From: Streptomyces sp. YIM 121038
GTDB lineage: Bacteria > Actinomycetota > Actinomycetes > Streptomycetales > Streptomycetaceae
Direction: 5' to 3'
Assembly (NCBI RefSeq): GCF_006088715.1
Contig: NZ_CP030771.1
Coordinates: 868,001 to 932,000, forward strand
Length of the DNA: 64,000 nt
Shown here: positions 1 through 64,000 of the stretch, one piece after another
Layout: every line of letters starts with the position of its first letter
Position numbering within the stretch: the first letter of the stretch is position 1
Notes under the pieces: generated by a model
Database searches by the model: none
The model's input: the letters and a program-made list of their open reading frames with translations, nothing else
Told to the model about the DNA's origin: nothing
Program-made: the position numbers and the translations under genes

Positions 1-1
1 G

Positions 2-409
2 GGCGGCCGGGGCGCCGAGTTCGTCTTCGACGCCGTCGCCGGTCCGGGCGTGGTGGACCTGGCGAAGGCCGTCGCCCCCGGTGGCACGCTCTTCCTGTAC
101 GGGGCGCTGAGCGGCGAGGTCACCCCGTATCCCGGCTTCGACCTCGGCATGCCCGCGCTGAACATCCGCACCTACACCCTGCACGAGGTGACCACCGTGC
201 CCGAACGGCTGCGCCGCGCCGAGGCGTTCGTCGCCTCCGGCCTCGCCACCGGCGCGTTCGAGCCCGTGGTCGACCGCACCTTCCCCCTGGAGGAGATCGC
301 CGACGCGCACCGCTACATGGAGGCGGGCCGACAGGTGGGCAAGATCGTGGTGACCGTGGGGGCACACGCCGTGGGGACACACACGGACGGCGACGGCGCT
401 GTCGTCTGA
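2..409 (+). CDS. Zinc-type alcohol dehydrogenase / quinone oxidoreductase, C-terminal part
   Basis: The reading frame is open from the first bases of the window, so the start codon and most of the gene lie upstream. The visible 135 residues match the end of a medium-chain dehydrogenase/reductase: a Rossmann-fold half with FVFDAVAGPG, then GGTLFLYGALSG, and the closing PLEEIADAHRYMEAG...GKIVVTV that typifies quinone-oxidoreductase-like members. Such enzymes use NAD(P)H to reduce quinones, enones or aldehydes in the cytoplasm. The catalytic zinc or active-site region is outside the window, so the substrate and subclass cannot be judged. A short disordered tail follows the fold. The next gene converges on it 18 bp away. 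Confidence 0.85.
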   Translation, partial: GGRGAEFVFDAVAGPGVVDLAKAVAPGGTLFLYGALSGEVTPYPGFDLGMPALNIRTYTLHEVTTVPERLRRAEAFVASGLATGAFEPVVDRTFPLEEIADAHRYMEAGRQVGKIVVTVGAHAVGTHTDGDGAVV

Positions 410-427
410 GCGGTTCCGCGGAGGGGC

Positions 428-1330
428 CTAGCCGCCGCGCACCGCCCCGCCCGGGGGTGCCGTCCGGAAGTCCCCCGGCGTCCACCCCGTCGTCCGCCGG
501 AAGAACTTCCCGAAGTTCGCCGCCTCGTCGAAGCCCAGGCGGCGCCCGATCGCGGCGGCGCTCAGGTCGGTGTGGACCAGGAGCCGCTTGGCCTCAAGGG
601 CCACGCGCGCGTCGATGACGGCCTTCGCGGGCCGTCCGGTCGCGGCGAGGCAGGCCCGTGTGAGGGTCTTGGGGGTGGTGGCGAGCCGGTCGGCGTACAC
701 CGCCACCGAGCGTTCGGCGGCGAAGCCCTCCTCCACGGCCGTACGGAACCGGCCGAACAGTTCGCCGGGGCCGACCGGGGCGGGCTCGCCCTCCGGCTCC
801 GGGAGCAGCGCGATCCGCAGGAGCAGCGCCGCCAGGGTGTGGCGCAGCAGATCGGTGCCGAGGCCGCGCGGCCCCGTCTCGTACGCGTCGTGGGCGGTGC
901 CCAGCAGGTCGGTGAGGCGCGTGAGGTCCCTGAGGTCGGGGCCTCGCGCGCGCCAGTGCGCGGGCGCGAAAGGGTCGTCGAGGAGGGGTCCGATCCGCAG
1001 GGGCGGCGGGAAGTCGGGCGTGAACAGCACGAGGCGGGCGCCGAGCCCCGGCTCACGGGCGTAGGCGTGGACCTGACCGGGCCTGATCCACAGCAGGGTG
1101 CCGGGGCGGCAGTCGTGGCCGACGAAATCGACCATGTGAGTGCCGTGCCCGCGCGTGACCAGGACGAGCAGGTGGAAGTCAAGGCGCTGCGGCCCGCCGC
1201 TGCCCTGGTCAGGGGCGTGCTCGCGCTCCTCGGCGAGGGTCCGCACGTCGATGCCGAGGGCCGGGCAGTGCGGGTTGCGATAGCTGATGTCGCTGATCGG
1301 CGCCGCAGACGGTTGTCCGTTTTTGACCAT
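428..1330 (-). CDS. AraC-family transcriptional regulator
   Basis: A 300-residue one-component regulator. The N-terminal half is a cupin-like ligand-binding domain (DFHLLVLVTRGHGTHMVDFVG, then PGTLLWIRPGQVHAYA, the usual beta-barrel signature of AraC sensors). The C-terminal 100 residues hold two helix-turn-helix motifs: YADRLATTPKTLTRACLAA, and LSAAAIGRRLGFDEAANFGK followed by FFRRTTGWTPGDFR. The frame runs further upstream, but the ATG at 1330 is preferred because the added residues look like intergenic DNA and would overlap the divergent gene. It is transcribed divergently from the exchanger-like membrane protein with 131 bp between them, so that gene is the obvious candidate target. The ligand is unknown. 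Confidence 0.9.
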   Translation of the reverse strand: MVKNGQPSAAPISDISYRNPHCPALGIDVRTLAEEREHAPDQGSGGPQRLDFHLLVLVTRGHGTHMVDFVGHDCRPGTLLWIRPGQVHAYAREPGLGARLVLFTPDFPPPLRIGPLLDDPFAPAHWRARGPDLRDLTRLTDLLGTAHDAYETGPRGLGTDLLRHTLAALLLRIALLPEPEGEPAPVGPGELFGRFRTAVEEGFAAERSVAVYADRLATTPKTLTRACLAATGRPAKAVIDARVALEAKRLLVHTDLSAAAIGRRLGFDEAANFGKFFRRTTGWTPGDFRTAPPGGAVRGG

Positions 1331-1461
1331 GACTGCTCCCGAAGATACCTCGTGTTCCGGGTGGGGCGCAGCGAGTGTGGAGGGGTGCCGGAAAGCCCTC
1401 CGGCCCCGCAACGGGAGGACGGCCGAACGCCTTCCCCCTGGCATCGCCCACGGAGGCCGCG

Positions 1462-2691
1462 ATGACCCTGACCTCGCCCACTCCCTCCGCCCCGCCCCGG
1501 GCACCCGCCGTGCGCGGCCGCCTCCTGCTGGCCGCCCTCGCCGCGGCCCCGGCCGTCGTGCTGCGGCTCGGCGGGGCCGAGCCCGGCCCCGCCGTGGGCA
1601 TGCTGGTCTTCGGCCTGGGCGTGCTCGCCGCCGCCGTGCTCCTGATGTGGGCCGCGGAGACCGCGCGCGCCGACATCTCCGGCGCGCTCGCCCTGGCGCT
1701 CCTCGCCTTCATCGCCGTCCTGCCGGAGTACGCCGTGGACCTGTACTTCGCGTACACCGGCGGCAGCGACCCCGCCAACGCGGCGTACGCGGCGGCGAAC
1801 ATGACCGGCGCCAACCGGCTCCTGATCGGCGTGGGCTGGCCCCTGGTCGCCCTCGCGGGCTATCTGGCCGCCCGCAGGAGCGGGGCCCGCCCGGCCGTCG
1901 CGAGCACCACGCTCGGCGCGCACCGGCGCGTGGACATCGGCTTCCTCGCCGTGGCCGCCGTGTTCGCGTTCGTCCTGCCCCTGACGCGGCAGATCGCCTG
2001 GTACGTGCCGCTGCTCATCATCCCCTGGTACGGCTTCTACCTGTGGCGCGTCGCCCGCTCGGGCCCCGGTGAGGAAGAGGAGTTCACGGGCGTGCCCGCG
2101 CGGCTCGCCCGGCTCCCCCGGCGCCGGCGCAGGCTGACGACCACGGCGCTGTTCACGGCGGCGGCCGCGGTCGTCTTCGCCGCCGCCGAGCCCTTCGCGA
2201 CCTCGCTGATCTCGGCGGGCGGTTCCCTGGGCGTCGACCGGTTCCTGCTGGTGCAGTGGGTCGCGCCGCTCGCCACCGAGGCGCCCGAGCTGATCGTCGC
2301 GGTCGTCTTCGCCTGGCGGCTGCGGGCGGACGACGGGCTCGGGGCGCTGCTCTCCAGCAAGGTCAACCAGTGGACGCTGCTCGTCGGGCTGCTGCCCGTG
2401 GCGTATCTCGTCGGCGGCGGCGGCTTCGGGATGCCGCTCGTGGGGCGCCAGGTGGACGAGGTCGCGCTGACGGCCGCGCAGACGGTGCTCGCCGTCGTCA
2501 TCCTGCTGGACCTGCGCTTCCGGCTCTGGGAGGCGGCCACGCTGTTCGGCCTCTTCGCCGCCCAGTTCCTGCTTCCCGCGGAGAGCGCCCGCCTCGTCCT
2601 CACCTACGTCTACCTGGGCCTGGCCGCCGTCCTCCTCGTGCCACGGCTGCGGCACGTGGCGCCGTCACTGCGGGCGATCGGCGGCCGGTGA
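1462..2691 (+). CDS. Sodium/calcium-exchanger-family integral membrane protein
   Basis: A 409-residue polytopic membrane protein with about ten hydrophobic segments. Two related segments contain the acidic and polar residues expected of the alpha repeats of the cation/Ca2+ exchanger superfamily: IAVLPEYAVDLYFAY followed by ANMTGANRLLIGVGWPL, and in the second half ATEAPELIVAVVFAW followed by SSKVNQWTLLVGLLPVAY. These would line the ion path in antiporters that move Ca2+ or other cations against Na+ or H+. Start chosen at ATG 1462 because GGAGG lies at 1452-1456 with a 5-nt spacer; an upstream in-frame start lacks this. It is divergent from an AraC regulator. The transported ion is not deducible. 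Confidence 0.85.
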   Translation: MTLTSPTPSAPPRAPAVRGRLLLAALAAAPAVVLRLGGAEPGPAVGMLVFGLGVLAAAVLLMWAAETARADISGALALALLAFIAVLPEYAVDLYFAYTGGSDPANAAYAAANMTGANRLLIGVGWPLVALAGYLAARRSGARPAVASTTLGAHRRVDIGFLAVAAVFAFVLPLTRQIAWYVPLLIIPWYGFYLWRVARSGPGEEEEFTGVPARLARLPRRRRRLTTTALFTAAAAVVFAAAEPFATSLISAGGSLGVDRFLLVQWVAPLATEAPELIVAVVFAWRLRADDGLGALLSSKVNQWTLLVGLLPVAYLVGGGGFGMPLVGRQVDEVALTAAQTVLAVVILLDLRFRLWEAATLFGLFAAQFLLPAESARLVLTYVYLGLAAVLLVPRLRHVAPSLRAIGGR

Positions 2692-2729
2692 GCGACCACG
2701 GCCGTGGCACACGCCGTCCCTGGAGGCCC

Positions 2730-5700
2730 TCACGCGTCCCGGGGCACCCTCGCCGGATCGACCCGGGCCAGGGCCGCGGCCCTGTCCAGGCGCCAGCCGC
2801 TCTCGTACGCCTCGGCGAAGCGCTCGGCTCCGAGCTCCGCCCGGCCGCGGCCGCTCACCGCGCCGACCTGGGGGTCGGTGGGGTCGTGCGCGCCGCGCAG
2901 CCGGGCGGCCGCGCCGAGCAGGACGGCGGCCTCGTCGAAGCGCCCGCGCAGCGCGGCGAGGCCCGCCACGGTCACCGCCACGATCGCCACGACCGGCATG
3001 TCCCGGCTGCTGACCGCCATGGCGTACGCCCGGCCCAGTGCCTCTTCGGCGCCCGGGCCGTCGCCGAGCGCGAGGCACAGCGCGCCCCGCAGGGCACCGA
3101 GCACCGCCTGGCCGTGGTCACAGTCGAACAGGGCCCGCTCGGTGCGGGCGGCGGCGATCGACTCGGCCAGGTCGCGCGGTCGGGGCAGCGCTCCGGTGCC
3201 TATCGACAGAGCGGCTTCCCACGCGTCGAGCAGCACGGCCGTCCCGGGCAGCGCGGAGCGCAGCACGCGCTCCCGGGCCACGGCGATCGTCTCAGCCGCC
3301 CGCGCGGCCTCACCGAGCCGCACGTACAGGTCGATCAGGCGCAGGTCGACGTACACCTCGTCGGTGAGGCTGAGCGAACCGAACGCGTCGGCCAGCCGTT
3401 TGGCCTCGTTCAGGTCGGCCACGGCGCCGCTGAGGTCACCGTCGTACTGCCGCGTCAGGGCGCGCAGGGGCAGCGCCCTGGCCAGGCCCCAGCGGTCGCC
3501 CGCCCGGGTGAAGCACTCCAGGGCGGCCCGCACGTCGCCGCCCACTTCCTCGAAGCGGCCGTCGTTCTCGGCGAGATGGGCCCGCAGCAGACGGGCCGTC
3601 CCGGCCGTCCAGGCGTCGGGCGCGGCGGTCAGCTCCGCGAGGAGCGTGGCAGGCACCTCGGTCCCGACGAGCGGGGCGAGGCCGACCACGGTCAGGACGC
3701 CGCAGAGGCCCGGCAGGTCCGGTCGGCTCAGGCGCTCGGGGCGGCTCAGCAGGCGGCCGACGAGCGCCCGCAGTTCCGCGCGCCGCTCATCGGGCCAGTG
3801 GCCGACCCGCTCTCCGCCCCGGGGGACGAGGGTGTTGAGCACCAGCAGCCCTTCGGCGACTTCGCACCGCACGTCCGGCCGCTCGACCGGCAGGGCGACC
3901 GCCTCGGCCAGCCAGTAGGCCGCGTCGGCGTGCCGCCCGAGCATCTGCCAGTACCAGCTCAGGTCCAGCGCGAGCGTGAGGGCGCTCGCGGCGTCGCCGG
4001 TGGCGCAGAGGTGGCGCAGGGCGGCGAGCACGTTGGCGTACTCGGCGTGCAGCTCGTGCAGCGCGTCGAGTTGCACGGGGCCGCGGAGCAGCGGGTCCTG
4101 GTGGGCGGTCCACGCGGCGAAGTAGCGCGCGGCGAGGTCGCGCACGCCGGTCAGCACGCCCTGCTCGGCCAGCCGCTCCTGGCCGTACTCGCGGAGGGTC
4201 TCCAGCATCCGGTACCGGCCGGTGTCCGGCGCCAGGTGCAGCAACGACCGGTCGACCAGGGCGGCGAGCAGCTCCGGGACCTCGGCGGCGGGCACCGGGG
4301 TGCCCGCGCAGACCGCCGCCGCCGAGGCCGGGGTGACGCCGCCGGGCAGGACCGAGACGCGCTCCGCGACCGCGCGGGCGTCGGGGCCGAGCAGGTCCCA
4401 GCTCCAGGCGATGACCGCGCGCAGCGTGCGGTGCCGGGGCAGCGCGGTCCGACTGCCGGTGGTGAGCAGCCGGAACCGGTCGGAGAGCCCGGCGGCCAGG
4501 CCGGTCAGCGACAGCGTGCGCAGCCGGGCCGCGGCCAGTTCGAGGGCGAGCGGCAGGCCGTCCAGGCTGCGGACGACGCGCAGCACGTCGTCGAGGTTGT
4601 CCTCGTGGACGTCGAACCCGGGCCGCACGGCCGCCGCCCGCTCGGTGAACAGGCGCACCGACGGCGCCCGGCGGGCCTGTTCGGCCTCCGCGTGCGGCCC
4701 GGGCAGGGCGAGCGGGCCGAGCGGGACCAGCGCCTCGCCGTCGACCGCCAGGGGTGCGCGGCTCGTGGCCAGGACCCGCAGCGCGGCACAGCGGGTCAGC
4801 AGCGCCGTGACCAGGTGCGCCACGGCGTCGATCAGGTGCTCGCAGTTGTCCACCACGAGCAGGCTCTCGCGGCCGTCCAACTGGTCGACCAGTACGTCGA
4901 GTTCGTCGGCCCGGTGGCCGCGCAGCCCGGCCGCGGCCGCGAACAGCGCCGAGCCGCGCAGCCCGATGGCGGCCAGCAGGGCCGCGCCGACCTTGGCGGG
5001 CTCGGTGACGGAGGCGAGGTCGATCAGCCACACGCCGTCGGGGTGGGCGTGCCGGTGGCGGCGGGCGGCCTCGACCGCCAGGCGCGTCTTGCCCGCGCCG
5101 CCGGGACCGACCACGGTCACCAGGCGCCCGGTGGCGAGCAGGGCGTCGATCCGGGCCAGGTCGTCGTCGCGGCCGATGAAGCTGGTCAGCGGCGCGGGCA
5201 GGTTGCCGCTCCTGATCCGGGTGGCGTCGGGGGCGGGCCGCTCGGCGCGCAGCAGCGACAGGTGGCGTGCGCTCAACGCGGCGCCCGGCTCGGTGCCGAG
5301 GGCGTCGGCCAGGCTCTCGCGGACCCGCTCGTACAGGGCCAGGGCGTCGGCCTGGCGCCCCTGGGCGGCGAGCGCGTCCATCAGGAGCGCGGCGGCGCGC
5401 TCGTGGACGGGGTGTTCGGCGAGCAGCGCGGCGAGGCGGGCGGCGGCCGCCTCGGCCCGGCCGAGGGCCAGTTCGGCGTCGGCGAGGTCGGTGACGGCCT
5501 CGACCGAGGCGTGGGCAAGCCGGACCGCGACGGCGGGCGCCACCGCGGCGACGGCCGCGGGTTCGGTGCCGGGGCGGTCGCCCCACAGCGCCACGGCCTC
5601 GCCGAGCAGGCCCGCCGCGCCAGACAGGTCACCGGCGCGCAGCCGGTCGCGGCCCGCGCCGGCGAGCTGTTCGAAGCGCAGCGCGTCCACGTCGGCCGCG

Positions 5701-6074
5701 TCCACGGCCAGGTGGTAGCCGCCCGCGAGCTGGGTGACGGCACCGGCCGAGCCGAGGGTCCGGCGCAGCCGCGACACGAGGGCCTGCAGGGCGTGGCCCG
5801 GACCGGACGGCGGATCCTCGGCCCAGATCGCCTCGATGAGGGCGCTCGCCCCGACCGCGTGGCCGCCCGCGAGGGCGAGTCGTGCGACCAGGGCCCGCGA
5901 CCGGGCGCCCGGCACGGGCAGGACCGCGTCGCCGCGGCGCACCTGGAAGGCGCCGAGCAGCGTGACACGCAGCCGCGTGCCGCTCGCGGCACGGACCCGC
6001 GCGTCCGTCGTGACACGAAGCCGCGTCCCCCCGTTCATCCTCCGATCCTCACACACAAGCGGGCGGTTCCTCAC
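2730..6074 (-). CDS. AfsR/SARP-type STAND transcriptional regulator (SARP-BTAD-NB-ARC-TPR)
   Basis: A 1114-residue regulator of the AfsR class. Residues about 35-110 form the OmpR-like winged helix (RLRVTLLGAFQVRRG...ALVSRLRRTLG), about 115-275 the bacterial transcriptional activation domain (BTAD), and about 295-560 an NB-ARC ATPase with Walker A GPGGAGKT at 323-330 and Walker B LLVVDNCEH near 405-413. The C-terminal half is helical and TPR-like. Proteins of this type activate promoters of secondary metabolism or morphology, with ATP hydrolysis as the switch. The start is uncertain: GTG 6074 has no clear ribosome-binding site, and ATG 6038 has GGAGG directly against it; both keep the SARP domain. 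It is divergent from the FAD monooxygenase gene at 6187, a plausible target. Confidence 0.9.
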   Translation of the reverse strand: MRNRPLVCEDRRMNGGTRLRVTTDARVRAASGTRLRVTLLGAFQVRRGDAVLPVPGARSRALVARLALAGGHAVGASALIEAIWAEDPPSGPGHALQALVSRLRRTLGSAGAVTQLAGGYHLAVDAADVDALRFEQLAGAGRDRLRAGDLSGAAGLLGEAVALWGDRPGTEPAAVAAVAPAVAVRLAHASVEAVTDLADAELALGRAEAAAARLAALLAEHPVHERAAALLMDALAAQGRQADALALYERVRESLADALGTEPGAALSARHLSLLRAERPAPDATRIRSGNLPAPLTSFIGRDDDLARIDALLATGRLVTVVGPGGAGKTRLAVEAARRHRHAHPDGVWLIDLASVTEPAKVGAALLAAIGLRGSALFAAAAGLRGHRADELDVLVDQLDGRESLLVVDNCEHLIDAVAHLVTALLTRCAALRVLATSRAPLAVDGEALVPLGPLALPGPHAEAEQARRAPSVRLFTERAAAVRPGFDVHEDNLDDVLRVVRSLDGLPLALELAAARLRTLSLTGLAAGLSDRFRLLTTGSRTALPRHRTLRAVIAWSWDLLGPDARAVAERVSVLPGGVTPASAAAVCAGTPVPAAEVPELLAALVDRSLLHLAPDTGRYRMLETLREYGQERLAEQGVLTGVRDLAARYFAAWTAHQDPLLRGPVQLDALHELHAEYANVLAALRHLCATGDAASALTLALDLSWYWQMLGRHADAAYWLAEAVALPVERPDVRCEVAEGLLVLNTLVPRGGERVGHWPDERRAELRALVGRLLSRPERLSRPDLPGLCGVLTVVGLAPLVGTEVPATLLAELTAAPDAWTAGTARLLRAHLAENDGRFEEVGGDVRAALECFTRAGDRWGLARALPLRALTRQYDGDLSGAVADLNEAKRLADAFGSLSLTDEVYVDLRLIDLYVRLGEAARAAETIAVARERVLRSALPGTAVLLDAWEAALSIGTGALPRPRDLAESIAAARTERALFDCDHGQAVLGALRGALCLALGDGPGAEEALGRAYAMAVSSRDMPVVAIVAVTVAGLAALRGRFDEAAVLLGAAARLRGAHDPTDPQVGAVSGRGRAELGAERFAEAYESGWRLDRAAALARVDPARVPRDA

Positions 6075-6186
6075 GTCAGGGCCGCGCCCCCGCGCCCGCT
6101 CGTCAGCACCGCGTGTGCCCCGTGTGAAGGGCCCTCAAGAGCCTTGGCGCGTCCCCGAAACCGGCTTCGGACAGAGGAGTTTCGTC

Positions 6187-7725
6187 ATGCACGACGTGGT
6201 GATCGTGGGCGCGGGCCCGGTCGGCCTCTTCCTGGCCTGCGAACTGGGCCTCGCGGGCTGCTCCGTCCTCGTCCTCGAACGGGAGCCGGAGCCGGGCTCG
6301 CCGGGGCGGGCGTACCCGCTCGGGATGCGGGGCCTGTCCCCCGGGTCGGCCGAGGCGTTCCACCGCCGCGGCATGCTGCTCCCCTTGCTGGCGGCGTCGG
6401 GCGCCCCCGACGCCGTCGGCCAGGACGCCGACGCTGACGCCGACGCTGACGCTGACGAGCCGTCACCTCCCCGTGGCGTGGGCCACTTCGCCGGCATGGT
6501 GCTCGATCCGGCCGTGGTCGACCTCGCCGCCCTGCCGTTCCGGCTCCCCGGCCCCGCGGCGGACGGCCTGTTCACGCACCTCGAAGCGGTCGAGAGGGTG
6601 CTGGCCGAGCGGGCGGACGAGCTCGGTGTGGAGATCAGACGGGGCGTCACGGTCGAGGACGTCGTACAGGACGACGGGAGCGTGGTCGCGCACACCGGCG
6701 AGCAGGGGTACGAAGCGCGCTGGCTCGTCGGCTGCGACGGCGGGCGCAGCGCGGTGCGCGGCCGCGCGGGCTTCGCGTTCGTGGGCACCGAACCGCAGTT
6801 CACCGGCTACGTCATGCTCGCCGATGTCAGCGACCCCGACGAGCTGGCCATGGGGATCCATCTGACGCCGCAGGGCATGTACCTCCGCTTGTCCCCCGAG
6901 CACATCGGCGTAATGGACTGCGACGGCGGCGCGTACGACCGGACCCGGCAGCCGACCGCCGAGCACCTCCAGACGGTGCTGCGGCGCGTGTCCGGCACCG
7001 GTGTGACGCTGGGCGCCGTCCATCGCGCCTCGACGTTCACCGACCGGGCGATGCAGGCGACGACGTACCGGCGCGGGCGCGTCCTGCTCGCGGGGGACTC
7101 CGCGCACATCCACTCCCCCACCGGTGGCCAGGGGCTCAACCTCGGCATCGGCGACGCCGTGAACCTGGGCTGGAAGCTCGCGGCGACCGTGCGCGGCCAC
7201 GCGCCGGACGGGCTCCTCGACACCTACACCCGCGAACGGCATCCGGTCGGCGCCCGGGTGCTCGACTGGACGCGCGCCCAGGCCGCGGTGATGAGGCCGG
7301 ACCCGCACGGCTGGGCGCTCCGGGAGGTGCTGCGCGACCTGCTCGCGACCCGTGACGGCACGACCCAGGTGTTCGAGCGGGTGTCGGGGACGTCGATCCG
7401 CTACGACCTCGGCAGCGAGCAGCCGCTGGTCGGCCGCAACGCCCCGGAGTTCCGTCTCGAGAACGGCACCCGCCTCGGCGAGTTGCTGCGGGACGGACAG
7501 GGCGTCGCGCTCGACTTCAGCGCCGGCCGCCGTCTGCGTGCCGCGACGGCGGGCAGGCGGGGCCGACTGCGGTACGCGGCCGGGGCCGCGCGGAACGACC
7601 TCGGACTGGACGCCGTCCTCGTCCGGCCGGACGGCGTCATCGCCTGGGCGGGCGCGCGCGACTTCGGCCCCGCGGACCTCGAAGGGTTCGAGCGGGCCGC
7701 CGACAGGTGGTTCGGCACGTCGTGA
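6187..7725 (+). CDS. FAD-dependent aromatic hydroxylase (PheA/TfdB family)
   Basis: A 512-residue class A flavoprotein monooxygenase. It opens with the dinucleotide-binding fingerprint VVIVGAGPVGLFLACELGLAG, has a DG-type motif (LVGCDGGRSAVRGRAG), the second FAD motif RVLLAGDSAHIHSPTGGQG followed by NLGIGDAVNLGWKLA, and a thioredoxin-like C-terminal domain ending in LVRPDGVIAWAG, the layout of the PheA/TfdB FAD_binding_3 family acting on phenols and polyketide-like aromatics. ATG 6187 is preceded by GAGGAG at 6174-6179. It is divergent from the AfsR-type regulator and stands alone, without a visible polyketide cluster. An Asp-Ala repeat is inserted after residue 79. Substrate unknown. Confidence 0.9.
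   Translation: MHDVVIVGAGPVGLFLACELGLAGCSVLVLEREPEPGSPGRAYPLGMRGLSPGSAEAFHRRGMLLPLLAASGAPDAVGQDADADADADADEPSPPRGVGHFAGMVLDPAVVDLAALPFRLPGPAADGLFTHLEAVERVLAERADELGVEIRRGVTVEDVVQDDGSVVAHTGEQGYEARWLVGCDGGRSAVRGRAGFAFVGTEPQFTGYVMLADVSDPDELAMGIHLTPQGMYLRLSPEHIGVMDCDGGAYDRTRQPTAEHLQTVLRRVSGTGVTLGAVHRASTFTDRAMQATTYRRGRVLLAGDSAHIHSPTGGQGLNLGIGDAVNLGWKLAATVRGHAPDGLLDTYTRERHPVGARVLDWTRAQAAVMRPDPHGWALREVLRDLLATRDGTTQVFERVSGTSIRYDLGSEQPLVGRNAPEFRLENGTRLGELLRDGQGVALDFSAGRRLRAATAGRRGRLRYAAGAARNDLGLDAVLVRPDGVIAWAGARDFGPADLEGFERAADRWFGTS
6424..6459 (+). repeat. In-frame Asp-Ala microsatellite
   Basis: Twelve consecutive codons alternate GAC with GCC/GCT and end with GAG, giving DADADADADADE in the FAD monooxygenase. 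The 6-bp unit suggests slippage. It lies in a surface loop region between the FAD-binding strands and is not part of any catalytic motif. Confidence 0.9.
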
Positions 7726-7808
7726 CACCCAGAGACGGTACGGCCCCCGGGCGCGCTCGGAGTGCCACGCCGTCCCGCACGGCCCGAAGACCCGGGCCGC
7801 GCGGGACC

Positions 7809-8204
7809 TCACAGGGCGATGAGCCCCGCGGGCGTGGGCCGGAACCCGCAGGCGTCGAAGTAGAACGGCGCCAGCCCGTCGTCGAAGTCGACGTGCAGCC
7901 ACTCGCACCCGGCCGCCCGGGCGCGCCGCGCGGCCTCGGCGACGAGCCCCGCACCGACCCCGGAGCGCCGCCGCCCCGTGGCGACGACCGTGTCCAGGAC
8001 GAAGGCGTGCACGCCGCCGTCCCACGCCACGTTCACGAAGCCCGCCAGGTCGCCGCCGTCGCGCGCGCAGACCCAGCCGAGGCTGTGGCGGCGCACCTGG
8101 CCGAGCCAGTCGATGTACAGGACCGGGTGGCCGAAGCCCTGCGCGTGCAGCGCGTTGACGGCCGCGTTGTCGAAGTCACCGCGCCATTCGTACGTGATCG
8201 TCAT
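7809..8204 (-). CDS. GNAT-family N-acetyltransferase
   Basis: A 131-residue acetyltransferase. The acetyl-CoA binding segment is seen at VLDTVVATGRRRSGVGAGL (motif A, R-R-x-G-V-G-A), preceded by the beta4 strand LAGFVNVAWDGG and followed by CEWLHVDFDDGLAPFYFDACGFRP, the typical closing motif B. GNAT enzymes transfer an acetyl group from acetyl-CoA to an amine of a small molecule or protein. ATG 8204 is chosen because the family fold starts at once there (MTITYEWRGDFDN); the upstream extension is low-complexity. It converges on the monooxygenase gene and is divergent from the MarR-GNAT fusion gene. Substrate unknown. Confidence 0.85.
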   Translation of the reverse strand: MTITYEWRGDFDNAAVNALHAQGFGHPVLYIDWLGQVRRHSLGWVCARDGGDLAGFVNVAWDGGVHAFVLDTVVATGRRRSGVGAGLVAEAARRARAAGCEWLHVDFDDGLAPFYFDACGFRPTPAGLIAL

Positions 8205-8311
8205 GGCGCCGAGGCTCTCATGCGCCGCCGGGACGGCCCGACCGTGCCCCACCGCGCCGCACCACGCCGCGCCTGCGAACCTCGCCGTTCCTCCGCCGAA
8301 GCCCGATGCCC

Positions 8312-8325
8312 CTGACTAAAGTCAG
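8312..8325. promoter_or_regulatory. Palindromic MarR-type operator at the start of the MarR-GNAT gene
   Basis: CTGACTAAAGTCAG is an inverted repeat with 6-bp arms (CTGACT / AGTCAG) around AA. It ends 3 bp before the ATG at 8329, so a protein bound here would cover the transcription or translation start. The position is typical of MarR autoregulation. The half-site TGACT resembles sites of related actinobacterial MarR proteins as I remember them; binding is inferred. Confidence 0.6.
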
Positions 8326-8328
8326 AGA

Positions 8329-9261
8329 ATGGCTGACGACGCGCAGATCGCCCAAGTACGCCGCTTCAACCGCACCGTCACCGAACGCGTGGGCGTGCTC
8401 CACGACCACTACTTGGGCCTCGACCGGCCCATCGGGGAGGCCCGGCTGCTGTGGGAGATCGGTGCGGACGACGCCGGGCGGGACGTACGGCGGCTGCGGG
8501 AACGGCTCGGGCTCGACTCCGGGTACATGAGCCGGCTGCTTCGCGCCCTCACGGCCGACGGGCTCGTGGCCGTGCGGCCGAACCCGCGCGACCGGCGGGT
8601 CCGCACCGCCCGGCTGACCGCCGCGGGACGCGCGGAGCGCGCCCTGCTGGAGCGGCACAGCGACACCCTGGCCGGGACCCTCCTGGAACCGCTCAACTCC
8701 GCGCAGCGCGGCAGGCTCGTCGCCGCGATGGCCGAGGTGGAGCGTCTGCTCACCGCCGCGACCGTCACGCTCGACGCCGTCGACCCCGGCCACCCGGACG
8801 CCCGCTCCTGTCTGACGTCGTACTTCGCCGAGATGCGGGAGAGCTTCGAGACGGGCTTCGACCCGGCGCTCAGCCTGCTGCCCGACGCGGGGGAACTCCG
8901 GCCGCCCCACGGTGTGTTCCTCGTCGCGCGGCTGCACGGCGAGCCCGTGGGCTGCGCCGGTCTGAAGCTGCCCGCCGACGCGCCCGCGGAGATCAAACGC
9001 ATGTGGGTGGAGCCCCGGGTGCGCGGCCTCGGCCTCGCCCGCCGGTTCCTGGCCGAGCTGGAGGACCGTGCCGCGCGGCACGGCCACGACCGGTTGCGCC
9101 TGGACACCAACAAGGCCCTGACGACGGCGATCGGCCTGTACCGCGCCTACGGCTTCGACGAGGTCGCCGCCTTCAACGACGAGCCGTACGCCCACCACTG
9201 GTTCGAGAAGCGGGTCACCGGGCCCGCCCCGGAGGACGCCGCCGGGCGGCGGCTCACGTAG
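8329..9261 (+). CDS. MarR-GNAT fusion: winged-helix regulator with acetyltransferase domain
   Basis: A 310-residue two-domain protein. Residues about 1-145 form a MarR winged helix (recognition region LRERLGLDSGYMSRLLRAL, wing NPRDRRVRTARLTAAGR). Residues about 160-300 form a GNAT domain with motif A VEPRVRGLGLARRFLAELE and the closing segment RLRLDTNKALTTAIGLYRAYGFDEV. This fusion is a known actinobacterial family in which the regulator may also acetylate a small molecule or antibiotic. There is no Shine-Dalgarno sequence, and the operator-like palindrome sits immediately upstream, so a leaderless or very short-leader mRNA and self-repression are likely. Its stop overlaps by 8 bp with the stop end of the converging HTH gene. 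Confidence 0.9.
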   Translation: MADDAQIAQVRRFNRTVTERVGVLHDHYLGLDRPIGEARLLWEIGADDAGRDVRRLRERLGLDSGYMSRLLRALTADGLVAVRPNPRDRRVRTARLTAAGRAERALLERHSDTLAGTLLEPLNSAQRGRLVAAMAEVERLLTAATVTLDAVDPGHPDARSCLTSYFAEMRESFETGFDPALSLLPDAGELRPPHGVFLVARLHGEPVGCAGLKLPADAPAEIKRMWVEPRVRGLGLARRFLAELEDRAARHGHDRLRLDTNKALTTAIGLYRAYGFDEVAAFNDEPYAHHWFEKRVTGPAPEDAAGRRLT

Positions 9262-10045
9262 ACCCGGCGAACGGGCGCGGCGACGGCCGGGCCGCCGCGG
9301 GCACCGGCGCGGACCGGAACAGCGGCATGGCGAGTGCCACCGGAGGGAACGCGCGCGGCGCCCCCGCCGACCGTCGCGGCGCTCCGGCGGGCCGGGCCCG
9401 GTCGCGCGGGCCGGGGTGGCCGTCGGCGCGCGTCCGGAGGGCTCGGTCGGCCGCGTGCAGCACCTCGCAGCGGCGCTTGGCGCGCTTCCAGGCCTGGCAC
9501 CACTGTTCCCACGCGCTGCCCGTCACGTCGCACACGTGCAGGAACGCGTAGAGCTGCTGGAGGTCGAACATGGACGTGCCCGCCAGCATGCGCCGCACCG
9601 TGCTGTGCGGCAGTTCGCCGTGGTCCCCCGCGCGGTGCTCCATCTCGTCCATGGGCATCGCCCCGGCCTTGTAGTAGAGCTGTTGCAGGGCGTGGATCAG
9701 CTCGCCCTTGTTGTACACGCGGTCAGGACGCGGCACGCGCGCGCCCGGGTTCCGGTGCCGGTGCTCGGCGTAGCGGGCCGCGCGCCACAGCCTCCGGGCG
9801 TGGGTGACCGAGGCTCCGCAGGCCCGCGCGTACGCCTCCACCACCGGGAGGCGGGGGATCCGGGTCCCGGTGGTGGCCCGCGAGAACGTGGTGTCGGAGA
9901 AGGCGTGCGCGGAGCGTCCCGCCAGCTCCCGGTGGGTCAGGCCCGCGGCGTGCCGCTGGGCCCGCAGCCACTGGGCCAGCTCCTCCAGGCACGCGTTGGC
10001 GGTGGCCACCGGCCGCTCCGGGCGTCCCACGGCCGCCCCTGTCAC
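9254..10045 (-). CDS. XRE-type regulator with two helix-turn-helix domains
   Basis: A 263-residue putative DNA-binding protein. An N-terminal XRE-like domain (about residues 12-85: LAQWLRAQRHAAGLTHRELAG, then FSDTTFSRATTGTRIPRL) is followed by a second, related helical unit (about 105-185: GELIHALQQLYYKAGA ... HSTVRRMLAGTSMFDLQQLYAF), ending WEQWCQAWKRAKRRCE. The last 70 residues are Pro/Arg/Ala-rich. Proteins of this kind are common in Streptomyces accessory DNA and are of unknown function. The GTG start at 10045 overlaps the stop of the upstream membrane-protein gene in a GTGA arrangement, which points to translational coupling. Confidence 0.75.
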   Translation of the reverse strand: MTGAAVGRPERPVATANACLEELAQWLRAQRHAAGLTHRELAGRSAHAFSDTTFSRATTGTRIPRLPVVEAYARACGASVTHARRLWRAARYAEHRHRNPGARVPRPDRVYNKGELIHALQQLYYKAGAMPMDEMEHRAGDHGELPHSTVRRMLAGTSMFDLQQLYAFLHVCDVTGSAWEQWCQAWKRAKRRCEVLHAADRALRTRADGHPGPRDRARPAGAPRRSAGAPRAFPPVALAMPLFRSAPVPAAARPSPRPFAGST

Positions 10046-10260
10046 CGCTCGGCCGGCGCGAGCGGGGCGCGCCGGGCCAGCTGGGCGGCGACCAGGCCCG
10101 CGGCCGTCAGCGCTTCGGCGATCACGACGACGGGCAGTCCGGCGAGGGCGAGCGCGGCCCCGAGGACGAGGACCACGACGACGATGACGGTCTGCTCGCC
10201 GGTGGGCCGGGCCGGGGGCGTGGGAACGACACACGGCAGGCGTCGACGCGACTTGTCCAT
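10042..10260 (-). CDS. Small membrane protein upstream of the double-HTH regulator
   Basis: A 72-residue protein with a basic N-terminus (MDKSRRRLP), a strongly hydrophobic stretch at about residues 24-60 that can form one or two membrane helices (TVIVVVVLVLGAALALAGLP, then VVVIAEALTAAGLVAA), and a short basic tail. ATG 10260 has GAGGAA at 10265-10270. The stop overlaps the GTG of the HTH gene by 4 bp, so the two are coupled; a membrane anchor, sensor or antagonist for the regulator is possible but unproven. No family recognised. Confidence 0.65.
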   Translation of the reverse strand: MDKSRRRLPCVVPTPPARPTGEQTVIVVVVLVLGAALALAGLPVVVIAEALTAAGLVAAQLARRAPLAPAER

Positions 10261-10592
10261 GAACTTCCTCTGGATCTCGGAGTGCTGATGTTCCTGGGCC
10301 CCGCGACACCAAAGGTGCGGGGCCCGACCGGGCGACGGCGTACGCCCGTTGCGCAGCATGGTGGCACCGGATGCGGGCCCGCGCCGGAGTTGATGCATCC
10401 CCGCCCCGTCTGCGCGACGGCCCCCTCGCCCGGCAGCCGCCGACGCGCCTGCCGGGCCCCGGACGACCTGCGCGGATGCCGTGCGCCGGAACGTCTGGGG
10501 CGTACGGCGGCGGAATTGATGCATCGAGGAGTACGTCCGCCTCCGCCGCCCCGGTCCGCCTCTTCGCCCCCTCCCCCTGAGTACGTCCCCGC
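10261..10592. other. Intergenic region with repeated ATGCATCAA motif
   Basis: The 332 bp between the WhiG-like sigma gene and the small membrane protein gene hold no convincing gene. On the minus strand the motif ATGCATCAA(T/C)TCCG(C/G)CG occurs twice (TTGATGCAT on the plus strand at 10390-10398 and 10516-10524, 126 bp apart). The A/T-rich core stands out in this GC-rich DNA and could be a paired binding site upstream of the membrane-protein/HTH unit. Confidence 0.4.
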
Positions 10593-11372
10593 TCACAGCT
10601 GGCCGTCGGAGCCGATCCGCCGCCACAGCGCCGCCAGCGCGTCATCGGTGTCCGTCTGGGTCACCGTCCGGGAGAGGGCCTGCTCGGTCTCGTGGAGCAT
10701 GTCCCGCACCAGGTCGCCGCCCGCGTCGAAAGGGTCCTCGCCCGGAGCCGCGAGCGCTGCCCGCAGCTGGGTGAGGGCCTCGGCGTGGAGGCGGTCGACG
10801 CCCTGTGCCGTCAGGCCGAGCACGCCCGCGATCTCGGCCCGCGTCAGCCCTTCGTAGAAGAACAGCGTGACGACGGTCTTCTCGCGCTCCGGCAGCGCGT
10901 GGACAGCGTGCGCGAGCAGCCGGAGCAGCTCGCGGTCCTCGGCGGCCGCGCCGGAGTCGTCGGCCACGGCACCCAGCAGGTCGTGTTCCTCGGCGCCGGA
11001 GTCAAGGAGCTCCTCCAGCGACGCGTCGCCCGCGGGCGACCACCGGCGCAGTGTCCGCAGCTCGTCGATCATCGCCCGGCGGATGCGCAGGACCGCGTAC
11101 GTCTCGAACCTGACCCCCCGGTCGAGGGTGAACCCCCGGACCGCGTCGAAGAGTCCCCACATCCCCGCGGAGACGAGGTCCGCCTGGTCCGCTGGGACGG
11201 GCGCGCCGACGCTCACGCGGTCCGCCACGTACCGCACCAACGGCATGTAGTAGTGGATCAGTTGGTCACGCAGGAGCCGCTCATCCGTCGCCTTGTACGC
11301 GCGCCACAGCTCGTCCGGTGTCGTGGGCACGGCGGGCAGTTCGGCGAGGCGAAGGTTCTGGCGGTGCGTCAC
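10593..11372 (-). CDS. WhiG/FliA-like sigma factor lacking region 3
   Basis: A 259-residue sigma-70 protein. Residues about 20-108 are clearly region 2 of the WhiG/FliA class (DELWRAYKATDERLLRDQLI, VRYVADRVSVG, ETYAVLRIRRAMIDELRTLRR) and about 145-205 region 4 (LPEREKTVVTLFFYEGLTRA, EIAGVLGLTAQGVDRLHAE). In WhiG about 60-70 residues of region 3 separate these; here only a short acidic linker (SLEELLDSG...) remains. A C-terminal tail of about 50 residues, not in WhiG, follows. Its GTG start overlaps the stop of the ECF sigma gene (GTGA), so both are made from one mRNA. Loss of region 3 resembles ECF architecture. Promoter specificity is unknown. Confidence 0.85.
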   Translation of the reverse strand: MTHRQNLRLAELPAVPTTPDELWRAYKATDERLLRDQLIHYYMPLVRYVADRVSVGAPVPADQADLVSAGMWGLFDAVRGFTLDRGVRFETYAVLRIRRAMIDELRTLRRWSPAGDASLEELLDSGAEEHDLLGAVADDSGAAAEDRELLRLLAHAVHALPEREKTVVTLFFYEGLTRAEIAGVLGLTAQGVDRLHAEALTQLRAALAAPGEDPFDAGGDLVRDMLHETEQALSRTVTQTDTDDALAALWRRIGSDGQL

Positions 11373-11929
11373 TGCTCCCCACCTCGCTCCCCGTCAAGCA
11401 GACCCATGCGCCGCAGCTCCTGCGACAGCGGCGCGAGCGTGCGCCGCGCCTGGCTCAGGAGGGCGCGTACGGTCGACTTCTCGATGCCCATCGTCCGGGC
11501 GATCTCGGCCGTGGGCAGGCCCGCGAGATGGCGCAGCGCCACGGCTTCGCGCTGCCGCAGCGGCAGGCGCGCGATCGCCCGGCACACCTTGAGGTAGCCC
11601 TCCTTCACATCCATGAGCGCGGCCGGCTCGGGGGCGCGAGCGGGGCGGTCGACGTCGTCAAGAGGGATGCTGCCCGAGTGACGGCGGGACAGGCCGATCG
11701 CCTCGCGGACCACCGTGGTGGTGAGCCAGGCGTCCCACGCGCGCACCGGCTCCGCGTCCGGGTCGTTCATGCGGCGCCAGCACTGGTAGAAGGCTTCCTG
11801 GACGGCGTCGTGCGCCAGCGCGGGCATGCCCCCGCACACCAGGGCGGCCTTGCCGAGCAGCCTCGGCCGGAGGTCCCTGTACAGGGCGTCGAACGCGGCG
11901 CCGACGGGCCGCCCCGGCTGACCGGGCAT
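11369..11929 (-). CDS. ECF-type RNA polymerase sigma factor
   Basis: A 186-residue two-domain sigma factor. Region 2 spans about residues 10-80 (ALAHDAVQEAFYQCWRRM, the RNA polymerase and -10 binding helix) and region 4 about 110-170 (LPLRQREAVALRHLAGLPTA, EIARTMGIEKSTVRALLSQA). It would direct RNA polymerase to a dedicated promoter set. The ATG at 11929 follows directly after the TGA of the small membrane-protein gene, and its own TGA overlaps the start of the WhiG-like sigma gene, so three genes form a coupled operon. No classical anti-sigma gene is present; the preceding membrane protein is the only candidate. Confidence 0.9.
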   Translation of the reverse strand: MPGQPGRPVGAAFDALYRDLRPRLLGKAALVCGGMPALAHDAVQEAFYQCWRRMNDPDAEPVRAWDAWLTTTVVREAIGLSRRHSGSIPLDDVDRPARAPEPAALMDVKEGYLKVCRAIARLPLRQREAVALRHLAGLPTAEIARTMGIEKSTVRALLSQARRTLAPLSQELRRMGLLDGERGGEQ

Positions 11930-12148
11930 TCACCGCTGCTCCTCGTCGTGGACCGTGACGGCCCAGGAGACGCCGTCCTGTTCGGTCACCTCGGCGGAGC
12001 CGCCGCCGCGTGCGAGACCGTGCAGCATGGCCGTCATCGTGTCACGCCGCACCCGCTCGCGGACCCGGTACGCGTAGGCCCGCGCCACGATCCCGACCGC
12101 GGCGCTCGCCCCGGCGCCCAGGTACACCCACCCCCACACTGTGAGCAC
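11930..12148 (-). CDS. Small single-pass membrane protein, first gene of the sigma-factor operon
   Basis: A 72-residue protein starting with GTG 12148, preceded by GAGAGGAG. Residues about 3-24 (VWGWVYLGAGASAAVGIVAR) form one membrane helix, followed by a basic cytoplasmic-type stretch YAYRVRERVRR and a soluble tail with SAEVTEQDGVSWAVTVHDEE. The stop codon abuts the ATG of the ECF sigma gene. By position it could be a membrane-bound regulator of the sigma factors, but it has no zinc-anti-sigma (HxxxCxxC) motif. No known family recognised. Confidence 0.65.
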   Translation of the reverse strand: MLTVWGWVYLGAGASAAVGIVARAYAYRVRERVRRDTMTAMLHGLARGGGSAEVTEQDGVSWAVTVHDEEQR

Positions 12149-12350
12149 GGTGGTGTTCTCCTCTCCGCTCTTCCCGACCCGCCGGGAGACCCCGACACTG
12201 CGTAGAGCGGAGCGGCCTCGAAAGCGCTTAGGGGAGGCCGGGGGACCACCTGTCCGGGCGACGCGCGGAAAACCCGTGCGAGTCCGGCGATGAGTTTCGG
12301 GGGCGAGCCGGGTCCAGAGAAGCACGGGCCGTTGCAGAGAGGAATCGATC

Positions 12351-12965
12351 ATGTCGAGCGCGCAGACGCCGCGGAGTGCCGGGACCCCTGGTACGTCATC
12401 GCCGACGGGCACGGAGCGGCAGGCCGCCGCGGGGAAGGTGCTGTGGCACTTCACGATGTCCCTCGACGGGTTCGTGGCGGGGCCCGACCACACCGTGGAC
12501 TGGATGGAGGGGACCGCGTTCCGCCCCGGCCTCGTCGACGAGTACGCCGGGACGACGGGCGCCGTCCTCGGCGGCAGGGACGGCTGGGACGCCTTCCCCG
12601 ACGCCGGCGGCATCTACGGCGGCCGCTGGCGGGGACCGGTGTTCGTCCTCACGAACCATCCGGAGGACGCGAAGCCCGCCGACGGCGTCACGTTCCTGTG
12701 CTGCGACGTCGCCGAAGCCGTCCGCGTCGGCCTCGAAGCCGCCGGGGGCAAGAACCTGGAGGTCCTCTCCGCCTCGATCGGCCGGCAGCTGCTCCAGCGC
12801 GGCCTGATCGACGAGATCGCCCTGCACGTCGCGCCGGTGCTGCTCGGCGACGGGATCCGCCTGTTCGACAACCCCGGCGGCGCCCCCGTACGCCTCGAAC
12901 TGCTCGGCGGCGACGCCCCCTCGGCCGCCGTGGACGTGCGCTACCGCCCGGCCCCGGCCCGCTGA
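12351..12965 (+). CDS. RibD/dihydrofolate-reductase-like protein
   Basis: A 204-residue protein of the RibD C-terminal/DHFR-like fold. After a 25-residue disordered N-terminus come VLWHFTMSLDGFVAGPDHTVDWM (the first strand and the S-x-D-G signature), GAVLGGRDGWDAF, FVLTNHPED, and LSASIGRQLLQRGLIDEIAL with HVAPVLLGDGIRLF, the usual order. These proteins bind NADPH; most are uncharacterised, some reduce small heterocycles. A purine-rich GAGAGGAA lies upstream of ATG 12351. It stands alone between the sigma operon (divergent) and a small helical protein gene. It is not the essential folate DHFR. Confidence 0.8.
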   Translation: MSSAQTPRSAGTPGTSSPTGTERQAAAGKVLWHFTMSLDGFVAGPDHTVDWMEGTAFRPGLVDEYAGTTGAVLGGRDGWDAFPDAGGIYGGRWRGPVFVLTNHPEDAKPADGVTFLCCDVAEAVRVGLEAAGGKNLEVLSASIGRQLLQRGLIDEIALHVAPVLLGDGIRLFDNPGGAPVRLELLGGDAPSAAVDVRYRPAPAR

Positions 12966-13064
12966 ACCTCCCGCACGAGGCCGTGTACACCAGGGCTCCC
13001 CGGGTACCCGGCGGTCTCCCAGCTGCGCGTACGGGCTCAGTACACGACATGAGGGAGGACCGGC

Positions 13065-13301
13065 ATGACCAGCGGCACCGAGACCGGTGACGTCACCGGC
13101 ACGCGGGACAAGGACTACAACCTGCTCTGGTACGTCGAGGCGTGCCTGAGCAACGCCCTGCGGCTCGAGGCGTACGTCCGGGACGCGGAGCGCGCCAAGG
13201 ACACCGAGGTCGCGGAGTTGTTCCGCAAGGCGCAGGCCGACAGCCGCAAGGGCGCCGAGCTCGGCAAGAAACTGCTGCGCTCGCGCCTGCAGGAAGGCTG
13301 A
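13065..13301 (+). CDS. Small helical protein, unknown function
   Basis: A 78-residue soluble protein with GGGAGGA upstream of ATG 13065. The sequence is predicted almost wholly helical and charged (NLLWYVEACLSNALRLEAYV ... DTEVAELFRKAQADSRKGAE), reminiscent of small four-helix or coiled-coil stress proteins, but I do not recognise a named family. It is followed 12 bp later by a strong intrinsic terminator, so it is probably well transcribed as a single unit or as the end of the DHFR-like operon (99 bp between genes). Confidence 0.75.
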   Translation: MTSGTETGDVTGTRDKDYNLLWYVEACLSNALRLEAYVRDAERAKDTEVAELFRKAQADSRKGAELGKKLLRSRLQEG

Positions 13302-13313
13302 CGGGCACGCGGG

Positions 13314-13348
13314 AAGGCCTCCTCACCCGTGCGGTGAGGAGGCCTTTT
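13314..13348 (+). terminator. Strong rho-independent terminator
   Basis: A perfect 14-bp stem (AAGGCCTCCTCACC at 13314-13327 paired with 13333-13346), a 5-nt loop, and a TTTT run at 13345-13348. It closes the transcript of the 78-residue protein gene. Confidence 0.9.
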
Positions 13349-13510
13349 CGCGGCCGCGGGGCCGCACCCGGCTGAACGCCGCGCCAACGGACACCGGCCT
13401 CACGACGCGTCAGAAACGTCCCGCTCCCTCCGCCCTATACGATCTCGATCACATGTGGGCTCCTGCGGGCCCCGACCATTTCGAGACGCAGGCAGGCTGG
13501 GGGAATTCCC

Positions 13511-14779
13511 ATGGTGAGAAGCGGGTTCGTACGGACGGCCACGGTGGCCGTGACCGGTGTCATGCTGGCGGCGGTGGGCACGGCCCAGGCGTCGGCCACC
13601 GACCGGGCCGCGGAGCCGGTGCCGGACGCGGCGGGGGTCCAGGCCGCTCTCGAGCGCACCGTCGCGGCGGGCGCGCCCGGCGCGTTCGCGGTGATCCGGG
13701 ACCACGACACCCCGGGCGTCGACCGGACCGTCGCCGTCGGCAAGGCGAACCTCGACGGCACTCCCATGAACGGCGAGTGGCGCTTCCGGGTGGGCAGCAA
13801 CACCAAGATGTTCACCGCCGCCCTCGTGCTGCGCCTGGCCGACCAGGGCCGCATCGACCTGGACAAGCCGGTGCGCGAGTACCTCCCGGCCGGCACCCTG
13901 CCCGCCGACTGGAACATGACCGTCCGCCAGGTGATGCAGCACCGCTCCGGCATCTACGACCACACCAACGACCTCCTCGAGCAGCCGGGCGAGGAGACCA
14001 CCGACGCGTTCGAGAAGCGCATCCGCAACACCGTGTACAAGCCCGCCGACCTCGTGGCGCGCTCGGTCAAGCACGGCCCGCAGAGCACGCCGGGCACGAA
14101 GTACTCGTACTCGAACACCAACTACGTCGTGCTGGGCCTGGCGATCGAGCACCTCACCGGCGACACGTACGCGAACGTGCTGCGCAAGGAGATCATCAAG
14201 CCGCTGGGCCTGAAGAAGACCTCCTACGTCGTCCCGAAGAAGACCATCTCCGGGGCGCACGTCACCGGCTACCTGACGAACGACGACCGCTCCAAGCCGC
14301 TGCTCGACTCCACGAAGCAGAACGGCTCCTGGGTGGGCAGCGCGGGCGCCGTCATCTCCTCGGCCGCCGACATGGACCGCTTCCTCACCGCGCTCCTCTC
14401 CGGCGACTCCGGCGAGCTGATCTCCGACAAGTCGCGGGGCGAGATGACGACCGTGCTGCCGACGCCGACGGCGAAGGTCAGCTACGGCCTCGGCCTGCGC
14501 GAGATCGCCCTGTCCTGCGGCAAGGTCTACGGCCACGGCGGCATCGTCCAGGGCTACCAGACGCAGTCCTTCTCCTCCCGCGAGGGCGACCGCACGGTCG
14601 TGGTCTTCGCCAACGCGTCCAACAACAGCGCGGTGACGCAGGGCCTGACGAACACCCTCGAACCGGCCTTCTGCGGCACCAAGCCGTCCCCGGCCGCGAA
14701 GAGTTCCCAGCGCGCCCCGCGCTCGGCGGACGTGAACACCACCCCGCGGGTGCCGGCCGTCGAGGATAGCCGCATCTGA
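13511..14779 (+). CDS. Secreted serine hydrolase, beta-lactamase/DD-carboxypeptidase fold
   Basis: A 422-residue exported class C beta-lactamase-fold enzyme. A signal peptide (residues 1-29, basic N-terminus, hydrophobic core, AQA-S-A) precedes the catalytic domain. The three active-site elements are present: S96-N-T-K99, YSN within KYSYSNTNYVVLGLAIEHLTG, and HGG within VYGHGGIVQGY. Such enzymes are D-alanyl-D-alanine carboxypeptidases, esterases or D-amino acid hydrolases acting outside the cell. It lies between two terminator hairpins as a single-gene unit, and a more distant paralogue sits at 49079-50251. The exact substrate cannot be inferred. Confidence 0.9.
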   Translation: MVRSGFVRTATVAVTGVMLAAVGTAQASATDRAAEPVPDAAGVQAALERTVAAGAPGAFAVIRDHDTPGVDRTVAVGKANLDGTPMNGEWRFRVGSNTKMFTAALVLRLADQGRIDLDKPVREYLPAGTLPADWNMTVRQVMQHRSGIYDHTNDLLEQPGEETTDAFEKRIRNTVYKPADLVARSVKHGPQSTPGTKYSYSNTNYVVLGLAIEHLTGDTYANVLRKEIIKPLGLKKTSYVVPKKTISGAHVTGYLTNDDRSKPLLDSTKQNGSWVGSAGAVISSAADMDRFLTALLSGDSGELISDKSRGEMTTVLPTPTAKVSYGLGLREIALSCGKVYGHGGIVQGYQTQSFSSREGDRTVVVFANASNNSAVTQGLTNTLEPAFCGTKPSPAAKSSQRAPRSADVNTTPRVPAVEDSRI

Positions 14780-14794
14780 CACTCACCGGGTGAG

Positions 14795-14831
14795 CGGCCC
14801 GCGGGCGGGGGTGCGCCCCGCCCGCGGGCCG
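14795..14831 (+). terminator. Hairpin terminator after the serine hydrolase gene
   Basis: A 16-bp perfect GC-rich stem (14795-14810 with 14816-14831) and a 5-nt loop, 15 bp beyond the stop codon. There is no T-run, so it is a strong hairpin rather than a classical intrinsic terminator; it may also act on the opposing pseudogene transcript. Confidence 0.65.
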
Positions 14832-14840
14832 TAGCGGATT

Positions 14841-15232
14841 TCAAGCCTCCGCTACGGCCTCCAGGGGGCTGGGGGCGGCCGCCCTGCGGTCCGGGACGGC
14901 GTCCCCCAGGGCAGCCGCAGGGAGTACTGCTCCAGCGCCCCGTTGGCCAGTGAGCCGACCGCCCAGGTGCCGAACAGGCCGGCCGCGAGGCCGCGCGCGG
15001 TGCCGAACGCGGCGACGGTGACCGCCTCGACGCGGATCATCCGCCGGATTCCCGCGCGGTCCATGCCGAGGGCACGCGGCGCGCCGATCTCGCGGGTGCG
15101 TTCGGTGACCGATATGGCCAGGGTGTTCACGATGCCGAGCGCGCAGATGACGACGCCGATGGCCGGCATCCCGTACACCACGTTCAACAGGTCGGCCATG
15201 GGCCCCGCGGCCTCTCGGGCGAGGACGTGTTC
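14841..15232 (-). pseudogene. Remnant of an FtsX/MacB-type ABC transporter permease
   Basis: Only the C-terminal end of an FtsX-like permease is left. The diagnostic stretch DLLNVVYGMPAIGVVICALG, then IVNTLAISVTERTREIGAPR, ALGMDRAGIRRMIRVEAV is intact, but the long extracellular domain and first membrane helices are absent and there is no ATPase gene beside it. The frame is broken near the end: the usual last residues PLEAVAEA appear in another frame (stop near 14841), and the final membrane helix is missing. This indicates an internal deletion plus frameshift. Upstream sequence to about 15340 no longer resembles the family. Confidence 0.75.
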
Positions 15233-15457
15233 CGGGCGGCGGTGGACGGCCTGTGCCGGGCCGCCTCCGTACGGACGCCTCAGCGCGACAGGGGCCCGGA
15301 TCCGATGGGCGATCAAGCGCTTCCTGATACGTGGCCAATACACAACAGGCCCCCGGACCCGCCCGCGTGATCACCGTAGGATCGCGGTGAGCGGACCGCC
15401 CCGGTGCCGTAAGGGGCCCGTCCGAGGGGGATGGCGGTCGACACCTGCGGAGGCACG

Positions 15458-16372
15458 ATGGACGAGCGCCGGGCACTCCCCGACGACGCGCTGGCGGAGG
15501 CGGCGGACGCGTTCCAGCGGCTGCGGCCCCGGCTCTTCGGCATCGCCTACCGCGTCCTGGGCAGCGTGAGCGAGGCCGAGGACGTGGTCCAGGACGCGTG
15601 GGTGCGCTGGCAGGGCACCGACCGGGACACGGTCGTCGCGCCGGGGGCGTTCCTCGCGAAGGTCACCACGCACCTGGCGATCAACGTGGCCCAGTCGGCA
15701 CGAGTGCGCCGCGAGGCGTATGTGGGGCCGTGGCTGCCGGAGCCCGTGGACACCAGCGTGGACCCGCAGGTCGGCGCGGAGCGCGGCGAGGCCGTCGAGC
15801 TCGCCGTGCTGCTGGTCCTGCAGAGCCTGAACCCCGTGGAGCGGGCGGCCTATGTGCTGCGGGAGGCGTTCGGCTACGCGTACGACGAGATCGCGGACAT
15901 GCTGGGGCTGAGCCAGGACAACGCGCGGCAGGTCGTCAGCCGGGCCCGCAAGCACCTGGCCGCCGGGCGCCGCGCACCCGTCGACGCGGCCCAGCACCGG
16001 CGGCTCCTCGAAGCCTTCGTCGCCGCCGCGCGCGACGGGGACGTCGCCGCCCTGGAGGACGTCCTGTCGGCCGACGTGGTCGCCTACGCGGACGGCAACG
16101 GCATGCGGGGCGTGGCGCGCCTTGAGGTCGTGGGGGCCGGACGCGTGGCGCGGATCAGCGCCTTCGCCAAGAAGTTCTTCCCCGGGGCCGAGTACGCCCT
16201 GGTCGAGGCCAACGGCCGCCCCAGCCTGCTCCTCGTCCAGGACGGCGCCGCCGTCGCCCTGGTGAGCGTCACGGTGGGGCCCGACGGGATCGACGGGCTG
16301 TACTGGGTCCTGGCGCCCGACAAGCTGCGGGCGTACGAGCGGTCGGTCCGCGCGCGCACCGGCAGGCCGTAG
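15458..16372 (+). CDS. ECF41-family RNA polymerase sigma factor with SnoaL-like C-terminal domain
   Basis: A 304-residue sigma factor with regions 2 and 4 (SEAEDVVQDAWVRWQG; LNPVERAAYVLREAFGYAYD, EIADMLGLSQDNARQVVSRA) followed by a NTF2/SnoaL-like domain of about 120 residues that in ECF41 proteins controls activity in place of an anti-sigma factor. The ECF41 linker motif WLPEP is at residues 92-96, and the C-terminal NPDKL box appears as APDKL at 286-290. ATG 15458 has GGAGG at 15449-15453. ECF41 genes are linked to carboxymuconolactone decarboxylase, oxidoreductase or epimerase genes; here an epimerase-like gene and a CMD gene follow, both with matching promoters. The inducing signal is unknown in the family. 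Confidence 0.92.
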   Translation: MDERRALPDDALAEAADAFQRLRPRLFGIAYRVLGSVSEAEDVVQDAWVRWQGTDRDTVVAPGAFLAKVTTHLAINVAQSARVRREAYVGPWLPEPVDTSVDPQVGAERGEAVELAVLLVLQSLNPVERAAYVLREAFGYAYDEIADMLGLSQDNARQVVSRARKHLAAGRRAPVDAAQHRRLLEAFVAAARDGDVAALEDVLSADVVAYADGNGMRGVARLEVVGAGRVARISAFAKKFFPGAEYALVEANGRPSLLLVQDGAAVALVSVTVGPDGIDGLYWVLAPDKLRAYERSVRARTGRP

Positions 16373-16399
16373 CGCGGGGGCGGCATCCGCCGGTGCCGG

Positions 16400-17134
16400 T
16401 CAGTGCCGGGCGAGCCAGTCCTCGTAGCGGGTGGCGGCGGTGTGCGCCGTGCCGTCGCCGGTGAGCACGTCGGGGAAGCCCGCGAACAGTCCGGCGCCCT
16501 CGTCGGTGACGACGGAGCGGCCGTCGGGCTTGGCCGCGAGGGTGATCTCGCCGAGCCGGTCGAGCCGGTGGACCTCGGGGCCCGCGACGTCGCGCACGCC
16601 GTTCGAGGGCGCGCCCTGCGCCGCGTCGGCGACGGCGGCCGCGACGTCGGCGGAGGCGATCGGGCGCAGCGGAAGCGAGGGCAGGCGCACCTCGCCGCCC
16701 TGGGTGGACATGTCCATCACCGGGGCGACGAACTCGAAGAACTGGGTGGCGCGCACGATGCTGTACGGGACGCCGCCGCGCACGGCTTCCTCCTGGGCGA
16801 CCTTGGCCCGGTAGTAGCCGTAGTCGGGGACCTGGTCGACGCCGACGATGGAGAGCGCGACGTGGTGGCGGACGCCCGCCGCCCGCTCCGCCTCGGCCAC
16901 GTTGCGGGCCGCGCGCGTGAAGAAGTCGAGCGCCGCCCCGCCCTCGAAGGACGGGGAGTTCGACACGTCCACGACCACGTCCGCGCCCTTCAGGGCCGGG
17001 ACGAGGCCCTCCCCGGTGAGGGTGTCGACGCCCGTGGACGGGGAGGCAGCCACGGTCTCGTGGCCGCGCTCGCGCAGCAGCGCGACCACCTGGGAGCCGA
17101 CGAGGCCCGTACCGCCGATGACCACGATCTTCAT
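16400..17134 (-). CDS. NAD(P)-binding atypical SDR / NmrA-like epimerase family protein
   Basis: A 244-residue Rossmann protein beginning MKIVVIGGTGLVGSQVVALL (GxxGxxG nucleotide site), with ALSIVGVDQVPDYGYYRAKV, where Y-x-x-x-K supplies the SDR-like pair, and IVRATQFFEFV typical of the NmrA/atypical-SDR group. These bind NAD(P) and act as oxidoreductases, epimerases or redox sensors. It is the oxidoreductase/epimerase partner of the ECF41 module: it converges with the sigma gene (27 bp apart) and is divergent from the CMD gene. Its upstream region carries TGTCACA-N16-TGTC on the minus strand, close to the ECF41 promoter consensus. Confidence 0.85.
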   Translation of the reverse strand: MKIVVIGGTGLVGSQVVALLRERGHETVAASPSTGVDTLTGEGLVPALKGADVVVDVSNSPSFEGGAALDFFTRAARNVAEAERAAGVRHHVALSIVGVDQVPDYGYYRAKVAQEEAVRGGVPYSIVRATQFFEFVAPVMDMSTQGGEVRLPSLPLRPIASADVAAAVADAAQGAPSNGVRDVAGPEVHRLDRLGEITLAAKPDGRSVVTDEGAGLFAGFPDVLTGDGTAHTAATRYEDWLARH

Positions 17135-17222
17135 GACTGTCTCCGTTCGCTGCTCCGGCTCGTGCCCGGCCGCGGTGCGGGTGGCACCTCGGTGGGCCCG
17201 GTGCGTGTGTGCACATCAACAG

Positions 17223-17249
17223 GACAGGGCAGCGGCCGTTTCTGTGACA
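17223..17249 (-). promoter_or_regulatory. Predicted ECF41-dependent promoter of the epimerase-like gene
   Basis: Read on the minus strand, TGTCACA (17249-17243) is followed by 16 bp and TGTC (17226-17223). The family consensus is TGTCACA with CGTC at -10 and a 15-16 bp spacer, so there is one mismatch. Start codon at 17134. Confidence 0.6.
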
Positions 17250-17378
17250 GCCGGATACGCGCCCTTTCCGGAGCGGGGCGGCCGGGGTCCGGGGCGCCGG
17301 GCCGCACATCACGGCCGTCCGGAACGCAGCGCCTCCCCGGGGCCCGCCGGGGGGTGAGACGGCCGTCACACGTACGGA

Positions 17379-17405
17379 TGTCACAGGCGGCCGGGCCGTC
17401 TCGTC
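17379..17405 (+). promoter_or_regulatory. Predicted ECF41-dependent promoter of the CMD gene
   Basis: TGTCACA at 17379-17385, a 16-bp spacer, and CGTC at 17402-17405 match the published ECF41 promoter pattern exactly. The CMD start codon is 40 bp downstream. Confidence 0.75.
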
Positions 17406-17444
17406 CAAGGGTGTGTCACCGCAACGACGACACAGGAGCACACC

Positions 17445-17918
17445 ATGACCGCTCGCCTGAACTTCTTCACCAACGCCGTCGCGACCGCGTTCGCCCGGCA
17501 CCTCGTCGCGGCGGACAGGGCCCTGGCGGATTCGGGGCTGCCCGCCGCCACCCAGGAACTGGTGAAGCTGCGCGCCAGCCAGATCAACGGCTGCGGCTTC
17601 TGCGTGGACATGCACGCCAAGGACGCCGCGCACGCCGGGGAGAGCGCGACGCGCCTGAACCTGGTCGCGGTCTGGCGCGAGGCCACCGTGTTCACCGACG
17701 CCGAGCGGGCCGCCCTGGAGCTCGCGGAGCAGGGCACCCGCATCGCCGACGCGGCGGGCGGGGTCACCGACGAGGCCTGGGCGAACGCCGCCAAGCACTA
17801 CGACGAGGACCAGCTCGCGGCCCTGGTGTGCGCCATCGCGCTCATCAACGCCTTCAACCGGGGCAACGTCATGGTCCAGCAGCCCGCCGGTGGCTACGAG
17901 CCCGGTCAGCTGCACTGA
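17445..17918 (+). CDS. Carboxymuconolactone decarboxylase (AhpD-like) family protein
   Basis: A 157-residue all-helical protein of the CMD/AhpD family. The redox motif is intact: C50-G-F-C53-V-D-M-H57 within KLRASQINGCGFCVDMHAKD, as in alkylhydroperoxidases that reduce organic peroxides through the Cys pair. The second half (LAALVCAIALINAFNRGNVM) matches the trimer-forming helices. An AGGAG precedes ATG 17445. It is the CMD gene of the ECF41 module and has the best promoter match in the window. The gene behind it (HxlR) converges 16 bp away. Physiological substrate unknown. Confidence 0.9.
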   Translation: MTARLNFFTNAVATAFARHLVAADRALADSGLPAATQELVKLRASQINGCGFCVDMHAKDAAHAGESATRLNLVAVWREATVFTDAERAALELAEQGTRIADAAGGVTDEAWANAAKHYDEDQLAALVCAIALINAFNRGNVMVQQPAGGYEPGQLH

Positions 17919-17934
17919 GACGGGTGACGCGCGG

Positions 17935-18456
17935 TCAGCCCGCGGTCTCCGCGCCGTCCCCGGCGGGGAAGCGGGCCCGCACCGCCGGGTCGTCGAGCAG
18001 CCGGGGCGGGAAGCCGGGGCCGATGCGCACGGTCACGTCCTCGTGGCGGAGGGGTTCGTCGCAGGACGAGCAGACGACGCGGGCCCGGGTGTCGTGACCG
18101 CAGGTCGTGTGGCGCAGGACCGTGGGCACGCCTTCCTCCCCCGACTGCCACCGGTCTCCCCAGGCGTTGATCGCCGCGAGCACACCGAAGAAGTCGCGGC
18201 CCTTGTCCGTCGGCAGATACGCGTGGCGGACGGGGTCGCTCTGGTAGGCGCGGCGCTCCAGGAGGCCCGCGCCCTCCAGGCGCCGCAGGCGGTCGGTGAG
18301 GGTGTTGCGGGCGATGCCGAGCGTCCCGATGAAGCCGTCGAAGCGCGACTCCCCGTAGAAGACCTCGCGCAGCACCAGCAGCGTCCAGCCGTCGCCCAGG
18401 ATGTCGACGGTGCGGGCGATGGAGCAGGGCCAGCTGTCGAAAGAGGTCCGTCTCAT
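17935..18456 (-). CDS. HxlR-family transcriptional regulator
   Basis: A 173-residue winged-helix protein of the HxlR class: C-SIARTVDILGDGWTLLVLRE near the start (Cys11 is the conserved thiol sensor position), then FDGFIGTLGIARNTLTDRLR, LEGAGLLERRAYQSDPVRHA. A C-terminal extension contains CGH and CSSC, possibly a metal-binding finger, as in many actinobacterial members. HxlR proteins often sense electrophiles or quinones. It is divergent from the enoyl-CoA hydratase-like gene; the 100-bp gap contains a perfect 12-bp inverted repeat, the likely operator for both genes. Confidence 0.9.
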   Translation of the reverse strand: MRRTSFDSWPCSIARTVDILGDGWTLLVLREVFYGESRFDGFIGTLGIARNTLTDRLRRLEGAGLLERRAYQSDPVRHAYLPTDKGRDFFGVLAAINAWGDRWQSGEEGVPTVLRHTTCGHDTRARVVCSSCDEPLRHEDVTVRIGPGFPPRLLDDPAVRARFPAGDGAETAG

Positions 18457-18475
18457 CCGCCCAGCTTATCGGTTT

Positions 18476-18537
18476 CATGATGAGACCCACTTGTGAGCAT
18501 GCCCGGGGACGACTACCGTCCAGTAGGTCTCATCATG
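18476..18537. promoter_or_regulatory. Inverted-repeat operator between HxlR and enoyl-CoA hydratase genes
   Basis: CATGATGAGACC at 18476-18487 is repeated in perfect inverted orientation at 18526-18537 (GGTCTCATCATG), centre-to-centre 50 bp. A smaller dyad CTAC-N6-GTAG lies just before the right arm. The arms flank both promoters, suggesting cooperative binding by HxlR dimers. Confidence 0.65.
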
Positions 18538-18556
18538 CAACTGACGAGGAGGGCTG

Positions 18557-19357
18557 ATGGTTTCCACGCCTGCGGACACGGCCGCGGTCACCGTCGAACG
18601 GGACGGGCACGTGCTGTTGATGGGCCTGAACCGCCCCGCGAAGCGCAACGCGTTCACCCGGCAGATGCTCATTGAACTGTCGCTCGCGTACGGCCTGTTG
18701 GAGCGGGACGACGACCTGTGGTGCGGAGTGCTCTTCGCCCACGGGGAGCACTTCACCGGCGGCCTCGACATGCTCGACGTCGGCGCCGAGCTGGCCGCCG
18801 GGGAGTTCCCCGCGCCCGAGGGCGGCCGTGACCCGTGGCGCCTGGACGGGCCCTGGACCAAGCCCGTCGTGGCGGCCGCGCAGGGCTGGGTCATGACCCT
18901 CGGCATCGAGCTGCTGCTCGCCGCCGACATCCGGGTGGCGGCCCGGGACGCGCGCTTCGCCCAGCTGGAGATCCGGCGGGGCATCTACCCCTTCGGCGGG
19001 GCGACGTTCCGGCTGCCCCAGCAGGCGGGCTGGGGCAACGCCATGCGGTGGCTGCTCACCGGCGAGGAGTTCGGCGCCGCGGAGGCCCGTCGCATCGGCC
19101 TGGTGCAGGAGGTCGTCGACGACGGTCCGGCCGCCCGCGCCCGGGCCGTCGAGCTCGCCGCCCTCATCGCGGCGAAGTCCGCGCCGCTGGGGGTCCGTAC
19201 GACCCTGGAGTCCGCGCACCGGGCGCGCGAGCACGGCGACGCGCGTGCCATCGAGCGGCTGCGCCCCGACGTCGCGCGGCTCGTCGCGACCTCCGACGGG
19301 GCCGAGGGGGTCCGGTCCTTCGCCGAGCGGCGCGACGCCGTCTTCACCGGCACCTGA
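18557..19357 (+). CDS. Enoyl-CoA hydratase/isomerase (crotonase) family protein
   Basis: A 266-residue crotonase-fold enzyme. The oxyanion-hole segments are at NRPAKRNAFTRQML and AAAQGWVMTLGIELLLAADI, and RLPQQAGWGNAMRWLLTGEEF with AAEARRIGLVQEVV gives the standard C-terminal helices. These enzymes act on acyl-CoA thioesters (hydration, isomerisation, hydrolysis). In the position of the second catalytic Glu the region reads FAQLEIRRGIYPFGGA, where E is present in the first part only, so the exact reaction is open. GAGGAGGG precedes ATG 18557. It is divergent from HxlR and probably controlled by it. Confidence 0.88.
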   Translation: MVSTPADTAAVTVERDGHVLLMGLNRPAKRNAFTRQMLIELSLAYGLLERDDDLWCGVLFAHGEHFTGGLDMLDVGAELAAGEFPAPEGGRDPWRLDGPWTKPVVAAAQGWVMTLGIELLLAADIRVAARDARFAQLEIRRGIYPFGGATFRLPQQAGWGNAMRWLLTGEEFGAAEARRIGLVQEVVDDGPAARARAVELAALIAAKSAPLGVRTTLESAHRAREHGDARAIERLRPDVARLVATSDGAEGVRSFAERRDAVFTGT

Positions 19358-19543
19358 CGGCCGACGGGCGGAACGACGGGGTGGCGGCCCGACCGCCTCC
19401 CGGCCCCGGCAGCCGTCTGAACTGCTGGGTCACCTTGAGGTGCCCCAGTCACCAAAAAGTGCATCCTTCCACGTCAGCGGCTGCTCTCCTACGGTTCCCG
19501 AGTAACCACTGGAGAGCACACGCGTCTTGGTTTCGGAGGCATC

Positions 19544-19951
19544 ATGGCCATCACCCTCGTCAACCCCGCCGGACTGCCGGAGGTCGACGCCTACCGGCAG
19601 GTGTCGATCGCGTCGGGGTCGAAGCTGGTCTTCGTCGCCGGGCAGGTCGCCTGGGACACCGCGGGCGTGACGGTCGGCGAGGGCGACCTCGCGGCCCAGG
19701 TCGAGCAGTGCTACCTCAATGTCGGCACCGCCCTCGCCGCGGCCGGCGCCACCTTCGGCGACGTCGCGAAGCTGACCGTCCACGTCGTCGACTGGGCACC
19801 GGACAAGATGCCCCTCCTCCTGGAGGGGATCGCCCGCGCCGCCGCGAAGCTGGGGGTGACACCGGTGGCGCCGGGCACGCTCCTCGGGGTCGCGGCCCTC
19901 GACACGCCCGACCACCTGGTCGAGGTCGAGGCCACGGCCGTCATCGACTGA
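19544..19951 (+). CDS. RidA/YjgF/YER057c/UK114 family protein
   Basis: A 135-residue RidA-like protein: LVFVAGQVAWDTAGVTVGEG, DLAAQVEQCYLNVGTALAAA, DVAKLTVHVVDW and the closing ALDTPDHLVEVEATAVID follow the trimeric RidA fold. Canonical RidA has an Arg (R105) that deaminates 2-aminoacrylate; here the corresponding stretch is GVAALDTPDHLVEVEA without an obvious Arg, so it probably belongs to one of the Rid subfamilies lacking that activity. GGAGG precedes the ATG by 5-6 nt. The 186-bp upstream region has the short dyad CACCTTGAGGTG (19431-19442) as a possible operator. Confidence 0.88.
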   Translation: MAITLVNPAGLPEVDAYRQVSIASGSKLVFVAGQVAWDTAGVTVGEGDLAAQVEQCYLNVGTALAAAGATFGDVAKLTVHVVDWAPDKMPLLLEGIARAAAKLGVTPVAPGTLLGVAALDTPDHLVEVEATAVID

Positions 19952-20026
19952 AACGGCCGCCATCGGCGGAAGAGGTGCCGCCCGGGCCGCCGTGGCCCCG
20001 CCCCCGGGACGGGGCCACGGCCCGCG

Positions 20027-20290
20027 CTAGTCGTTGCTGACAAGAACGTTGAGCCGGTAGTTCAGAGGATCCGACCACTCGATGTTGACCCAGATGACGT
20101 ACTGGCCGTCCCTCGGCGCCACGTTGTGCACCGTCATGCGCGCACTGCCGACGAAGGAGTCGCCGTTGGCGTCGACTTCGGTGATGGAGGCGACGATGGT
20201 GCTCCCCTTGAAGGCGACAGGCGAGTTGATGGGCTGCACGAAGCTGCCGCGTCCCCTGCCGTTGAATACCCGTCGGATAACCGTGCTCAT
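20027..20290 (-). CDS. Small beta-rich hypothetical protein
   Basis: An 87-residue protein, no family recognised with certainty. After a basic start (MSTVIRRVFNGRGRGSF) the rest alternates hydrophobic and polar residues as in a beta-sandwich: STIVASITEVDANGDSFVGS, RMTVHNVAPRDGQYVIWVNI, SDPLNYRLNVLVSND. There is no signal peptide and no Cys. GAGGGGAC lies directly upstream of ATG 20290. It follows a 60-residue acidic peptide gene on the same strand by 72 bp, and both probably share a transcript. Confidence 0.7.
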   Translation of the reverse strand: MSTVIRRVFNGRGRGSFVQPINSPVAFKGSTIVASITEVDANGDSFVGSARMTVHNVAPRDGQYVIWVNIEWSDPLNYRLNVLVSND

Positions 20291-20362
20291 GTCCCCTCTT
20301 TCCGCTGCTCGTGCCCTATCCGCTCCTGTGGTCCTGCCGCTCCCCGCGTCCGCGCGCCGAGG

Positions 20363-20545
20363 TCACACCGCCTCGTCCTCGGCGACTTCGAGCACCGCGG
20401 GGGCCACCGCGCTCTCCGCGGCGTCCGCGGCCTGGTCCGCGCCCTCCGACAGGGCGCTGGGCGGGGCCACGCCCGGGCCCGCGGGTTCGTCCTGGCCCGC
20501 TCCGGCCACTTGCGGCGCGGGCTCCCCTACGTGGCTGCCGCTCAC
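20363..20545 (-). CDS. Small acidic Ala-rich peptide
   Basis: A 60-residue open frame from GTG 20545, with GGGGAG five bases upstream. The product is acidic and rich in Ala, Pro and Gly (ending AAESAVAPAVLEVAEDEAV), with no Cys, no membrane helix and no recognised domain. It is the first gene of a probable two-gene unit with the 87-residue beta-rich protein. A precursor peptide or an unstructured partner are both possible; support is limited to the RBS, frame and position. Confidence 0.45.
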   Translation of the reverse strand: MSGSHVGEPAPQVAGAGQDEPAGPGVAPPSALSEGADQAADAAESAVAPAVLEVAEDEAV

Positions 20546-20995
20546 ACCGCTCCCCTTTCTGTAGTTTTCTGCAGTTCTGCGGATCTGTGCGGTTGTGCGG
20601 AACGTCCGTGGGACCCCTTCACGTCCGGCGCCGGGTCCCCGGGGCGCGGGGCACCCGGTCCGAGGACGCGAAGGGGCGTAAGGAGTTGCTGGCGAGTCGC
20701 TACTGTCCCCCCGGCGCGGGGGTGTGTCCATCACCCACAAGGAGCACAAGGGGGTACGGGCCAACCAGTCTCGGACAAAAGCACTATGGCGAACCGTCAG
20801 GGACCTGTCCGGATCGCGGGCCCGGTGTGCCGCGCCGACCGCCCGGAACCGGACCGGACAGCCCCGCGACGACCGGCCACACCAGGACGCCGGGCTCGAC
20901 CCGACCGCCGATCAGGCCATTGATCAGGCATTACGTGAGTCTTACGGATCCCGTCCCGGGCCGGATCCGGGCCCGTGGTGAGGTGTGCTTGCGTC
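20546..20995. other. Divergent intergenic region with degenerate tandem repeat
   Basis: The 450 bp between the peptide gene (minus) and the DM13 gene (plus) have no convincing gene. Read on the minus strand, 20601-20557 holds five degenerate 8-10 bp units (CCGCACAA, CCGCACAGAT, CCGCAGAA, CTGCAGAAAA, CTACAGAAA) just upstream of the GGGGAG ribosome-binding site, that is, in the probable mRNA leader. A short hairpin (CCCCC-GGCGC-GGGGG) is near 20707-20721. A GTG-started frame at 20724-20981 has no ribosome-binding site and weak codon bias. Confidence 0.5.
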
Positions 20996-21538
20996 ATGAA
21001 CCTCTCGCCGCGACGCCGTGTCGTCGTCCCCGCGCTGCTGGTCACCACCCTGGTGGCAGCCTTCGCGCTGTACTTCTTCCAGCCGTGGCGCGCCTTCACC
21101 AACACCACCGTCAACGAGTCCCTGCCCACGGCGACGGCCGGAGGCGGCGAGGACGCGGGCGGCGGCAGCGCCCCCGCCGCCGTCAGGGAGCTGGCCCGCG
21201 GCAGCCTCGTCGCACACGAGCACCCCACCAGCGGCACCGCCCGCACCCTGCGGCTCGCCGACGGCCGTCAGCTGCTGCGCCTGGAGGACCTCAAGACGTC
21301 GGAGGGTCCTGACGTACGGGTCTATCTGTCCACCCGGCCCGCCTCAAAGGCCGCCGACGGGCTCGGCGCGGGAGCCGTGTGGCTCGGCCGCCTCAAGGGC
21401 AATCTGGGCAACCAGAACTACACCGTGCCGGACGGCTCCGACCCCGCCGGGTTCCGCAGCGCGGTCGTCTGGTGCGAGCGCTTCGGAGTCTCCTTCGGCG
21501 CCGCCGACCTCACCCCGTCACCCGCCGCACCACGCTGA
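20996..21538 (+). CDS. Membrane-anchored DM13-domain protein
   Basis: A 180-residue protein with a basic N-terminus (MNLSPRRR), one membrane helix at about residues 8-28 (VVVPALLVTTLVAAFALYFF), a Gly-rich linker, and an extracellular DM13 domain at about residues 68-172 (GSLVAHEHPTSGTARTLRLA, LLRLEDLKTSEGPDVRVYLS, WLGRLKGNLGNQNYTVPDGS). One Cys (VVWCERFGVSF) matches the conserved DM13 Cys proposed as a redox or heme-thiolate site. Function is not known. ATG 20996 is used because it directly precedes the basic and hydrophobic segments. Confidence 0.85.
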   Translation: MNLSPRRRVVVPALLVTTLVAAFALYFFQPWRAFTNTTVNESLPTATAGGGEDAGGGSAPAAVRELARGSLVAHEHPTSGTARTLRLADGRQLLRLEDLKTSEGPDVRVYLSTRPASKAADGLGAGAVWLGRLKGNLGNQNYTVPDGSDPAGFRSAVVWCERFGVSFGAADLTPSPAAPR

Positions 21539-21721
21539 TCACACGACCACCGCACCCGGGTACCGGGCCGCGGGCCCTCCTTCCTGCGGCCCGGCCGGCA
21601 CGGCCGACCACACCGCGAGCACCGTGGGGTCGCGGAGCACCGGGGGGTCACCGGAGCCGGGCACGAGCCCGTGGATCGCGTCGACCTCGGCCGCGAGGAG
21701 CCGCTTCTCGTCCCACTGCAT
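21539..21721 (-). CDS. Possible small protein at the end of the winged-helix operon
   Basis: A 60-residue frame from ATG 21721, starting 9 bp after the stop of the winged-helix gene and ending exactly beside the DM13 gene stop. The sequence (MQWDEKRLLAAEVDAIHGL, then VLRDPTVLAVWSAV) is plausible for a small soluble protein and the codon bias is streptomycete, but there is no good ribosome-binding site and no recognised family. Re-initiation after the upstream stop would be needed. Confidence 0.35.
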   Translation of the reverse strand: MQWDEKRLLAAEVDAIHGLVPGSGDPPVLRDPTVLAVWSAVPAGPQEGGPAARYPGAVVV

Positions 21722-21730
21722 GAGGTGAGG

Positions 21731-22975
21731 CTAACTGCCGCGTGCAGCCCGCCTGTTCCGGTTTCGAAGGGTGCCCCTCGTTCCGGACTCCGGGCCCCCG
21801 CCGCTGAGGCGGCGTTCGAGGGGAGTGCGGTAGCAGGGGGTGACGCGGGTGCCGTCGAGGAAGGCGGTCAGACGTCCGATGGCGTCCTCCACGGCCGTGC
21901 GGGCCTCGCGGCCGGGGTCGGCGAGGAGGTGGTGGCGCACGTGTCCGTCGGGCCCTTGGGACCAGGCGCCGATGACGCGGCCGCCCCACCAGACCGTGGG
22001 GCCGATGTTGCCGTTGCGGTCGAAGAGTTCGGGCGTGTACGCCGGGTCGAGGTACCAGTCGCGGTGGCGCCAGCCCATCGCGGTGGGGTCGAGGCCGGGC
22101 AGCAGCGCGGCTTCCGGCGCGGCGGCGGGGAGCGGGTCGACGTCCTCGGGCAGGACGTGGCCCGTGCCCTCGGCGAGCTCGACGGCCTGCGCGGCGGTGG
22201 CCGCGAGCGCGGCGCGGGTGGCGGTGAGCGTCCATCCCGTCCACCACTTCAGGTCGTCGACGGTGACGGGCCCGAAGGCCGCCAGATAGCGGCGGGCCAG
22301 CTCGGTCCGCGCCTCGGCGGCGGGCAGCGGCGGCTGCGGTCGCGCCGGGGCCCAGCGGAACTGCCCGGACGTCCACGAGCCCACCGGCCGGGCGCGCCGC
22401 ACGCGCCCCTCGGCGGCCAGCAGGCCGAGCACCGGCGAGGCGGCGCGCTGCCGCGACGCGTAGGGCTTCTCGGGGCTGACGACGAACTGCTCGCCCAAGT
22501 CCGGCACATCGGCGGCCAGTTCGGCAGCGGAGGCCTCGCCGCGTGCCGCGAGGGCGTCGAGGAGCGCTCGCTCCACGGCGGCGCGGCGCCGCTCGTCCCA
22601 GCCCAGGGCGTCGCGCAGCTTCGCCGTGGCGTCGGCGCGGTGCGGGTCGCTGCTCTTGGCGGTCGCGTGCCAGACGGTCGGGGCGAGCGCGGCCGGGACC
22701 ACGAACAGGGTGCGGCGCATGCACCGTACGCGCGCCAGTTCCGGCTCGGCCCCAGGGCCGGTGTCGTAGAGCGCGGCGTCGATGGCGGCGACGGTGGGCG
22801 TCCGCATCCGGGCGGCCGCCGCGAGGAAGACCGTCGCCGGGTCGGTGGCGTGCAGCCCGGTCAGGGCGTGCGCGACCTCCTGGGCCGAGGTGACCCTGGT
22901 GGCGGCGGTGAGGAGATGCCGCCGGGCCAGACGGGTGCGGCGTTGGGCGGCGGTGACGCCGGGCAGGGCGGTCAT
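21731..22975 (-). CDS. Winged-helix DNA-binding / AlkZ-like DNA glycosylase family protein
   Basis: A 414-residue protein of the HTH_42 (YcaQ/AlkZ-like) family. Typical segments are RLARRHLLTAATRVTSAQEV, MRRTLFVVPAALAPTVWHAT, RRYLAAFGPVTVDDLKWWTG and FDRNGNIGPTVWWGGRVIGA with SRQRAASPVLGLLAAEGRVR as a winged helix. AlkZ glycosylases unhook crosslinked or alkylated bases through a Q-x-Q motif after the first helices; here the matching place reads HATDPAT without that pair, so catalytic activity is doubtful. Third gene of an operon with an NADP-oxidoreductase-like protein and a VOC protein (gaps of 35-37 bp). Confidence 0.8.
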   Translation of the reverse strand: MTALPGVTAAQRRTRLARRHLLTAATRVTSAQEVAHALTGLHATDPATVFLAAAARMRTPTVAAIDAALYDTGPGAEPELARVRCMRRTLFVVPAALAPTVWHATAKSSDPHRADATAKLRDALGWDERRRAAVERALLDALAARGEASAAELAADVPDLGEQFVVSPEKPYASRQRAASPVLGLLAAEGRVRRARPVGSWTSGQFRWAPARPQPPLPAAEARTELARRYLAAFGPVTVDDLKWWTGWTLTATRAALAATAAQAVELAEGTGHVLPEDVDPLPAAAPEAALLPGLDPTAMGWRHRDWYLDPAYTPELFDRNGNIGPTVWWGGRVIGAWSQGPDGHVRHHLLADPGREARTAVEDAIGRLTAFLDGTRVTPCYRTPLERRLSGGGPESGTRGTLRNRNRRAARGS

Positions 22976-23012
22976 GCGGGTTCCCTGGGCTCGTGGTCGG
23001 TCGCGGCGGGGG

Positions 23013-23414
23013 TCAGCGGGCGCCGTGGACGCAGAACGGCTGGCCCGACGGGTCGAGGAGGACGGTCCAGTCCGTGCCGCCCGGCTGGAACGCGGGCTTG
23101 GTCGCGCCGAGTTCGAGGAGGCGTTCCTCCGCCGCGCGCGCGTCGTCGAAGGCGAGGTCCAGGTGGAAGGGCAGCGGGTCCTCGGGCCAGTTGGGGGCGG
23201 TGAAGTCCTCGCTCGCAGAGAAGAGGTACAGGGCCGTGCCGACGTGGAACGCGTGGGCGACGTCGGTGCCGTGCTCGTCGGGGAAGGTGTCGCTCACCTC
23301 GGTGCCGAGGGCGGCGGCGTAGAAGTCGGCCAGCTGCCGCCCGTCCTTGGCCCACAGCGCGTGGCAGATGACCTTGCCCGCCAAGGGGGTGCTGGGTGTG
23401 TCGGTGCTCGTCAT
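23013..23414 (-). CDS. VOC (glyoxalase/bleomycin-resistance fold) family protein
   Basis: A 133-residue vicinal-oxygen-chelate protein with two beta-alpha-beta-beta-beta units: VICHALWAKDGRQLADFYAAALG and PFHLDLAFDDARAAEERLLE, ending WTVLLDPSGQPFCVHGAR. The members of this subgroup usually carry His/Glu metal ligands; H18 and H124-like positions are present, but the second-unit Glu is not evident. It may bind a small ligand or toxin. It lies between the oxidoreductase and winged-helix genes on one transcript, 35 and 37 bp from each. ATG 23414 gives the expected domain start. Confidence 0.85.
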   Translation of the reverse strand: MTSTDTPSTPLAGKVICHALWAKDGRQLADFYAAALGTEVSDTFPDEHGTDVAHAFHVGTALYLFSASEDFTAPNWPEDPLPFHLDLAFDDARAAEERLLELGATKPAFQPGGTDWTVLLDPSGQPFCVHGAR

Positions 23415-23449
23415 GGCGTGTCCTTGCGGTCGCGTGGGCGGCGGGCCGC

Positions 23450-24169
23450 TCAGCGCACGACCTTGATGCCGAAGTGGCCGCCGAACCGCTGGCCGAGGCC
23501 GAAGCCGATGGCGGAGTGCATGTGGGCGTACATCTCCATGCCGCGCGAGCAGACGAGCGGGCCGAGGTCGAGGATGTCGGTCCAGCCGTAGGACGTGAGC
23601 AGGTCGGTGACGGTCCGCTTGGCGTCGTCGTGGTCGGAGGCGACGAACATGGTGTGGTCGCCGTCGCCGACCGCCTTCGGGTTGACGACGGTGGACTGCT
23701 CCTGCGTGACGAAGCTCTTGACGACCTTCGTGTCCGGCAGGGCGCGCTGGATCCGCTCGCCGAGGCTGTCGGTGTCGCAGGGGTCGAGCTTCGGCATGAC
23801 GCCCCACGGCGTGGGCCAGGGGTGCTCCGACGCGTGCTGGTACACGAACGGCACGGCGTAGTCGATGAGGGTCTTGCCGCTCAGGCTGCCCGCGATGCCC
23901 GTCAGGGCGGCGACGGCGTTGTGCCCGTCGATGCCGTTGATGACGACCCTCTCGGCGGCCTCGGCGGCGTCGCCGAAGCTCAGCAGGGTGACACCGGGGT
24001 GGTCGGCGAGCCACTGCCCGTAGGGCGCGTTGCCCATGACGTCGGGCTCGGTGCGGGCCAGGGTGGCCTCCGGGTCGCGGGTGCCGACGAACACCTCGTG
24101 GCCGAGCTCGACGAGCTTGGCGGTGTGCTCACGGGCACCGCCGCCGGTACCGAGAACGGCGATCTTCAT
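23450..24169 (-). CDS. NADPH-dependent F420 reductase-like NAD(P)-binding protein
   Basis: A 239-residue Rossmann protein starting MKIAVLGTGGGAREHTAKLV with GTRDPEATLA as the phosphate-binding end of beta2, the pattern of F420-dependent NADP reductase/6-phosphogluconate-like dinucleotide-binding proteins. The second half (FVASDHDDAKRTVTDLLTSY, GWTDILDLGPLVCSRGMEMY) matches that family. Substrate is unknown; actinobacterial homologues reduce small carbonyls or F420. It heads the operon 24169-21731. Its promoter carries the first of two identical 14-bp palindrome-like operators, overlapping the -10. Confidence 0.85.
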   Translation of the reverse strand: MKIAVLGTGGGAREHTAKLVELGHEVFVGTRDPEATLARTEPDVMGNAPYGQWLADHPGVTLLSFGDAAEAAERVVINGIDGHNAVAALTGIAGSLSGKTLIDYAVPFVYQHASEHPWPTPWGVMPKLDPCDTDSLGERIQRALPDTKVVKSFVTQEQSTVVNPKAVGDGDHTMFVASDHDDAKRTVTDLLTSYGWTDILDLGPLVCSRGMEMYAHMHSAIGFGLGQRFGGHFGIKVVR

Positions 24170-24222
24170 GACGGAGCCTTTCGGTGCGGTCAGGGCCCTG
24201 GTGGCGAGCCCCACGCTTGATT

Positions 24223-24254
24223 AGTACATACGTACTGTACATCGACGCCAGCAA
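24223..24254 (-). promoter_or_regulatory. Promoter with overlapping operator for the oxidoreductase/VOC/winged-helix operon
   Basis: On the minus strand TTGCTG (24254-24249), 17 bp, then GTATGT (24231-24226) form a plausible promoter. The 14-mer AGTACATACGTACT (24223-24236, arms AGTAC/GTACT) covers the -10, a typical repressor site. The same 14-mer recurs at 24367-24380. Confidence 0.6.
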
Positions 24255-24366
24255 GCTCGCCATACGGACATCACCCCCACCGCACCCTCCACAGAACCAC
24301 TGACCAGCGCACACTCGGCCACGAAAAGGGGGATACACGCCGGCCCACTTACGCCGCCCACTCAGC

Positions 24367-24380
24367 AGTACATACGTACT
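24367..24380. promoter_or_regulatory. Second copy of the AGTACATACGTACT operator
   Basis: Identical to 24223-24236 and in the same orientation, start to start 144 bp. Its last two bases are part of the TAG stop codon of the secreted propeller-protein gene. Two identical sites at this distance suggest repression by looping. No regulator gene sits beside them. Confidence 0.55.
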
Positions 24381-25182
24381 AGACAGGAGAAGGGCAGCCG
24401 GTCGGGGCGCAGAGTTGCCAGGGGCCCCACGGGCCGCCGGGAGCCGTCTGTGTGATCTGCCAGTGGCGGTCCCTGTTCCACTCGCGGACCGAGACGTTCA
24501 GCCGGTCGTCGGCGAGCTGGGTGACCCGGTCGGGGTGGCTGAGGCCCACGTTCGGCTCGGGCAGGGGGCCGAGCGACTCCACCGGACCCCACACGTCGCC
24601 GGGGCTCGGCCGGCGGCGCAGCTCCAGGGAGCCGCCGCTCGGCCGCGCCGACGCGAAGGCGTCGATGCTGCCGTCCCGTTCCGTGAAGAGCACGACACCC
24701 CCGTGGTACGGCATGGGGGCCAGGCCGAAGGGCTCCGGGGCCGTCCACGCGTGATCGCCCGGCCGCTGCGCGGAGTGGCAGAAGGTGCCGTACGCCGAGA
24801 AGAGGAGTTCCAGGCGTCCGTCACCGTTCTCGACGGCGGTGACGTAGTAGCTCTTGGGCCCTACGGTCGCCGCGCTCACGCGTTCCCAGGGGCCGAACCG
24901 GCCTCCTGGCGCCTCCTGTTCTCGGTGCCACACGAAGGGGAGGCGGGCCGTCGCCGTCGTGTCGTAGAACTGCTGGAACTGTGCCACGCGCCCGTCGGAC
25001 CGCGGTACGGAGACGAGGCTGTCCGGCACCGGGGTGCTCGCCAGGCCCTGGGCCCGGTCGTCGGTCGGGCAGGCGGCCGTGGCCGCGCGGGCGGGGGACG
25101 GGGCCGCGAGGCCGCCGCCCAGGGCGCCGAGCAGCAGCGCGGCGACGGCGAGCAGGGTGCGTAACGGAGAGGTTCGCGTCAT
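24379..25182 (-). CDS. Secreted propeller-like protein with a TTA codon
   Basis: A 267-residue exported protein. A signal peptide (MTRTSPLRTLLAVAALLLGA ... PARA-A) is followed by repeated blades with W at regular distance (GDHAWTAPEPFG, SPGDVWGPVESLG, APGGPWGPWQLC) alternating with GRLELLFSA, GSIDAFASA, DRLNVSVRE. This is the pattern of PLL-like/fucolectin-type beta-propellers; only part of a propeller is present. Leu7 is encoded by TTA (25162-25164), so translation probably needs the bldA tRNA and occurs late in development. It may bind glycans outside the cell; no catalytic motif is seen. Confidence 0.75.
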   Translation of the reverse strand: MTRTSPLRTLLAVAALLLGALGGGLAAPSPARAATAACPTDDRAQGLASTPVPDSLVSVPRSDGRVAQFQQFYDTTATARLPFVWHREQEAPGGRFGPWERVSAATVGPKSYYVTAVENGDGRLELLFSAYGTFCHSAQRPGDHAWTAPEPFGLAPMPYHGGVVLFTERDGSIDAFASARPSGGSLELRRRPSPGDVWGPVESLGPLPEPNVGLSHPDRVTQLADDRLNVSVREWNRDRHWQITQTAPGGPWGPWQLCAPTGCPSPV

Positions 25183-25231
25183 CCGGGCATTGTCGTGGCG
25201 CCGTGGGGTGCGGGGTGGAGAGCGGTTCCGG

Positions 25232-28200
25232 TCACCACCGGTAGGAGAAGCGCAGGGCGCCGCCCTCCTCCCGGTAGCGGCCGCGGCCCCGTCTGCCGAA
25301 GGGGTTCGGGAGCATGCGGACGCTCACCCGCTCCGGCTCCCGGACCGAGGTGACCACCAGGAGCCGCCAGCGGTCGCCCGCCGCGTGCCGCTGGGCCGCG
25401 CGGACCTCGCTCTCGCCGAGCTCAAGGCGGCCGCCGTCCCCCTGGGTCGCCTTCACCTCGAACATCAAGGGCCGCGGGCCGGAGCCCACCGCGAAGTCGT
25501 AGCCGAGGCCGTCGTCGCCCGCCGGGCCGGGGAAGAGCCGCCTGCGGTTCGAGGACACCCAGCTCGTCTCGTCCGCCTCGGGGTAGCCCCGGCACAGCCA
25601 GTGGTAGGCGTACCACTCCCCCATGTATCCGATGGCGTCGCGCTGGGCCGGGGAGAGCCCGGCGTCCGCGCCGCCGTGGCGGCCGCCGGGCCCGCGCCGC
25701 CCGCCGCCGGACGGGCGGCGGGCGGGCGGCAGTTCCTGGGGTCGGGTGAAGGCGACGCGGCCGCCGCCGAGGGCGGGGATGGCGCCCCGGTCCAGGGCGC
25801 CCTGGAGTGCGGCGGTCAGGTCGCTGAGGTCGTCCGCGCGCAGGTCGATGTCCCTGCCGCCGACGGAGAGGGTGCGCCGGCGGCGCTCCTGTGCGCGGCG
25901 CTCGTGCTCCGCCGCGTGCCGCACCCGGTCCAGGGCGACCGTGGTGAGCCCGTGGGCGTCGAGGTCGACGGTCGCGGGCATGCCGTCCGGCCAGTGGCCG
26001 AGCGCGGCGAGCCAGCCGACGACGTCGTCCGGGCCGAGGAGCCGGAAGTCCAGGGCTCCGGCCGCGTCGAGGAGGCCGGTGACGGCCTCGGCCGGGTTCG
26101 CCCCGGCCAGGGGTTCGGGCGGGGGGTGCCGGGCCGCCTTCACCAGGGCCACGAGGTCCGCGACGGCGTCGGCGACCGCGCGGCGGTTGCCGCTGCGGAC
26201 CTGGTCGACCGGGGGCAGGTGGGCGCCCTCGCGGGGAGCGGGCGCGCCCAGGCGCAGCGTGAGCTGGGCCTCGATGTGGGACGCGATCAGCGGGGTGTCG
26301 GCGGTGTCCACGGTGTACTCCCACGCCTTTGGGGCCGTGATCCAGTCCAGGGTGCGCAGCACCGGCCAGTCCGGCAGCGGCTCGCGCGCGTCGAAGGCGT
26401 CCTGCGCGGCCCGGCGCAGCCGGTTCACGAGGGTCTTGCGGTGCAGGTCAAGATGCCCGCGCACCGCCTCTTCGTGGGCCTCGGCGTGGCTGATGCGGCC
26501 GGGGCGCGGCAGGGTGCCCAGGGTCTCGTTGAACGCGGCGAAGTCGATGTCCAGGAGCAGCCGCAGCTCGTCGAGGTCGCGGGCCGTGCGGGCCAGGCGG
26601 ATGAACTCCTCCGGAGGCAGGGGCAGTTCGTCGCCGCGGCCGTCGAGGGCGCTCTGGAACTCCCTGGTGTCGCGGGGCGGCGGCACGGTCAGGTCCTCGG
26701 CCGCGGCGGAGCCGAGGAGGTGGACGAGGAAGGGGAAGCAGCGCTCCAGGACCCCGCCGATGGCTCCGTCGATGCGGCGACCCGTCTCCTCGACCTGGGA
26801 GCGCGTGACGCCGAGGGCGTCGGCGAGTTCGTCCGGCGCGGGCGTGCGCGGATCGGCGTGGCAGGAGGCGAGGTGGAGGGCCGCGAGGCGCAGCCGGATG
26901 CCGAAGTCGCGGTGGCCGAGCAGATCGGCGAGGGCGGGTGCGAGCCGGGCCGTCTCCGCCCAGCCGGGGTCGGCGTCCCGGGTGAGGAGCAGCGGGTGCT
27001 TGGGGTCGGGCAGGGGCAGGACCCCGCCGAGCCGGTCCGGCATGGTGACCGGCCTGCCGTCGAGCCCGATCTCCCAGGTGCGGTAGCGGTGCAGGCGGAT
27101 CCGGCGGACCGTGGCGGTCAGCCCGGCCAGTTCGGCGTCGCTCGGCCGGGGGCCGTCCGCCACGTGGTCGGCGAGCACGCCCGCCGCGAGGGTGAGCCAG
27201 GGCAGCTCGTCGACGAGGGGCTCGCCGAGGGCGGCCGCGTTCACGACCTCGCCGTCCACGGTCACGGAGAACGCGGCGTCGTCGACGTGCCGGACCCCGT
27301 CCGGGCGGCCGAGGCGCGCGGCGGCCTCGGCGGCGACGCCGGGCACGACGAGCAGCGGCCGCCCCATCTCCCGTACGAGCCGGGCGGTGAGGCTTTCGCG
27401 CTCGCCGCTGACGTACAGCACGGAGTGCGGGCCGCCGGGGCCGGAAACCGGGCCGCCGGGGCCGCAGGGCCCGTCGCCGGATGCGGCAGGCGTCTCCCCG
27501 GCCGTGGAGGACGCGGTGGCCGGGCCGCCCAGTTCGGAGAGCCGCACCGCGATCAGCCGCTCCCCCGCCTCGGCGAGGACGCACGCGTCGTCCGGCAGGG
27601 TGCCGGACGTCTGCCTGACGAGGTGCTTCCAGGCGCGTTCGTTGGCGCGCTGCGCGGCGGGCCGGTCCTCGCCGCCGACCTCGCCGTCGGCGACGAGCCG
27701 CCCGAGCGCGGCGACGAGCCGGACGCTGTCGCGGGGGTCGTCCCACGTCGGAAGCCCCAGGGAGCGCAGCCGCGCGCCGGTCTGCTGCGGTTCGACGAGG
27801 GGGCGGACGCGACGGTCGACGCCCGGCGCGTACAGCGGCTCCTCGTCGAGTCCCGGCGGGCAGTACCAGGCGTCGGCGGGGCGTACGAACCGCACGGTCC
27901 TGCCGCGTCCGCGCACCGGGAGCCACGGCTGCTCCCTGAGGAAGGCGGCCAGCGGGGTCCGCACCCGCTCCCGGTCGTCCCTGCGGCTGCCCGCGCTGGA
28001 CCACGTGCTGGTGAAGTACCGGTCCGTCCACTCGGCGAGGCCGTGCAGGACCAGTCGCGCGTACGCGAGGCGGGCGCTCTCGCCGAGCCGTCCGACGACG
28101 TCCTGCCCCGGCAGCCAAAAGGCGGGGCTGCCCTCGTAGGGCGTCTGCGGGTACCAGGCGGTGGAGGCGGCCCTGCCGATGTGCGGCTCCCACTGCGCGG

Positions 28201-30829
28201 CCACCCCCGGGGGCACGTTGGCGAGGCGCACCAGGCGGGCGGCGACCAGGTCCTGGCCGTACTCGCGGCGCACGGCGTGGGCGGCGTACACCGGCGAGAG
28301 GCCGTCGCCCACGCCTGCTTCGCGGAGGAACTCCCGCCACTCCTGGGCGGTTTCGCCGCGCCTGAGGAACGCCTCCGGCGGGGCGGTCAGGCGCCTGCCG
28401 ATCCGCTTGAGGCTCGGGGAGGCCTCCTGGCCCGCTTCGACCACGACGACGAGGTCGTCCCCGCAGGTGCCGTCCCAACCCCGGCCGAAGACCGCTTGGG
28501 CGGCCCTGACCGGCATCCCGTCGGCGGAGGGCACGTAGAGGCCCAGGCCGCCGACGGCCATCCCGCTCGTCGTGCGGCGGGAGCGCCACAGCCGGAAGAC
28601 GAAGCGGAGCGCCTGGTCGCGCAGCTTGCGGTCCTTGCTCTCCGCGAGGGCCCTGCGCACGTGTTCCAGCAGGCCCTTCACGTCGAAGGGGCGTACCAGA
28701 CCGGCGTGTTCGAGGAAGAAGCGGGCGGGCTGGCGGCGGACGTGCCGCGCCGTGCCGGTCCAGGTCAGGCCGGGGTGCAGGGAGAAGAGCCGCTTGCCGA
28801 GCACGGCGGGGACGGCGAGGGCGTCCGCCTCGCCGCCGAGGTCGCCGCGCACCGGCTGGAAGAAGGCCTCGCGTCGGGCCCGGCGCCCGCCGCGCCCCGC
28901 GGGCCGCACCTCGCCGTTCGCGTGCCGCAGCGTCCCGTCGTCGGCCAGGAGGATCCGCCGCCCGCGCAGGACGGTGCCGTCGTCCTGGAAGAGGGCCGCC
29001 ATGTCGTCGTACGCGCCGTCCCACGCCTCGGCGGTGTCGCCGGGCCCGGGCAGCGGAAGCGTGGCGATCATGCGCTCCACGTGTTCGGCGAGCGCCTCGG
29101 GCGCGGGTTCCCAGGGGCAGCCGAGGGCCTTGCAGACGGCGGCGAGGCGCTTGAGCCGCTCGCCGCCGACGTCCGGGTCCGCGACCACGGCACCGGCGTC
29201 GTGGGCGCGCCGCGCGGTGAGGACGGCCAGGTCGTGGTCGGGCCACAGGACGGCCTGCCGGGGCGCGGCCCAGGCGGTGTGCGGGGGCGCGCCGTCGGCG
29301 GCGAGCACGGGGACGAGCGGCACGTCGGCCAGTTCGCGGCCGTGCACGTGCCGGGCCGCCGTGACGAGGAGACCGGCCTTGCGCCTGCCGGACTCCCAGC
29401 TCACCAGGTCCACGGCGAGGCGGCGCAGCCGCGGGTCCGGTGCCGCGCGCAGGCGCTCGGCGGCCGCGAGGCAGGTCTCGGCGAGCGCGTCGAACAGCAT
29501 GGCGTTCAGGGGGTGTTCGGCGTCGAGGCCCGTCCGGTCCATCTTGGTGAAGAACGGCGCGTTGACGTGGGCGGCGAGGGGCGCGGTCGCGCCGTCGCCC
29601 AGCGGCAGGAACGTGTACGTCTGGCCGCGGCGCGCCTTGCCCGCGGCGAGCGGCACCGCGACCTCGATGACGGCGGGTTCGCTCCACTCCAGCCAGGCGT
29701 CGTCGAGGAGGCCGAGGCCGGTCGCCTCGGCGAGGGTGCGCCGCAGCCGCTCGGGCGAGACCTGGCCGCGGGCGACGAGGAACTCCCCGGCCCCTTCCAG
29801 GGTGACTTGGGCCAGGGCGACTTCGGGGTGGGGCTCGGCGGGGCGGGGCACCACGGGGTGGGGCTCGGCGGCGCGGGACGGGAGCGCTTCGGGCGCGGCG
29901 GGCCGGAGGGGCCTTCCTGACCGGCTGGGCCTTCCCGGCTGTCCGGACCCTCCTGACCGGGGGGCCTCCTCCGACGGGAGAGGCCCCCTCGACGGGGGAG
30001 GCTCCCCCGACGGGAGGGGCTCCCCCGACGGGAGGGCGAACGGCTCCTCCGCGCGGGCGAGTTCATGCACCTGCCGCACCTCGCCGCCGCCCCGCCACTC
30101 CAGCGTCAGTCCGGCGAGCCGGTCGAGGAAGAGCATGACCGGCGTCCTGGCCTCGGCCAGGTCCCGCAGGCGCAGCCGCACCTCGTCGCGGGCGGCCTCG
30201 CCGCGCAGCGGAAGCCGGACCACCGTGACGTGCCCGAGGGCGGCGAGCTCCGCGCAGACAGCGGGCACCTCCGTGACGGGGAACGGGACCTGGAACGGCG
30301 GCAGCTCGTCATGGGCCTTGCGCGCCGTCCGCTCGTCCTGAAGCAGTTCCACCAGGTCGTCCCGGCGCGCGAAGCGGAAGCGGTAGCCGTCCAGCGGGCC
30401 GGGCTCCCGCCGCGCCGACGCGGCGCTGTAGATCTCCGGGGCCTCGGTGATCTGGAGGATGCTGCGGAACCCCACACCCTTGTTGCCGATGCCCTCCCCG
30501 ATCGGCTTGTCGCTGCGGGCGAACTTGCACACGGCCTCGACCCTGGACCAGGTGAAGGGGGTGCCGCCGTTGGCGACGTAGAGCGTGCCCGCCTCCCCTT
30601 CGTCCTCGTCGAGCAGGACGTGCACCCGGCCGTCGCCGCGGTCCTTGGGGTGCGCGTCGTGGGCGTTCTGCAGCAGCTCCAGGAGGAAGCGCCCCGCGTA
30701 GTCCCGGGCGTTGCTCAGCGAGGCGGCACGCAGTTGCAGACCGGGCTGCCAGGTCGGAGCCAGCTGCCACTCGTGCAGCACCTTGAGCGCGTACTCCCGC
30801 AGCCGGGCCCCATACGCATGGTCAGTCAT
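25232..30829 (-). CDS. Giant sacsin-like ATPase with C-terminal DUF3883 nuclease-like domain
   Basis: A 1865-residue protein. Residues about 35-240 form a GHKL/HSP90-type ATPase of the sacsin group: FLLELLQNAHDAH (49-60, Asn55 for Mg-ATP), YVANGGTPF near 85-92, and GNKGVGFRSILQI at 115-127. Residues 266-336 are a Pro-rich low-complexity linker. A long alpha/beta middle follows without recognised domains. The last 130 residues are DUF3883-like, with GYMGEWYAYHWL (1734-), GYDF (Asp1778) and FEVKAT (Glu1791, Lys1793), a PD-(D/E)xK-type triad. GHKL ATPases with nuclease domains occur in restriction and other anti-phage settings. Here it stands alone, without methylase or helicase. ATG 30829 is chosen since the extra upstream residues are intergenic in character. 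Confidence 0.88.
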   Translation of the reverse strand: MTDHAYGARLREYALKVLHEWQLAPTWQPGLQLRAASLSNARDYAGRFLLELLQNAHDAHPKDRGDGRVHVLLDEDEGEAGTLYVANGGTPFTWSRVEAVCKFARSDKPIGEGIGNKGVGFRSILQITEAPEIYSAASARREPGPLDGYRFRFARRDDLVELLQDERTARKAHDELPPFQVPFPVTEVPAVCAELAALGHVTVVRLPLRGEAARDEVRLRLRDLAEARTPVMLFLDRLAGLTLEWRGGGEVRQVHELARAEEPFALPSGEPLPSGEPPPSRGPLPSEEAPRSGGSGQPGRPSRSGRPLRPAAPEALPSRAAEPHPVVPRPAEPHPEVALAQVTLEGAGEFLVARGQVSPERLRRTLAEATGLGLLDDAWLEWSEPAVIEVAVPLAAGKARRGQTYTFLPLGDGATAPLAAHVNAPFFTKMDRTGLDAEHPLNAMLFDALAETCLAAAERLRAAPDPRLRRLAVDLVSWESGRRKAGLLVTAARHVHGRELADVPLVPVLAADGAPPHTAWAAPRQAVLWPDHDLAVLTARRAHDAGAVVADPDVGGERLKRLAAVCKALGCPWEPAPEALAEHVERMIATLPLPGPGDTAEAWDGAYDDMAALFQDDGTVLRGRRILLADDGTLRHANGEVRPAGRGGRRARREAFFQPVRGDLGGEADALAVPAVLGKRLFSLHPGLTWTGTARHVRRQPARFFLEHAGLVRPFDVKGLLEHVRRALAESKDRKLRDQALRFVFRLWRSRRTTSGMAVGGLGLYVPSADGMPVRAAQAVFGRGWDGTCGDDLVVVVEAGQEASPSLKRIGRRLTAPPEAFLRRGETAQEWREFLREAGVGDGLSPVYAAHAVRREYGQDLVAARLVRLANVPPGVAAQWEPHIGRAASTAWYPQTPYEGSPAFWLPGQDVVGRLGESARLAYARLVLHGLAEWTDRYFTSTWSSAGSRRDDRERVRTPLAAFLREQPWLPVRGRGRTVRFVRPADAWYCPPGLDEEPLYAPGVDRRVRPLVEPQQTGARLRSLGLPTWDDPRDSVRLVAALGRLVADGEVGGEDRPAAQRANERAWKHLVRQTSGTLPDDACVLAEAGERLIAVRLSELGGPATASSTAGETPAASGDGPCGPGGPVSGPGGPHSVLYVSGERESLTARLVREMGRPLLVVPGVAAEAAARLGRPDGVRHVDDAAFSVTVDGEVVNAAALGEPLVDELPWLTLAAGVLADHVADGPRPSDAELAGLTATVRRIRLHRYRTWEIGLDGRPVTMPDRLGGVLPLPDPKHPLLLTRDADPGWAETARLAPALADLLGHRDFGIRLRLAALHLASCHADPRTPAPDELADALGVTRSQVEETGRRIDGAIGGVLERCFPFLVHLLGSAAAEDLTVPPPRDTREFQSALDGRGDELPLPPEEFIRLARTARDLDELRLLLDIDFAAFNETLGTLPRPGRISHAEAHEEAVRGHLDLHRKTLVNRLRRAAQDAFDAREPLPDWPVLRTLDWITAPKAWEYTVDTADTPLIASHIEAQLTLRLGAPAPREGAHLPPVDQVRSGNRRAVADAVADLVALVKAARHPPPEPLAGANPAEAVTGLLDAAGALDFRLLGPDDVVGWLAALGHWPDGMPATVDLDAHGLTTVALDRVRHAAEHERRAQERRRRTLSVGGRDIDLRADDLSDLTAALQGALDRGAIPALGGGRVAFTRPQELPPARRPSGGGRRGPGGRHGGADAGLSPAQRDAIGYMGEWYAYHWLCRGYPEADETSWVSSNRRRLFPGPAGDDGLGYDFAVGSGPRPLMFEVKATQGDGGRLELGESEVRAAQRHAAGDRWRLLVVTSVREPERVSVRMLPNPFGRRGRGRYREEGGALRFSYRW
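29963..30034. repeat. Degenerate 18-bp tandem repeat in the sacsin-like gene
   Basis: Four units of about 18 bp encode LPSGEP, LPSGEP, PPSRGP, LPSEEA (residues 266-289) at the start of the Pro-rich linker between ATPase and middle domain. Further 4-6 residue repeats (AEPHPVV, AEPHPEV) follow. Confidence 0.8.
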
Positions 30830-30950
30830 GGTCCCCCCTAGGGCCTGTCCGCATGCTCGGCGCAACGGTAGCGGGGTGACCGCGGGGCGGTGACCGAGAC
30901 CCACACCGAGCAGGGACGTGCCCCGCGCTCCTGCCGGTGCCGACCGCTTC

Positions 30951-31553
30951 TCAGCGCCGGGCGTGGCGGACCTTCAGCCGCCCGAACCCCATGGCTCCGC
31001 TGATCCGGATCGTCGGCCCGCCGGGGGCGGTGCGCCGCGGGGCCGTGTAGCGCGGCGCCTTCCACCCGGCCTGCAGTGCGCCGATGTCGACGATCGCGTC
31101 GCGCGGCACCGTGATCTTGGCCCTGCCCGAGCCGAGTGCCAGCTCGATGTCCACCACCGGATGCTCGATCACCGCCCGGGACAGGTCCAGGTGCACCTTG
31201 CCGAACGCCGACGCGACCTTGAGGGTCCTCGGCACCCGCCACGCGCCCCGCCGCTTGATCCGCCCGCTGCCGGCGGAGATCGTGGACGCGGCCTCCGCCG
31301 CCGGCTCCGGAAGCGAGGCCAGCGCCGCCGCCAGGTCCTCCCGCGTCCTGGCGGTGAGCGCCCGCTGGAGGCGGTCGTCCATCTCCTCGTGGGCGATGTA
31401 TCCGTCGGCGTACGCCTCCTGAAGGCGCGTGGCCGCCGCTTCGCGGTCGCCATCGCCGATCAGGGTCGACGGGCCTGCGGACAGGCCTGTCGGCGCGTCC
31501 GCCGACGCCTCTGCCGGTATGTCTGTCGACGGGTCGTTCGGGGGCGAAGTCAC
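30951..31553 (-). CDS. DUF1707 plus LiaF-like cell-envelope protein
   Basis: A 200-residue protein. After a disordered N-terminus, residues about 33-85 form a DUF1707/SHOCT-like helical unit (IGDGDREAAATRLQEAYADG, YIAHEEMDDRLQRALTARTR, EDLAAALASLP). Residues about 105-195 form a beta-helical DUF2154/LiaF-like domain (LKVASAFGKVHLDLSRAVIE, VDIELALGSGRAKITVPRDA, IRISGAMGFGRLKVRHARR). LiaF-like domains take part in sensing cell-envelope stress. No membrane helix is visible, so it is probably cytoplasmic. Single gene, divergent from the alpha/beta hydrolase gene. Confidence 0.82.
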   Translation of the reverse strand: MTSPPNDPSTDIPAEASADAPTGLSAGPSTLIGDGDREAAATRLQEAYADGYIAHEEMDDRLQRALTARTREDLAAALASLPEPAAEAASTISAGSGRIKRRGAWRVPRTLKVASAFGKVHLDLSRAVIEHPVVDIELALGSGRAKITVPRDAIVDIGALQAGWKAPRYTAPRRTAPGGPTIRISGAMGFGRLKVRHARR

Positions 31554-31719
31554 CGTTTCACTTTAGTGCCAAGCCAGTTGACGCCACCGCCGCGCGCCAC
31601 GCGGCGGCCCAGGCCACCGCCCCGGCGGGTCCACACCCGGGCACGACGGGACAGCGGAACACCGGGCCCCCGCACCCATCCACTTGCCCGCCCCGCCCGC
31701 CCCTGACAAGGTCACGCCC

Positions 31720-32556
31720 ATGCCTACGTTCTCCTCGTACGACGGAACCAAGATCGCGTACCACGTCTCCGGCGCCGGGTCGCCGCTGGTCTGCCTGCCC
31801 GGTGGCATGCGGGACTCCGTCTACCTCGGCGATCTCGGCGGGCTCTCCGCGCACCGGGAGCTGGTCATGCTCGACCTGCGCGGCACCGGCAGGTCCGAGG
31901 TCCCGGCGGACCTCGGCAGCTGCCGCAGCGACCGGCTCGTCGCGGACGTCGAGGCGCTGCGCGAGCACCTCGGCCTGGAGACCATGGACCTGCTCGCGCA
32001 CTGCGCGGGCGCGAACGTGGCGGTTCAGTACGCGAGCGAGCACCCGGACCGCGTCGGCACCCTCACCCTGATCACGCCGAGCGTCCTGGCCGTCGGCATC
32101 GAGATCAGCGCGGACGTGCGCCACAGGACCGCGCGCCTTCGCGCCGACGAACCCTGGTTCCCCGAGGCGTACGCGGCCCTGGAGGCGATCACGGCCGGGC
32201 GGGCGACGGGCGGCTCCTGGGAGGCCATCGCCCCCTTCCTGCACGGCCGGTGGGACGAGGCCGCGCAGGCCCTCCAGGCCGCCGACGCGGAGCAGAAGAA
32301 CAGCGAGGTCGTACGGGCCTTCAGCGCGGAGGGCGCCTTCCGCCCGGCCGAGACCCGCGAGGCGCTGGCCCGCTTCACCGCGCCGGTCCTGCTGCTCGCC
32401 GGAGAGGTCGACCTCAACTCCCCGCCCCCGGCCATGGCCGAACTCGCCGCACTGTTCCCGCGTGCCGAGCTGGTGACGCAGCCGGGCGCGGGACACCACC
32501 CGTGGCTCGACGACGCGCAGCTCTTCGTGAGCACCGTGACGTCGTTCCTGGACTGA
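31720..32556 (+). CDS. Alpha/beta hydrolase with Cys at the nucleophile position
   Basis: A 278-residue alpha/beta hydrolase of the proline-iminopeptidase-like type. The fold is clear: VCLPGGMRDSVYLGDLGGLS (oxyanion loop), LVMLDLRGTGRSE, then the nucleophile elbow LLAHCAGANVAV, where Cys95 replaces the usual Ser (codon TGC at 32002-32004), LLLAGEVDLNSPP (acid) and GAGHHPWLDDAQLF (His). A Cys nucleophile is known in dienelactone hydrolases but rare here; the enzyme may be a thiol hydrolase or inactive. No ribosome-binding site precedes ATG 31720; a leaderless start is possible. The acetyltransferase gene follows after 47 bp with its own promoter. Confidence 0.85.
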   Translation: MPTFSSYDGTKIAYHVSGAGSPLVCLPGGMRDSVYLGDLGGLSAHRELVMLDLRGTGRSEVPADLGSCRSDRLVADVEALREHLGLETMDLLAHCAGANVAVQYASEHPDRVGTLTLITPSVLAVGIEISADVRHRTARLRADEPWFPEAYAALEAITAGRATGGSWEAIAPFLHGRWDEAAQALQAADAEQKNSEVVRAFSAEGAFRPAETREALARFTAPVLLLAGEVDLNSPPPAMAELAALFPRAELVTQPGAGHHPWLDDAQLFVSTVTSFLD

Positions 32557-32567
32557 TCAACCACCCC

Positions 32568-32597
32568 TTGCCGTAAGCGTTCACCACGACCTAGGGT
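32568..32597 (+). promoter_or_regulatory. Promoter for a leaderless acetyltransferase mRNA
   Basis: TTGCCG (32568-32573), 18-bp spacer, TAGGGT (32592-32597). Transcription would start about 7 bp later, at or beside the A of the ATG at 32604, and there is no Shine-Dalgarno sequence. Confidence 0.5.
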
Positions 32598-32603
32598 CAT
32601 TAC

Positions 32604-33074
32604 ATGTCGCGCATACGCCAGGCAGTGGGGGACGACGTCCCGGAGCTCGTACGCCTGCGGGCGCTGCTGTTCGAGACCCTCGGCGGCGCGTTCTTCAACC
32701 CCACGGCAGGGGACGAGGAGTGGCGGCACCGACTCGCCGCGGTCCTCAAGGAGCAACTGGGTTCGGACGCCGTACGCATCCTGGTCGTGGACGGCGGGGA
32801 CGGGCTCGCCGCCTGCGGCATCGGCACCATCGAGCAGCGGCTGCCGGGCCCGCACCTGCGCAACGGCCGGATCGGGTTCGTCCTCGGCGTGGTCACCGAC
32901 CCCGCCCACCGGCGGCGCGGCCACAGCCGCGCGATCATGCGGGGGCTGCTCGACTGGTTCCGCGAGCAGGGTGCCGCCCGCGTCGACCTGCACGCCTCCC
33001 CCGACGGCGAACCCCTCTACCGCGACCTCGGGTTCACCGACCACCCGGACCCCGCGCTGTACTGGCGGCCGTGA
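32604..33074 (+). CDS. GNAT-family N-acetyltransferase
   Basis: A 156-residue acetyltransferase: an N-terminal beta-alpha unit (IRQAVGDDVPELVRLRALLF), FVLGVVTDPAHRRRGHSRAI as acetyl-CoA binding motif A (R-R-R-G-H-S), and RVDLHASPDGEPLYRDLGF, with F-T at the closing motif. The substrate is unknown. The start has no ribosome-binding site and is predicted to be leaderless. It is co-oriented with the alpha/beta hydrolase gene but probably transcribed from its own promoter. Confidence 0.85.
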   Translation: MSRIRQAVGDDVPELVRLRALLFETLGGAFFNPTAGDEEWRHRLAAVLKEQLGSDAVRILVVDGGDGLAACGIGTIEQRLPGPHLRNGRIGFVLGVVTDPAHRRRGHSRAIMRGLLDWFREQGAARVDLHASPDGEPLYRDLGFTDHPDPALYWRP

Positions 33075-33183
33075 CGCGCCCCGCCGTCAGAGCTCGCCGG
33101 CACCCCGTGGCCCGCGCACTTGTGGCAGTGCGGAAAGCCGGGTAATCGAATCATCCGGGACGTAGCCGAGACGCGGAGGCGGC

Positions 33184-33870
33184 ATGGACTGGGCCCGGTT
33201 CGGACAGCAGATGGCGGGCATGGCGCGGGACCTCCTGGCGCAGACGTCGGTCGACGGCACCCTGCGGCGGATCACCGCGTCGGCCACCGAGCTGGTGCAG
33301 GGCTGCGACGCGGCGGGCATCCTCGTCCTGCACGGCGCGGACGTGGAGACGCTCGCACCCACCCACCAGCTGGTCGTGGACAGCGATCGGCTCCAGGAGC
33401 GGGTGCGGGAAGGGCCGTGCTTCGACGCCGCCCGCAGCTCCCTCGGCGCCCAGGTCTTCCGCATCGCGGACTTCAGCCGGGAACAGCCGCGGTGGCCCGC
33501 CTACGCCCCGCGGGCCCACCGGCTCGGCGTGGGCAGCATGATGGGCTTCCTGCTGTTCACCGAGGACACGGACCTCGGCGCGCTGAACCTCTACTCCCAC
33601 GAGCCCGGCGCCTTCACCGAGGCCAGCGAGCTGGCCGGCTGGCTCCTCGCCTCCCACGCGGCGGTGGCCCTCTCCAGCGCCCGTACCCACGCCCAGATGG
33701 AGCAGGCCGTCGCCACCCGCCACGTCATCGGCGAGGCCATGGGCATCCTCATGGGCAGCCACCGCCTCACCGAGGAGCAGGCCTTCGACGTGCTGCGCCG
33801 CTACTCCCAGGAGAACAACGTCAAGCTCCGCGAGGTCGCCCGGCTCGTCTGCGAAGGCGGCACCCTGTGA
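33184..33870 (+). CDS. GAF-ANTAR domain regulator
   Basis: A 228-residue protein: a GAF sensor domain (about residues 20-160; ATELVQGCDAAGILVLHGAD, RVREGPCFDAARSSLGAQVF, LLFTEDTDLGALNLYSHEPG) and a C-terminal ANTAR domain (about 165-225; ATRHVIGEAMGILMGSHRLT, QAFDVLRRYSQENNVKLREV). ANTAR domains bind paired short hairpins in mRNA leaders to prevent termination; the GAF part would sense a small ligand. GGAGG precedes the ATG. The following 524-bp gap contains a perfect 13-bp stem-loop, though not a clear dual-hexaloop ANTAR site. The regulated gene is unknown; the downstream Rieske oxygenase is one candidate. Confidence 0.9.
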   Translation: MDWARFGQQMAGMARDLLAQTSVDGTLRRITASATELVQGCDAAGILVLHGADVETLAPTHQLVVDSDRLQERVREGPCFDAARSSLGAQVFRIADFSREQPRWPAYAPRAHRLGVGSMMGFLLFTEDTDLGALNLYSHEPGAFTEASELAGWLLASHAAVALSSARTHAQMEQAVATRHVIGEAMGILMGSHRLTEEQAFDVLRRYSQENNVKLREVARLVCEGGTL

Positions 33871-34394
33871 CCCTCCGGCAACGGCTCCGCGGCGACGGCG
33901 CATGACGGCTCCGGTACCGGGTACCCGCGGCGGGCGGTGACCTCCGGGTACGAGCCCATCAGGGAATCCCACGCCCCCCTGGGTACCCGTCGAGGAGTGC
34001 GTCCGCAGGCCGAGTGCGCCTGCGGACGCACGCGGCCGCCACCACCCCCGGTGACGGCCGCCGTCCCGTCGGCATCGCCTCCGTACGGGACGCCCCGGGC
34101 AGCGGCCTGCGGAGGCCTCGAGGGAGCCGTGGCCTCGGGCGGCACTGCCGGCCTCGGGCGCACACCGCGCCATGCCTCCGGTCTACTCCCCCGCGCCCGG
34201 CTCGGACAGGGGGCAACCGGCCTCCGGTACGGCACGGCGGCGGCCCGACGGACACGGCCTCCGCCTCGGTGCCCCTGGAGGTGACGGGGCAGTCATTCGA
34301 AGGACGTACCCGAAGGTCGTCCTCGGCGTCGATCCGATGCCGGAACCCTCGGCCGAGCATGGAAGTGACCCCCCGGACAAGGCGGTGACCCCTC
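33871..34394. other. Long intergenic region with GGGTAC motifs and a hairpin
   Basis: No convincing gene in 524 bp. GGGTAC occurs at 33919, 33946 and 33981 (two as the palindrome GGGTACCC); the first is preceded by GCAT at 33900-33903 with a 15-bp spacer, which fits the Streptomyces stress sigma (SigB-type) pattern GNNT-N14-16-GGGTAC. A perfect stem of 13 bp (33998-34010 with 34018-34030) with a 7-nt loop follows. The rest is GC-rich and featureless to the Rieske gene. Confidence 0.45.
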
Positions 34395-35705
34395 ATGCTG
34401 CGCGACGGACTCCCTTCCCCCGTCGGTCCCCCCGATCCCCTCGATTCCCTCCTCGACGAACTGGCCCGCGTCTCGACGCTTCCGCTGGAGCGCGGCGAGA
34501 CCCTTCCGGCCCGGGCCTACACCAGCGACTCCTTCCACGCGTGGGAGCGGGAGCGCGTCTTCCGCGGCGACTGGCTGTGCGTCGGCCACGTCAGCCAGGT
34601 CGCGCGACCCGGTGACTATCTGCGTACGGACGTCCTCGGCGAGCCCCTGGTGATCACGCGGGACGAGAGCGGCGGCCTGCACGCGCTCTCGCGGGTGTGC
34701 CGCCACCGCTTCATGGACGTGCTGCCACCCGAGACCACCCCCGAGCAGGGCACGCTCAAGCGGCTCACCTGCCCGTACCACACGTGGACGTACCGGCTGA
34801 ACGGCGAGTACGCCGGGCAGTTGGCCGGGGCGCCGCTGATGAACGAGGTCGACTTCGACCGTGCCGCGTGCCGACTCCCCCGCCACCGCCTGGAGGTGTG
34901 GAACGGGCTGCTCATGGTCAACGCCGACCCCGGCGCACCGGCGCTCGGGCCGCGGCTGACCCGGCTCGACGCCGTGCTCGCGCCGTACCGCATCGCGGAT
35001 CTCGTCGTCGCGTACACGGCGCGCTGGGAGAACGTCCCGGCGAACTGGAAGGTGGCCTTCGAGAACGGCTCGGAGAACTACCACCACATGGGCACGCACG
35101 CGGCCACCCTGGAGCCGGTCGTGCCCGGCAAGGACACCGTCGTCGAGGAGTGCGACGGGCGCGGCTTCAGCATGTTCACGCCGTTCGCCGACGAACCGCC
35201 CGGGGAGCCGACCGCCGAACCGGGCGCGGAGCCGACCGTGGAGCCGGGGGCGGACGGCGAGCCACGGGTCGGCACGCTCATCCCCGGGCTCGGCGCCCGG
35301 CAGTCGTCCGGGATGACGGTCGCGGGCCTCTTCCCGAACCTGGTCCTCGCCCTCGTACCGGACAGCGTCACGTTCCTGCGCTGGATTCCGACGGGTCCGG
35401 CCACCCATGACGCGCTCGCGACCGTGCTGGTTCCGGCCGACGCCGCCGACCAGCCGGACTACGCGGCGTATGTGGCCGCGTCGCGGCGGCAGTTGGAGCT
35501 CATCCAGGAGGAGGACCTGGTGGCCATCCGCGGCGTCCAGCGCGGTCTGGCCGCCGAACCGGGCCCGTCCGGCGGGCGGTTCTCGCATCTGGAGCGCCCG
35601 CTGTGGCAGTTCCAGCGGTACTTGGCCGACCGGCTGGTGGACCGCTCGGCGGCGCCGCCCCAGGCCGGTGCCACAGCTGCGGCAGGGCAGCGGGGAAACC
35701 AGTAG
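34395..35705 (+). CDS. Rieske-type ring-hydroxylating oxygenase, alpha subunit
   Basis: A 436-residue oxygenase component. The Rieske [2Fe-2S] ligands are C102-R-H104 and C126-P-Y-H129 (LTCPYHTWTYRL). The catalytic mononuclear iron site is in FENGSENYHHMGTHAATLEP (H230 and H235). The family (choline/carnitine/glycine-betaine and aromatic oxygenases) hydroxylates or demethylates its substrate with electrons from a reductase, which is not encoded nearby. A Pro/Glu-rich insertion (EPPGEPTAEPGAEPTVEPGA) interrupts the catalytic domain after the iron site. ATG 34395 has only a weak GGTGA upstream. A short open stretch after the stop (to 35850) shows no gene. Confidence 0.88.
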   Translation: MLRDGLPSPVGPPDPLDSLLDELARVSTLPLERGETLPARAYTSDSFHAWERERVFRGDWLCVGHVSQVARPGDYLRTDVLGEPLVITRDESGGLHALSRVCRHRFMDVLPPETTPEQGTLKRLTCPYHTWTYRLNGEYAGQLAGAPLMNEVDFDRAACRLPRHRLEVWNGLLMVNADPGAPALGPRLTRLDAVLAPYRIADLVVAYTARWENVPANWKVAFENGSENYHHMGTHAATLEPVVPGKDTVVEECDGRGFSMFTPFADEPPGEPTAEPGAEPTVEPGADGEPRVGTLIPGLGARQSSGMTVAGLFPNLVLALVPDSVTFLRWIPTGPATHDALATVLVPADAADQPDYAAYVAASRRQLELIQEEDLVAIRGVQRGLAAEPGPSGGRFSHLERPLWQFQRYLADRLVDRSAAPPQAGATAAAGQRGNQ

Positions 35706-35854
35706 CCATGGGGTGCCCCGCTGGGCCTCACCCGGCGTTCCCGCCGAGTACCTGGCCGCCGCCGGGCGGGTCCTCGCCGTGGTCGCCGAGCGCGCCGACG
35801 CGGAGCCGGCGGCGCTCGACGCCCGGCGTCATGGCGGCTGCCGTACGTTCCCGG

Positions 35855-36490
<636 letters not shown>

Positions 36491-36528
36491 CTAGGCTGAA
36501 GGCCGTACCTGAGGGACAGGAGACCGAG

Positions 36529-37224
36529 GTGGCCGAGACGACGCCGACCGGGACGACGGTCGCCGAGGTGATGGCCGAGCTGGCCGCGCTGGAGGACCCG
36601 AAGACGCGCGCGGTGAACGAGAGGCACGGCGACGACCACGGGGTGAACCTCGGCAGACTGCGGGCGCTCGCGAAGCGCCTCAAGACCCAGCACGAACTCG
36701 CGACCGGCCTCTGGGCCACGGACGACACCGCGGCGCGGCTGCTCGCGCTCCTGATCTGCCGCCCGAAGGCCTTCACGCGCGACGAGCTGGACGCCATGGT
36801 GCGCGCGGCGCGCGCACCGAAGGTGCACGACTGGCTCGTGAACTACGTGGTGAAGAAGAACCCGCACGCCGAAGAGCTGCGGCTGGCCTGGTCCGCCGAC
36901 ACCGACCCCGTGGTCGCGAGCGCGGGCTGGGCGCTGACCACCGAACGCGTGGCGAAGAAGCCCGCGGGCCTCGACCTCGCGGGACTCCTCGACGTCATCG
37001 AGGCGGAGATGAAGGACGCCCCCGACCGCCTGCAGTGGGCGATGAACCACTGCCTGGCCCAGATCGGCATCGAGCACCCCGGCCACCGCGCCCGCGCGAT
37101 CGCCATCGGCGAGCGCCTGGGAGTGCTGAAGGACTACCCCACGTCCCCCGGCTGCACGTCTCCGTTCGCACCCGTCTGGATCACCGAGATGGTCCGCCGC
37201 CGAGAGGGCGAGCCGACGGCCTGA
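36529..37224 (+). CDS. DNA alkylation repair protein, AlkD-like HEAT family
   Basis: A 231-residue all-helical protein of the AlkD/ALK HEAT-repeat family: HGDDHGVNLGRLRALAKRLK, TQHELATGLWATDDTAARLL, LALLICRPKAFTRDELDAMV, DPVVASAGWALTTERVAKK. AlkD removes N3- and N7-alkylated purines by gripping the DNA with HEAT repeats. GTG 36529 is preceded by AGGAG (36518-36522) at 6 nt. The downstream neighbour is a frameshifted HEAT-type gene on the same strand. Confidence 0.85.
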   Translation: MAETTPTGTTVAEVMAELAALEDPKTRAVNERHGDDHGVNLGRLRALAKRLKTQHELATGLWATDDTAARLLALLICRPKAFTRDELDAMVRAARAPKVHDWLVNYVVKKNPHAEELRLAWSADTDPVVASAGWALTTERVAKKPAGLDLAGLLDVIEAEMKDAPDRLQWAMNHCLAQIGIEHPGHRARAIAIGERLGVLKDYPTSPGCTSPFAPVWITEMVRRREGEPTA

Positions 37225-37301
37225 TCGGCGGCGGCCCCGCGCGGCGGACCGAGCACGGACCGGGCGGCGGTGACCCGGCTGCGGCAGGTGGTGGAGCTGG
37301 A

Positions 37302-38003
37302 ATGGGAAACTCCGCGGCCTACAGGTCGGCCCATCTGCGGCATCCCGAGGGCATCGCGGCTCTCCAGGCGCGTATGGCGGACACCGGGGAAACCGCTGTG
37401 CCGCGGATCGTGCTGGCCCGCGTGCTGACCGATGTCTGTGCCCCGCACGTCGCGGAGGCGATGACGGAGCTCGTACGCGACGACCTGCCGCTCGATGTAC
37501 GGAGCAAGGCGCTCGCGGTGCTGACATCCCTGGCCCGCACCACTCCGCGGGCCACTGCCCTGCTCGCGGTCGCGGCGGCGGAGCCTGGGCTTCCGGCGGA
37601 GTTGCGGATCGAGGCGGCCGGTGGCCTCCCGAACCGGGCAGAGCAGGAGCAGGCGCTTCTGGCCGCGGCCGAAGCCCCGGCGGCCCGACGCCGAACGGCG
37701 GGGGCTGAGCGCGGAGTTGACGTACGCATGGGCATGGAGGGCCCTCACCGGGCTGGCCTCGTCGGCGACGCTACCCGGCGCGCTGCGCCGCATGGCCGCG
37801 CGTGCGGCGAAGCAGACGCGCCCGGCTGACGACGTGCCCGATCCGCGGCTGAAGCTGATGCGGGACGCGACGGCGGAGCCGCGCCCCCGCCCCGCGGCGC
37901 TCCTCGAGGCCCTGTGGGAGCGGGCCGTCCCCCTCGCGCTCCCCACGCGTTGGGCTCCTACCTCGCGGCCGCCGTTCCGTGGGACGGGGAGCTGCGGGTC
38001 TGA
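37302..38003 (+). pseudogene. Frameshifted HEAT-repeat-like gene
   Basis: Three pieces of one helical protein lie in two frames. ATG 37302 opens MGNSAAYRSAHLRHPEGIAA, continuing with PRIVLARVLTDVCAPHVAEA, AALLAVAAAEPGLPAE-like helices to about 37685. The sequence then continues in the +1 frame (LSAELTYAWAWRALTGLASS, RRMAARAAKQTRPADD) to about 37935 and returns to the first frame for LGSYLAAAVPWDGELRV and a stop at 38001-38003. Two compensating shifts, with coding-like composition throughout, suggest a recently broken gene, or a pair of sequencing errors. The function is unknown; the helical repeat pattern resembles HEAT proteins. Confidence 0.6.
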
Positions 38004-38014
38004 GGCCGCCGCCC

Positions 38015-38899
38015 CTAGGGCAGGGCGGTCCACTGGGGCGCCGGTGCGGGGCCCGGTCGTACGGTGATCTCCCCGCCCTTGGCCCAGTCGCGGTACTCCA
38101 CGCGGAAGGCGTCGGCACCGGAGCCCGACGGCACCTCGGTCTTCAGGGACTCGGGCAGGTCGCGCGCCGTCACGACGAGGGTGAAGCGGACGGCGCCGTC
38201 CCGGCGCCCGGCCGCGTACGGGCGGTAGAGGCGGCCGACGGCCGGGTCCGCGGCGAGGGTGCGCACGGGCGTGCTGCCGGTGAAGGTGCGCAGGCCACGG
38301 GCGCGTCGCGTGGTCAGTTCGGTGGCGCCGTCGAGCAGCGCCGCGAGATGCGCGGGCTCGGCCAGCCACCGGGCCTCCAGGGCGTTGCGCAGCGCGACGT
38401 CGTCCCGCGCCGCGGCGGTGGCGTCGGGCTCGGTGCGGTACGCGCCCTGCGGGCCGTACTCGGGGCCGGTCATCTCCTTGTCGGGGGTGATGACGGCGCG
38501 GTTGCCGATCAGCACGACCTCCGGCGGGTACCAGGCGTGGCCCTCGCCCATGTCGTACAGGACGTGCGTCGCGGCCCGGGCAGAGGAGCCGTCGCGCAGA
38601 TCGAGGCGGGCCTGGCCGGTGAAGAAGTCGGGGTCACCGCCCTCGCGGGCCACGACGTCGACGCCGACCCGCCGCTGGGCCAGCATCGCGGCGCGTACGG
38701 CCTCGGCCCGGGAAGGGGCCTGGGCGGCGGCCGACGACTGTGCCCGGCCGCCACCGCCGGGGCCGTCGGCGTCGCCGGGCCACAGCAGATGGGCGCCCAG
38801 TCCCCCGGCGGTGCCCACCAGCAGGCCGACCGCGACGGCCACGGCCGGCGCGCGGCGCCGGGGCGCCGCGGACTTCGGAGAGATCTCCTGGTCGCGCAC
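38015..38899 (-). CDS. Membrane-anchored extracytoplasmic protein, unknown function
   Basis: A 294-residue protein with a basic cytoplasmic start (VRDQEISPKSAAPRRRAP), one membrane helix at about residues 20-42 (VAVAVGLLVGTAGGLGAHLL), a Gly/Ala linker and an extracellular beta-rich domain (VGVDVVAREGGDPDFFTGQA, THVLYDMGEGHAWYPPEVVL, VRFTLVVTARDLPESLKTEV) reminiscent of lipoprotein/LolA-like sensor domains. GTG 38899 is preferred because GGAAGGGG lies upstream and the frame before it is intergenic in character. No named family recognised with certainty. It ends 11 bp from the end of the broken HEAT gene, convergently. Confidence 0.75.
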   Translation of the reverse strand: MRDQEISPKSAAPRRRAPAVAVAVGLLVGTAGGLGAHLLWPGDADGPGGGGRAQSSAAAQAPSRAEAVRAAMLAQRRVGVDVVAREGGDPDFFTGQARLDLRDGSSARAATHVLYDMGEGHAWYPPEVVLIGNRAVITPDKEMTGPEYGPQGAYRTEPDATAAARDDVALRNALEARWLAEPAHLAALLDGATELTTRRARGLRTFTGSTPVRTLAADPAVGRLYRPYAAGRRDGAVRFTLVVTARDLPESLKTEVPSGSGADAFRVEYRDWAKGGEITVRPGPAPAPQWTALP

Positions 38900-39607
38900 G
38901 GCCCAGCCCCTTCCGCACCGCCCCGGCCCGTCGACGCGGGCCCGCGCCGACGAGAGGACTACACGGTAGGGGCGTACGGGACGGGCGTACGGCACTTCTC
39001 CGGATTCCCGGCGGAAGGGGTGAACGGCCGCCGCCCCGAAGCGAGATCGTCCGTAACGCGCTCTCTCTTCCTTGTACCGCACACGGGGAGGGATTGACCG
39101 ATTCGAGCTGGGCACCTGCCGCAATGGCCAAATCCGGAATATCTCCTTCTTATCTCCCCATGGAGGTGACCGTGTTGTACGCTCGCCGTGAGCCTGACGT
39201 CCGGCCGAGGGGTGGCATCTTGGGTGTGACAGAGGCGCTCACGCGCATGGCTGATTTTCCCCGTCGGCCCTAGCGCAGCCGGGGGCGGCCCGCATGGCCG
39301 GATACCGGCACGAAAACTCAGACCAGCGAGGGGTACGCGTCGGACAACCCGCACGCGAACCCCCACTGTGGCGCTTCGCACTCGCTCCGCACCGGTTCAG
39401 CACTGATCGCCCCGATGCCGTGAAGAACTGCGCTATGCCGACGGTTCATGGAAATGGCTCGCATTGCCGCCTTTCCGCCCAAAGCAACGGCAATTGCGAC
39501 GCATTGACAGGTCGGCACCATCTGACCTTATTCGATCTTGTGGCCGCTCCGACGCCCGGCCTCCACAGAGGCCCCGGACGGCCATACGGGGGAAAAGGAA
39601 GCCGCAC
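38900..39607. other. Long, lower-GC intergenic region upstream of the LuxR-type regulator
   Basis: 708 bp without a convincing gene; base composition is visibly lower in GC than the flanks, especially 39380-39600, as is common before pathway regulators. The best small frame is 39172-39273 (33 residues, GTG start behind GGAGGTGA, VLYARREPDVRPRGGILGVT...), but its codon third positions are not strongly G/C. A 111-codon frame at 39294-39629 overlaps the regulator start and has no coding bias. A 5' leader or regulatory DNA is more likely. Confidence 0.45.
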
Positions 39608-40306
39608 ATGGCTCAGATACGACTGCTGATCGCCGATGACCGCATCGTGACCCGATCCGGTCTCGTGGCGATGAGCAGGGAAGCTCCCGGACTCGATGTG
39701 GTCGGCGTGGCCCAGGACATGGCCGGCGTCGTGACCGCCGTCGACTGCCTGGACCCCGACATCGTCCTCCTCAATCTCCGCAAACTCTCGGGGGACGGCC
39801 TGCGCCGTCTCGCCCAACTCATCGGCGCACACGTCTCGATCATCGTGCTCTGGTGTCATGATTCCGCCGTCACCGTCCAGGACGCGTTACGGGCCAAGGT
39901 CGCCGGATTCATGGCCCTGGAGATCCTGCAAGAGGAATTCGCCGGTGTGATCGCCCTGGTCGACCGCGGCTGCGCCGCCTATCTCTTTCCGCGCGAACGG
40001 ATCCGCGATATCAGCGACGGCTGTTCGACGCCGGTGACCTCGGGGGCGATGTCGACGCTCACATCACGGGAGAGCGACGTACTGCACCTGCTCGCGGGCG
40101 GCATGACGAACAAACAGATCGGTTCCGCCCTGCATATCGCGGAGAACACGGTGAAGAAACACGTGCATCGTGCGATGGGAAAGATATCGGCCTCCAGCCG
40201 CGTGGAAGCCGCACTCCTGGTATCCCGGCTCGGCCCGCTGAACGTGACGGCCCACGGCCGCGCCGCCGCGGGTCAGCAGAAAAGCGATTTGAGCAGCACC
40301 TCATAG
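39608..40306 (+). CDS. LuxR-type response-regulator-like protein with degenerate receiver and TTA codon
   Basis: A 232-residue NarL-type protein. The receiver half (IRLLIADDRIVTRSGLVAMS) keeps the acidic pair D10-D11, but the phospho-acceptor Asp is Asn57 in DPDIVLLNLRKLSGDG, so classical phosphorylation is unlikely. The C-terminal LuxR helix-turn-helix is intact (LTSRESDVLHLLAGGMTNKQ, IGSALHIAENTVKKHVHRAM). Leu94 is encoded by TTA (39887-39889), so expression should depend on bldA. No sensor kinase is adjacent. It sits at the edge of the oxidative gene cluster 41047-45091 and overlaps the 3' end of the convergent TetR gene by 34 bp; a pathway-specific role is likely. Confidence 0.88.
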   Translation: MAQIRLLIADDRIVTRSGLVAMSREAPGLDVVGVAQDMAGVVTAVDCLDPDIVLLNLRKLSGDGLRRLAQLIGAHVSIIVLWCHDSAVTVQDALRAKVAGFMALEILQEEFAGVIALVDRGCAAYLFPRERIRDISDGCSTPVTSGAMSTLTSRESDVLHLLAGGMTNKQIGSALHIAENTVKKHVHRAMGKISASSRVEAALLVSRLGPLNVTAHGRAAAGQQKSDLSSTS

Positions 40307-41022
40307 GTCCGTCCGGCACCGGCGACCGCCGACGCGCCCTGCATCGCCACCTCGTGGCCGAGTGACGTCAGCGCGCCGAGCAGCGCGAGCGCGAGCCGCC
40401 GGGACCCGTCGGCGCCCGCGTCCGCCGCGCCGGGGCAGCCGCGTGCGAGACGGGCCCGCTCCACCAGGCGGACCGTCGGCGACAGCCACCACTGCTCGTC
40501 GATCCGGCGCCACCGCTCGTAGCCGAGGACCGCGGGCGCGTCGAGCAGGAGCACACGGGCGACGGCGGGGTCGGCGCAGAAGCCGAGGAACTCCAGGCCG
40601 GACCGCAGGAGGAGCGGGACGGGCGCGCCCTCGGTGACGCGGCCCTTCCCGCTGCCCTCGACGGCCCGCTCCGCCCCGCCGCCCTCGGTCGCGCGGTCCG
40701 CCCGGCGCCCCTCGGCGACGCGGCCCGCCCCGCTGCCTTCGGCGGCCCGCTCCGCCTCCCCGTCCTCCACGGCGCCGACCGACCCGCCGGACCTGATCCG
40801 GACGGCCAGCTCCCGATGGATGTCGTGCACGACGTCCACCAGCAGCGCCTCCTTGCCGGGCCAGTGGTGGTACAGCGCCCCGGTCGTGAGCCCGGCGCTC
40901 CGCGCGATCTCCGCGATGGTCGTGGCGGAGTACCCACGGTCGCCGAACAACTGACGTGCCGTATCGATGAGTTGGGCCCGGGTGGTCTCGGTGCGCTCTG
41001 CGTTGGATCTGCGCGGCGACAT
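40273..41022 (-). CDS. TetR-family regulator with internal 9-residue tandem repeat
   Basis: A 249-residue TetR protein. Residues 12-70 are the DNA-binding domain (TETTRAQLIDTARQLFGDRG, YSATTIAEIARSAGLTTGAL, YHHWPGKEALL). Between this and the ligand domain lie five copies of a 9-residue unit (residues 90-134). The ligand-binding half starts at about 136 (LLLRSGLEFLGFCADPAVAR) with the TetR_C-like WRRIDEQWWLSPTVRLVERA. ATG 41022 lies inside a 21-bp dyad shared with the divergent thioesterase gene, 24 bp away, so it probably represses that gene and itself. The ligand is unknown, perhaps a pathway product. Confidence 0.9.
   Translation of the reverse strand: MSPRRSNAERTETTRAQLIDTARQLFGDRGYSATTIAEIARSAGLTTGALYHHWPGKEALLVDVVHDIHRELAVRIRSGGSVGAVEDGEAERAAEGSGAGRVAEGRRADRATEGGGAERAVEGSGKGRVTEGAPVPLLLRSGLEFLGFCADPAVARVLLLDAPAVLGYERWRRIDEQWWLSPTVRLVERARLARGCPGAADAGADGSRRLALALLGALTSLGHEVAMQGASAVAGAGRTYEVLLKSLFC
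40621..40755 (-). repeat. Five-copy 27-bp tandem repeat in the TetR gene
   Basis: Units read AERAAEGSG, AGRVAEGRR, ADRATEGGG, AERAVEGSG, KGRVTEGAP. The period of 27 bp is clear at DNA level (CCCTCGG...GCGGCCC on the plus strand). It inserts a charged flexible linker between DNA-binding and ligand domains; this is absent from ordinary TetR proteins. Confidence 0.88.
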
Positions 41023-41039
41023 ACCTAACGATGCTATGT
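41019..41039. promoter_or_regulatory. TetR operator between TetR and thioesterase genes
   Basis: A 21-bp dyad with arms ACATA (41019-41023) and TATGT (41035-41039) around an 11-bp centre. It covers the TetR start codon, and TATGTT (41035-41040) is placed as a -10 for the thioesterase gene whose ATG (41047) follows at once, implying a leaderless mRNA. Confidence 0.5.
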
Positions 41040-41046
41040 TCCTTCG

Positions 41047-41460
41047 ATGATGGATGTCGACGCGGCCCAAGCTGTCCTCGATCACAGCCCCTTCGGCCCC
41101 TGGTGGGGATTCAGGGTGGAAGCCGTCGCCAAGGGGCACGCCAAGGTCTCGCTGCCCCAGCGCCCCGAACTCTTCCGCCCCGGCGGCGTCCTGCAGGGCG
41201 GATGCGCCATGACGCTCGCCGACGTGACCTGCTGGATCGCGATCATGTCGCTGTTCGGCGAGGACGACCCGTCCGTCACCCAGCAGATGACGACGAGCTT
41301 CCTCGGCCCGGCCCGCACCGATCTGATCTGCGAGTCCACCATCGTCAGGCCCGGCCGTCTGATCGTCTACAGCACGGCCGAGACGACCGACACGGCGGGC
41401 AAGCTCGTCTCCCACCACACCCTCACCTACATCCGGCCGCCGCGGCGCGACAGCGCCTGA
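41047..41460 (+). CDS. PaaI-type hotdog-fold thioesterase
   Basis: A 137-residue hotdog thioesterase: ELFRPGGVLQGGCAMTLADV is the central helix with the G-G-x-x-x-x-x-x-x-D pattern (H-x-G-G replaced by LQGG), followed by TTSFLGPARTDLICESTIVR and TAGKLVSHHTLTYIRPP. Members hydrolyse aryl- or short acyl-CoA thioesters, often as proofreaders of CoA pathways. It is the first gene of the plus-strand cluster, controlled by the divergent TetR protein, and probably translated from a leaderless mRNA. 180 bp separate it from the next gene, so that one may have its own promoter. Confidence 0.88.
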   Translation: MMDVDAAQAVLDHSPFGPWWGFRVEAVAKGHAKVSLPQRPELFRPGGVLQGGCAMTLADVTCWIAIMSLFGEDDPSVTQQMTTSFLGPARTDLICESTIVRPGRLIVYSTAETTDTAGKLVSHHTLTYIRPPRRDSA

Positions 41461-41640
41461 GGCCGGGCACTCCCCCGGCCCGCCGGGCACTCGGCCGGAT
41501 CCCGGAAAGCGCCCGGAGTACCACCAAAGAGCCATCGGAATACCCCCATCGTGCCCCAGTGATATGGCCCCAACGTGGCCTGTCGACCTCGCGAGTCGGC
41601 CGGATAGTCTCCATTTCTCGGCTACCCGGAGGAGATTCGT

Positions 41641-42378
41641 ATGGGAGACGTCTTTTCGGAGACTGTAAACCTGGAGAGTGTCGGTGAACTCCCCGAGGAA
41701 TACCACGAGGTACTGACACATCAGATGCTCGCCAATGGCGAGGGCGAGCTGAGTGCAGGCGACACCTACGTCGATTCGTTCTACCCGCTCGCACCCAATG
41801 CCGACGAGCGCTATGTGTGCCTCAAGTTCGGCATGGAAGAGGTGGACCATTTCCGCCGCTTCGCCAAGCTGCTCACGCCGCTCGGCATCGACACCTCGCA
41901 CATGGTGAACCAGGCCGTGGCGGACCGGCGCTATTTCCCGGCCGAGAGCATGACCACCCAGGTCACCGTCTGGGAGGAGCGCGCCGCGTTCAGCTTCCTC
42001 TGCGAGCTCGAAGGGCACTTCCAGATCAAGGAAATGACCACGAGCACCTACGGGCCGCTGCGCGTCGAGGCCGACGCGATCCTCAAGGAGGAGGCCCGGC
42101 ACTTCGGCTACGGCAAGCGCCTGATGCAGGAGGCGTACGACACGGGCGGGCAGTCCCGTGACCGGGCGCAGAAGGCGCTGGACAAGTTCTACCCGATGGC
42201 GCTCGACATGTTCGGGCGGCCCGACTCCCGGCGCGGCCGCCTCGCCGTCAAGTGGGGTCTGCGCAAGCACGACAACGGCGAGCTGCGCGAGCTCTACAAG
42301 GCCGCGATCGCCCAGCACATCGAGAAGATCGGCTTCTCCGTGCCCAAGATCGACCCCTCCCAGCTGCAGTACGCCTGA
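41641..42378 (+). CDS. PaaA-like ferritin-fold diiron protein
   Basis: A 245-residue helical protein similar to the phenylacetyl-CoA epoxidase family (Paa subunits). The diiron signature is present twice: E67-V-D-H70 in GMEEVDHFRRF and E151-A-R-H154 in LKEEARHFGYG, with further Glu in the intervening helix (FLCELEGHFQIKEM). This supports O2 activation for epoxidation, hydroxylation or N-oxidation. The other PaaA-E subunits are not present, so it acts alone or with its neighbour. GGAGGAG precedes ATG 41641. Next gene 75 bp downstream, same strand, also a diiron-type oxidase. Confidence 0.85.
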   Translation: MGDVFSETVNLESVGELPEEYHEVLTHQMLANGEGELSAGDTYVDSFYPLAPNADERYVCLKFGMEEVDHFRRFAKLLTPLGIDTSHMVNQAVADRRYFPAESMTTQVTVWEERAAFSFLCELEGHFQIKEMTTSTYGPLRVEADAILKEEARHFGYGKRLMQEAYDTGGQSRDRAQKALDKFYPMALDMFGRPDSRRGRLAVKWGLRKHDNGELRELYKAAIAQHIEKIGFSVPKIDPSQLQYA

Positions 42379-42453
42379 GCGGCGTCGGCCCGCCCTCCCC
42401 GGCGCATCCGCGCTTCCCCCCGGGCCCCACCCACCTCACCGGAGTAGGAATCG

Positions 42454-43248
42454 ATGACGACGACCGACACGCTGATCGACCGGATCAAGACGCACCGCGT
42501 CTTCGACCACCCCCTCTACGACCACTGGGCCGCACGGCCCCCGACGGCCGAGGTCTCGGGCGCCCTCTTCCACCAGGTGCAGTCGTTCTGCGCCTCCACC
42601 CGCCCCGGCGGCGACTTCCCCACCGCCCTGCGGGGCATCGGCTGGGACGAGCAGGCCGTCCTCATCGAGGAGATCGTCGACAGCGAGTCGGGCCACGGCC
42701 CCGAACTCGCGACGATGGCGGGCCACATCGTCAACCGCACCGGTTCGCCCGTCTTCGACGACGTGTACGACACCGAGCGGGTCGAGGCGTGGCTCAAGAC
42801 GTCGTCGGACCGGCTGCTCGCCGGGCTGCCCGGCTACGACCGCGAGACCGGTCTGACGGCTCAGGCCACGGCCGCCATCGAGGTGTTCAAGCGCCGCTTC
42901 TCCTCCGACACGGACACCACCGTCCGCAACCTGGGCACGGCCCTCGCCCTTGAGATCATCTCCAACCAGTCCCTGATCCCCGGCGAGAAGCGCGCCCTCA
43001 TCGACTCCGGTCATTACAAGACCGACCTCGAAGAGCCGGAAATGCACTACATGGCGGAGCACTGGGGCGACGCGGGTGCCGAGCAGCAGCACGAGGCGAA
43101 TGTGATCCAGGCCGTCTCGTCCGTCATGGACGCCTCGAACAGCGACCAGATCGCCCAGGGCGTGGAGGACTTCCTGGAATCGCTCTGCGCGTTGTGGGAC
43201 GTCCTGGACGCGGCACTGCTCTCGTCCGGACTTCAGCCGACCGAATAG
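42454..43248 (+). CDS. Heme-oxygenase-like diiron oxidase (HDO/iron-containing redox enzyme family)
   Basis: A 264-residue helical protein of the HDO superfamily, which includes UndA, BesC and SznF. Likely ligands are E78-S-G-H81 (EEIVDSESGHGPEL), E167 (GTALALEIISNQSLIP) and the late helix EMHYMAEHWGDAGAEQQHEA with H203, E210 and H213. Characterised members oxidatively decarboxylate fatty acids, cleave amino acids or N-hydroxylate. It is unusual for an HDO gene to sit directly behind a PaaA-like diiron gene. The start is ATG 42454 with GGAGTAGG upstream. Substrate unknown; a link to the neighbouring amino-acid dehydrogenase is inferred. Confidence 0.85.
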   Translation: MTTTDTLIDRIKTHRVFDHPLYDHWAARPPTAEVSGALFHQVQSFCASTRPGGDFPTALRGIGWDEQAVLIEEIVDSESGHGPELATMAGHIVNRTGSPVFDDVYDTERVEAWLKTSSDRLLAGLPGYDRETGLTAQATAAIEVFKRRFSSDTDTTVRNLGTALALEIISNQSLIPGEKRALIDSGHYKTDLEEPEMHYMAEHWGDAGAEQQHEANVIQAVSSVMDASNSDQIAQGVEDFLESLCALWDVLDAALLSSGLQPTE

Positions 43249-43332
43249 TTCACTGCCGGACGGGCCGGCGGTTCACGCCTGACGGCGGGGCCGCCGGTCC
43301 GGCCGTCACCGGACGGAATTCTGGGGTGGGTC

Positions 43333-44409
43333 ATGAGTGTTTTCGACGAAATCGACGGCCACGAGCAAGTGCTTTTCAGCACCGGCCCCGGCGGGCTCCG
43401 GTGCGTCATCGCCATTCATTCGACGCTGTTGGGCCCCGCGCTCGGCGGCGTCCGTTTTCTTCCCTACCGCGACGACGACCAGGCGATCAGCGACGCGCTG
43501 CGCCTCTCCCGGGCCATGACGTACAAAGCGGCGTGCGCGGGACTCGACATCGGGGGTGGCAAGGCGGTCATCTTCGGCGGCTCCGGCGTGGAGAAGTCCG
43601 AGCCGCTGCTCCGCGCCTTCGGGCAGGCCGTCGAGAGTCTTTCCGGCCGATTCATCGCCGCCTGCGACATGGGCATCACCACCGCCGACCTCCGGGTCAT
43701 GCGCAAGGAGTCCCAGTGGATCCGCGGCCTCGACGCCGAGGAGGGCGGCTCCGGTGAATCGGGGGCGATGACCGCGTACGGCGTGAGCCTCGGCATCCGC
43801 GCGTGTCTGCGGCACCTCGACGGCGACGGGAGCCTGGAGGGCCGGCACGTCGCCATCGACGGCGTCGGCAAGGTGGGCGCCCGGCTCGCGACGCTCCTCG
43901 CGGAAGGGGGCGCGCGGCTCACGGTGGCCGACATCGACCAGGAGAAGGCCGAGCAGGTGGCCCGGGCGTGCGGGGCGGAGGTCGTCAGCCGGGAGAAGCT
44001 CTACCTGCTCGACGTGGACGTCCTCAGCCCGAACGCCATCGGCAACGTCATCGACGCCGACCTCGTGGACCGGCTCCGCTGCCGGGTCGTCGCGGGCGGG
44101 GCCAACAACCAGCTCACCGCGCCGACGGTCGCGGACCGGCTCGCGGCACGCGGCATCCTCTACGCGCCGGACTTCGTCATCAACGCGCTCGGCCTGATCC
44201 AGGTGGTCGACGAACTGCACCCCGCGGGCCACGACATGGACCGGGTCAGGCAGCGCGCCGAGCTCATCCCGGAACGCCTCGGCGAGATCTTCAACCGGTC
44301 CCGGCACCTGCGGATCAGCACCGCCGCCGCGGCGATCAGCATGGCCAGGGACCGCCTCGCGGCGGTGCGGACGGTGCGGTCGTTCTGGCTGCCGCCGCGC
44401 TGCGCCTGA
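43333..44409 (+). CDS. Glu/Leu/Phe/Val-type amino acid dehydrogenase
   Basis: A 358-residue NAD-dependent amino acid dehydrogenase. The catalytic Lys motifs are at TYKAA (K65) and GLDIGGGKAVI (K77), the Asp in ACDMGITTADL, and the NAD fold in VAIDGVGKVGARLATLLAEG. Overall it fits leucine/valine/phenylalanine dehydrogenases, which interconvert an amino acid with its 2-oxo acid. Within the cluster it would supply or remove an amino group; which amino acid cannot be read from the sequence. It is 84 bp downstream of the HDO gene and 76 bp upstream of the nitroreductase gene. Confidence 0.9.
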   Translation: MSVFDEIDGHEQVLFSTGPGGLRCVIAIHSTLLGPALGGVRFLPYRDDDQAISDALRLSRAMTYKAACAGLDIGGGKAVIFGGSGVEKSEPLLRAFGQAVESLSGRFIAACDMGITTADLRVMRKESQWIRGLDAEEGGSGESGAMTAYGVSLGIRACLRHLDGDGSLEGRHVAIDGVGKVGARLATLLAEGGARLTVADIDQEKAEQVARACGAEVVSREKLYLLDVDVLSPNAIGNVIDADLVDRLRCRVVAGGANNQLTAPTVADRLAARGILYAPDFVINALGLIQVVDELHPAGHDMDRVRQRAELIPERLGEIFNRSRHLRISTAAAAISMARDRLAAVRTVRSFWLPPRCA

Positions 44410-44485
44410 GCCACCGCCCGCCGGTACGGACCGAGGCCCTGCCCCCGACGAAAGGACGCCCGACCACCATGAGGAGCGACCGCTG

Positions 44486-45091
44486 ATGGAGTTGGAAGCC
44501 GCGATACGCACGCGCCGCAGCCAGCACCGGCTGATCGACCCCGCCCCGAGCGACGAGGAGTTCGTCGATCTGCTCGGCTGGGCCGCGACCGCGCCGGATC
44601 ACGGCCACCTCCGCCCCTGGCGGTGGATCCTCGTGCGCGGCGAGAGCCGGGCGGCGCTCGGCGCGGCCTTCGCGTCCGGCGCCACCGACGCGGAGGCCGT
44701 CCAGCGCGAGGCGCGCAAGCCGCTGCGCGCCCCGCTCCTCGCCACCCTGGTCCTCGTCCCGCAGCGCAACCACCGCGTACCGGACTGGGAGCAGCTGGCC
44801 GCGAGCAGCGCCATGGTCAACTCGCTGATGCTGCTGCTCCACGACCGCGGCTTCGGCAGCATGTGGCGCACCGGCCCCTCGGTCGACTCCACGGGACCCC
44901 GCCTGCTCCTCGACCTGGCCCCGCACGAACGCATCATCGGCTGGCTCTACGTGGGCACCCCGGACCCCACCCGCCGCTCCGCCCCCCGCGCTCCGGTCCC
45001 GGTCGGGCACCGGGTCTCCCTGTTCACCCCGCCGCGGCCCGCGCCGGCGGGGGCCCGCCTCGCGGAGGGGATCACCAGCCCCGTCCCGTAG
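44486..45091 (+). CDS. Nitroreductase-family FMN flavoprotein
   Basis: A 201-residue nitroreductase of the small YdjA-like type: [20 protein letters not shown] (the FMN-binding R-R-S), [40 protein letters not shown] and [18 protein letters not shown]. These use NAD(P)H to reduce nitro groups, quinones or enones, and in biosynthesis also oxidise or dehydrogenate. The start at 44486 overlaps a five-codon frame in a TGATG context. Last gene of the oxidative cluster on the plus strand; the DUF4291 gene follows with its own promoter-like sequence. Confidence 0.88.
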
Positions 45092-45171
45092 CCGGGGCGC
45101 CTGCCCATCCGGCCCCCGCGCGGGGGAAATTGACTCGCCGCGCCGCCGGAGCGGATGACAGGGTGCGGCAC

Positions 45172-45738
45172 ATGTCATCCCTTTACCGGATTCGTGCTGA
45201 CTACGACGCGCGCACGATCGTGCTCTATCAGGCGTACTCGCCCGCCATCGCCGACGCGGCGCTGCGGGCGGGCCGCTTCGTCGCGCCGTTCTCGTTCCAC
45301 CGGATGACGTGGATCAAGCCCTCGTTCCTGTGGTTGATGCACCGCAGCAACTGGGCCCGCAAGTCCGGTCAGGAGCGCGTCCTCGCGGTACGCGTGAGCC
45401 GTGAGGGCTGGGAGGAGGCGCTGTCCCGGGCCGTCCTGACGACCTCGGATCCGGCGGCCGTGGCACAGGCGGCCGTGCACGTCCAGTGGGACCCGGAGCG
45501 CTCGCCGCGCGGGGCGGCGCTGAACCACTACAGCATCCAGGTCGGCATCGGCCGCCATCTGATCCGTACGTTCACCGACGACTGGATCGTCAGCCTCACC
45601 GACCTCACCCCACAGGTCCGCAAGGCGGCCGCCCTCATCCAGAACGGCCACGCCGCCAAGGCCCCACGACTGTTCCCGGCGGAGCGCGTCTACCCCCTCC
45701 CCCGCGCCTTGGAAGACCGCCTCTGCCCCCGCAGGTGA
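45172..45738 (+). CDS. DUF4291 protein
   Basis: A 188-residue protein of the DUF4291 family: [80 protein letters not shown]. Function unknown; members are widespread in bacteria and fungi as small soluble proteins. ATG 45172 starts the conserved domain. A possible promoter TTGACT-N18-GATGAC (45130-45159) lies close upstream, giving a very short leader. Its relation to the upstream oxidative cluster is unclear. Confidence 0.85.
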
Positions 45739-45880
45739 GGCCCTGGCGGTGCGCTGCGCGCTCCCAGCCGGCGCAGACACTCCCCCACGGCGCACCGCGT
45801 CACTACGGGCTTTCGCGGATACTGCCACGGGTACGACTGAGCCGTGTCGGGCCGATCAGGCCCGAGGGCAGGAGGAACAG

Positions 45881-47125
45881 GTGCGCAGGATCGCGATCGT
45901 GGGAGCGGGGCAGGCCGGGCTCCAGCTCGGCCTCGGGCTCCTCGGGGCCGGGTACGACGTCACGCTCGTCGCCGAGCGGCGGCCGGACGAGGTGCGCGGC
46001 GGGCGGGTCACCTCGACCCAGCTCATGTTCGGGCCCACGCTGGCGATCGAGCGGGCGGCGGGCCTCGCGTTCTGGGACGACACCGCGCCGGTGATGCCGG
46101 GCTTCGAGCTGAGCAACTGGGATCCACAAGGCGAGCCGGACGCTCCGGTGCGGCGGTTCACCGCGGCCTTCGACGACGAGGTGCGCTCGGTGGACCAGCG
46201 GGTGAAACTCGCGGCCTGGCTGGAGCTGTTCGAGGAGCGCGGCGGACGCGTCGAGTACCGCGCGGTCGGCCCCGCCGAGGTGGCCGCGCTCGCCGCGGCG
46301 CACGAGCTGACCGTGCTCGCCACCGGCCGCGGCGACCTGTCGGCGCTCTTCGGCCGCGACGACGCCCGGTCCGTCTTCGACCGCCCGCAGCGCTCCCTCG
46401 CCTGCTTCTACGTGCACGGCGGCGCCCACGAGGACGCCGACCCGGCGGCCGCGTACGTACGCAACACAGGGGTGCCGCCGACCGGTGACGTGATCATGCT
46501 GCGGGCGCTCACGGTCGGCGGGCCCTGCGACATCCTGCTGTTCGAGGGCCGGTGGGGCGGGGCCTACGACTGCTGGAGCGACCGGCCCGAGCCCGCCGAC
46601 GGGCTGCGGCGGGCGCTCGGCCTGCTGCGGACGTACGCGCCCTGGGAGTACGAGCGCTTCCGCACGGCGGAGCTCACCGACCCGGGTGCCGCCCTGTACG
46701 GCGCGGTCACCCCGGTGGTCCGCCACCCGGTGGCGCGCCTCGACGGTGGCCTGTGCGTCCTCGGCATGGCGGACGTCATCGCCGTGCACGACCCCATCAC
46801 CGGGCAGGGGTCCAACAACGCGGCGCGGGCGGCGTCCCGTTACCTCGCGGCCATCGTGGAGCGGGGCGGGCGGCCGTTCGACGAGGACTGGATGCGGGAG
46901 ACGTTCGCCGCGTACTGGGAGACCGCCCGGCACACGCACGCCTTCACCGACATGATGCTGCGCGATCCCCAGCCCGAGCACGTGGGACGGGCCATCGGGG
47001 CCGCCTTCGACCACGCGGAGACCGCCCACCGCTTCGCCAACGGCTATGCCGATCCGCTCACTTACCGCGACTGGCTGATGGACCCGGCCGGAGCGGAGGC
47101 CTATCTGGCCCGGCTCGACACATAG
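45881..47125 (+). CDS. StyA-like styrene/indole monooxygenase, FAD-dependent
   Basis: A 414-residue class E flavoprotein monooxygenase. The FAD fingerprint is VRRIAIVGAGQAGLQLGLGL at the start, with the StyA-specific ERRPDEVRGGRVTSTQLMFG, RGDLSALFGRDDARSVFDRP and GMADVIAVHDPITGQGSNNA. These epoxidise alkenes such as styrene and indole using reduced FAD from a partner reductase (StyB), which is not encoded nearby; the adjacent quinone reductase uses a different fold. GGAGG (45871-45875) is 5 nt from GTG 45881. The last 25 bp overlap the 3' end of the convergent XRE gene. Confidence 0.9.
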   Translation: MRRIAIVGAGQAGLQLGLGLLGAGYDVTLVAERRPDEVRGGRVTSTQLMFGPTLAIERAAGLAFWDDTAPVMPGFELSNWDPQGEPDAPVRRFTAAFDDEVRSVDQRVKLAAWLELFEERGGRVEYRAVGPAEVAALAAAHELTVLATGRGDLSALFGRDDARSVFDRPQRSLACFYVHGGAHEDADPAAAYVRNTGVPPTGDVIMLRALTVGGPCDILLFEGRWGGAYDCWSDRPEPADGLRRALGLLRTYAPWEYERFRTAELTDPGAALYGAVTPVVRHPVARLDGGLCVLGMADVIAVHDPITGQGSNNAARAASRYLAAIVERGGRPFDEDWMRETFAAYWETARHTHAFTDMMLRDPQPEHVGRAIGAAFDHAETAHRFANGYADPLTYRDWLMDPAGAEAYLARLDT

Positions 47126-48009
47126 GCGCCGAGGCGGGCCAGGCCGTCCGCTGCCTCGCTGTCCTCCCCCGCGCTGAACACGTGCACCACCATGCCCGTG
47201 ACCTCGGGAGCGGCCTGGACGTGCAGCGGCTCGAAGTCCAGTGTGAGCAGCCCGGCCACCGGGTGCCGCAGCCGCTTGCGGCCCGCTTCGCACATGACGA
47301 CCTCGCCGCTGTCCCAGATGCGCGCGAAGTCGTCGCTCCGCGCGGTCAGTTCGGCGATGAGGGCGGCGAGCTCCGCGTCGTCGGGGTAGCGCCCGGCGGC
47401 GACGCGCAGCTGGCCCACGGCTTCCGCGGCCCGTGGCTCCCAGTCGGGGAAGACGTCCCGGGACGCGGGGTCGAAGAAGAGGAACCGGGCGTTGTTGGGA
47501 TCGCGGCGGCCGGGCTCGGCGAGGCCGCCGAGGAGTTCGGCGCCCAGCGCGTTCCACGCGACCACGTCCAGGCGGGGGTCCGTCGCGAAGGCCGGGAAGC
47601 GCGCCAGGGAGTCGAGCATCCCGCGCAGCAGCGGGCTGGCCCGGACGCTGGGCACGGGGCCGCGCCGGGCGTCGGCCAGGGTGACGAGGTGGGTGCGCTC
47701 GGCCGCGTCGAGCCCGAGGGCGCGGGCGAGCGCGTCGAGGACCTCGGGGGACGGCTGGGTGGCCCGGCCCTGTTCGAGGCGGACGTAGTAGTCCACACTG
47801 ATGCCCGCGAGCTGGGCCAGTTCCTCGCGGCGCAGGCCCTGCACGCGGCGGCGCCGACCGCCGGTGAGCCCGACGTGCTCCGGCGCGACGCGCCCCCGCC
47901 GGGCGCGCAGGAAGCCGCCGAGGGCCCGCCCGGGGTCGCCGATGCGCTCCGCCGGGCCGCCCCCGGTGCCGGTGCCGTTCACGCGCTCGATGTGGTTCAC
48001 GCCGTTCAT
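47101..48009 (-). CDS. MmyB-type XRE transcriptional regulator
   Basis: A 302-residue regulator. After a Gly-rich start, residues about 45-120 hold an XRE helix-turn-helix (RVQGLRREELAQLAGISVDY, YVRLEQGRATQPSPEVLDAL), and residues about 125-295 the MmyB ligand-binding PAS-like domain (RLDVVAWNALGAELLGGLAE, SRDVFPDWEPRAAEAVGQLR, LLTLDFEPLHVQAAPEVTGM). MmyB-type regulators bind fatty-acid-like ligands. It is divergent from the quinone reductase gene with 98 bp between, and an imperfect dyad lies in that gap, so it probably controls that gene. Confidence 0.9.
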   Translation of the reverse strand: MNGVNHIERVNGTGTGGGPAERIGDPGRALGGFLRARRGRVAPEHVGLTGGRRRRVQGLRREELAQLAGISVDYYVRLEQGRATQPSPEVLDALARALGLDAAERTHLVTLADARRGPVPSVRASPLLRGMLDSLARFPAFATDPRLDVVAWNALGAELLGGLAEPGRRDPNNARFLFFDPASRDVFPDWEPRAAEAVGQLRVAAGRYPDDAELAALIAELTARSDDFARIWDSGEVVMCEAGRKRLRHPVAGLLTLDFEPLHVQAAPEVTGMVVHVFSAGEDSEAADGLARLGAYVSSRAR

Positions 48010-48037
48010 GCGCTCCAGTATGCGTGGCCCTGCCAGT

Positions 48038-48060
48038 ACCAGGATCGGCGATCCACTGGT
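48038..48060. promoter_or_regulatory. Dyad operator between XRE and quinone reductase genes
   Basis: Arms ACCAGGATC (from 48038) and GATCC-A-CTGGT (to 48060) form an inverted repeat around GGC with one unpaired A. It lies between the divergent starts 48009 and 48108 and is the likely binding site of the MmyB-type regulator. Confidence 0.55.
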
Positions 48061-48107
48061 TGAACAGGGTGCTGGCTGCCCGCGGCGGTCCGTACGAACG
48101 TAGAGGC

Positions 48108-48908
48108 ATGAACACGATCACCCCGCAGCGGTCCAAGAAGATCCTCGTCGTCAGCGCCCACCCGGACGCCCGGTCCCTCAACGCCTCGCTCTCGTCCTTC
48201 GCGGTCGAGCACCTGCGGGCCGCGGGCCACGAGGTGCGGGTGTCCGACCTGTACGCGATGAAGTGGAAGGCGACCGTCGACGCCGACGACTTCCCGGAGC
48301 ACGGCCCGGACGAGCGCCTCCACGTCATGGACGCCTCCGAGCGGGCCACGCTCGCGGGCCACCTGTCCGCGGACGTCGCGGCCGAGCAGGAGAAGCTGCT
48401 GTGGTCGGACGCGGTGATCCTCCAGTTCCCGGTGTGGTGGTTCTCGGCGCCCGCGATCCTGAAGGGCTGGATCGACCGGGTGTTCACCGCCGGGTTCGCC
48501 TACGGCCCCGAGGTGGCGCCGCCCTACAGCGAGGGCCCGCTCGCGGGTCGGCGCGCCCTGCTGTCGGTGACGGCCGGGGCCAGGGAGACCTCGTTCTCCG
48601 ACCGGGGCATCCACGGCCGCCTCGACGACGTCCTGCACCCGCTGCAGCACGGCCTGTTCTGGTTCACCGGGGTCCAGCCGCTCGACCCGTTCGCGGTGTA
48701 CGGCTCGAACGCCATGACCGAGGAGCAGTTCGCCGCGGCGCGCGAGGCGTACGGGCGGCGCCTCGACGGGCTGTTCACGGACGAGCCGGTCCCGTTCCGC
48801 ACCCTTGTGGGCGGCGACTACGACCACGACATGCGGCTCCTGGACGGTGTGGAGGCGCCGGGGACGAGCGGGCTCGACCTGCACGTCCGCCCGCGCGTCG
48901 GCCGGTAG
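48108..48908 (+). CDS. NAD(P)H:quinone oxidoreductase, flavodoxin fold
   Basis: A 266-residue NQO1/MdaB-type flavoprotein: ILVVSAHPDARSLNASLSSF (FMN/FAD phosphate loop), LLWSDAVILQFPVWWFSAPA, ILKGWIDRVFTAGFAYGPE and RRALLSVTAGARETSFSDRG. These reduce quinones by two electrons with NAD(P)H and protect from redox cycling. AGAGG precedes ATG 48108 closely. It is divergent from the MmyB-type regulator; a regulator/reductase pair of this kind is common in Streptomyces and usually responds to quinone-like compounds. Confidence 0.9.
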   Translation: MNTITPQRSKKILVVSAHPDARSLNASLSSFAVEHLRAAGHEVRVSDLYAMKWKATVDADDFPEHGPDERLHVMDASERATLAGHLSADVAAEQEKLLWSDAVILQFPVWWFSAPAILKGWIDRVFTAGFAYGPEVAPPYSEGPLAGRRALLSVTAGARETSFSDRGIHGRLDDVLHPLQHGLFWFTGVQPLDPFAVYGSNAMTEEQFAAAREAYGRRLDGLFTDEPVPFRTLVGGDYDHDMRLLDGVEAPGTSGLDLHVRPRVGR

Positions 48909-49078
48909 CCCGAAGGCCCGCACACCGGACTGTTCACCGGATTCCTCTCAACCCCTCGGGCCCTGTCCACGGTCTCGGTACACGAGCGGCCCTCGCGCAC
49001 CCCGGGGAGCGACACTCCCGAGGCGCCTCCCGGGCCGCAGGAGTACGGACGTGCGCAGCCGACCGTGAGGAGTACGTG

Positions 49079-50251
49079 ATGGCGTTACGGAAGAGCACGA
49101 AGGCCGGTGGGGTGGGAGTCGTGGCGGCCGCGCTGGCGGCCACCGCCTTCGTGGCACCCGCCCAGGCGAGACCGGACGCACCGGGTCCGGGGGCCGGGCA
49201 CAAGGCCACGCAGCGCGCGATGGACGCGGCCGTGCGCGCGGGCATCCCCGGCGTCACGGCCCAGGCGCGTGACGGCCGTGGCATCTGGAAGGCGGCGTCG
49301 GGCGTCGGCGATCTGACGTCGGGCAAGCCGCGCGGCAAGCACGACAAGTTCCGCGCCGGCAGCATCACCAAGGCGTTCGTGGCGACCGTCCTGCTCCAGC
49401 TGGAGTCCGAGGGGAAGCTCAGCCTCGACGACACCGTCGAGCGCCACCTGCCGGGCCTCGTGCGCGGCAACGGCAACGACGGCCGCAGGATCAGCGTCCG
49501 GCAGCTGCTCAACCACACCAGCGGCCTGTTCGACTATCTGGCCGACCCCGAGTACAGCAGGACGTACATGGAGGGCGACGGCTACCTCACCCATCGCTAC
49601 GACACCCTGCCGCCCAAGAAGCACGTGCGCGTCGCGCTCTCCCACAAGCCTCTGTTCGAACCCGGCGCCAAGCACGCGTACTCCAACACCAACTACGTCC
49701 TGGCCGGGCTGATCATCGAGAAGACCACCGGCAGGACGTACGAGGACGAGGTCCGCGACCGCATCATCGAGCCGCTGGGCCTCAAGGACACCTCCAACCC
49801 CGGCAACAGCATCCGCCTTCCCCGGCCCAGCAGTCGCGGCTACTCCAAGCTGTTCCGGGCGGCGCCCGACCGGATCGACGACATCACCGAGATGAACGGC
49901 TCGCAGGGCTGGGCCGACGGCGACATCATCTCCACCGCGGGCGACCTGAACCGGTTCTACCGCGCCCTGCTGCGCGGCAAGCTCCTGCCGCCGAAGCAGC
50001 TGAAGGAGATGAAGACCACCGTCGCCACCCCCGGATCGTCGTACACGAGGTACGGGCTCGGCATCTCCCGCCTCAGGACGAGCTGCGGCACCACGCTCTG
50101 GGGCCACGGCGGCGGCATGATCGGCTGGCTCTCCATGGTCGTCTCCACGGAGGACGGCGGCCATCAGCTCGCCTACAACTTCAACGGGGACTGGGACACG
50201 TCACAGATGCCGAAGATCGTCGACGCGGAGTTCTGCGGCACGTCACGCTGA
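49079..50251 (+). CDS. Secreted serine hydrolase, beta-lactamase fold, with TTA codon
   Basis: A 390-residue exported class C beta-lactamase-fold enzyme. A signal peptide ends near AQA-R (residue 30). The active-site motifs are S95-I-T-K98, YSN in HAYSNTNYVLAGLIIEKTTG and HGG in LWGHGGGMIGWLS. Probable D-Ala-D-Ala carboxypeptidase or esterase. The third codon is TTA (49085-49087), so translation needs bldA tRNA. GAGGAG is 6-7 nt before ATG 49079. It is a distant paralogue of the enzyme at 13511-14779, with the same YSNTNYV block. A hairpin terminator follows, shared with the convergent Endo H gene. Confidence 0.9.
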   Translation: MALRKSTKAGGVGVVAAALAATAFVAPAQARPDAPGPGAGHKATQRAMDAAVRAGIPGVTAQARDGRGIWKAASGVGDLTSGKPRGKHDKFRAGSITKAFVATVLLQLESEGKLSLDDTVERHLPGLVRGNGNDGRRISVRQLLNHTSGLFDYLADPEYSRTYMEGDGYLTHRYDTLPPKKHVRVALSHKPLFEPGAKHAYSNTNYVLAGLIIEKTTGRTYEDEVRDRIIEPLGLKDTSNPGNSIRLPRPSSRGYSKLFRAAPDRIDDITEMNGSQGWADGDIISTAGDLNRFYRALLRGKLLPPKQLKEMKTTVATPGSSYTRYGLGISRLRTSCGTTLWGHGGGMIGWLSMVVSTEDGGHQLAYNFNGDWDTSQMPKIVDAEFCGTSR

Positions 50252-50291
50252 GGCACCCGGGGCCGGACCGCGGTGGAGCGTCCGGCCTCGG

Positions 50292-50333
50292 GCGCGCCGC
50301 GCCTCTGACATCGTTGTCGAAGGCGCGGCGCGC
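50292..50333. terminator. Bidirectional hairpin terminator between serine hydrolase and Endo H genes
   Basis: Arms GCGCGCCGCGCCT (50292-50304) and its exact complement (50321-50333) with a 16-nt loop. It lies between two convergent stop codons (50251 and 50400). No long T-run. Confidence 0.65.
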
Positions 50334-50399
50334 ACGATCGCGGCCTACGGGTAGCGGCGTGCCCCGAGGAGGCACCACAGGCCGGGGCGCGTGGTCGCC

Positions 50400-51323
50400 C
50401 TACGGCGTGTAGACGGCGTCACTGCCGTACAGCTCCCTGGTGAACGCGGAGACCTCGGCGCTGCGGTCGGTGCCGTTGAGGTTGTACGTCAGATAGACGC
50501 CGTAGCCCTCGCTGACCGTGCGGCGGGCGAGCGCGGCGGACGTGCTCTGCGAGGTCCGGCCGATCTCGACGGCCGCGGGCGAGAGCTTCGCCTTGGGCAG
50601 GGCGATGCCGGGGACCTGCCAGGAGCCGTAGTACGGGTTCCAGGCGTAGTCGAACTTGGACGAGACGTTGACGCCGCCGTAGGACAGGCGCGAGGCGGAC
50701 GGGCCGATGTTGTAGAGGCTGATGATCTTGTTCGGCATGTTCGCGCGCAGCGCCGTCACCAGGTGCACGAACGAACTGGCGTTGGGCTGGCCGGTGCCGT
50801 TGTTGCCGTACTCGGCGTACTCGTCGTCGAAGTCGATGCCGTCGAGCCCGTACTTGGTGACGGTGTCCGACAGCTGCTTGGCGAACGCCGAAGCCGCCTG
50901 CTGGTTCGGGAAGTTGGCGAAGCCCGCGCCCTGGTGGTTGCCGAGCACCGAGAGGACGACCTTGATGCCCTTCTGCTGCAACGGCCGTATCTGCGTGGCG
51001 GCGTTGTCGAGGACGCGCTGCACGTTCTCGTTGAAGTGCAGATACGCCGCCTTCTTGCCGGTGTCGTAGTTGATGTTCGCCGCGAAGATCACGGCGACGT
51101 CGAAGACGTTGGCGCCGCCCTTGGCGAGGGTGTACTTGCCGACGTTCAGCATGCTGTTGTCGTTCACCTCGACGTACGCCACCGAGGTCGGCCCCTGTTT
51201 CGCCGGAGCCGGAGCGGGGGCCGCCGCCGCGCCGGTCGAGGTGGTCGCACCGAAGGCGAGGGCCGCGACTGCCGAGAGCGCGAGCGCGGCCACCCGCACT
51301 CTGCTCCGTACCAGAGTGAACAT
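50400..51323 (-). CDS. Endo-beta-N-acetylglucosaminidase H (Endo H) orthologue, GH18
   Basis: A 307-residue secreted glycosidase closely matching Streptomyces plicatus Endo H as I remember it. A signal peptide with a long Ala/Pro stretch is followed by SVAYVEVNDNSMLNVGKYTL, VFDVAVIFAANINYDTGKKA, GIKVVLSVLGNHQGAGFANF and the catalytic DGIDFDDEYAEYG (D161-; D166 and E168 correspond to D130/E132 of Endo H). It cleaves between the two GlcNAc residues of high-mannose N-glycans. ATG 51323 matches the Endo H start and has GGAGACAG upstream. It is the centre of a group of secreted enzymes here. Confidence 0.95.
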   Translation of the reverse strand: MFTLVRSRVRVAALALSAVAALAFGATTSTGAAAAPAPAPAKQGPTSVAYVEVNDNSMLNVGKYTLAKGGANVFDVAVIFAANINYDTGKKAAYLHFNENVQRVLDNAATQIRPLQQKGIKVVLSVLGNHQGAGFANFPNQQAASAFAKQLSDTVTKYGLDGIDFDDEYAEYGNNGTGQPNASSFVHLVTALRANMPNKIISLYNIGPSASRLSYGGVNVSSKFDYAWNPYYGSWQVPGIALPKAKLSPAAVEIGRTSQSTSAALARRTVSEGYGVYLTYNLNGTDRSAEVSAFTRELYGSDAVYTP

Positions 51324-51543
51324 CGTTGATCTGTCTCCCATCGCATGGGTCGGCGCCCGACCTGTTCGAAAGCGCCGAGTGAGCGCTCCGAGTTTTCCGC
51401 GCTGGTGACCGAATCCCAAGATTCGCACGCAATCTCTTCACGACTCCCACGCATCTCACGCCACAGATCAACACACGCGGACCAGGGGGCCGCAGGACGG
51501 GAGCCTGCTGGCCATGCCGTCGGCCCCGCCGTGGTGGACGGGC

Positions 51544-52893
51544 CTACTCGGTCACCAGCTCCAGGCCGTGCTTTTCGAGGTAGATGTCGAGGGGGGCGTA
51601 CCAGCCGACGGAGGCGCAGTTGCGGTCCGTGTCGCCTTGGCAGCTGGCGGGGAAGGCGGCCTTGTCGGAGGACGAGACGATGCCGTTGGCGTAGACGTCG
51701 GAGCCGTTGGGCTGGGAGATGGGGCCGCCGCTGTCACCCGGACCCCAGATCGGCTGACCGGCGGGCTTGCTGACCTTGATGGTGCGGTAGATCGTTCCGG
51801 AGTTGGTGACGACGGTCTGTTCGGTGGCGTCGATCGTGATGTCGCAGATGTTCCCCGAAGCCGCTCCGGAGGAGCACACCTTCTGACCCACGTGGTTCTG
51901 GTGCAGGCCCTTGACCGGCCACGTCTGCTGATCGCCACCGCCGTACGCCCAGGGGCCCCACCACATGCGGGACTGGAAGAAGCCCGGGTTGGACGACTGT
52001 TCCGGGTAGAGGAGGTTGACGTCCCGTTCCGTGTCCCGCTGCCCTATCCAGCCGAACGGCCTGCTGTCGGGGAACTCCGGGCTGTACGCCTTGACGTTCT
52101 GACCGCCGCAGTGCGCGGCGCTCGTCATCAGCCGTGCCGTGTTCGCCGGGTACCGGACGGCGAACCCCGTGGAGCAGTTGTACCGACCGTCCGGCCCCGG
52201 GTAGACCCACCGGGCACCGCCGAACGCCTGCTCCCCGACCCGCCCCGCGGCACGCACGGCCCCCTTCGGGGACTTCCCGGTCGCGGCCTGCGGATTCTCG
52301 GTCCGTACGCGGGTGAGGGCGATGCCGCCGGTGATGTCCGCGACGCTGCGGGTGAGCGAGGCGGTCTCCCGGCCGGACAGGGCGGTCCCGCGGTCCGCCT
52401 GGGCGACACCGATGAGCAGCCCCTTGCCGTCCGCGCTGGGGCCGACGGAGGTGAGCTTCTCGGGGAGGCGCTCGCGCTGGGCGAAGACGCGGTCCCGGGC
52501 GGTGCGGAGCTGGCGCTGGGTGTAGGGCGCTCGCTCCACGCTCACCTTCACACGTCCGTCGCTGCCCGCGGCCCGGCGCACCGCCGCCGGGACCCGGCCC
52601 TTCCAGTACACGGTGATACGGGACTTCTCCGGGGCGGTGACCAGACCGCCGTAGCCGCCCTGCTTCGGCAGCGTCCGCGAGGTGGCGACAATCGCGTCGG
52701 CCACGTCGCCGACCGCCTTCTGCCGGGCCCAGAAGGCGGGGCCGGGGTTGTCGACCCCGGCGACGCTCGGGCGGGTACTGGCTCTCTCCGCGGGCCGGTC
52801 GCTCCCGGCGGGCCCGGCCGAGGCCGGGGAAGCGAGCGCAGTACCCGCCGTTAACGTGAGCAGGACGACAGAGGCGGCAGTGATTCGACGCAC
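51544..52893 (-). CDS. Secreted chymotrypsin-fold serine protease with propeptide and TTA codon
   Basis: A 449-residue exported protease. A signal peptide (to about residue 26) is followed by a propeptide of about 190 residues (RVKVSVERAPYTQRQLRTAR), then a trypsin-like domain from about residue 225. Catalytic triad: H261 (TSAAHCGGQNV), D291 (RDTERDVNLLYP), S388 (GPGDSGGPISQ). Cys pairs at 240/262 and 340/350 can form disulfides. Leu14 is TTA (52852-52854), inside the signal peptide, so production should be bldA-dependent and late. It is in the same direction as Endo H, 220 bp upstream, but probably its own unit. Confidence 0.92.
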   Translation of the reverse strand: MRRITAASVVLLTLTAGTALASPASAGPAGSDRPAERASTRPSVAGVDNPGPAFWARQKAVGDVADAIVATSRTLPKQGGYGGLVTAPEKSRITVYWKGRVPAAVRRAAGSDGRVKVSVERAPYTQRQLRTARDRVFAQRERLPEKLTSVGPSADGKGLLIGVAQADRGTALSGRETASLTRSVADITGGIALTRVRTENPQAATGKSPKGAVRAAGRVGEQAFGGARWVYPGPDGRYNCSTGFAVRYPANTARLMTSAAHCGGQNVKAYSPEFPDSRPFGWIGQRDTERDVNLLYPEQSSNPGFFQSRMWWGPWAYGGGDQQTWPVKGLHQNHVGQKVCSSGAASGNICDITIDATEQTVVTNSGTIYRTIKVSKPAGQPIWGPGDSGGPISQPNGSDVYANGIVSSSDKAAFPASCQGDTDRNCASVGWYAPLDIYLEKHGLELVTE

Positions 52894-53111
52894 GAGATCC
52901 CTCGTTTCGCTTCGACACGACTGATGGCGAGGCGACGCTAGGGACCACTGGTCAACGATCGGTCAACAGCGCTTGCACGGGCGGTCAACGCGCGCGGCCC
53001 CACCCGGTGTTCGTGCGGCGTCACCCCGGCCCGGCGAGACCCGGGGCGTCCTGCCGGGACCGGCCCCAGGTGGCCGGAGGCCGCTCGTCGGCCCCGGCCG
53101 GTCAGGTGAGG

Positions 53112-54290
53112 TCACGTCAGGTCGAGGAAGCTCCACCGGGCGTCCGGCCGGGCTCCGCTCAGCCACTTGCCGCAGTTCTGGAGCACGACCGGGCTCGACG
53201 TGATGTGCTGCGTGCCCGTCCCGAGGTCGCGCAGGAAGCGGTCGACCGGGCCGCGGCGGATCGCCGCGGAGCCGGCCCAGCGGTGCACGGTGCGGCCCAC
53301 CTCGTACGCGGTCGAGGTCGTGTGGTTCAGGACGAGACGGATCAGGGTGTCCTGCTCCGTGCTCGCCACCCCGCCCCGGTCCAGGGTCTCTTCGACGTCC
53401 CGCCAGACGTCGTGCACCCAGGCCCGGGCCGCCCGGAGGCTTGCCTCCGCCGTCGCGTACTCGGCGTGGAACTGGGAGGTGTCGACCGCGGCGCCCCGCG
53501 AACCGGTCCGCGCCGCGGCGACCCGCTTCAGCTCGTCCAGGAGCCGCCGGCCGACGCCGAGGGCCCAGCCCGTGTGCCCGATGGCCGACATGTTGACCAG
53601 GCCGAGGCGGTAGAGGGCGCCGCCGTTGACGGGGGTGTCCGTGGTGGCGACGTAGGTGTACTCGTGCGGTACGAACACGTCGTCGCAGTGGTAGTCGACG
53701 CTGTGGGTCGCGCGAAGGCCGAGCACGTCCCAGTTGCCGTCCAGGGTCACCTGCGACTTCGGCATCGTGAGGACCCGCAGCTCGCCGGTGCCCTCGACCA
53801 GGATCGCGCTGTGGACGTGCGTGGCGTGCGCCATCCCGGAGGCGAACTGCCACTGGCCGCTGACCCGGTAGCCGCCCGCCACGGGGACGGCCCGGCCGGG
53901 GCGGGTGCCGTGCCCGGAGAGCAGCGCGTACTTCCCGTTCGGCACGTCGGGGAACAGGTCGGCCGCCGCGTCCCCGGCGAGGTACGCCGCGGTGGTGCCG
54001 GTCATCATCTGCAGCGCGAACATGGTCCACCCGGCCGCGGCGTCGTGGTAGCTCGCCCGCTCCGCCACCTCGATCAGCTGCCGCGGCGCGAACTCGTATC
54101 CGCCCAGGCTCAGCGGGAGTTCGGCCCGTACGATCCCGGTGGCGAGGAGCGCCCGCGCCGTGTCCTCCGGCAGCCTCCCCAACTCGTCGGCGGTGTCGGC
54201 CCGTTCGTCGAGCGTCCCGCCGAGCGCGTCGATCCGCTCCAGCACCCCCGCCAGTTCCGCACTGACATGCAGCTGCCCCTCGCCCGCCAT
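53112..54290 (-). CDS. Acyl-CoA-dehydrogenase-fold flavin monooxygenase (HsaA/DszC-like)
   Basis: A 392-residue flavoprotein of the acyl-CoA dehydrogenase fold. Typical segments: LPLSLGGYEFAPRQLIEVAE, AVPVAGGYRVSGQWQFASGM, THVHSAILVEGTGELRV, LRATHSVDYHCDDVFVP and RGPVDRFLRDLGTGTQHIT. The set (FASGMAHATHVH instead of the acyl-CoA pattern, no catalytic Glu of ACADs seen) points to the group-D flavin-dependent monooxygenases such as HsaA or DszC, which need a separate reductase. GAGGAGAGGGG lies upstream of ATG 54290. Substrate unknown; downstream of a MerR gene on the same strand (114 bp). Confidence 0.82.
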   Translation of the reverse strand: MAGEGQLHVSAELAGVLERIDALGGTLDERADTADELGRLPEDTARALLATGIVRAELPLSLGGYEFAPRQLIEVAERASYHDAAAGWTMFALQMMTGTTAAYLAGDAAADLFPDVPNGKYALLSGHGTRPGRAVPVAGGYRVSGQWQFASGMAHATHVHSAILVEGTGELRVLTMPKSQVTLDGNWDVLGLRATHSVDYHCDDVFVPHEYTYVATTDTPVNGGALYRLGLVNMSAIGHTGWALGVGRRLLDELKRVAAARTGSRGAAVDTSQFHAEYATAEASLRAARAWVHDVWRDVEETLDRGGVASTEQDTLIRLVLNHTTSTAYEVGRTVHRWAGSAAIRRGPVDRFLRDLGTGTQHITSSPVVLQNCGKWLSGARPDARWSFLDLT

Positions 54291-54404
54291 GACACCCCTC
54301 TCCTCGTGGCCCGAATCCAGATCGTCCCACGCGCGTCTCCCGCACCGCGCGGGGGTTCCCCGGCAGGGCCGCCGCACCCCCGTCGCGGCGGCCCCCCTCC
54401 GGGC

Positions 54405-55166
54405 TCAGCGCAGCCGCGTGGCGGCGTACGCCTCGATGGCGGCCCGCTGGTAGGCGGCCAGGCCCGGGGCGATCGCCTCGTACCACGCGTACCAGTGCTC
54501 GTTCTCCACGCAGGTGCGTCCGATCGCTCGGTACTCCTCAGCGGTGGCCGCCCTGATCCGGGCCAGCGTCCGGTACTGGGTGTCGATCTCGGCCTGCACC
54601 GCTTCGGCGTCGGCCGGGAGGCCCGCGGCCAGCAGCTCGGCCAGGCGGAGCATCTGCGCCGTGCGCTCGCGCTCGTCGGCCTTGAGCTCGGCCTCGCTCA
54701 ACGCCGAGTTGTGCCGTTCGACGGCCCCGGCCAGCTCCGCAGAGCCGTCCAGGGCCTTCATGCACTGGGTGGACCGGATGCCCTCGAACAGGTTCTCCGG
54801 ACGGATGATGCTGATCATGTCTGTGCCGTCCTTCCTGGACTGCTCCAGTTCGGTGATCGTGTGGGCGACGGTGCCGGCCAGGGCGTTCAGGCGGTCGCGT
54901 TCGGCGAGCAGCCGACGGTGGTGGCCCCGCAGGGCCTCCACCTCGTCGACCTGCGCGGCCAGGATCCGGCCGATCTCCGGCAGGCCGAGGCCCAGCGCCC
55001 GCAGCACGAGGACCTGTTGCAGCCGCAGCAGTTGGCGCTCCTCGTAGTAGCGGTGGCCGTTGGACCCGATCCAGGCCGGTGGCAGCAGTCCGATCTCGTC
55101 GTAGTGCCGCAGGGTCCGGGCCGTCACGCCCGACATCCGGGCGACCTCCGCGATCGGCCAGGCCAT
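54405..55166 (-). CDS. MerR-family regulator with TipAS-like ligand domain
   Basis: A 253-residue TipA-type regulator. Residues 1-110 are MerR (AWPIAEVARMSGVTARTLRH, YDEIGLLPPAWIGSNGHRYY, long coiled helix VDEVEALRGHHRRLLAERDR). Residues about 115-250 form a TipAS domain (NLFEGIRSTQCMKALDGSAE, EHWYAWYEAIAPGLAAYQRA), which in TipAL binds thiopeptide antibiotics. ATG 55166 has GGAGGCGGCG upstream. The promoter 55251-55221 has the 19-bp spacer typical of MerR control, so it is probably autoregulated. The SDR gene is divergent. TipAS Cys for covalent capture: one Cys (RSTQCMKAL) is present. Confidence 0.88.
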   Translation of the reverse strand: MAWPIAEVARMSGVTARTLRHYDEIGLLPPAWIGSNGHRYYEERQLLRLQQVLVLRALGLGLPEIGRILAAQVDEVEALRGHHRRLLAERDRLNALAGTVAHTITELEQSRKDGTDMISIIRPENLFEGIRSTQCMKALDGSAELAGAVERHNSALSEAELKADERERTAQMLRLAELLAAGLPADAEAVQAEIDTQYRTLARIRAATAEEYRAIGRTCVENEHWYAWYEAIAPGLAAYQRAAIEAYAATRLR

Positions 55167-55220
55167 CGCCGCCTCCCTCACTCGTGCTTCACCGGGCCGG
55201 AATCTCCGGCCCTGCTCAGG

Positions 55221-55251
55221 ACGGTAGAGGCTGCCGCTGCGGCAGCTTCAA
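55221..55251 (-). promoter_or_regulatory. MerR-type promoter with 19-bp spacer and internal dyad
   Basis: On the minus strand TTGAAG (55251-55246), a 19-bp spacer holding the dyad CTGCCGC-GCGGCAG, then TACCGT (55226-55221). A 19-bp spacer is the classical substrate for MerR-type promoter twisting. TSS would be about 48 bp before the MerR start codon at 55166. Confidence 0.7.
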
Positions 55252-55384
55252 GTCCGGCTCTCGGGCTGCCGGTTCGTGCGCCGATCCGGCGACCGCCGGG
55301 ACGGTGATCACGATGAGGCCCGGCACCACCGTGTCGTGGGAAACCGATTGACGCCGGGTTTTCATTCGTGAACCATTCCGGACC

Positions 55385-56188
55385 GTGACGACGCATATCG
55401 ATCAGGACCTGACGCCCCACGGAGAAGGCTCGTCGGCCGACCGGCCGCTCGCCCTGATCACCGGGGTGGGCCGCACCGTCGGGATCGGCGCGGGCATCGC
55501 CCGTCGGCTTGCCGCGTCGGGCTGGGACATCGCCTTCACCTACTGGACCCCTTACGACGACCGCATGAGCTGGGGCAGGGAGTCCGGCGCGACCGAGGCG
55601 ATCAGCCGGTCGCTGGCCGAACACGGCGCGTCCACCACCGCGGTCGAGGCCGATCTCGCCGACCCGGATGCCCCGGCGCGCGTCTTCGACGAAGTCGAGC
55701 GGCAGTTGGGCGGCGTCACCGCGCTGGTCATGAGCCACTGCGAATCCGTCGACTCCGGACTGCTCGACACCACCGTCGAGAGTTTCGACCGGCACTTCGC
55801 CGTCAACGCGCGTGCCACCTGGCTGCTCATCCGCGAGTTCGGACGCCGCTTCGCCGCGGAACGGGGAACCGGCCGGATCGTCAGCCTCACCAGTGATCAC
55901 ACCGTCGGCAACCTGCCCTACGGGGCCAGCAAGGGAGCCATGGACCGGATCACCCTGGCCGCCGCCCACGAACTCGCCCACCTCGGTGTGACCGCCAACG
56001 CGATCAACCCCGGGCCGGTCGACACCGGGTGGATGCCCGAGGAGGTCCGGGACGAGTGCGTCCGCAGCACCCCGCTCGGCCGGTTGGGCACCCCGCGGGA
56101 CACCGCGCACCTCGTGGACTTCCTGTGCTCCAGGGAGGGTCAGTGGATCAACGGTCAACTGCTGATGAGCAACGGCGGCATCGCATAG
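55385..56188 (+). CDS. SDR-family oxidoreductase
   Basis: A 267-residue short-chain dehydrogenase: nucleotide site ALITGVGRTVGIGAGIARRL, DLADPDAPARVFDEV, S-T at IVSLTSDHTVG, catalytic Y-G-A-S-K in LPYGASKGAMDRITLAAAHE, ANAINPGPVDTGWMPEE, ending GQWINGQLLMSNGGIA. In detail it resembles 3-oxoacyl reductase-like enzymes (FabG type). NADP- or NAD-dependent; substrate unknown. GTG 55385 has no Shine-Dalgarno sequence, so translation may be leaderless. It is divergent from the TipA-type MerR gene and might be its target. Confidence 0.88.
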   Translation: MTTHIDQDLTPHGEGSSADRPLALITGVGRTVGIGAGIARRLAASGWDIAFTYWTPYDDRMSWGRESGATEAISRSLAEHGASTTAVEADLADPDAPARVFDEVERQLGGVTALVMSHCESVDSGLLDTTVESFDRHFAVNARATWLLIREFGRRFAAERGTGRIVSLTSDHTVGNLPYGASKGAMDRITLAAAHELAHLGVTANAINPGPVDTGWMPEEVRDECVRSTPLGRLGTPRDTAHLVDFLCSREGQWINGQLLMSNGGIA

Positions 56189-56439
56189 GGGCTGGCGCGG
56201 GCCCCTGCCGCACCCGGGCGTCGCGCCCGTGCCGCGAGGGGCCGCGGCACCGGCTGCGGCTTCTGCCCGGCTCGCCCCTGGCATCGGCCCTGTTCAGTGG
56301 GTTACGTTAGGCCGTGATGACTACCGGGACGGCTCCGCGCCACACACGGATTGGTGACCCGGCGCTCCTCTGAGCGCCGTACGGGCCGGTGTTGGCCCGC
56401 TGCGGGAACGAGGGCCCGGCGCCGCCGCACGGGCTCCGC

Positions 56440-56485
56440 CTCCTGTCGTGTTGATCTCAGCTCGACACGTCAACCACGACAGGAG
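56440..56485 (+). promoter_or_regulatory. Inverted repeat that covers the ribosome-binding site of the dienelactone hydrolase gene
   Basis: CTCCTGTCGTG (56440-56450) pairs with CACGACAGGAG (56475-56485), and TTGA with TCAA adds 4 bp across one unpaired base. The right arm includes AGGAG, the ribosome-binding site for ATG 56491. It may be an operator or an mRNA hairpin that hides the start. The rest of the 302-bp gap 56189-56490 shows no gene. Confidence 0.6.
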
Positions 56486-56490
56486 AACTC

Positions 56491-57240
56491 ATGCCCACCA
56501 AGACGCTGCACACCGAGACGCTGCACATCCCCACCGCCGACGGCCGGGCCGACGCCTTCGCCGCCTTCCCCGACGGTGGTGGGCGGCACCCGGGGGTGCT
56601 GATGTACCCGGACGGCTTCGGCATCCGGCCCGTACTGCGGGAGATGGCCCGCGAACTGGCCCGACACGGGTACTACGTACTCGTCCCCAACTTCCTCTAC
56701 CGGCACGGCCCGGCACCGGTGATCGAACTGCCCGCGTACATCGGAGAAGAGGCCCGGCCCGCGGTCTTCGCCCAGCTGATGCCCCTGATCGAGGCGCACA
56801 CCGCCGAACGTACTGTGCGTGACGCCGACGCGTACCTCCGCTTCCTCACCACCCGGCCCGAGGTCGCCGCCGGACCGGTCGCGGTGACCGGCTACTGCAT
56901 CGGAGGCCTGCTGGCGCTGCGCACCGCCGTCGCCCATCCCGGCCGGGTGGCCGCCGTCGCCGGATTCCACTGCCCCGCGGGCGCCGACGGGCCCGACGGC
57001 TTCGCCGCGCTGACCGCCCGCGTGCACCTCGGCCACGCCGAAGGCGACATGACGCCCGAGGCCCTCGGCGAACTCAACCGGGCCTTGGACGCCGCGGGGG
57101 TCGACCACACCTCCGAGATCTACCCCGGCACCGTCCACGGCTTCACCATGTCCGACACCGACGCCTTCGACCCTGCCGCGCTACGCCGTCACTGGGACCG
57201 TCTGCTGCCCCTCCTCGACCGCACCCTGACCAACGGCTGA
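56491..57240 (+). CDS. Dienelactone hydrolase family protein
   Basis: A 249-residue alpha/beta hydrolase of the dienelactone-hydrolase family: RHPGVLMYPDGFGIRPVLRE, the nucleophile elbow TGYCIGG with Cys136, FHCPAGADG, HLGHAEGDMTPE (Asp), GTVHGFTMSDTDAF (His). Reported members hydrolyse dienelactones, carboxymethylenebutenolide and other esters. Its ribosome-binding site is inside an 11-bp inverted repeat. It converges with the DJ-1/PfpI gene (17 bp between stops). Confidence 0.9.
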   Translation: MPTKTLHTETLHIPTADGRADAFAAFPDGGGRHPGVLMYPDGFGIRPVLREMARELARHGYYVLVPNFLYRHGPAPVIELPAYIGEEARPAVFAQLMPLIEAHTAERTVRDADAYLRFLTTRPEVAAGPVAVTGYCIGGLLALRTAVAHPGRVAAVAGFHCPAGADGPDGFAALTARVHLGHAEGDMTPEALGELNRALDAAGVDHTSEIYPGTVHGFTMSDTDAFDPAALRRHWDRLLPLLDRTLTNG

Positions 57241-57257
57241 GGCTCCGCGGACGGTGC

Positions 57258-57809
57258 TCACCCCGCCGTGCCGTCGGTCTTGCCCAGGGCATCGGTCAGG
57301 GCACGGCAGAAGGCCGGGAGGTCGTCCGGCTTACGGCTGGTGACCAGGACGTTGTCACCCGCGGTGCACACCTGCACCTCCTGGTCCACCCACTCGCCGC
57401 CCGCGTTGCGGATGTCGGTGCGCAGGCTGGGCCAGGAGGTGAGGGTGCGGCCGCGCACCACATCGGCCTCGATGAGCGTCCACGGGGCGTGACAGATAGC
57501 CGCGACCGGCTTCCCCGCGGTGAAGAAGTCCTTGACGAACGCCACCGCCTTGTCGTCCAGGCGCAGGGCGTCGGGGTTGGCGACGCCGCCGGGCAGGACC
57601 AGGGCCTCGAAGTCGGCGGCGGACGCCTCGGCCACGACCTGGTCGACCGGGAAGGAGTCGGCCTTGTCCAGGTGGTCGAACCCCTGGACGCGGCCCGGCT
57701 CGGTCGACAGCAGGACGGGCTCGGCCCCGACGGCCTCGACGGCCCCCCACGGCTCGGTCAGTTCGATCTGCTCCACGCCTTCGGGCGCGGTGAGAAAGGC
57801 GACACGCAT
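57258..57809 (-). CDS. DJ-1/PfpI-family protein
   Basis: A 183-residue protein of the class I glutamine amidotransferase-like/PfpI family: FEALVLPGGVANPDALRLDD, nucleophile elbow AAICHAPWTLIEA (Cys106-His107), GRTLTSWPSLRTDIRNAGGE, VLVTSRKPDDLPAF. Members act as general stress proteins, deglycases or proteases. Sited upstream of, and in the same direction as, Dps on the minus strand (31 bp apart; Dps is first), so the two probably form a stress operon. Confidence 0.9.
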   Translation of the reverse strand: MRVAFLTAPEGVEQIELTEPWGAVEAVGAEPVLLSTEPGRVQGFDHLDKADSFPVDQVVAEASAADFEALVLPGGVANPDALRLDDKAVAFVKDFFTAGKPVAAICHAPWTLIEADVVRGRTLTSWPSLRTDIRNAGGEWVDQEVQVCTAGDNVLVTSRKPDDLPAFCRALTDALGKTDGTAG

Positions 57810-57840
57810 GGCGGCTCCTCTCGTGGTGGTGCTGATGCGG

Positions 57841-58401
57841 TCAGCTGTTCCGGGCCGCTTCGGCGGCCTCGCGTTCGGTGGACTTCCCGCCGGTGGCGAG
57901 GGTGCCCTGGGCGCTCTCCAGGTGGGCCCGGACGAACCACTGGAACTGGTCCAGGTCCCGCACCTGCTCGATCAGGATGTCCTCGGTGGCCGGATCGAGC
58001 TTGCCGACCTCGTCGATGGCGGCGCGATAGGCCTCGATCACGCCGGTGTACACGAGGTCGAGCGCACCCAGATGGGCGATCGCGTCCGCCCGGCCGATGC
58101 TGTAGTCGTCCCAGGTGCGCTCGGCCACCAGGGCGCCGGGAGTGCCGTGCGGCACGCCCCCGAGGGCGGAGATCCGCTCGGCGACGTCGTCGGCCATGGC
58201 ACGGACGCGGTCGACCTGCGGGTCCAGCATCTCGTGCACCGCGATGAAGTGCGGGCCGACGACGTTCCAGTGCACGTGCTTGAGCGTGAGGTGCAGATCG
58301 TTCAGGGCGTGCAGACGCATGGAGAGCGCCGCGATGAGCTTGCCGCCGTCCTCGACGCTGATGCCGGGGACGGTGTAGCGCGGAGTGGTCGTACGAGCCA
58401 T
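57841..58401 (-). CDS. Dps-family DNA-protecting ferritin-like protein
   Basis: A 186-residue Dps protein. The ferroxidase site at the dimer interface is seen in LHLTLKHVHWNVVGPHFIAV (H-x-H-W-N) and HEMLDPQVDRVRAMADDVAE, with AYRAAIDEVGKLDPATEDIL following. Dps oxidises Fe(II) with H2O2 and coats DNA in stationary phase. The C-terminal tail of about 25 residues (GGKSTEREAAEAARNS) extends beyond the fold. GAGGAG precedes ATG 58401. Co-oriented with the PfpI gene; divergent from DUF5133. Confidence 0.9.
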   Translation of the reverse strand: MARTTTPRYTVPGISVEDGGKLIAALSMRLHALNDLHLTLKHVHWNVVGPHFIAVHEMLDPQVDRVRAMADDVAERISALGGVPHGTPGALVAERTWDDYSIGRADAIAHLGALDLVYTGVIEAYRAAIDEVGKLDPATEDILIEQVRDLDQFQWFVRAHLESAQGTLATGGKSTEREAAEAARNS

Positions 58402-58451
58402 GGTGCGCTCCTCACAGGGGTCGGGCACCGACGCCTCCGGCGCGGGCCGTG

Positions 58452-58475
58452 GCATCGATACCGGAATACGGGTAC
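58452..58475 (+). promoter_or_regulatory. SigB/SigH-like stress promoter
   Basis: GCAT (58452-58455), 14 bp, then GGGTAC (58470-58475), matching the Streptomyces general-stress sigma pattern GNNT-N14-16-GGGTAC. It points towards the DUF5133 gene (start 58615); a leader of roughly 130 nt would result. Prediction only. Confidence 0.45.
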
Positions 58476-58614
58476 TGGGGACGACCGGGTCGTCGTCCTC
58501 CTCTGGCACGCCTTCCCCCGACCAGTGACACATAACGTGTGAAATGACTCAAAGGCCATATAAGCGATGCCCGCGAGGCAGGCGCAGAACGTAGGGGAAG
58601 AAGGGGTGGACACC

Positions 58615-59034
58615 GTGTTGATGCCGGATCCCAAGACACTGAGAGTCATGCTCGCCCGTTATGCCGACCTGCGCATCGCGGCGCCACCGACCGAGGCGGC
58701 CCGGCGTGCCCTGGAGGACGTGAGCTACACGCTGTGCGTGCTGACCGGGGTGACCCGGGTCGACGACGCGCTCCGCGTCGCTGACGCGCTGCTCGCGGAG
58801 GCCGGAGCGAGGTCGGGGCGGCCGGGTGCCGGATCGCCTCGGGCCGGGGTAAAGCAGGCCCGTCCGGCATCCCCCCGGGCCGGGGCGCCGGGGGTGCCCG
58901 GTGCGCGGCCGGGCTCCCGGGCGGACGAGTTCCCGCTCCCCCGGCCCTCCGCCGCCCCCGAGTCGCTTCCGTCCGCCGAGCCCGCTTCCGGCCCGGCGGA
59001 CGACAGCCCGGGCGATGTGTCGCTGGCCGTCTGA
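58615..59034 (+). CDS. DUF5133 protein
   Basis: A 139-residue protein of the streptomycete DUF5133 family: LMPDPKTLRVMLARYADLRI, RRALEDVSYTLCVLTGVTRV, DDALRVADALLAEAG. The last 60 residues are Pro/Gly/Ala-rich and probably disordered. GTG 58615 (giving M-L-M-P) fits the family start and has GAAGGGGTG upstream. Function unknown; often near stress genes. The upstream SigB-like motif and the neighbours suggest the general stress response. Confidence 0.8.
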   Translation: MLMPDPKTLRVMLARYADLRIAAPPTEAARRALEDVSYTLCVLTGVTRVDDALRVADALLAEAGARSGRPGAGSPRAGVKQARPASPRAGAPGVPGARPGSRADEFPLPRPSAAPESLPSAEPASGPADDSPGDVSLAV

Positions 59035-59185
59035 GCCGTCCGGGCGGGGGGGCGTAGGCGCGGCGGGAGGCGTGCGGGCGGCGGGGGCGTGCGGGCGACG
59101 GGAGGCGTGTTCGCGGCGCCCCGCCGGAGCCGCGCGCCCTCGGTCCGCACCGCGGAGTCGGGGCCTCACCGGCGGTGTCAGAGCC

Positions 59186-59368
59186 TCACCGGCGGAAGGC
59201 GTCCTTCGCCTTCTCCTTCGCCTGCCGCAGGTCACCCTTGCCCTGCTCGGCGCGCCCCTCCGCCGTCAGACGCTCGTTGCCCACGGCCCGGCCCGCCGCT
59301 TCCTTCAGCTTGCCCTTGGCCTGCTCGACCTTTCCCTTGGCCTTCTCGTCGCCAGCCACAGTGCTCAC
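59186..59368 (-). CDS. CsbD-family small stress protein
   Basis: A 60-residue charged helical protein: AGDEKAKGKVEQAKGKLKEA, AGRAVGNERLTAEGRAEQGK, the CsbD repeat pattern. GTG 59368 has GGAG at a 5-nt spacing on the minus strand. In Bacillus csbD is under SigB control; the physiological role is unknown. Divergent from the 56-residue hydrophobic protein gene. Confidence 0.88.
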   Translation of the reverse strand: MSTVAGDEKAKGKVEQAKGKLKEAAGRAVGNERLTAEGRAEQGKGDLRQAKEKAKDAFRR

Positions 59369-59519
59369 TCCTGAATATCGACAACAGGTACGTCCAGGCG
59401 CCTAACCGGGCTTGCTCTCCCTAAACGCGTGCGTCATGGCGGACGCGTCGAGAATGGCCCGAGCAGACCTGTGTCATGCCGGGGATCGCGGGAACTCGCA
59501 GCACTGGAGGTGACGGACC

Positions 59520-59690
59520 ATGGTGCCTTTGTTGCTTGTTCTTCTTATCGCCGTCGTGTTGTTCGGTGCGGGATTCGCCGTGAAATTCCTCTGGCTGCTC
59601 GCCGCCCTCGTACTGCTGGCGTGGGTGCTCGGTTTCATCGTCCGCCCCGCGGGCACGGGTGGACGCAGGAGCCGCTGGTACCGCTGGTGA
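59520..59690 (+). CDS. 56-residue hydrophobic membrane protein
   Basis: A 56-residue protein starting MVPLLLVLLIAVVLFGAGFA with two membrane helices (about 2-22 and 24-44) and a basic C-terminus (GTGGRRSRWYRW). ATG 59520 has a perfect GGAGGTGA (59506-59513) six bases upstream. It is a conserved type of small hydrophobic protein in Streptomyces (DUF5670-like), often near CsbD and SigB-type genes. Function unknown. Too short for common gene finders. Confidence 0.8.
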   Translation: MVPLLLVLLIAVVLFGAGFAVKFLWLLAALVLLAWVLGFIVRPAGTGGRRSRWYRW

Positions 59691-59900
59691 CGGCGGTCGG
59701 AGCACGGGCCCGGCCGCCTCGCGACGGGGTGTCCGGGCCGCCGCGACGGCCTCCGCATGCCGTCCGTCGGGGATAGGCCATGGGCCTACATCCGTTTCCG
59801 CGCCCGTATAGGGCACCGCATATGACATACGACCTATGACCCAAGGCCGTTGAATTGGTCAGCGCTCGGCGAAGACCGGCCGGGCCGAAGTCGCCGACAA

Positions 59901-59936
59901 CGTCCGTGGATTCACTGGCAGCGTCCGTGGATTCAC
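59901..59936 (+). repeat. Direct repeat upstream of the SRPBCC gene
   Basis: CGTCCGTGGATTCAC occurs at 59901-59915 and 59922-59936, period 21 bp (two helical turns). It ends 26 bp before the GTG start, in the promoter or leader, and could be a tandem activator or repressor site. Confidence 0.75.
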
Positions 59937-59962
59937 CGAGGAGACGTACAGAGGAGGACAGT

Positions 59963-60550
59963 GTGAGCACGATCAAGGAAACAGTGGACGTACAGGTCCC
60001 GCTCAGCACCGCGTACGGCCACTGGACGCAGTTCGAGGAGTTCCCGAAGTTCATGGAAGGCGTCGACGAGGTCCGGCAGATCGACGACGTACACAACCAC
60101 TGGACCACGAGCATCGGCGGCGTACGGCGCGAGTTCGACACGGAGATCGTCGACCAGATGCCGGACGACCGGATCACCTGGCGGACCATCGGCGGTGACA
60201 CCCAGCAGCAGGGATCCGTGCGCTTCCGTCAGCTCGACGCGACGCGGACCCGCGTGGAACTGGTCATGGACGTCGAGCCGACCGGTGTCGCGGAGAAGGG
60301 CGCGGACGCGCTGGGCATGATCGAACGACGGGTGAAGGGCGATCTGCACCGGTTCAAGGACCACGTCGAGCGCTCTGGGGAGAGCGGCGCCTGGCGCGGC
60401 CGCATCCGGCCGGGCGACCCCGGCCCCATTGCCGGACCCGGCCCCGTCCCCGGTCCTGGCCCCGCCCCTGGCACCGGACCTGGCCCCGTCCCCGGGCCTG
60501 GCCCCGGCCCCGGCGCTGGCCCCGGCCCCGGCCCCGGCATGCCTCTCTGA
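59963..60550 (+). CDS. SRPBCC-family protein with Gly-Pro repeat tail
   Basis: A 195-residue protein. Residues 1-145 form a START/SRPBCC cyclase-like fold (VDVQVPLSTAYGHWTQFEEF, PKFMEGVDEVRQIDDVHNHW, RITWRTIGGDTQQQGSVRFR, VELVMDVEPTGVAEKGADAL). Members in stress operons bind small hydrophobic ligands. The last 45 residues are Pro-Gly repeats (GPGP units with A, T, V), encoded by a GC-rich repeat at about 60418-60540. GTG 59963 has GAGGAGGA upstream, and a 15-bp direct repeat precedes it. Confidence 0.85.
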   Translation: MSTIKETVDVQVPLSTAYGHWTQFEEFPKFMEGVDEVRQIDDVHNHWTTSIGGVRREFDTEIVDQMPDDRITWRTIGGDTQQQGSVRFRQLDATRTRVELVMDVEPTGVAEKGADALGMIERRVKGDLHRFKDHVERSGESGAWRGRIRPGDPGPIAGPGPVPGPGPAPGTGPGPVPGPGPGPGAGPGPGPGMPL

Positions 60551-60671
60551 TCCGATCTGATACGACGGCCCGAGCCGTTGTGTCCGACGGACCCCCGCGA
60601 GAACGGGCAGGCACCGCCGCGCGTGGCGGTGCCTGCCCGGGCCCACCCCGTCACTGCTCGGCGCAAGGCCT

Positions 60672-61013
60672 TCAGCGCAGGGCGCACGTGTTCCTCTCCC
60701 GCGGCCGGACGCGCCCGCCCGTCGGCACCCGGCGTCCGACCGCCGCCCCCATCGCCACGCGCACCTGCTCCGGGAGCCGCCCGCCGCGCGGCCAGCGCAC
60801 GACGTGTTCCGCGATCTCCCGCAGCTTGGTGTTGGTGTTCTGGGAGACGTCCCGCAGTATGTCCCACGCGGTTTCCGGTCGCACTCCGCTCCAGGCCATC
60901 ACGACGCCGATGGCCTGGTCGACGACCGCGTGCGAGTCGACCGCACGCTGGAGCTGCGCGATCTCCTCCTGGAGAGCGGCGACCCTGCCCGCGCGTTCTT
61001 CGTCTTCTGGCAT
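60672..61013 (-). CDS. ANTAR-domain RNA-binding protein
   Basis: A 113-residue protein with a coiled-coil start (RVAALQEEIAQLQRAVDSHA) and an ANTAR domain (VVDQAIGVVMAWSGVRPETA, WDILRDVSQNTNTKLREIAE). ANTAR proteins bind paired hairpins in nascent mRNA as antiterminators. There is no GAF or PAS sensor domain, so activity may be set by dimerisation alone. The Arg-rich tail is not part of the fold. The plus-strand AraC gene is divergent (start 61336). No terminator-type ANTAR target is evident nearby. Confidence 0.88.
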   Translation of the reverse strand: MPEDEERAGRVAALQEEIAQLQRAVDSHAVVDQAIGVVMAWSGVRPETAWDILRDVSQNTNTKLREIAEHVVRWPRGGRLPEQVRVAMGAAVGRRVPTGGRVRPRERNTCALR

Positions 61014-61335
61014 CGTGAGCGGAACTCCCTGGTGAGACGGCCATGACGGTCACTGTCACGCCTGCCCGCGATCGGCGCCGGTGAAGGCGCGCACAGCGAA
61101 CACTTGCCGCTCTGCCTGTCCAGAAAGCGCAATGCCGGTCGGGGTGCCGCCCCAGGCACCCCCGCGCGGCACGTACCGTCCTTCGAGCAGCCCCGTTCTC
61201 CACGGCGTGCCCTTCCCGCCCGAGCGTGGCCGGCGGACGACAGGCGACGGGCGGCGGACGACAGGCGACGGGCGGCAACCGACAGGGAGCACGGCGGCCC
61301 GGCCGCGCCCGCTCCCCCACCCCGGAGGTGACGCC

Positions 61336-62291
61336 GTGAGTTCGCAGACGTTCGAGAGCGACGACCTGGAGGTGACGGAGGACTTCCTCTGCCGCGCCTA
61401 CGCCAGGATGCGCATCGGCAGCGGAACGCCCGAGGCGAGCCACGCGCGCATCCACCGCGACAGCACCGCGTCGGTCAGCGTGGACGAGCTGGACCTGAAC
61501 TTCGACATGTCCTACTCCGTGACCCCGCTGGGCAGGATCTGTCTGTGCGTCGTCCACGAAGGCACCGTCCGCGACCACGCCTTCCACGGCGTCCGGGACG
61601 ACTTCGGCCCCGGAGACGTCGTGCTGTTCGCGCCCCCGGACCTGCCGTACGCAGGGCGCATCTGCGGTGCCCGCTACAACATCACGATGCTCGACCCCGG
61701 CCTGCTCGACCAGGTCGCGGCCACCGCGGGAAGGCCGCTGGGCGAGCCCGTGCGGCTGACCGGGCACAGACCCTCGTCCGCCGCCGCGGCCGCCTACCTC
61801 AAGAAGACCATCGTTCATCTGCGCGACGACGTCCTGGCCGACCCGGCCGTCGCGGCGCAGCCCCTGGTCGTCGCGGCCGGCCAGCAACTCCTGGCCGCGA
61901 GCGTCCTGGCGGCCTTCCCCAACACCGCGAGCACCGACCCCACCGCCCAGGACCGCACGGACGCGCACTCCACCACGCTGAGGCGTGCCGTCGCCTACAT
62001 CGACGACCACGCGGACCAGCCCCTCACGGTCGCCGACGTCGCCGCCGCCGCCCATGTGACGATCCGCACCCTCCAGTACGCCTTCCGCCGTCACCTGGAC
62101 ACCACCCCGCTCACGTATCTCCGCCGGGCCCGCCTCGCGCACGCGCACCGCGACCTGCTGAACGCCTCGCCGCAGAGCGGCGCCACCGTCGGAGGCATCG
62201 CCGCCCGCTGGGGTTCCCGCACCCGGGCCGCTTCGCCGCGCTGTACCGGTCGGTGTACGGCACCAGTCCCTCCCGCACCCTGCACACCTGA
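61336..62291 (+). pseudogene. AraC-family regulator with C-terminal frameshift
   Basis: GTG 61336 (GGAGGTG at 61324-61330) opens an AraC regulator with a cupin-like N-terminal domain (FDMSYSVTPLGRICLCVVHE, FGPGDVVLFAPPDLPYAGRI) and the first helix-turn-helix (LRRAVAYIDDHADQPLTVAD, VAAAAHVTIRTLQYAFRRHL). In the second HTH the frame breaks at the G-run 62210-62213: the expected continuation GFPHPGRFAALYRSVYGTSP SRTLHT lies in the next frame and stops at 62291. One missing G (TGGGG instead of TGGGGG) explains it. In the uncorrected frame the protein reads on to 62391 into the convergent gene. Real mutation or sequencing error. Confidence 0.8.
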
Positions 62292-62306
62292 GGGCACCAC
62301 GCACGG

Positions 62307-62338
62307 CGGCCCCCCTCGGCGATCGCCGAGGGGGGCCG
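62307..62338. terminator. Bidirectional palindromic terminator
   Basis: A perfect 32-bp palindrome (16+16) centred at 62322/62323, with CGGCCCCCCTCGGCGA as the left arm, between the convergent AraC gene and the secreted-protein gene. Its position supports the restored AraC stop at 62291. Confidence 0.75.
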
Positions 62339-62350
62339 CGGAGGCAGGGG

Positions 62351-62971
62351 TCAGTAGAGCTTGTTCACGGCCTTCTTGGCGGTGGTCTTGAAGCCGCTGA
62401 CCGGCGCGTGCGACAGGTCACCGAGCTGACCCCAGCGGACGAGCGTCACCGTGCGCCCGTCACGGCCCACCGCGAAGAGGTTGGCGTCCGAGGCCCCCGA
62501 GTTCCAGGCGGTGTGCAGGCCGTAGACGTGGACGCCCTCCTCGACGTCCAGCTTGCCGTAGTACTTCTGCTTCGCCTTGACGTCCGGGTGCTCCCGCTCC
62601 AGGCGCGCGGCGCAGTCGTCGAGCTTCTTGCGCAGGAGCCCGGCGAAGTCCTTGGCCCGCTGGGTGCTCCGCTCCACCACGGTCACCTGGACGGCGTTGG
62701 TGTCGAGGTCGGTCCAGAAGGTGCGGTGCACCGACGTCGACGGCAGCGCCTCGCCCGCGCACACCGGCAGGGCCTCGGGCTGGCCCGCGGTCACCCGCCC
62801 GGCGTGCCACGGCGACGAGGGGTGCGGCGGCAGTTCACCGGCGCTGAGGAAGCGCGGCTCCCCACCGCCGGACGGGGCCGCCGCGGCGGGTGCCGCCACG
62901 GCGGCGGCCGTGGCGGCCACGCACAGGCCGACCGTCATCGCGGCCAGGGCACCTCGGGTACGCATGCTCAT
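62351..62971 (-). CDS. Secreted protein, PknH-sensor-like domain
   Basis: A 206-residue exported protein. Signal peptide (MSMRTRGALAAMTVGLCVAA ... AAA-A) then an alpha/beta domain: LPVCAGEALPSTSVHRTFWT, VTVVERSTQRAKDFAGLLRK, LDDCAARLEREHPDVKAKQK, LHTAWNSGASDANLFAVGRD. Two Cys (VCAGE, DDCAA) likely form a disulfide. The pattern resembles the extracellular sensor domains of PknH-type kinases, common as free secreted proteins in Streptomyces. Function unknown. GGGGAGACAG precedes ATG 62971. Confidence 0.75.
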   Translation of the reverse strand: MSMRTRGALAAMTVGLCVAATAAAVAAPAAAAPSGGGEPRFLSAGELPPHPSSPWHAGRVTAGQPEALPVCAGEALPSTSVHRTFWTDLDTNAVQVTVVERSTQRAKDFAGLLRKKLDDCAARLEREHPDVKAKQKYYGKLDVEEGVHVYGLHTAWNSGASDANLFAVGRDGRTVTLVRWGQLGDLSHAPVSGFKTTAKKAVNKLY

Positions 62972-63136
62972 CTGTCTCCCCCAACTCCGGCTGTTTCCGT
63001 GCCGATCGGCACTTTCACCCCGTTCGACCCGCCAGGACCGCGGGACGTTGCACGGCTGATCGTCACAGCCTCGTCGCGTATGTCACCGGACGGAAACAGG
63101 AGTTCGGGCGTGCCGGAGGGCAGGTCCGCAGGGTGC

Positions 63137-63526
63137 TCAGGCGTCCTGCTCGTAGTAGCGCAGCTCCACGGTGTTGCCGTCGGGGTCCTTCACGTACAGG
63201 GAGAGGCCGGTGCCCCGGGCGCCGAAGCGCTTGCCGGGGCCGTCCACCACGGTGAAGACGCCGGAGTCGATGACCTCCTGCCAGTCGAGCGGCTCGACCG
63301 CCAGGCAGATGTGGTCGACGTTGGCCCCGCGCGACTCCCCTTCGGGTCCCTTGAAGAGGTCGATGATGGTCGTGGGGCTCACCCGCACGGAGGGGAAGGA
63401 GACCTTGCCGGCGCGCCACTCCTCCACGCGCACCGGTTCGAGCCCCAGCGGGCCCGTGTAGAAGGCCAACGACCGCTCGATGTCGGTGACGTTCAGGACG
63501 ATGTGGTCGAGGGCGATCACGCGCAT
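63137..63526 (-). CDS. VOC-family glyoxalase-like protein
   Basis: A 129-residue VOC protein: ALDHIVLNVTDIERSLAFYT (metal His7), LFKGPEGESRGANVDHICLA (second His), and LSLYVKDPDGNTVELRYYEQ (Glu) give the H-H-E set of glyoxalase/dioxygenase-like enzymes. It would act on a small carbonyl, antibiotic or catechol. ATG 63526 has GGAGACCACC upstream. It is divergent from the LysR gene (start 63748), the usual arrangement of a LysR-controlled VOC gene. Confidence 0.9.
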   Translation of the reverse strand: MRVIALDHIVLNVTDIERSLAFYTGPLGLEPVRVEEWRAGKVSFPSVRVSPTTIIDLFKGPEGESRGANVDHICLAVEPLDWQEVIDSGVFTVVDGPGKRFGARGTGLSLYVKDPDGNTVELRYYEQDA

Positions 63527-63687
63527 GGTGGTCTCCGCTGGTTCGGGGCGCCGGGCGCCGGTGGTGGTCGTACGACGGGACCGGTGCGCCCGGTCCCCGC
63601 AGGATCTCGCCGGGAACCGGGCGGTGGCCGGCCGGTGATCCGTCACCGACCGCCGTGCCCCGCCGCTGACTTCATGATCACCCGGTG

Positions 63688-63728
63688 GATATCCATTAGT
63701 CCAACACATGCTTGTCATTGATATCCAT
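63688..63728. promoter_or_regulatory. GATATCCAT direct repeat in the VOC/LysR divergent promoter
   Basis: GATATCCAT at 63688-63696 and 63720-63728, start to start 32 bp (three helical turns). The first copy is within the palindrome GGATATCC. It is A/T-rich against this background and lies just before the LysR start, so a LysR binding site is likely. Confidence 0.5.
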
Positions 63729-63747
63729 CGTGATTCACGCTGGGTCC

Positions 63748-64000
63748 ATGGACCTCCAGCAGATGCGCTACGTCCTCGCGGTGGCGGAGACCGCCAGCTT
63801 CACGCGCGCCGCCGAGCGGTGCCACGTCGTCCAGTCCGCGCTCAGCCACCAGGTGGCCCGGCTGGAGAAGGAACTGGGCGCCAGGCTCTTCGAGCGGACC
63901 AGCCGCAGGGTGCGGCTCACCGCCGCCGGAGAGGCGTTCCTGCCCGCCGCGCGCCAGGCCCTGGAGGCGGCCGAGCGGGCCCGCGCGGAGGTGGCGGCGG
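63748..64000 (+). CDS. LysR-family transcriptional regulator, N-terminal part
   Basis: The first 84 residues of a LysR regulator run off the window edge. The winged helix is complete: MDLQQMRYVLAVAETASFTR, AAERCHVVQSALSHQVARLE, KELGARLFERTSRRVRLTAA, GEAFLPAARQALEAAERARA. It is divergent from the VOC gene, its probable target. The ligand-binding domain lies outside. ATG 63748 begins the domain directly. Confidence 0.92.
   Translation, partial: MDLQQMRYVLAVAETASFTRAAERCHVVQSALSHQVARLEKELGARLFERTSRRVRLTAAGEAFLPAARQALEAAERARAEVAA

What the first reader, a model, noticed from the sequence alone, without database searches (positions are those of the whole stretch)
39608..45091. Compact oxidative gene cluster with no known scaffold enzyme
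Seen: a LuxR-type regulator and a TetR protein flank, and the TetR gene is divergent from, a one-direction series of thioesterase, PaaA-like diiron protein, heme-oxygenase-like diiron oxidase, Glu/Leu/Val-type dehydrogenase and nitroreductase. Known: HDO enzymes (UndA, BesC, SznF) and ferritin-type diiron oxygenases build unusual groups (alkenes, N-hydroxy, nitro) in natural products; amino acid dehydrogenases supply 2-oxo acids. Inference: a small pathway from an amino acid or acyl-CoA to an oxidised product. I recall no characterised cluster with exactly this gene set.
Basis: partly seen in the sequence, partly recalled or inferred. Interest (0 to 1): 0.78.

Follow-up and report, generated by a model that had tools for sequence, protein, structure and literature searches.

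The report
Conserved two-diiron-enzyme pathway, product unknown
A small, self-contained set of bacterial genes that pairs two different iron enzymes of oxygen-activating families is kept together in Streptomyces and, in a shorter form, in Chromobacterium, and probably makes an unidentified oxidised small molecule.

Summary
39608-45091 carries LuxR- and TetR-type regulators, then thioesterase (TE), PaaA-type diiron protein, heme-oxygenase-like diiron oxidase (HDO), Val/Leu-type dehydrogenase (DH) and nitroreductase (NR). In seven Streptomyces loci in three surroundings these are the only genes called in all (NR in 6 of 7), which fixes the boundaries. A three-gene core, TE-PaaA-HDO, occurs in 5 of 61 Chromobacteriaceae genomes. 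HDOs scored as PaaA-partnered fall in one clade (18 of 19 rows), and HDO and PaaA-type distances correlate. The HDO model matches characterised HDOs best (HrmI, CADD, BesC), with six candidate iron ligands invariant in 30 of 30 relatives, though Pfam, NCBIfam and PDB sequence searches missed it. The PaaA-type protein keeps the six PaaA ligand positions (recalled) in 36 of 36. No ligase, carrier protein or exporter is in the unit. Most likely it is a small biosynthetic operon: oxygenation of an acyl-CoA, release by TE, further oxidation by HDO, with DH linking to an amino acid in Streptomyces. Substrate, product and step order are inferred. The paper searches made here found no cluster with this gene set.

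The parts
39608..40306 (+). LuxR/NarL-type regulator with a receiver that lacks the usual phospho-accepting Asp (LLNL in its place)
   Evidence: GerE 65.9 bits, Response_reg 28.4 bits, below its cut-off of 30.2; Asn at the Asp position in 7 of 7 Streptomyces rows aligned; present in 7 of 7 loci
40273..41022 (-). TetR-family regulator, divergent from the enzyme genes and convergent with LuxR
   Evidence: TetR_N 68.2 bits, TetR_C_41 33.2 bits; 7 of 7 loci
41023..41046 (.). 24-bp divergent control region with an invariant 14-bp block AACGATGCTATGTT (41027-41040), an imperfect dyad; overlaps the second hexamer of the only promoter-like site found (minus strand, 41060-41031)
   Evidence: 14-bp block identical in 7 of 7 loci; promoter scan of 39400-45400: 1 found, mean 0.2 in shuffles; sequence read. 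Operator role is inferred
41047..41460 (+). Hotdog-fold (4HBT) thioesterase
   Evidence: 4HBT 39.1 bits; TIGR00369 39.6 bits, cut-off 36.6; PaaI equivalog TIGR02286 18.8 bits, cut-off 118.9, not met
41641..42378 (+). PaaA-type ferritin-like diiron protein, 245 aa
   Evidence: PaaA_PaaC 66.9 bits; PaaA equivalog TIGR02156 51.5 bits, cut-off 280, not met; six positions aligned to the PaaA iron ligands (recalled) invariant in 36 of 36 rows
42454..43248 (+). Heme-oxygenase-like diiron oxidase/oxygenase (HDO), 264 aa
43333..44409 (+). Glu/Leu/Phe/Val-family amino acid dehydrogenase, nearest to actinobacterial valine dehydrogenases
   Evidence: ELFV_dehydrog_N 79.1 and ELFV_dehydrog 64.5 bits; nearest non-cluster relatives 52-58% identical, many named valine dehydrogenase; Lys65 and Lys77 (catalytic roles recalled) invariant in 17 of 17; cluster DHs form one clade
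44486..45091 (+). Small nitroreductase-family flavoprotein, YdjA-like
   Evidence: Nitroreductase 73.5 bits; PRK10828 110.8 bits, cut-off 183; 6 of 7 Streptomyces loci

Best explanation
The unit is a self-contained, sporadically distributed biosynthetic operon. Its core is a thioesterase plus two diiron-family enzymes that work in series on one small substrate. Proposed route: (1) the PaaA-type enzyme oxygenates (epoxidises or hydroxylates) an acyl-CoA drawn from primary metabolism; (2) the hotdog thioesterase releases the oxygenated acid; (3) the HDO carries out a second oxidation (desaturation, C-C cleavage or N-oxygenation) on the free acid or its amino acid; (4) in Streptomyces, the Val/Leu-type dehydrogenase interconverts 2-oxo acid and L-amino acid, so that the skeleton enters or leaves as a branched-chain-like amino acid; (5) the nitroreductase-type flavoprotein either reduces the oxidised product or feeds electrons to a diiron enzyme. 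A TetR protein bound to a conserved 14-bp site would switch both divergent transcripts, and the LuxR protein would act without phosphorylation. Shown: gene content, conservation, co-occurrence of the two diiron-family genes, predicted fold of the HDO, conservation of candidate ligands. Inferred: every reaction, its order, the substrate class and the regulation.
For: The seven genes are the only ones called in 7 of 7 Streptomyces loci in three surroundings, NR in 6 of 7. TE-PaaA-HDO without DH or NR in 5 of 5 Chromobacteriaceae loci carrying the PaaA-type gene, out of 61 genomes. 18 of 19 HDO rows scored as PaaA-partnered lie in one clade of 22 (100/94); the other 4 rows there are of unknown context, and none of the 20 rows from loci without a PaaA-type gene in the held flanks falls inside. 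HDO and PaaA-type distances correlate, r 0.70 over 12 pairs, 0 of 5000 permutations as high (see evidence against). Cluster DHs form one clade (99/96). HDO structural matches are led by amino-acid-acting or related HDOs. Six PaaA-ligand positions (recalled) invariant in 36 of 36. Related HDOs without PaaA sit by amino-acid or acyl genes: Val/Leu-type DH in 7 Variovorax loci; EamA transporter and an AlaRS-related protein in Variovorax, isopropylmalate synthase and fused ETF in Amycolatopsis; acyl-CoA thioesterase plus NR in a second NRRL B-1347 locus; fused ETF and NRPS in S. curacoi. Precedent for a ferritin-like N-oxygenase and an HDO in one valine-derived cluster: HamC and HamA (passages of PMC11705231, and PMC11659414); HamA's role there is putative.
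Against: Chromobacterium lacks DH and NR in the unit and L009 lacks NR, so neither is needed everywhere. There is no CoA ligase, PaaB/C/E partner or electron-transfer protein in the unit; PaaA normally needs PaaC and PaaE (recalled). Two Streptomyces genomes with the unit have another PaaA-like match elsewhere (60-64 bits), so partners could be borrowed there, but not seen in the two Chromobacterium genomes. In metagenomes HDO, PaaA and DH genes were linked by equal contig length, not by DNA. Two such links look wrong or odd: P0042/P0133 (HDO outside the clade; r is 0.62 with it in) and P0246, a DH of the same length as P0015/P0125 but outside the DH clade. Against the 13 rows of unknown context the label 'with PaaA' needs 4 changes on the tree, not 1. 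Shared ancestry alone also makes distances correlate. Absence of an exporter is unusual for a secreted antibiotic.
Confidence: 0.45

Rival explanations
1. N-oxidation pathway in the manner of ham/pvf: DH or the cell's amino acid pool supplies a branched-chain amino acid, one diiron enzyme N-hydroxylates it, the HDO completes oxidation to an oxime, nitro or N-nitroso-type group, and the nitroreductase adjusts the N-oxidation level.
For: HDO top structural hits are N-oxygenase HrmI; HamC plus HamA precedent on L-valine; secondary AurF matches in 20 of 36 rows of the PaaA-type family at E up to 1, best 4.3e-6; nitroreductase near HDOs of this family in three contexts: the unit, L021, L025.
Against: No NRPS or carrier protein, whereas ham loads valine on an NRPS; PaaA_PaaC, not AurF, is the main family (66.9 vs 15.2 bits); the thioesterase has no role in this scheme; NR is missing in Chromobacterium and L009.
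Confidence: 0.25
2. A catabolic operon for an unusual aryl or acyl acid or amino acid, with PaaA-type ring or chain oxygenation, thioester hydrolysis and deamination by DH, under TetR control.
For: TetR-controlled operons with thioesterase and PaaA-like enzymes resemble degradation operons (recalled); DH can run towards deamination.
Against: No uptake transporter, CoA ligase, ring-cleavage or beta-oxidation gene in the unit; the three-gene core stands without DH in Chromobacterium; rare: in class and genus samples only the centre genome itself had it, 1 of 394 and 1 of 391; a related HDO sits beside an NRPS.
Confidence: 0.15
3. HDO acts as a UndA-like or nitrile- or alkene-forming enzyme on the acid freed by the thioesterase, giving a volatile or membrane-diffusible product that needs no exporter.
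Against: UndA ranks below HrmI, CADD, BesC and PolF; the DH points to amino acids; no substrate evidence.
Confidence: 0.1

Closest known systems
ham/pvf diazeniumdiolate clusters (fragin, valdiazen)
   Same: One ferritin-like diiron N-oxygenase (HamC) and one HDO (HamA) in a cluster that starts from a branched-chain amino acid (passages)
   Different: HamC is AurF-like, here PaaA-type; ham has an NRPS, cupin and cyclase-like protein, here thioesterase, dehydrogenase and nitroreductase and no NRPS
Phenylacetyl-CoA epoxidase PaaABCDE and PaaI thioesterase
   Same: PaaA_PaaC family protein with the PaaA ligand positions, beside a hotdog thioesterase
   Different: No PaaB, C, D or E in the unit; far below the PaaA and PaaI equivalog cut-offs; joined to an HDO
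Characterised HDOs: HrmI, CADD, BesC, PolF, UndA, SznF, MboA
   Same: Fold (HrmI, CADD, BesC, PolF, UndA) and a 3-His/3-carboxylate candidate ligand set (ligand sets of SznF and MboA read in passages)
   Different: At most 18% identity over the aligned part in the 50 rows listed; no sequence match in PDB at E 0.001 with the single sequence, and only BesC at E 0.52 with the profile; different gene partners
Mangotoxin MboA/MboB
   Same: HDO with a partner redox protein in a small cluster (PMC13185094, part 1 of 6 and passages)
   Different: MboB is a flavin/Fe2S2 reductase and the substrate a tripeptide; here the second redox enzyme is itself of a diiron family

Membership tests
Heme-oxygenase-like diiron oxidases/oxygenases (HDO) | Heme-oxygenase-like helical fold | tested here: met
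Heme-oxygenase-like diiron oxidases/oxygenases (HDO) | 3-His/3-carboxylate dinuclear iron site | tested here: inconclusive
   E78, H81, E167, H203, E210, H213 invariant in 30 of 30 and ExxH as in MboA Glu86/His89; the spacing H203-E210-H213 differs from SznF (H311-D315-H318) and MboA (H172-D176-H181). Assignment by sequence and helix position only; no coordinates were available
Heme-oxygenase-like diiron oxidases/oxygenases (HDO) | Fe- and O2-dependent oxidation | not testable with these tools
   Needs assay
Phenylacetyl-CoA epoxidase subunit PaaA | PaaA_PaaC domain with the six diiron ligands | tested here: met
   66.9 bits; E36, E67, H70, E122, E151, H154, aligned to ligands recalled from PaaA, invariant in 36 of 36
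Phenylacetyl-CoA epoxidase subunit PaaA | Equivalog score above the curated cut-off | tested here: not met
   TIGR02156 51.5 bits, cut-off 280
Phenylacetyl-CoA epoxidase subunit PaaA | Encoded with PaaB, PaaC and PaaE | tested here: not met
   None among the five enzymes of the unit. The Chromobacterium neighbours were not scanned for PaaB or PaaE; a second PaaA/PaaC-type match was absent from both Chromobacterium genomes searched with A2 at E 0.001
ham/pvf-type diazeniumdiolate pathway | NRPS (HamD/PvfC) with AurF-like N-oxygenase | tested here: not met
   No NRPS in the unit; AurF match 15.2 bits, cut-off 29.6
Val/Leu-type amino acid dehydrogenase | ELFV domains with catalytic lysines | tested here: met
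   Both Pfam domains above cut-off; Lys65 and Lys77 (roles recalled) invariant in 17 of 17 rows
Tryptophan dehydrogenase ScyB | Equivalog score above the curated cut-off | tested here: not met
   316.3 bits, cut-off 600

The most novel reading that the evidence does not exclude
A PaaA-type ferritin-like diiron oxygenase and an HDO form an obligate two-enzyme relay, with a thioesterase as the only other constant part, and carry out an undescribed oxidation on a CoA-derived or branched-chain amino acid substrate. This minimal three-gene pathway is found in Actinomycetota and Pseudomonadota and was extended in Streptomyces by a dehydrogenase and a nitroreductase. The HDO belongs to a family of at least 318 proteins, uncharacterised as far as the searches here show, that recurs with changing partners (methyltransferase, PhyH, fused ETF, nitroreductase, desaturase-like protein) in unexplored pathways.
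Probability: 0.4. Interest if true: 0.8.

Novelty: new variant of a known kind. Interest (0 to 1): 0.58.

Why it matters
HDO enzymes make rare groups (alkenes, alkynes, nitriles, azetidines, N-oxides). This one was missed by Pfam, NCBIfam and PDB sequence searches at the thresholds used, and is tied to a second diiron-family enzyme of a different fold. A three-gene core that could be expressed whole in E. coli makes the question of what the pair does directly testable, and the seven-gene boundaries give a clean deletion target.

Tried and rejected
Trp dehydrogenase or indole pathway: rejected. ScyB is far below cut-off, and the StyA-like monooxygenase at 45881-47125 is shared with only 1 of the 6 other Streptomyces loci (L005), as part of wider synteny, so it is outside the unit. 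Anti-phage defence: no PADLOC hit at E 0.001 for the five enzymes. Plasmids: no HDO match in the plasmid collection. Searches for a described cluster: 10 of 14 papers listed; 0; 1; 7 with at least 2 of 3 terms; 0; 3; 0; none of the titles and abstract openings listed describes this gene set, but most of those papers were not opened. One search was for ham. The library holds open-licence papers only. Papers: PMC13185094 part 1 of 6 and passages; PMC13061610, PMC11705231 and PMC11659414 passages; the rest search listings only. A distant PaaA-like sister (177-221 bits) in 16 of 391 Streptomyces genomes was not taken as a member; in the two loci read (L041, L042, other genomes found) it lies by radical SAM and carrier-protein-like genes. 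A model of the PaaA-type protein and a Foldseek run on the HDO were not obtained, the machine being busy at every try.

Dropped rows and limits: the protein listings show 120 of 318 HDO hits and 120 of 7468 DH hits, 8000 candidates scored; 30 and 36 rows went into alignments A1 and A2; trees used chosen rows, 52 and 48. The quoted r of 0.70 leaves out P0042 and two near copies (L006, L010); r is 0.84 over all 15 pairs and 0.62 over 13 with P0042. L036 (partial) and L004 (weak) were not used. The genome scan needs exact peptide patterns and may miss loci. Gene calls in loci were made by my own ORF scorer, which can misplace starts or miss genes: it missed the TE of L034 and L080, which tblastn then found. 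Early notes say three surroundings for the Chromobacteriaceae loci; on recheck L079 shares one neighbouring gene with L034 and L081, so two are clearly different and the third partly so.
Full report
What is there. The window is part of an 11.1-Mb genome in two contigs, of the genus Streptomyces as judged by the company it keeps (a genome of its genus set has the contig length of the S. curacoi record). The given stretch holds seven genes: a LuxR-type regulator (39608-40306 +), a TetR regulator (40273-41022 -), a hotdog thioesterase (41047-41460 +), a PaaA-type protein (41641-42378 +), an HDO (42454-43248 +), a Glu/Leu/Phe/Val-family dehydrogenase (43333-44409 +) and a small nitroreductase (44486-45091 +). 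The five enzyme genes are co-directional with gaps of 180, 75, 84 and 76 bp. TetR starts 24 bp from the thioesterase start; a 14-bp block there is identical in 7 of 7 Streptomyces loci and overlaps the one promoter-like site found in the region.

Is it a unit? One scan of the genome collection with an HDO profile returned 32 loci. Six are near relatives (90-95% HDO identity). In the window and these six, the seven genes are the only ones called in all (NR missing in L009, where DH is followed by the flanking gene of its relatives and tblastn finds no NR), and the surroundings are of three kinds. DUF4291, the StyA-like monooxygenase, the XRE regulator and the quinone reductase-like gene downstream are shared only with L005, so they are outside. 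In Chromobacteriaceae, 5 of 61 genomes hold the PaaA-type gene. In 5 of 5 of these loci thioesterase, PaaA-type gene and HDO stand in a row, and tblastn at E 0.001 finds no dehydrogenase, nitroreductase, LuxR or TetR of the unit in the 11-21 kb held. Two surroundings are clearly different; the third (L079) shares one neighbouring gene with the others. The PaaA-type gene is rare: in samples of 394 class genomes and 391 genomes of the genus it was found only in the genome at the centre of each search; a distant sister occurs in 2 and 16 others. The HDO itself was found in 4 of 392 genus genomes: the own one, two at 56-58% and one weak match.

The two diiron-family genes travel together. Of 46 PaaA-type hits, 11 have the same longest-contig length as an HDO hit among the 120 listed (52361, 14769, 5761, 3295, 4956, 3052, 5483, 7023, 7915503, 8025, 7275), two of them with the same organism name. 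Equal length is a proxy for the same contig and can be chance. In a tree of 52 HDOs, 18 of 19 rows scored as PaaA-partnered lie in a clade of 22 with support 100/94; the other four rows of that clade have unknown context, and none of the 20 rows from loci without a PaaA-type gene falls inside. Counted against the 13 rows of unknown context, the label needs 4 changes. The exception, P0042, may be a chance length match. HDO and PaaA-type distances correlate at r 0.70 over 12 pairs, 0.62 with P0042, 0 of 5000 permutations as high in either case; common descent of the hosts could give part of this. DHs on contig lengths that also hold HDO or PaaA-type hits (among them P0172, P0174, P0176 at 60-63% identity) group with the near Streptomyces DHs in one clade, 99/96, so the DH link looks older than the near relatives. 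One DH of matching length (P0246, 5761) falls outside that clade and is probably a chance match. The genome has a second, 48% identical dehydrogenase elsewhere.

The PaaA-type protein. It aligns with PaaA over most of its length, and the positions of the PaaA iron ligands (recalled: Glu42, Glu72, His75, Asp126, Glu156, His159) are filled by E36, E67, H70, E122, E151, H154, invariant in 36 of 36. It is far below the PaaA equivalog cut-off and the unit has no PaaB, C or E. The two Chromobacterium genomes searched (G778, G779) gave no second match to its profile, while the two Streptomyces genomes (G780, G781) gave one ordinary PaaA-like match each.

Other contexts of the HDO family. Variovorax: methyltransferase, DUF1330, EamA transporter, an AlaRS-related protein, Rieske protein, a 44-46% identical dehydrogenase (7 loci) and an M20 peptidase; domains were scanned in one locus, L016. 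Paraburkholderia: FA_desaturase-family protein, PhyH, and an EamA-like transporter by reading. Pseudonocardia: PhyH, nitroreductase, ThiF-family protein, a second Haem_oxygenas_2 protein and an aminotransferase. Streptomyces NRRL B-1347, second copy: nitroreductase and an acyl-CoA thioesterase of another family. S. curacoi: fused ETF, PhyH and NRPS. Amycolatopsis: fused ETF, isopropylmalate synthase, ThiF-family protein and an AMP-binding protein. These neighbours point to amino-acid or acyl substrates. LuxR-type regulators without the usual receiver Asp lie near several actinobacterial members.

How it most likely works. The thioesterase and the PaaA-type enzyme imply a CoA thioester that is oxygenated and then freed. 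The HDO then acts on the free acid or amino acid, as characterised HDOs do on amino acids and fatty acids. The dehydrogenase ties the skeleton to a Val/Leu-type amino acid. The nitroreductase either reduces the product or serves as an electron donor; its absence in L009 and Chromobacterium argues against an essential role. The main rival is an N-oxidation pathway modelled on ham, where a ferritin-like N-oxygenase oxidises valine held on an NRPS and an HDO is thought to act later (passages of PMC11705231 and PMC11659414). A catabolic role is less likely since ligase, uptake and ring-cleavage genes are absent from the unit.

Verdict. The inference of a small oxidative pathway is partly supported; product and reaction order remain open. 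The new points are the PaaA-type/HDO pair, its minimal three-gene form in another phylum, and the little-known HDO family behind it.

Noticed in passing
L041 6936-7661 and 15575-16294; L042 9717-10436: A distant sister of the PaaA-type protein lies next to a radical SAM protein; L041 also has an AurF-family protein, a 4HBT thioesterase and a class IV aminotransferase, and by reading carrier proteins and ketosynthases. 177-221-bit relatives occur in 16 of 391 Streptomyces genomes.
   Followed up: partly
L012-L018, L022, L035 (Variovorax): A conserved neighbourhood of methyltransferase, HDO, DUF1330, EamA transporter, AlaRS-related protein, Rieske protein and, in 7 of these 9 loci, a Val/Leu-type dehydrogenase, as might be expected for an amino acid analogue with its own protection.
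   Followed up: partly
L025 8977-16410 and L031 6227-14363: HDO-family genes a few kb from a ThiF-family protein; L025 also has a second Haem_oxygenas_2 protein and an aminotransferase, L031 an isopropylmalate synthase and fused ETF.
   Followed up: partly
window 45881-47125: Styrene/indole monooxygenase-like flavoprotein (356 bits to PDB 7z97); no reductase subunit was noticed beside it, none was searched for; shared only with L005 of the six other loci.
   Followed up: no
window 34395-35705: A Rieske-type ring-hydroxylating oxygenase alpha subunit-like protein upstream of the unit (Ring_hydroxyl_A 104.2 bits, Rieske 61.5 bits); shared with L005.
   Followed up: no
window 41461-41640: The 180-bp gap between thioesterase and PaaA-type genes is longer than the other gaps and could hold a second promoter; the simple sigma-70-type scan found none there.
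   Followed up: no
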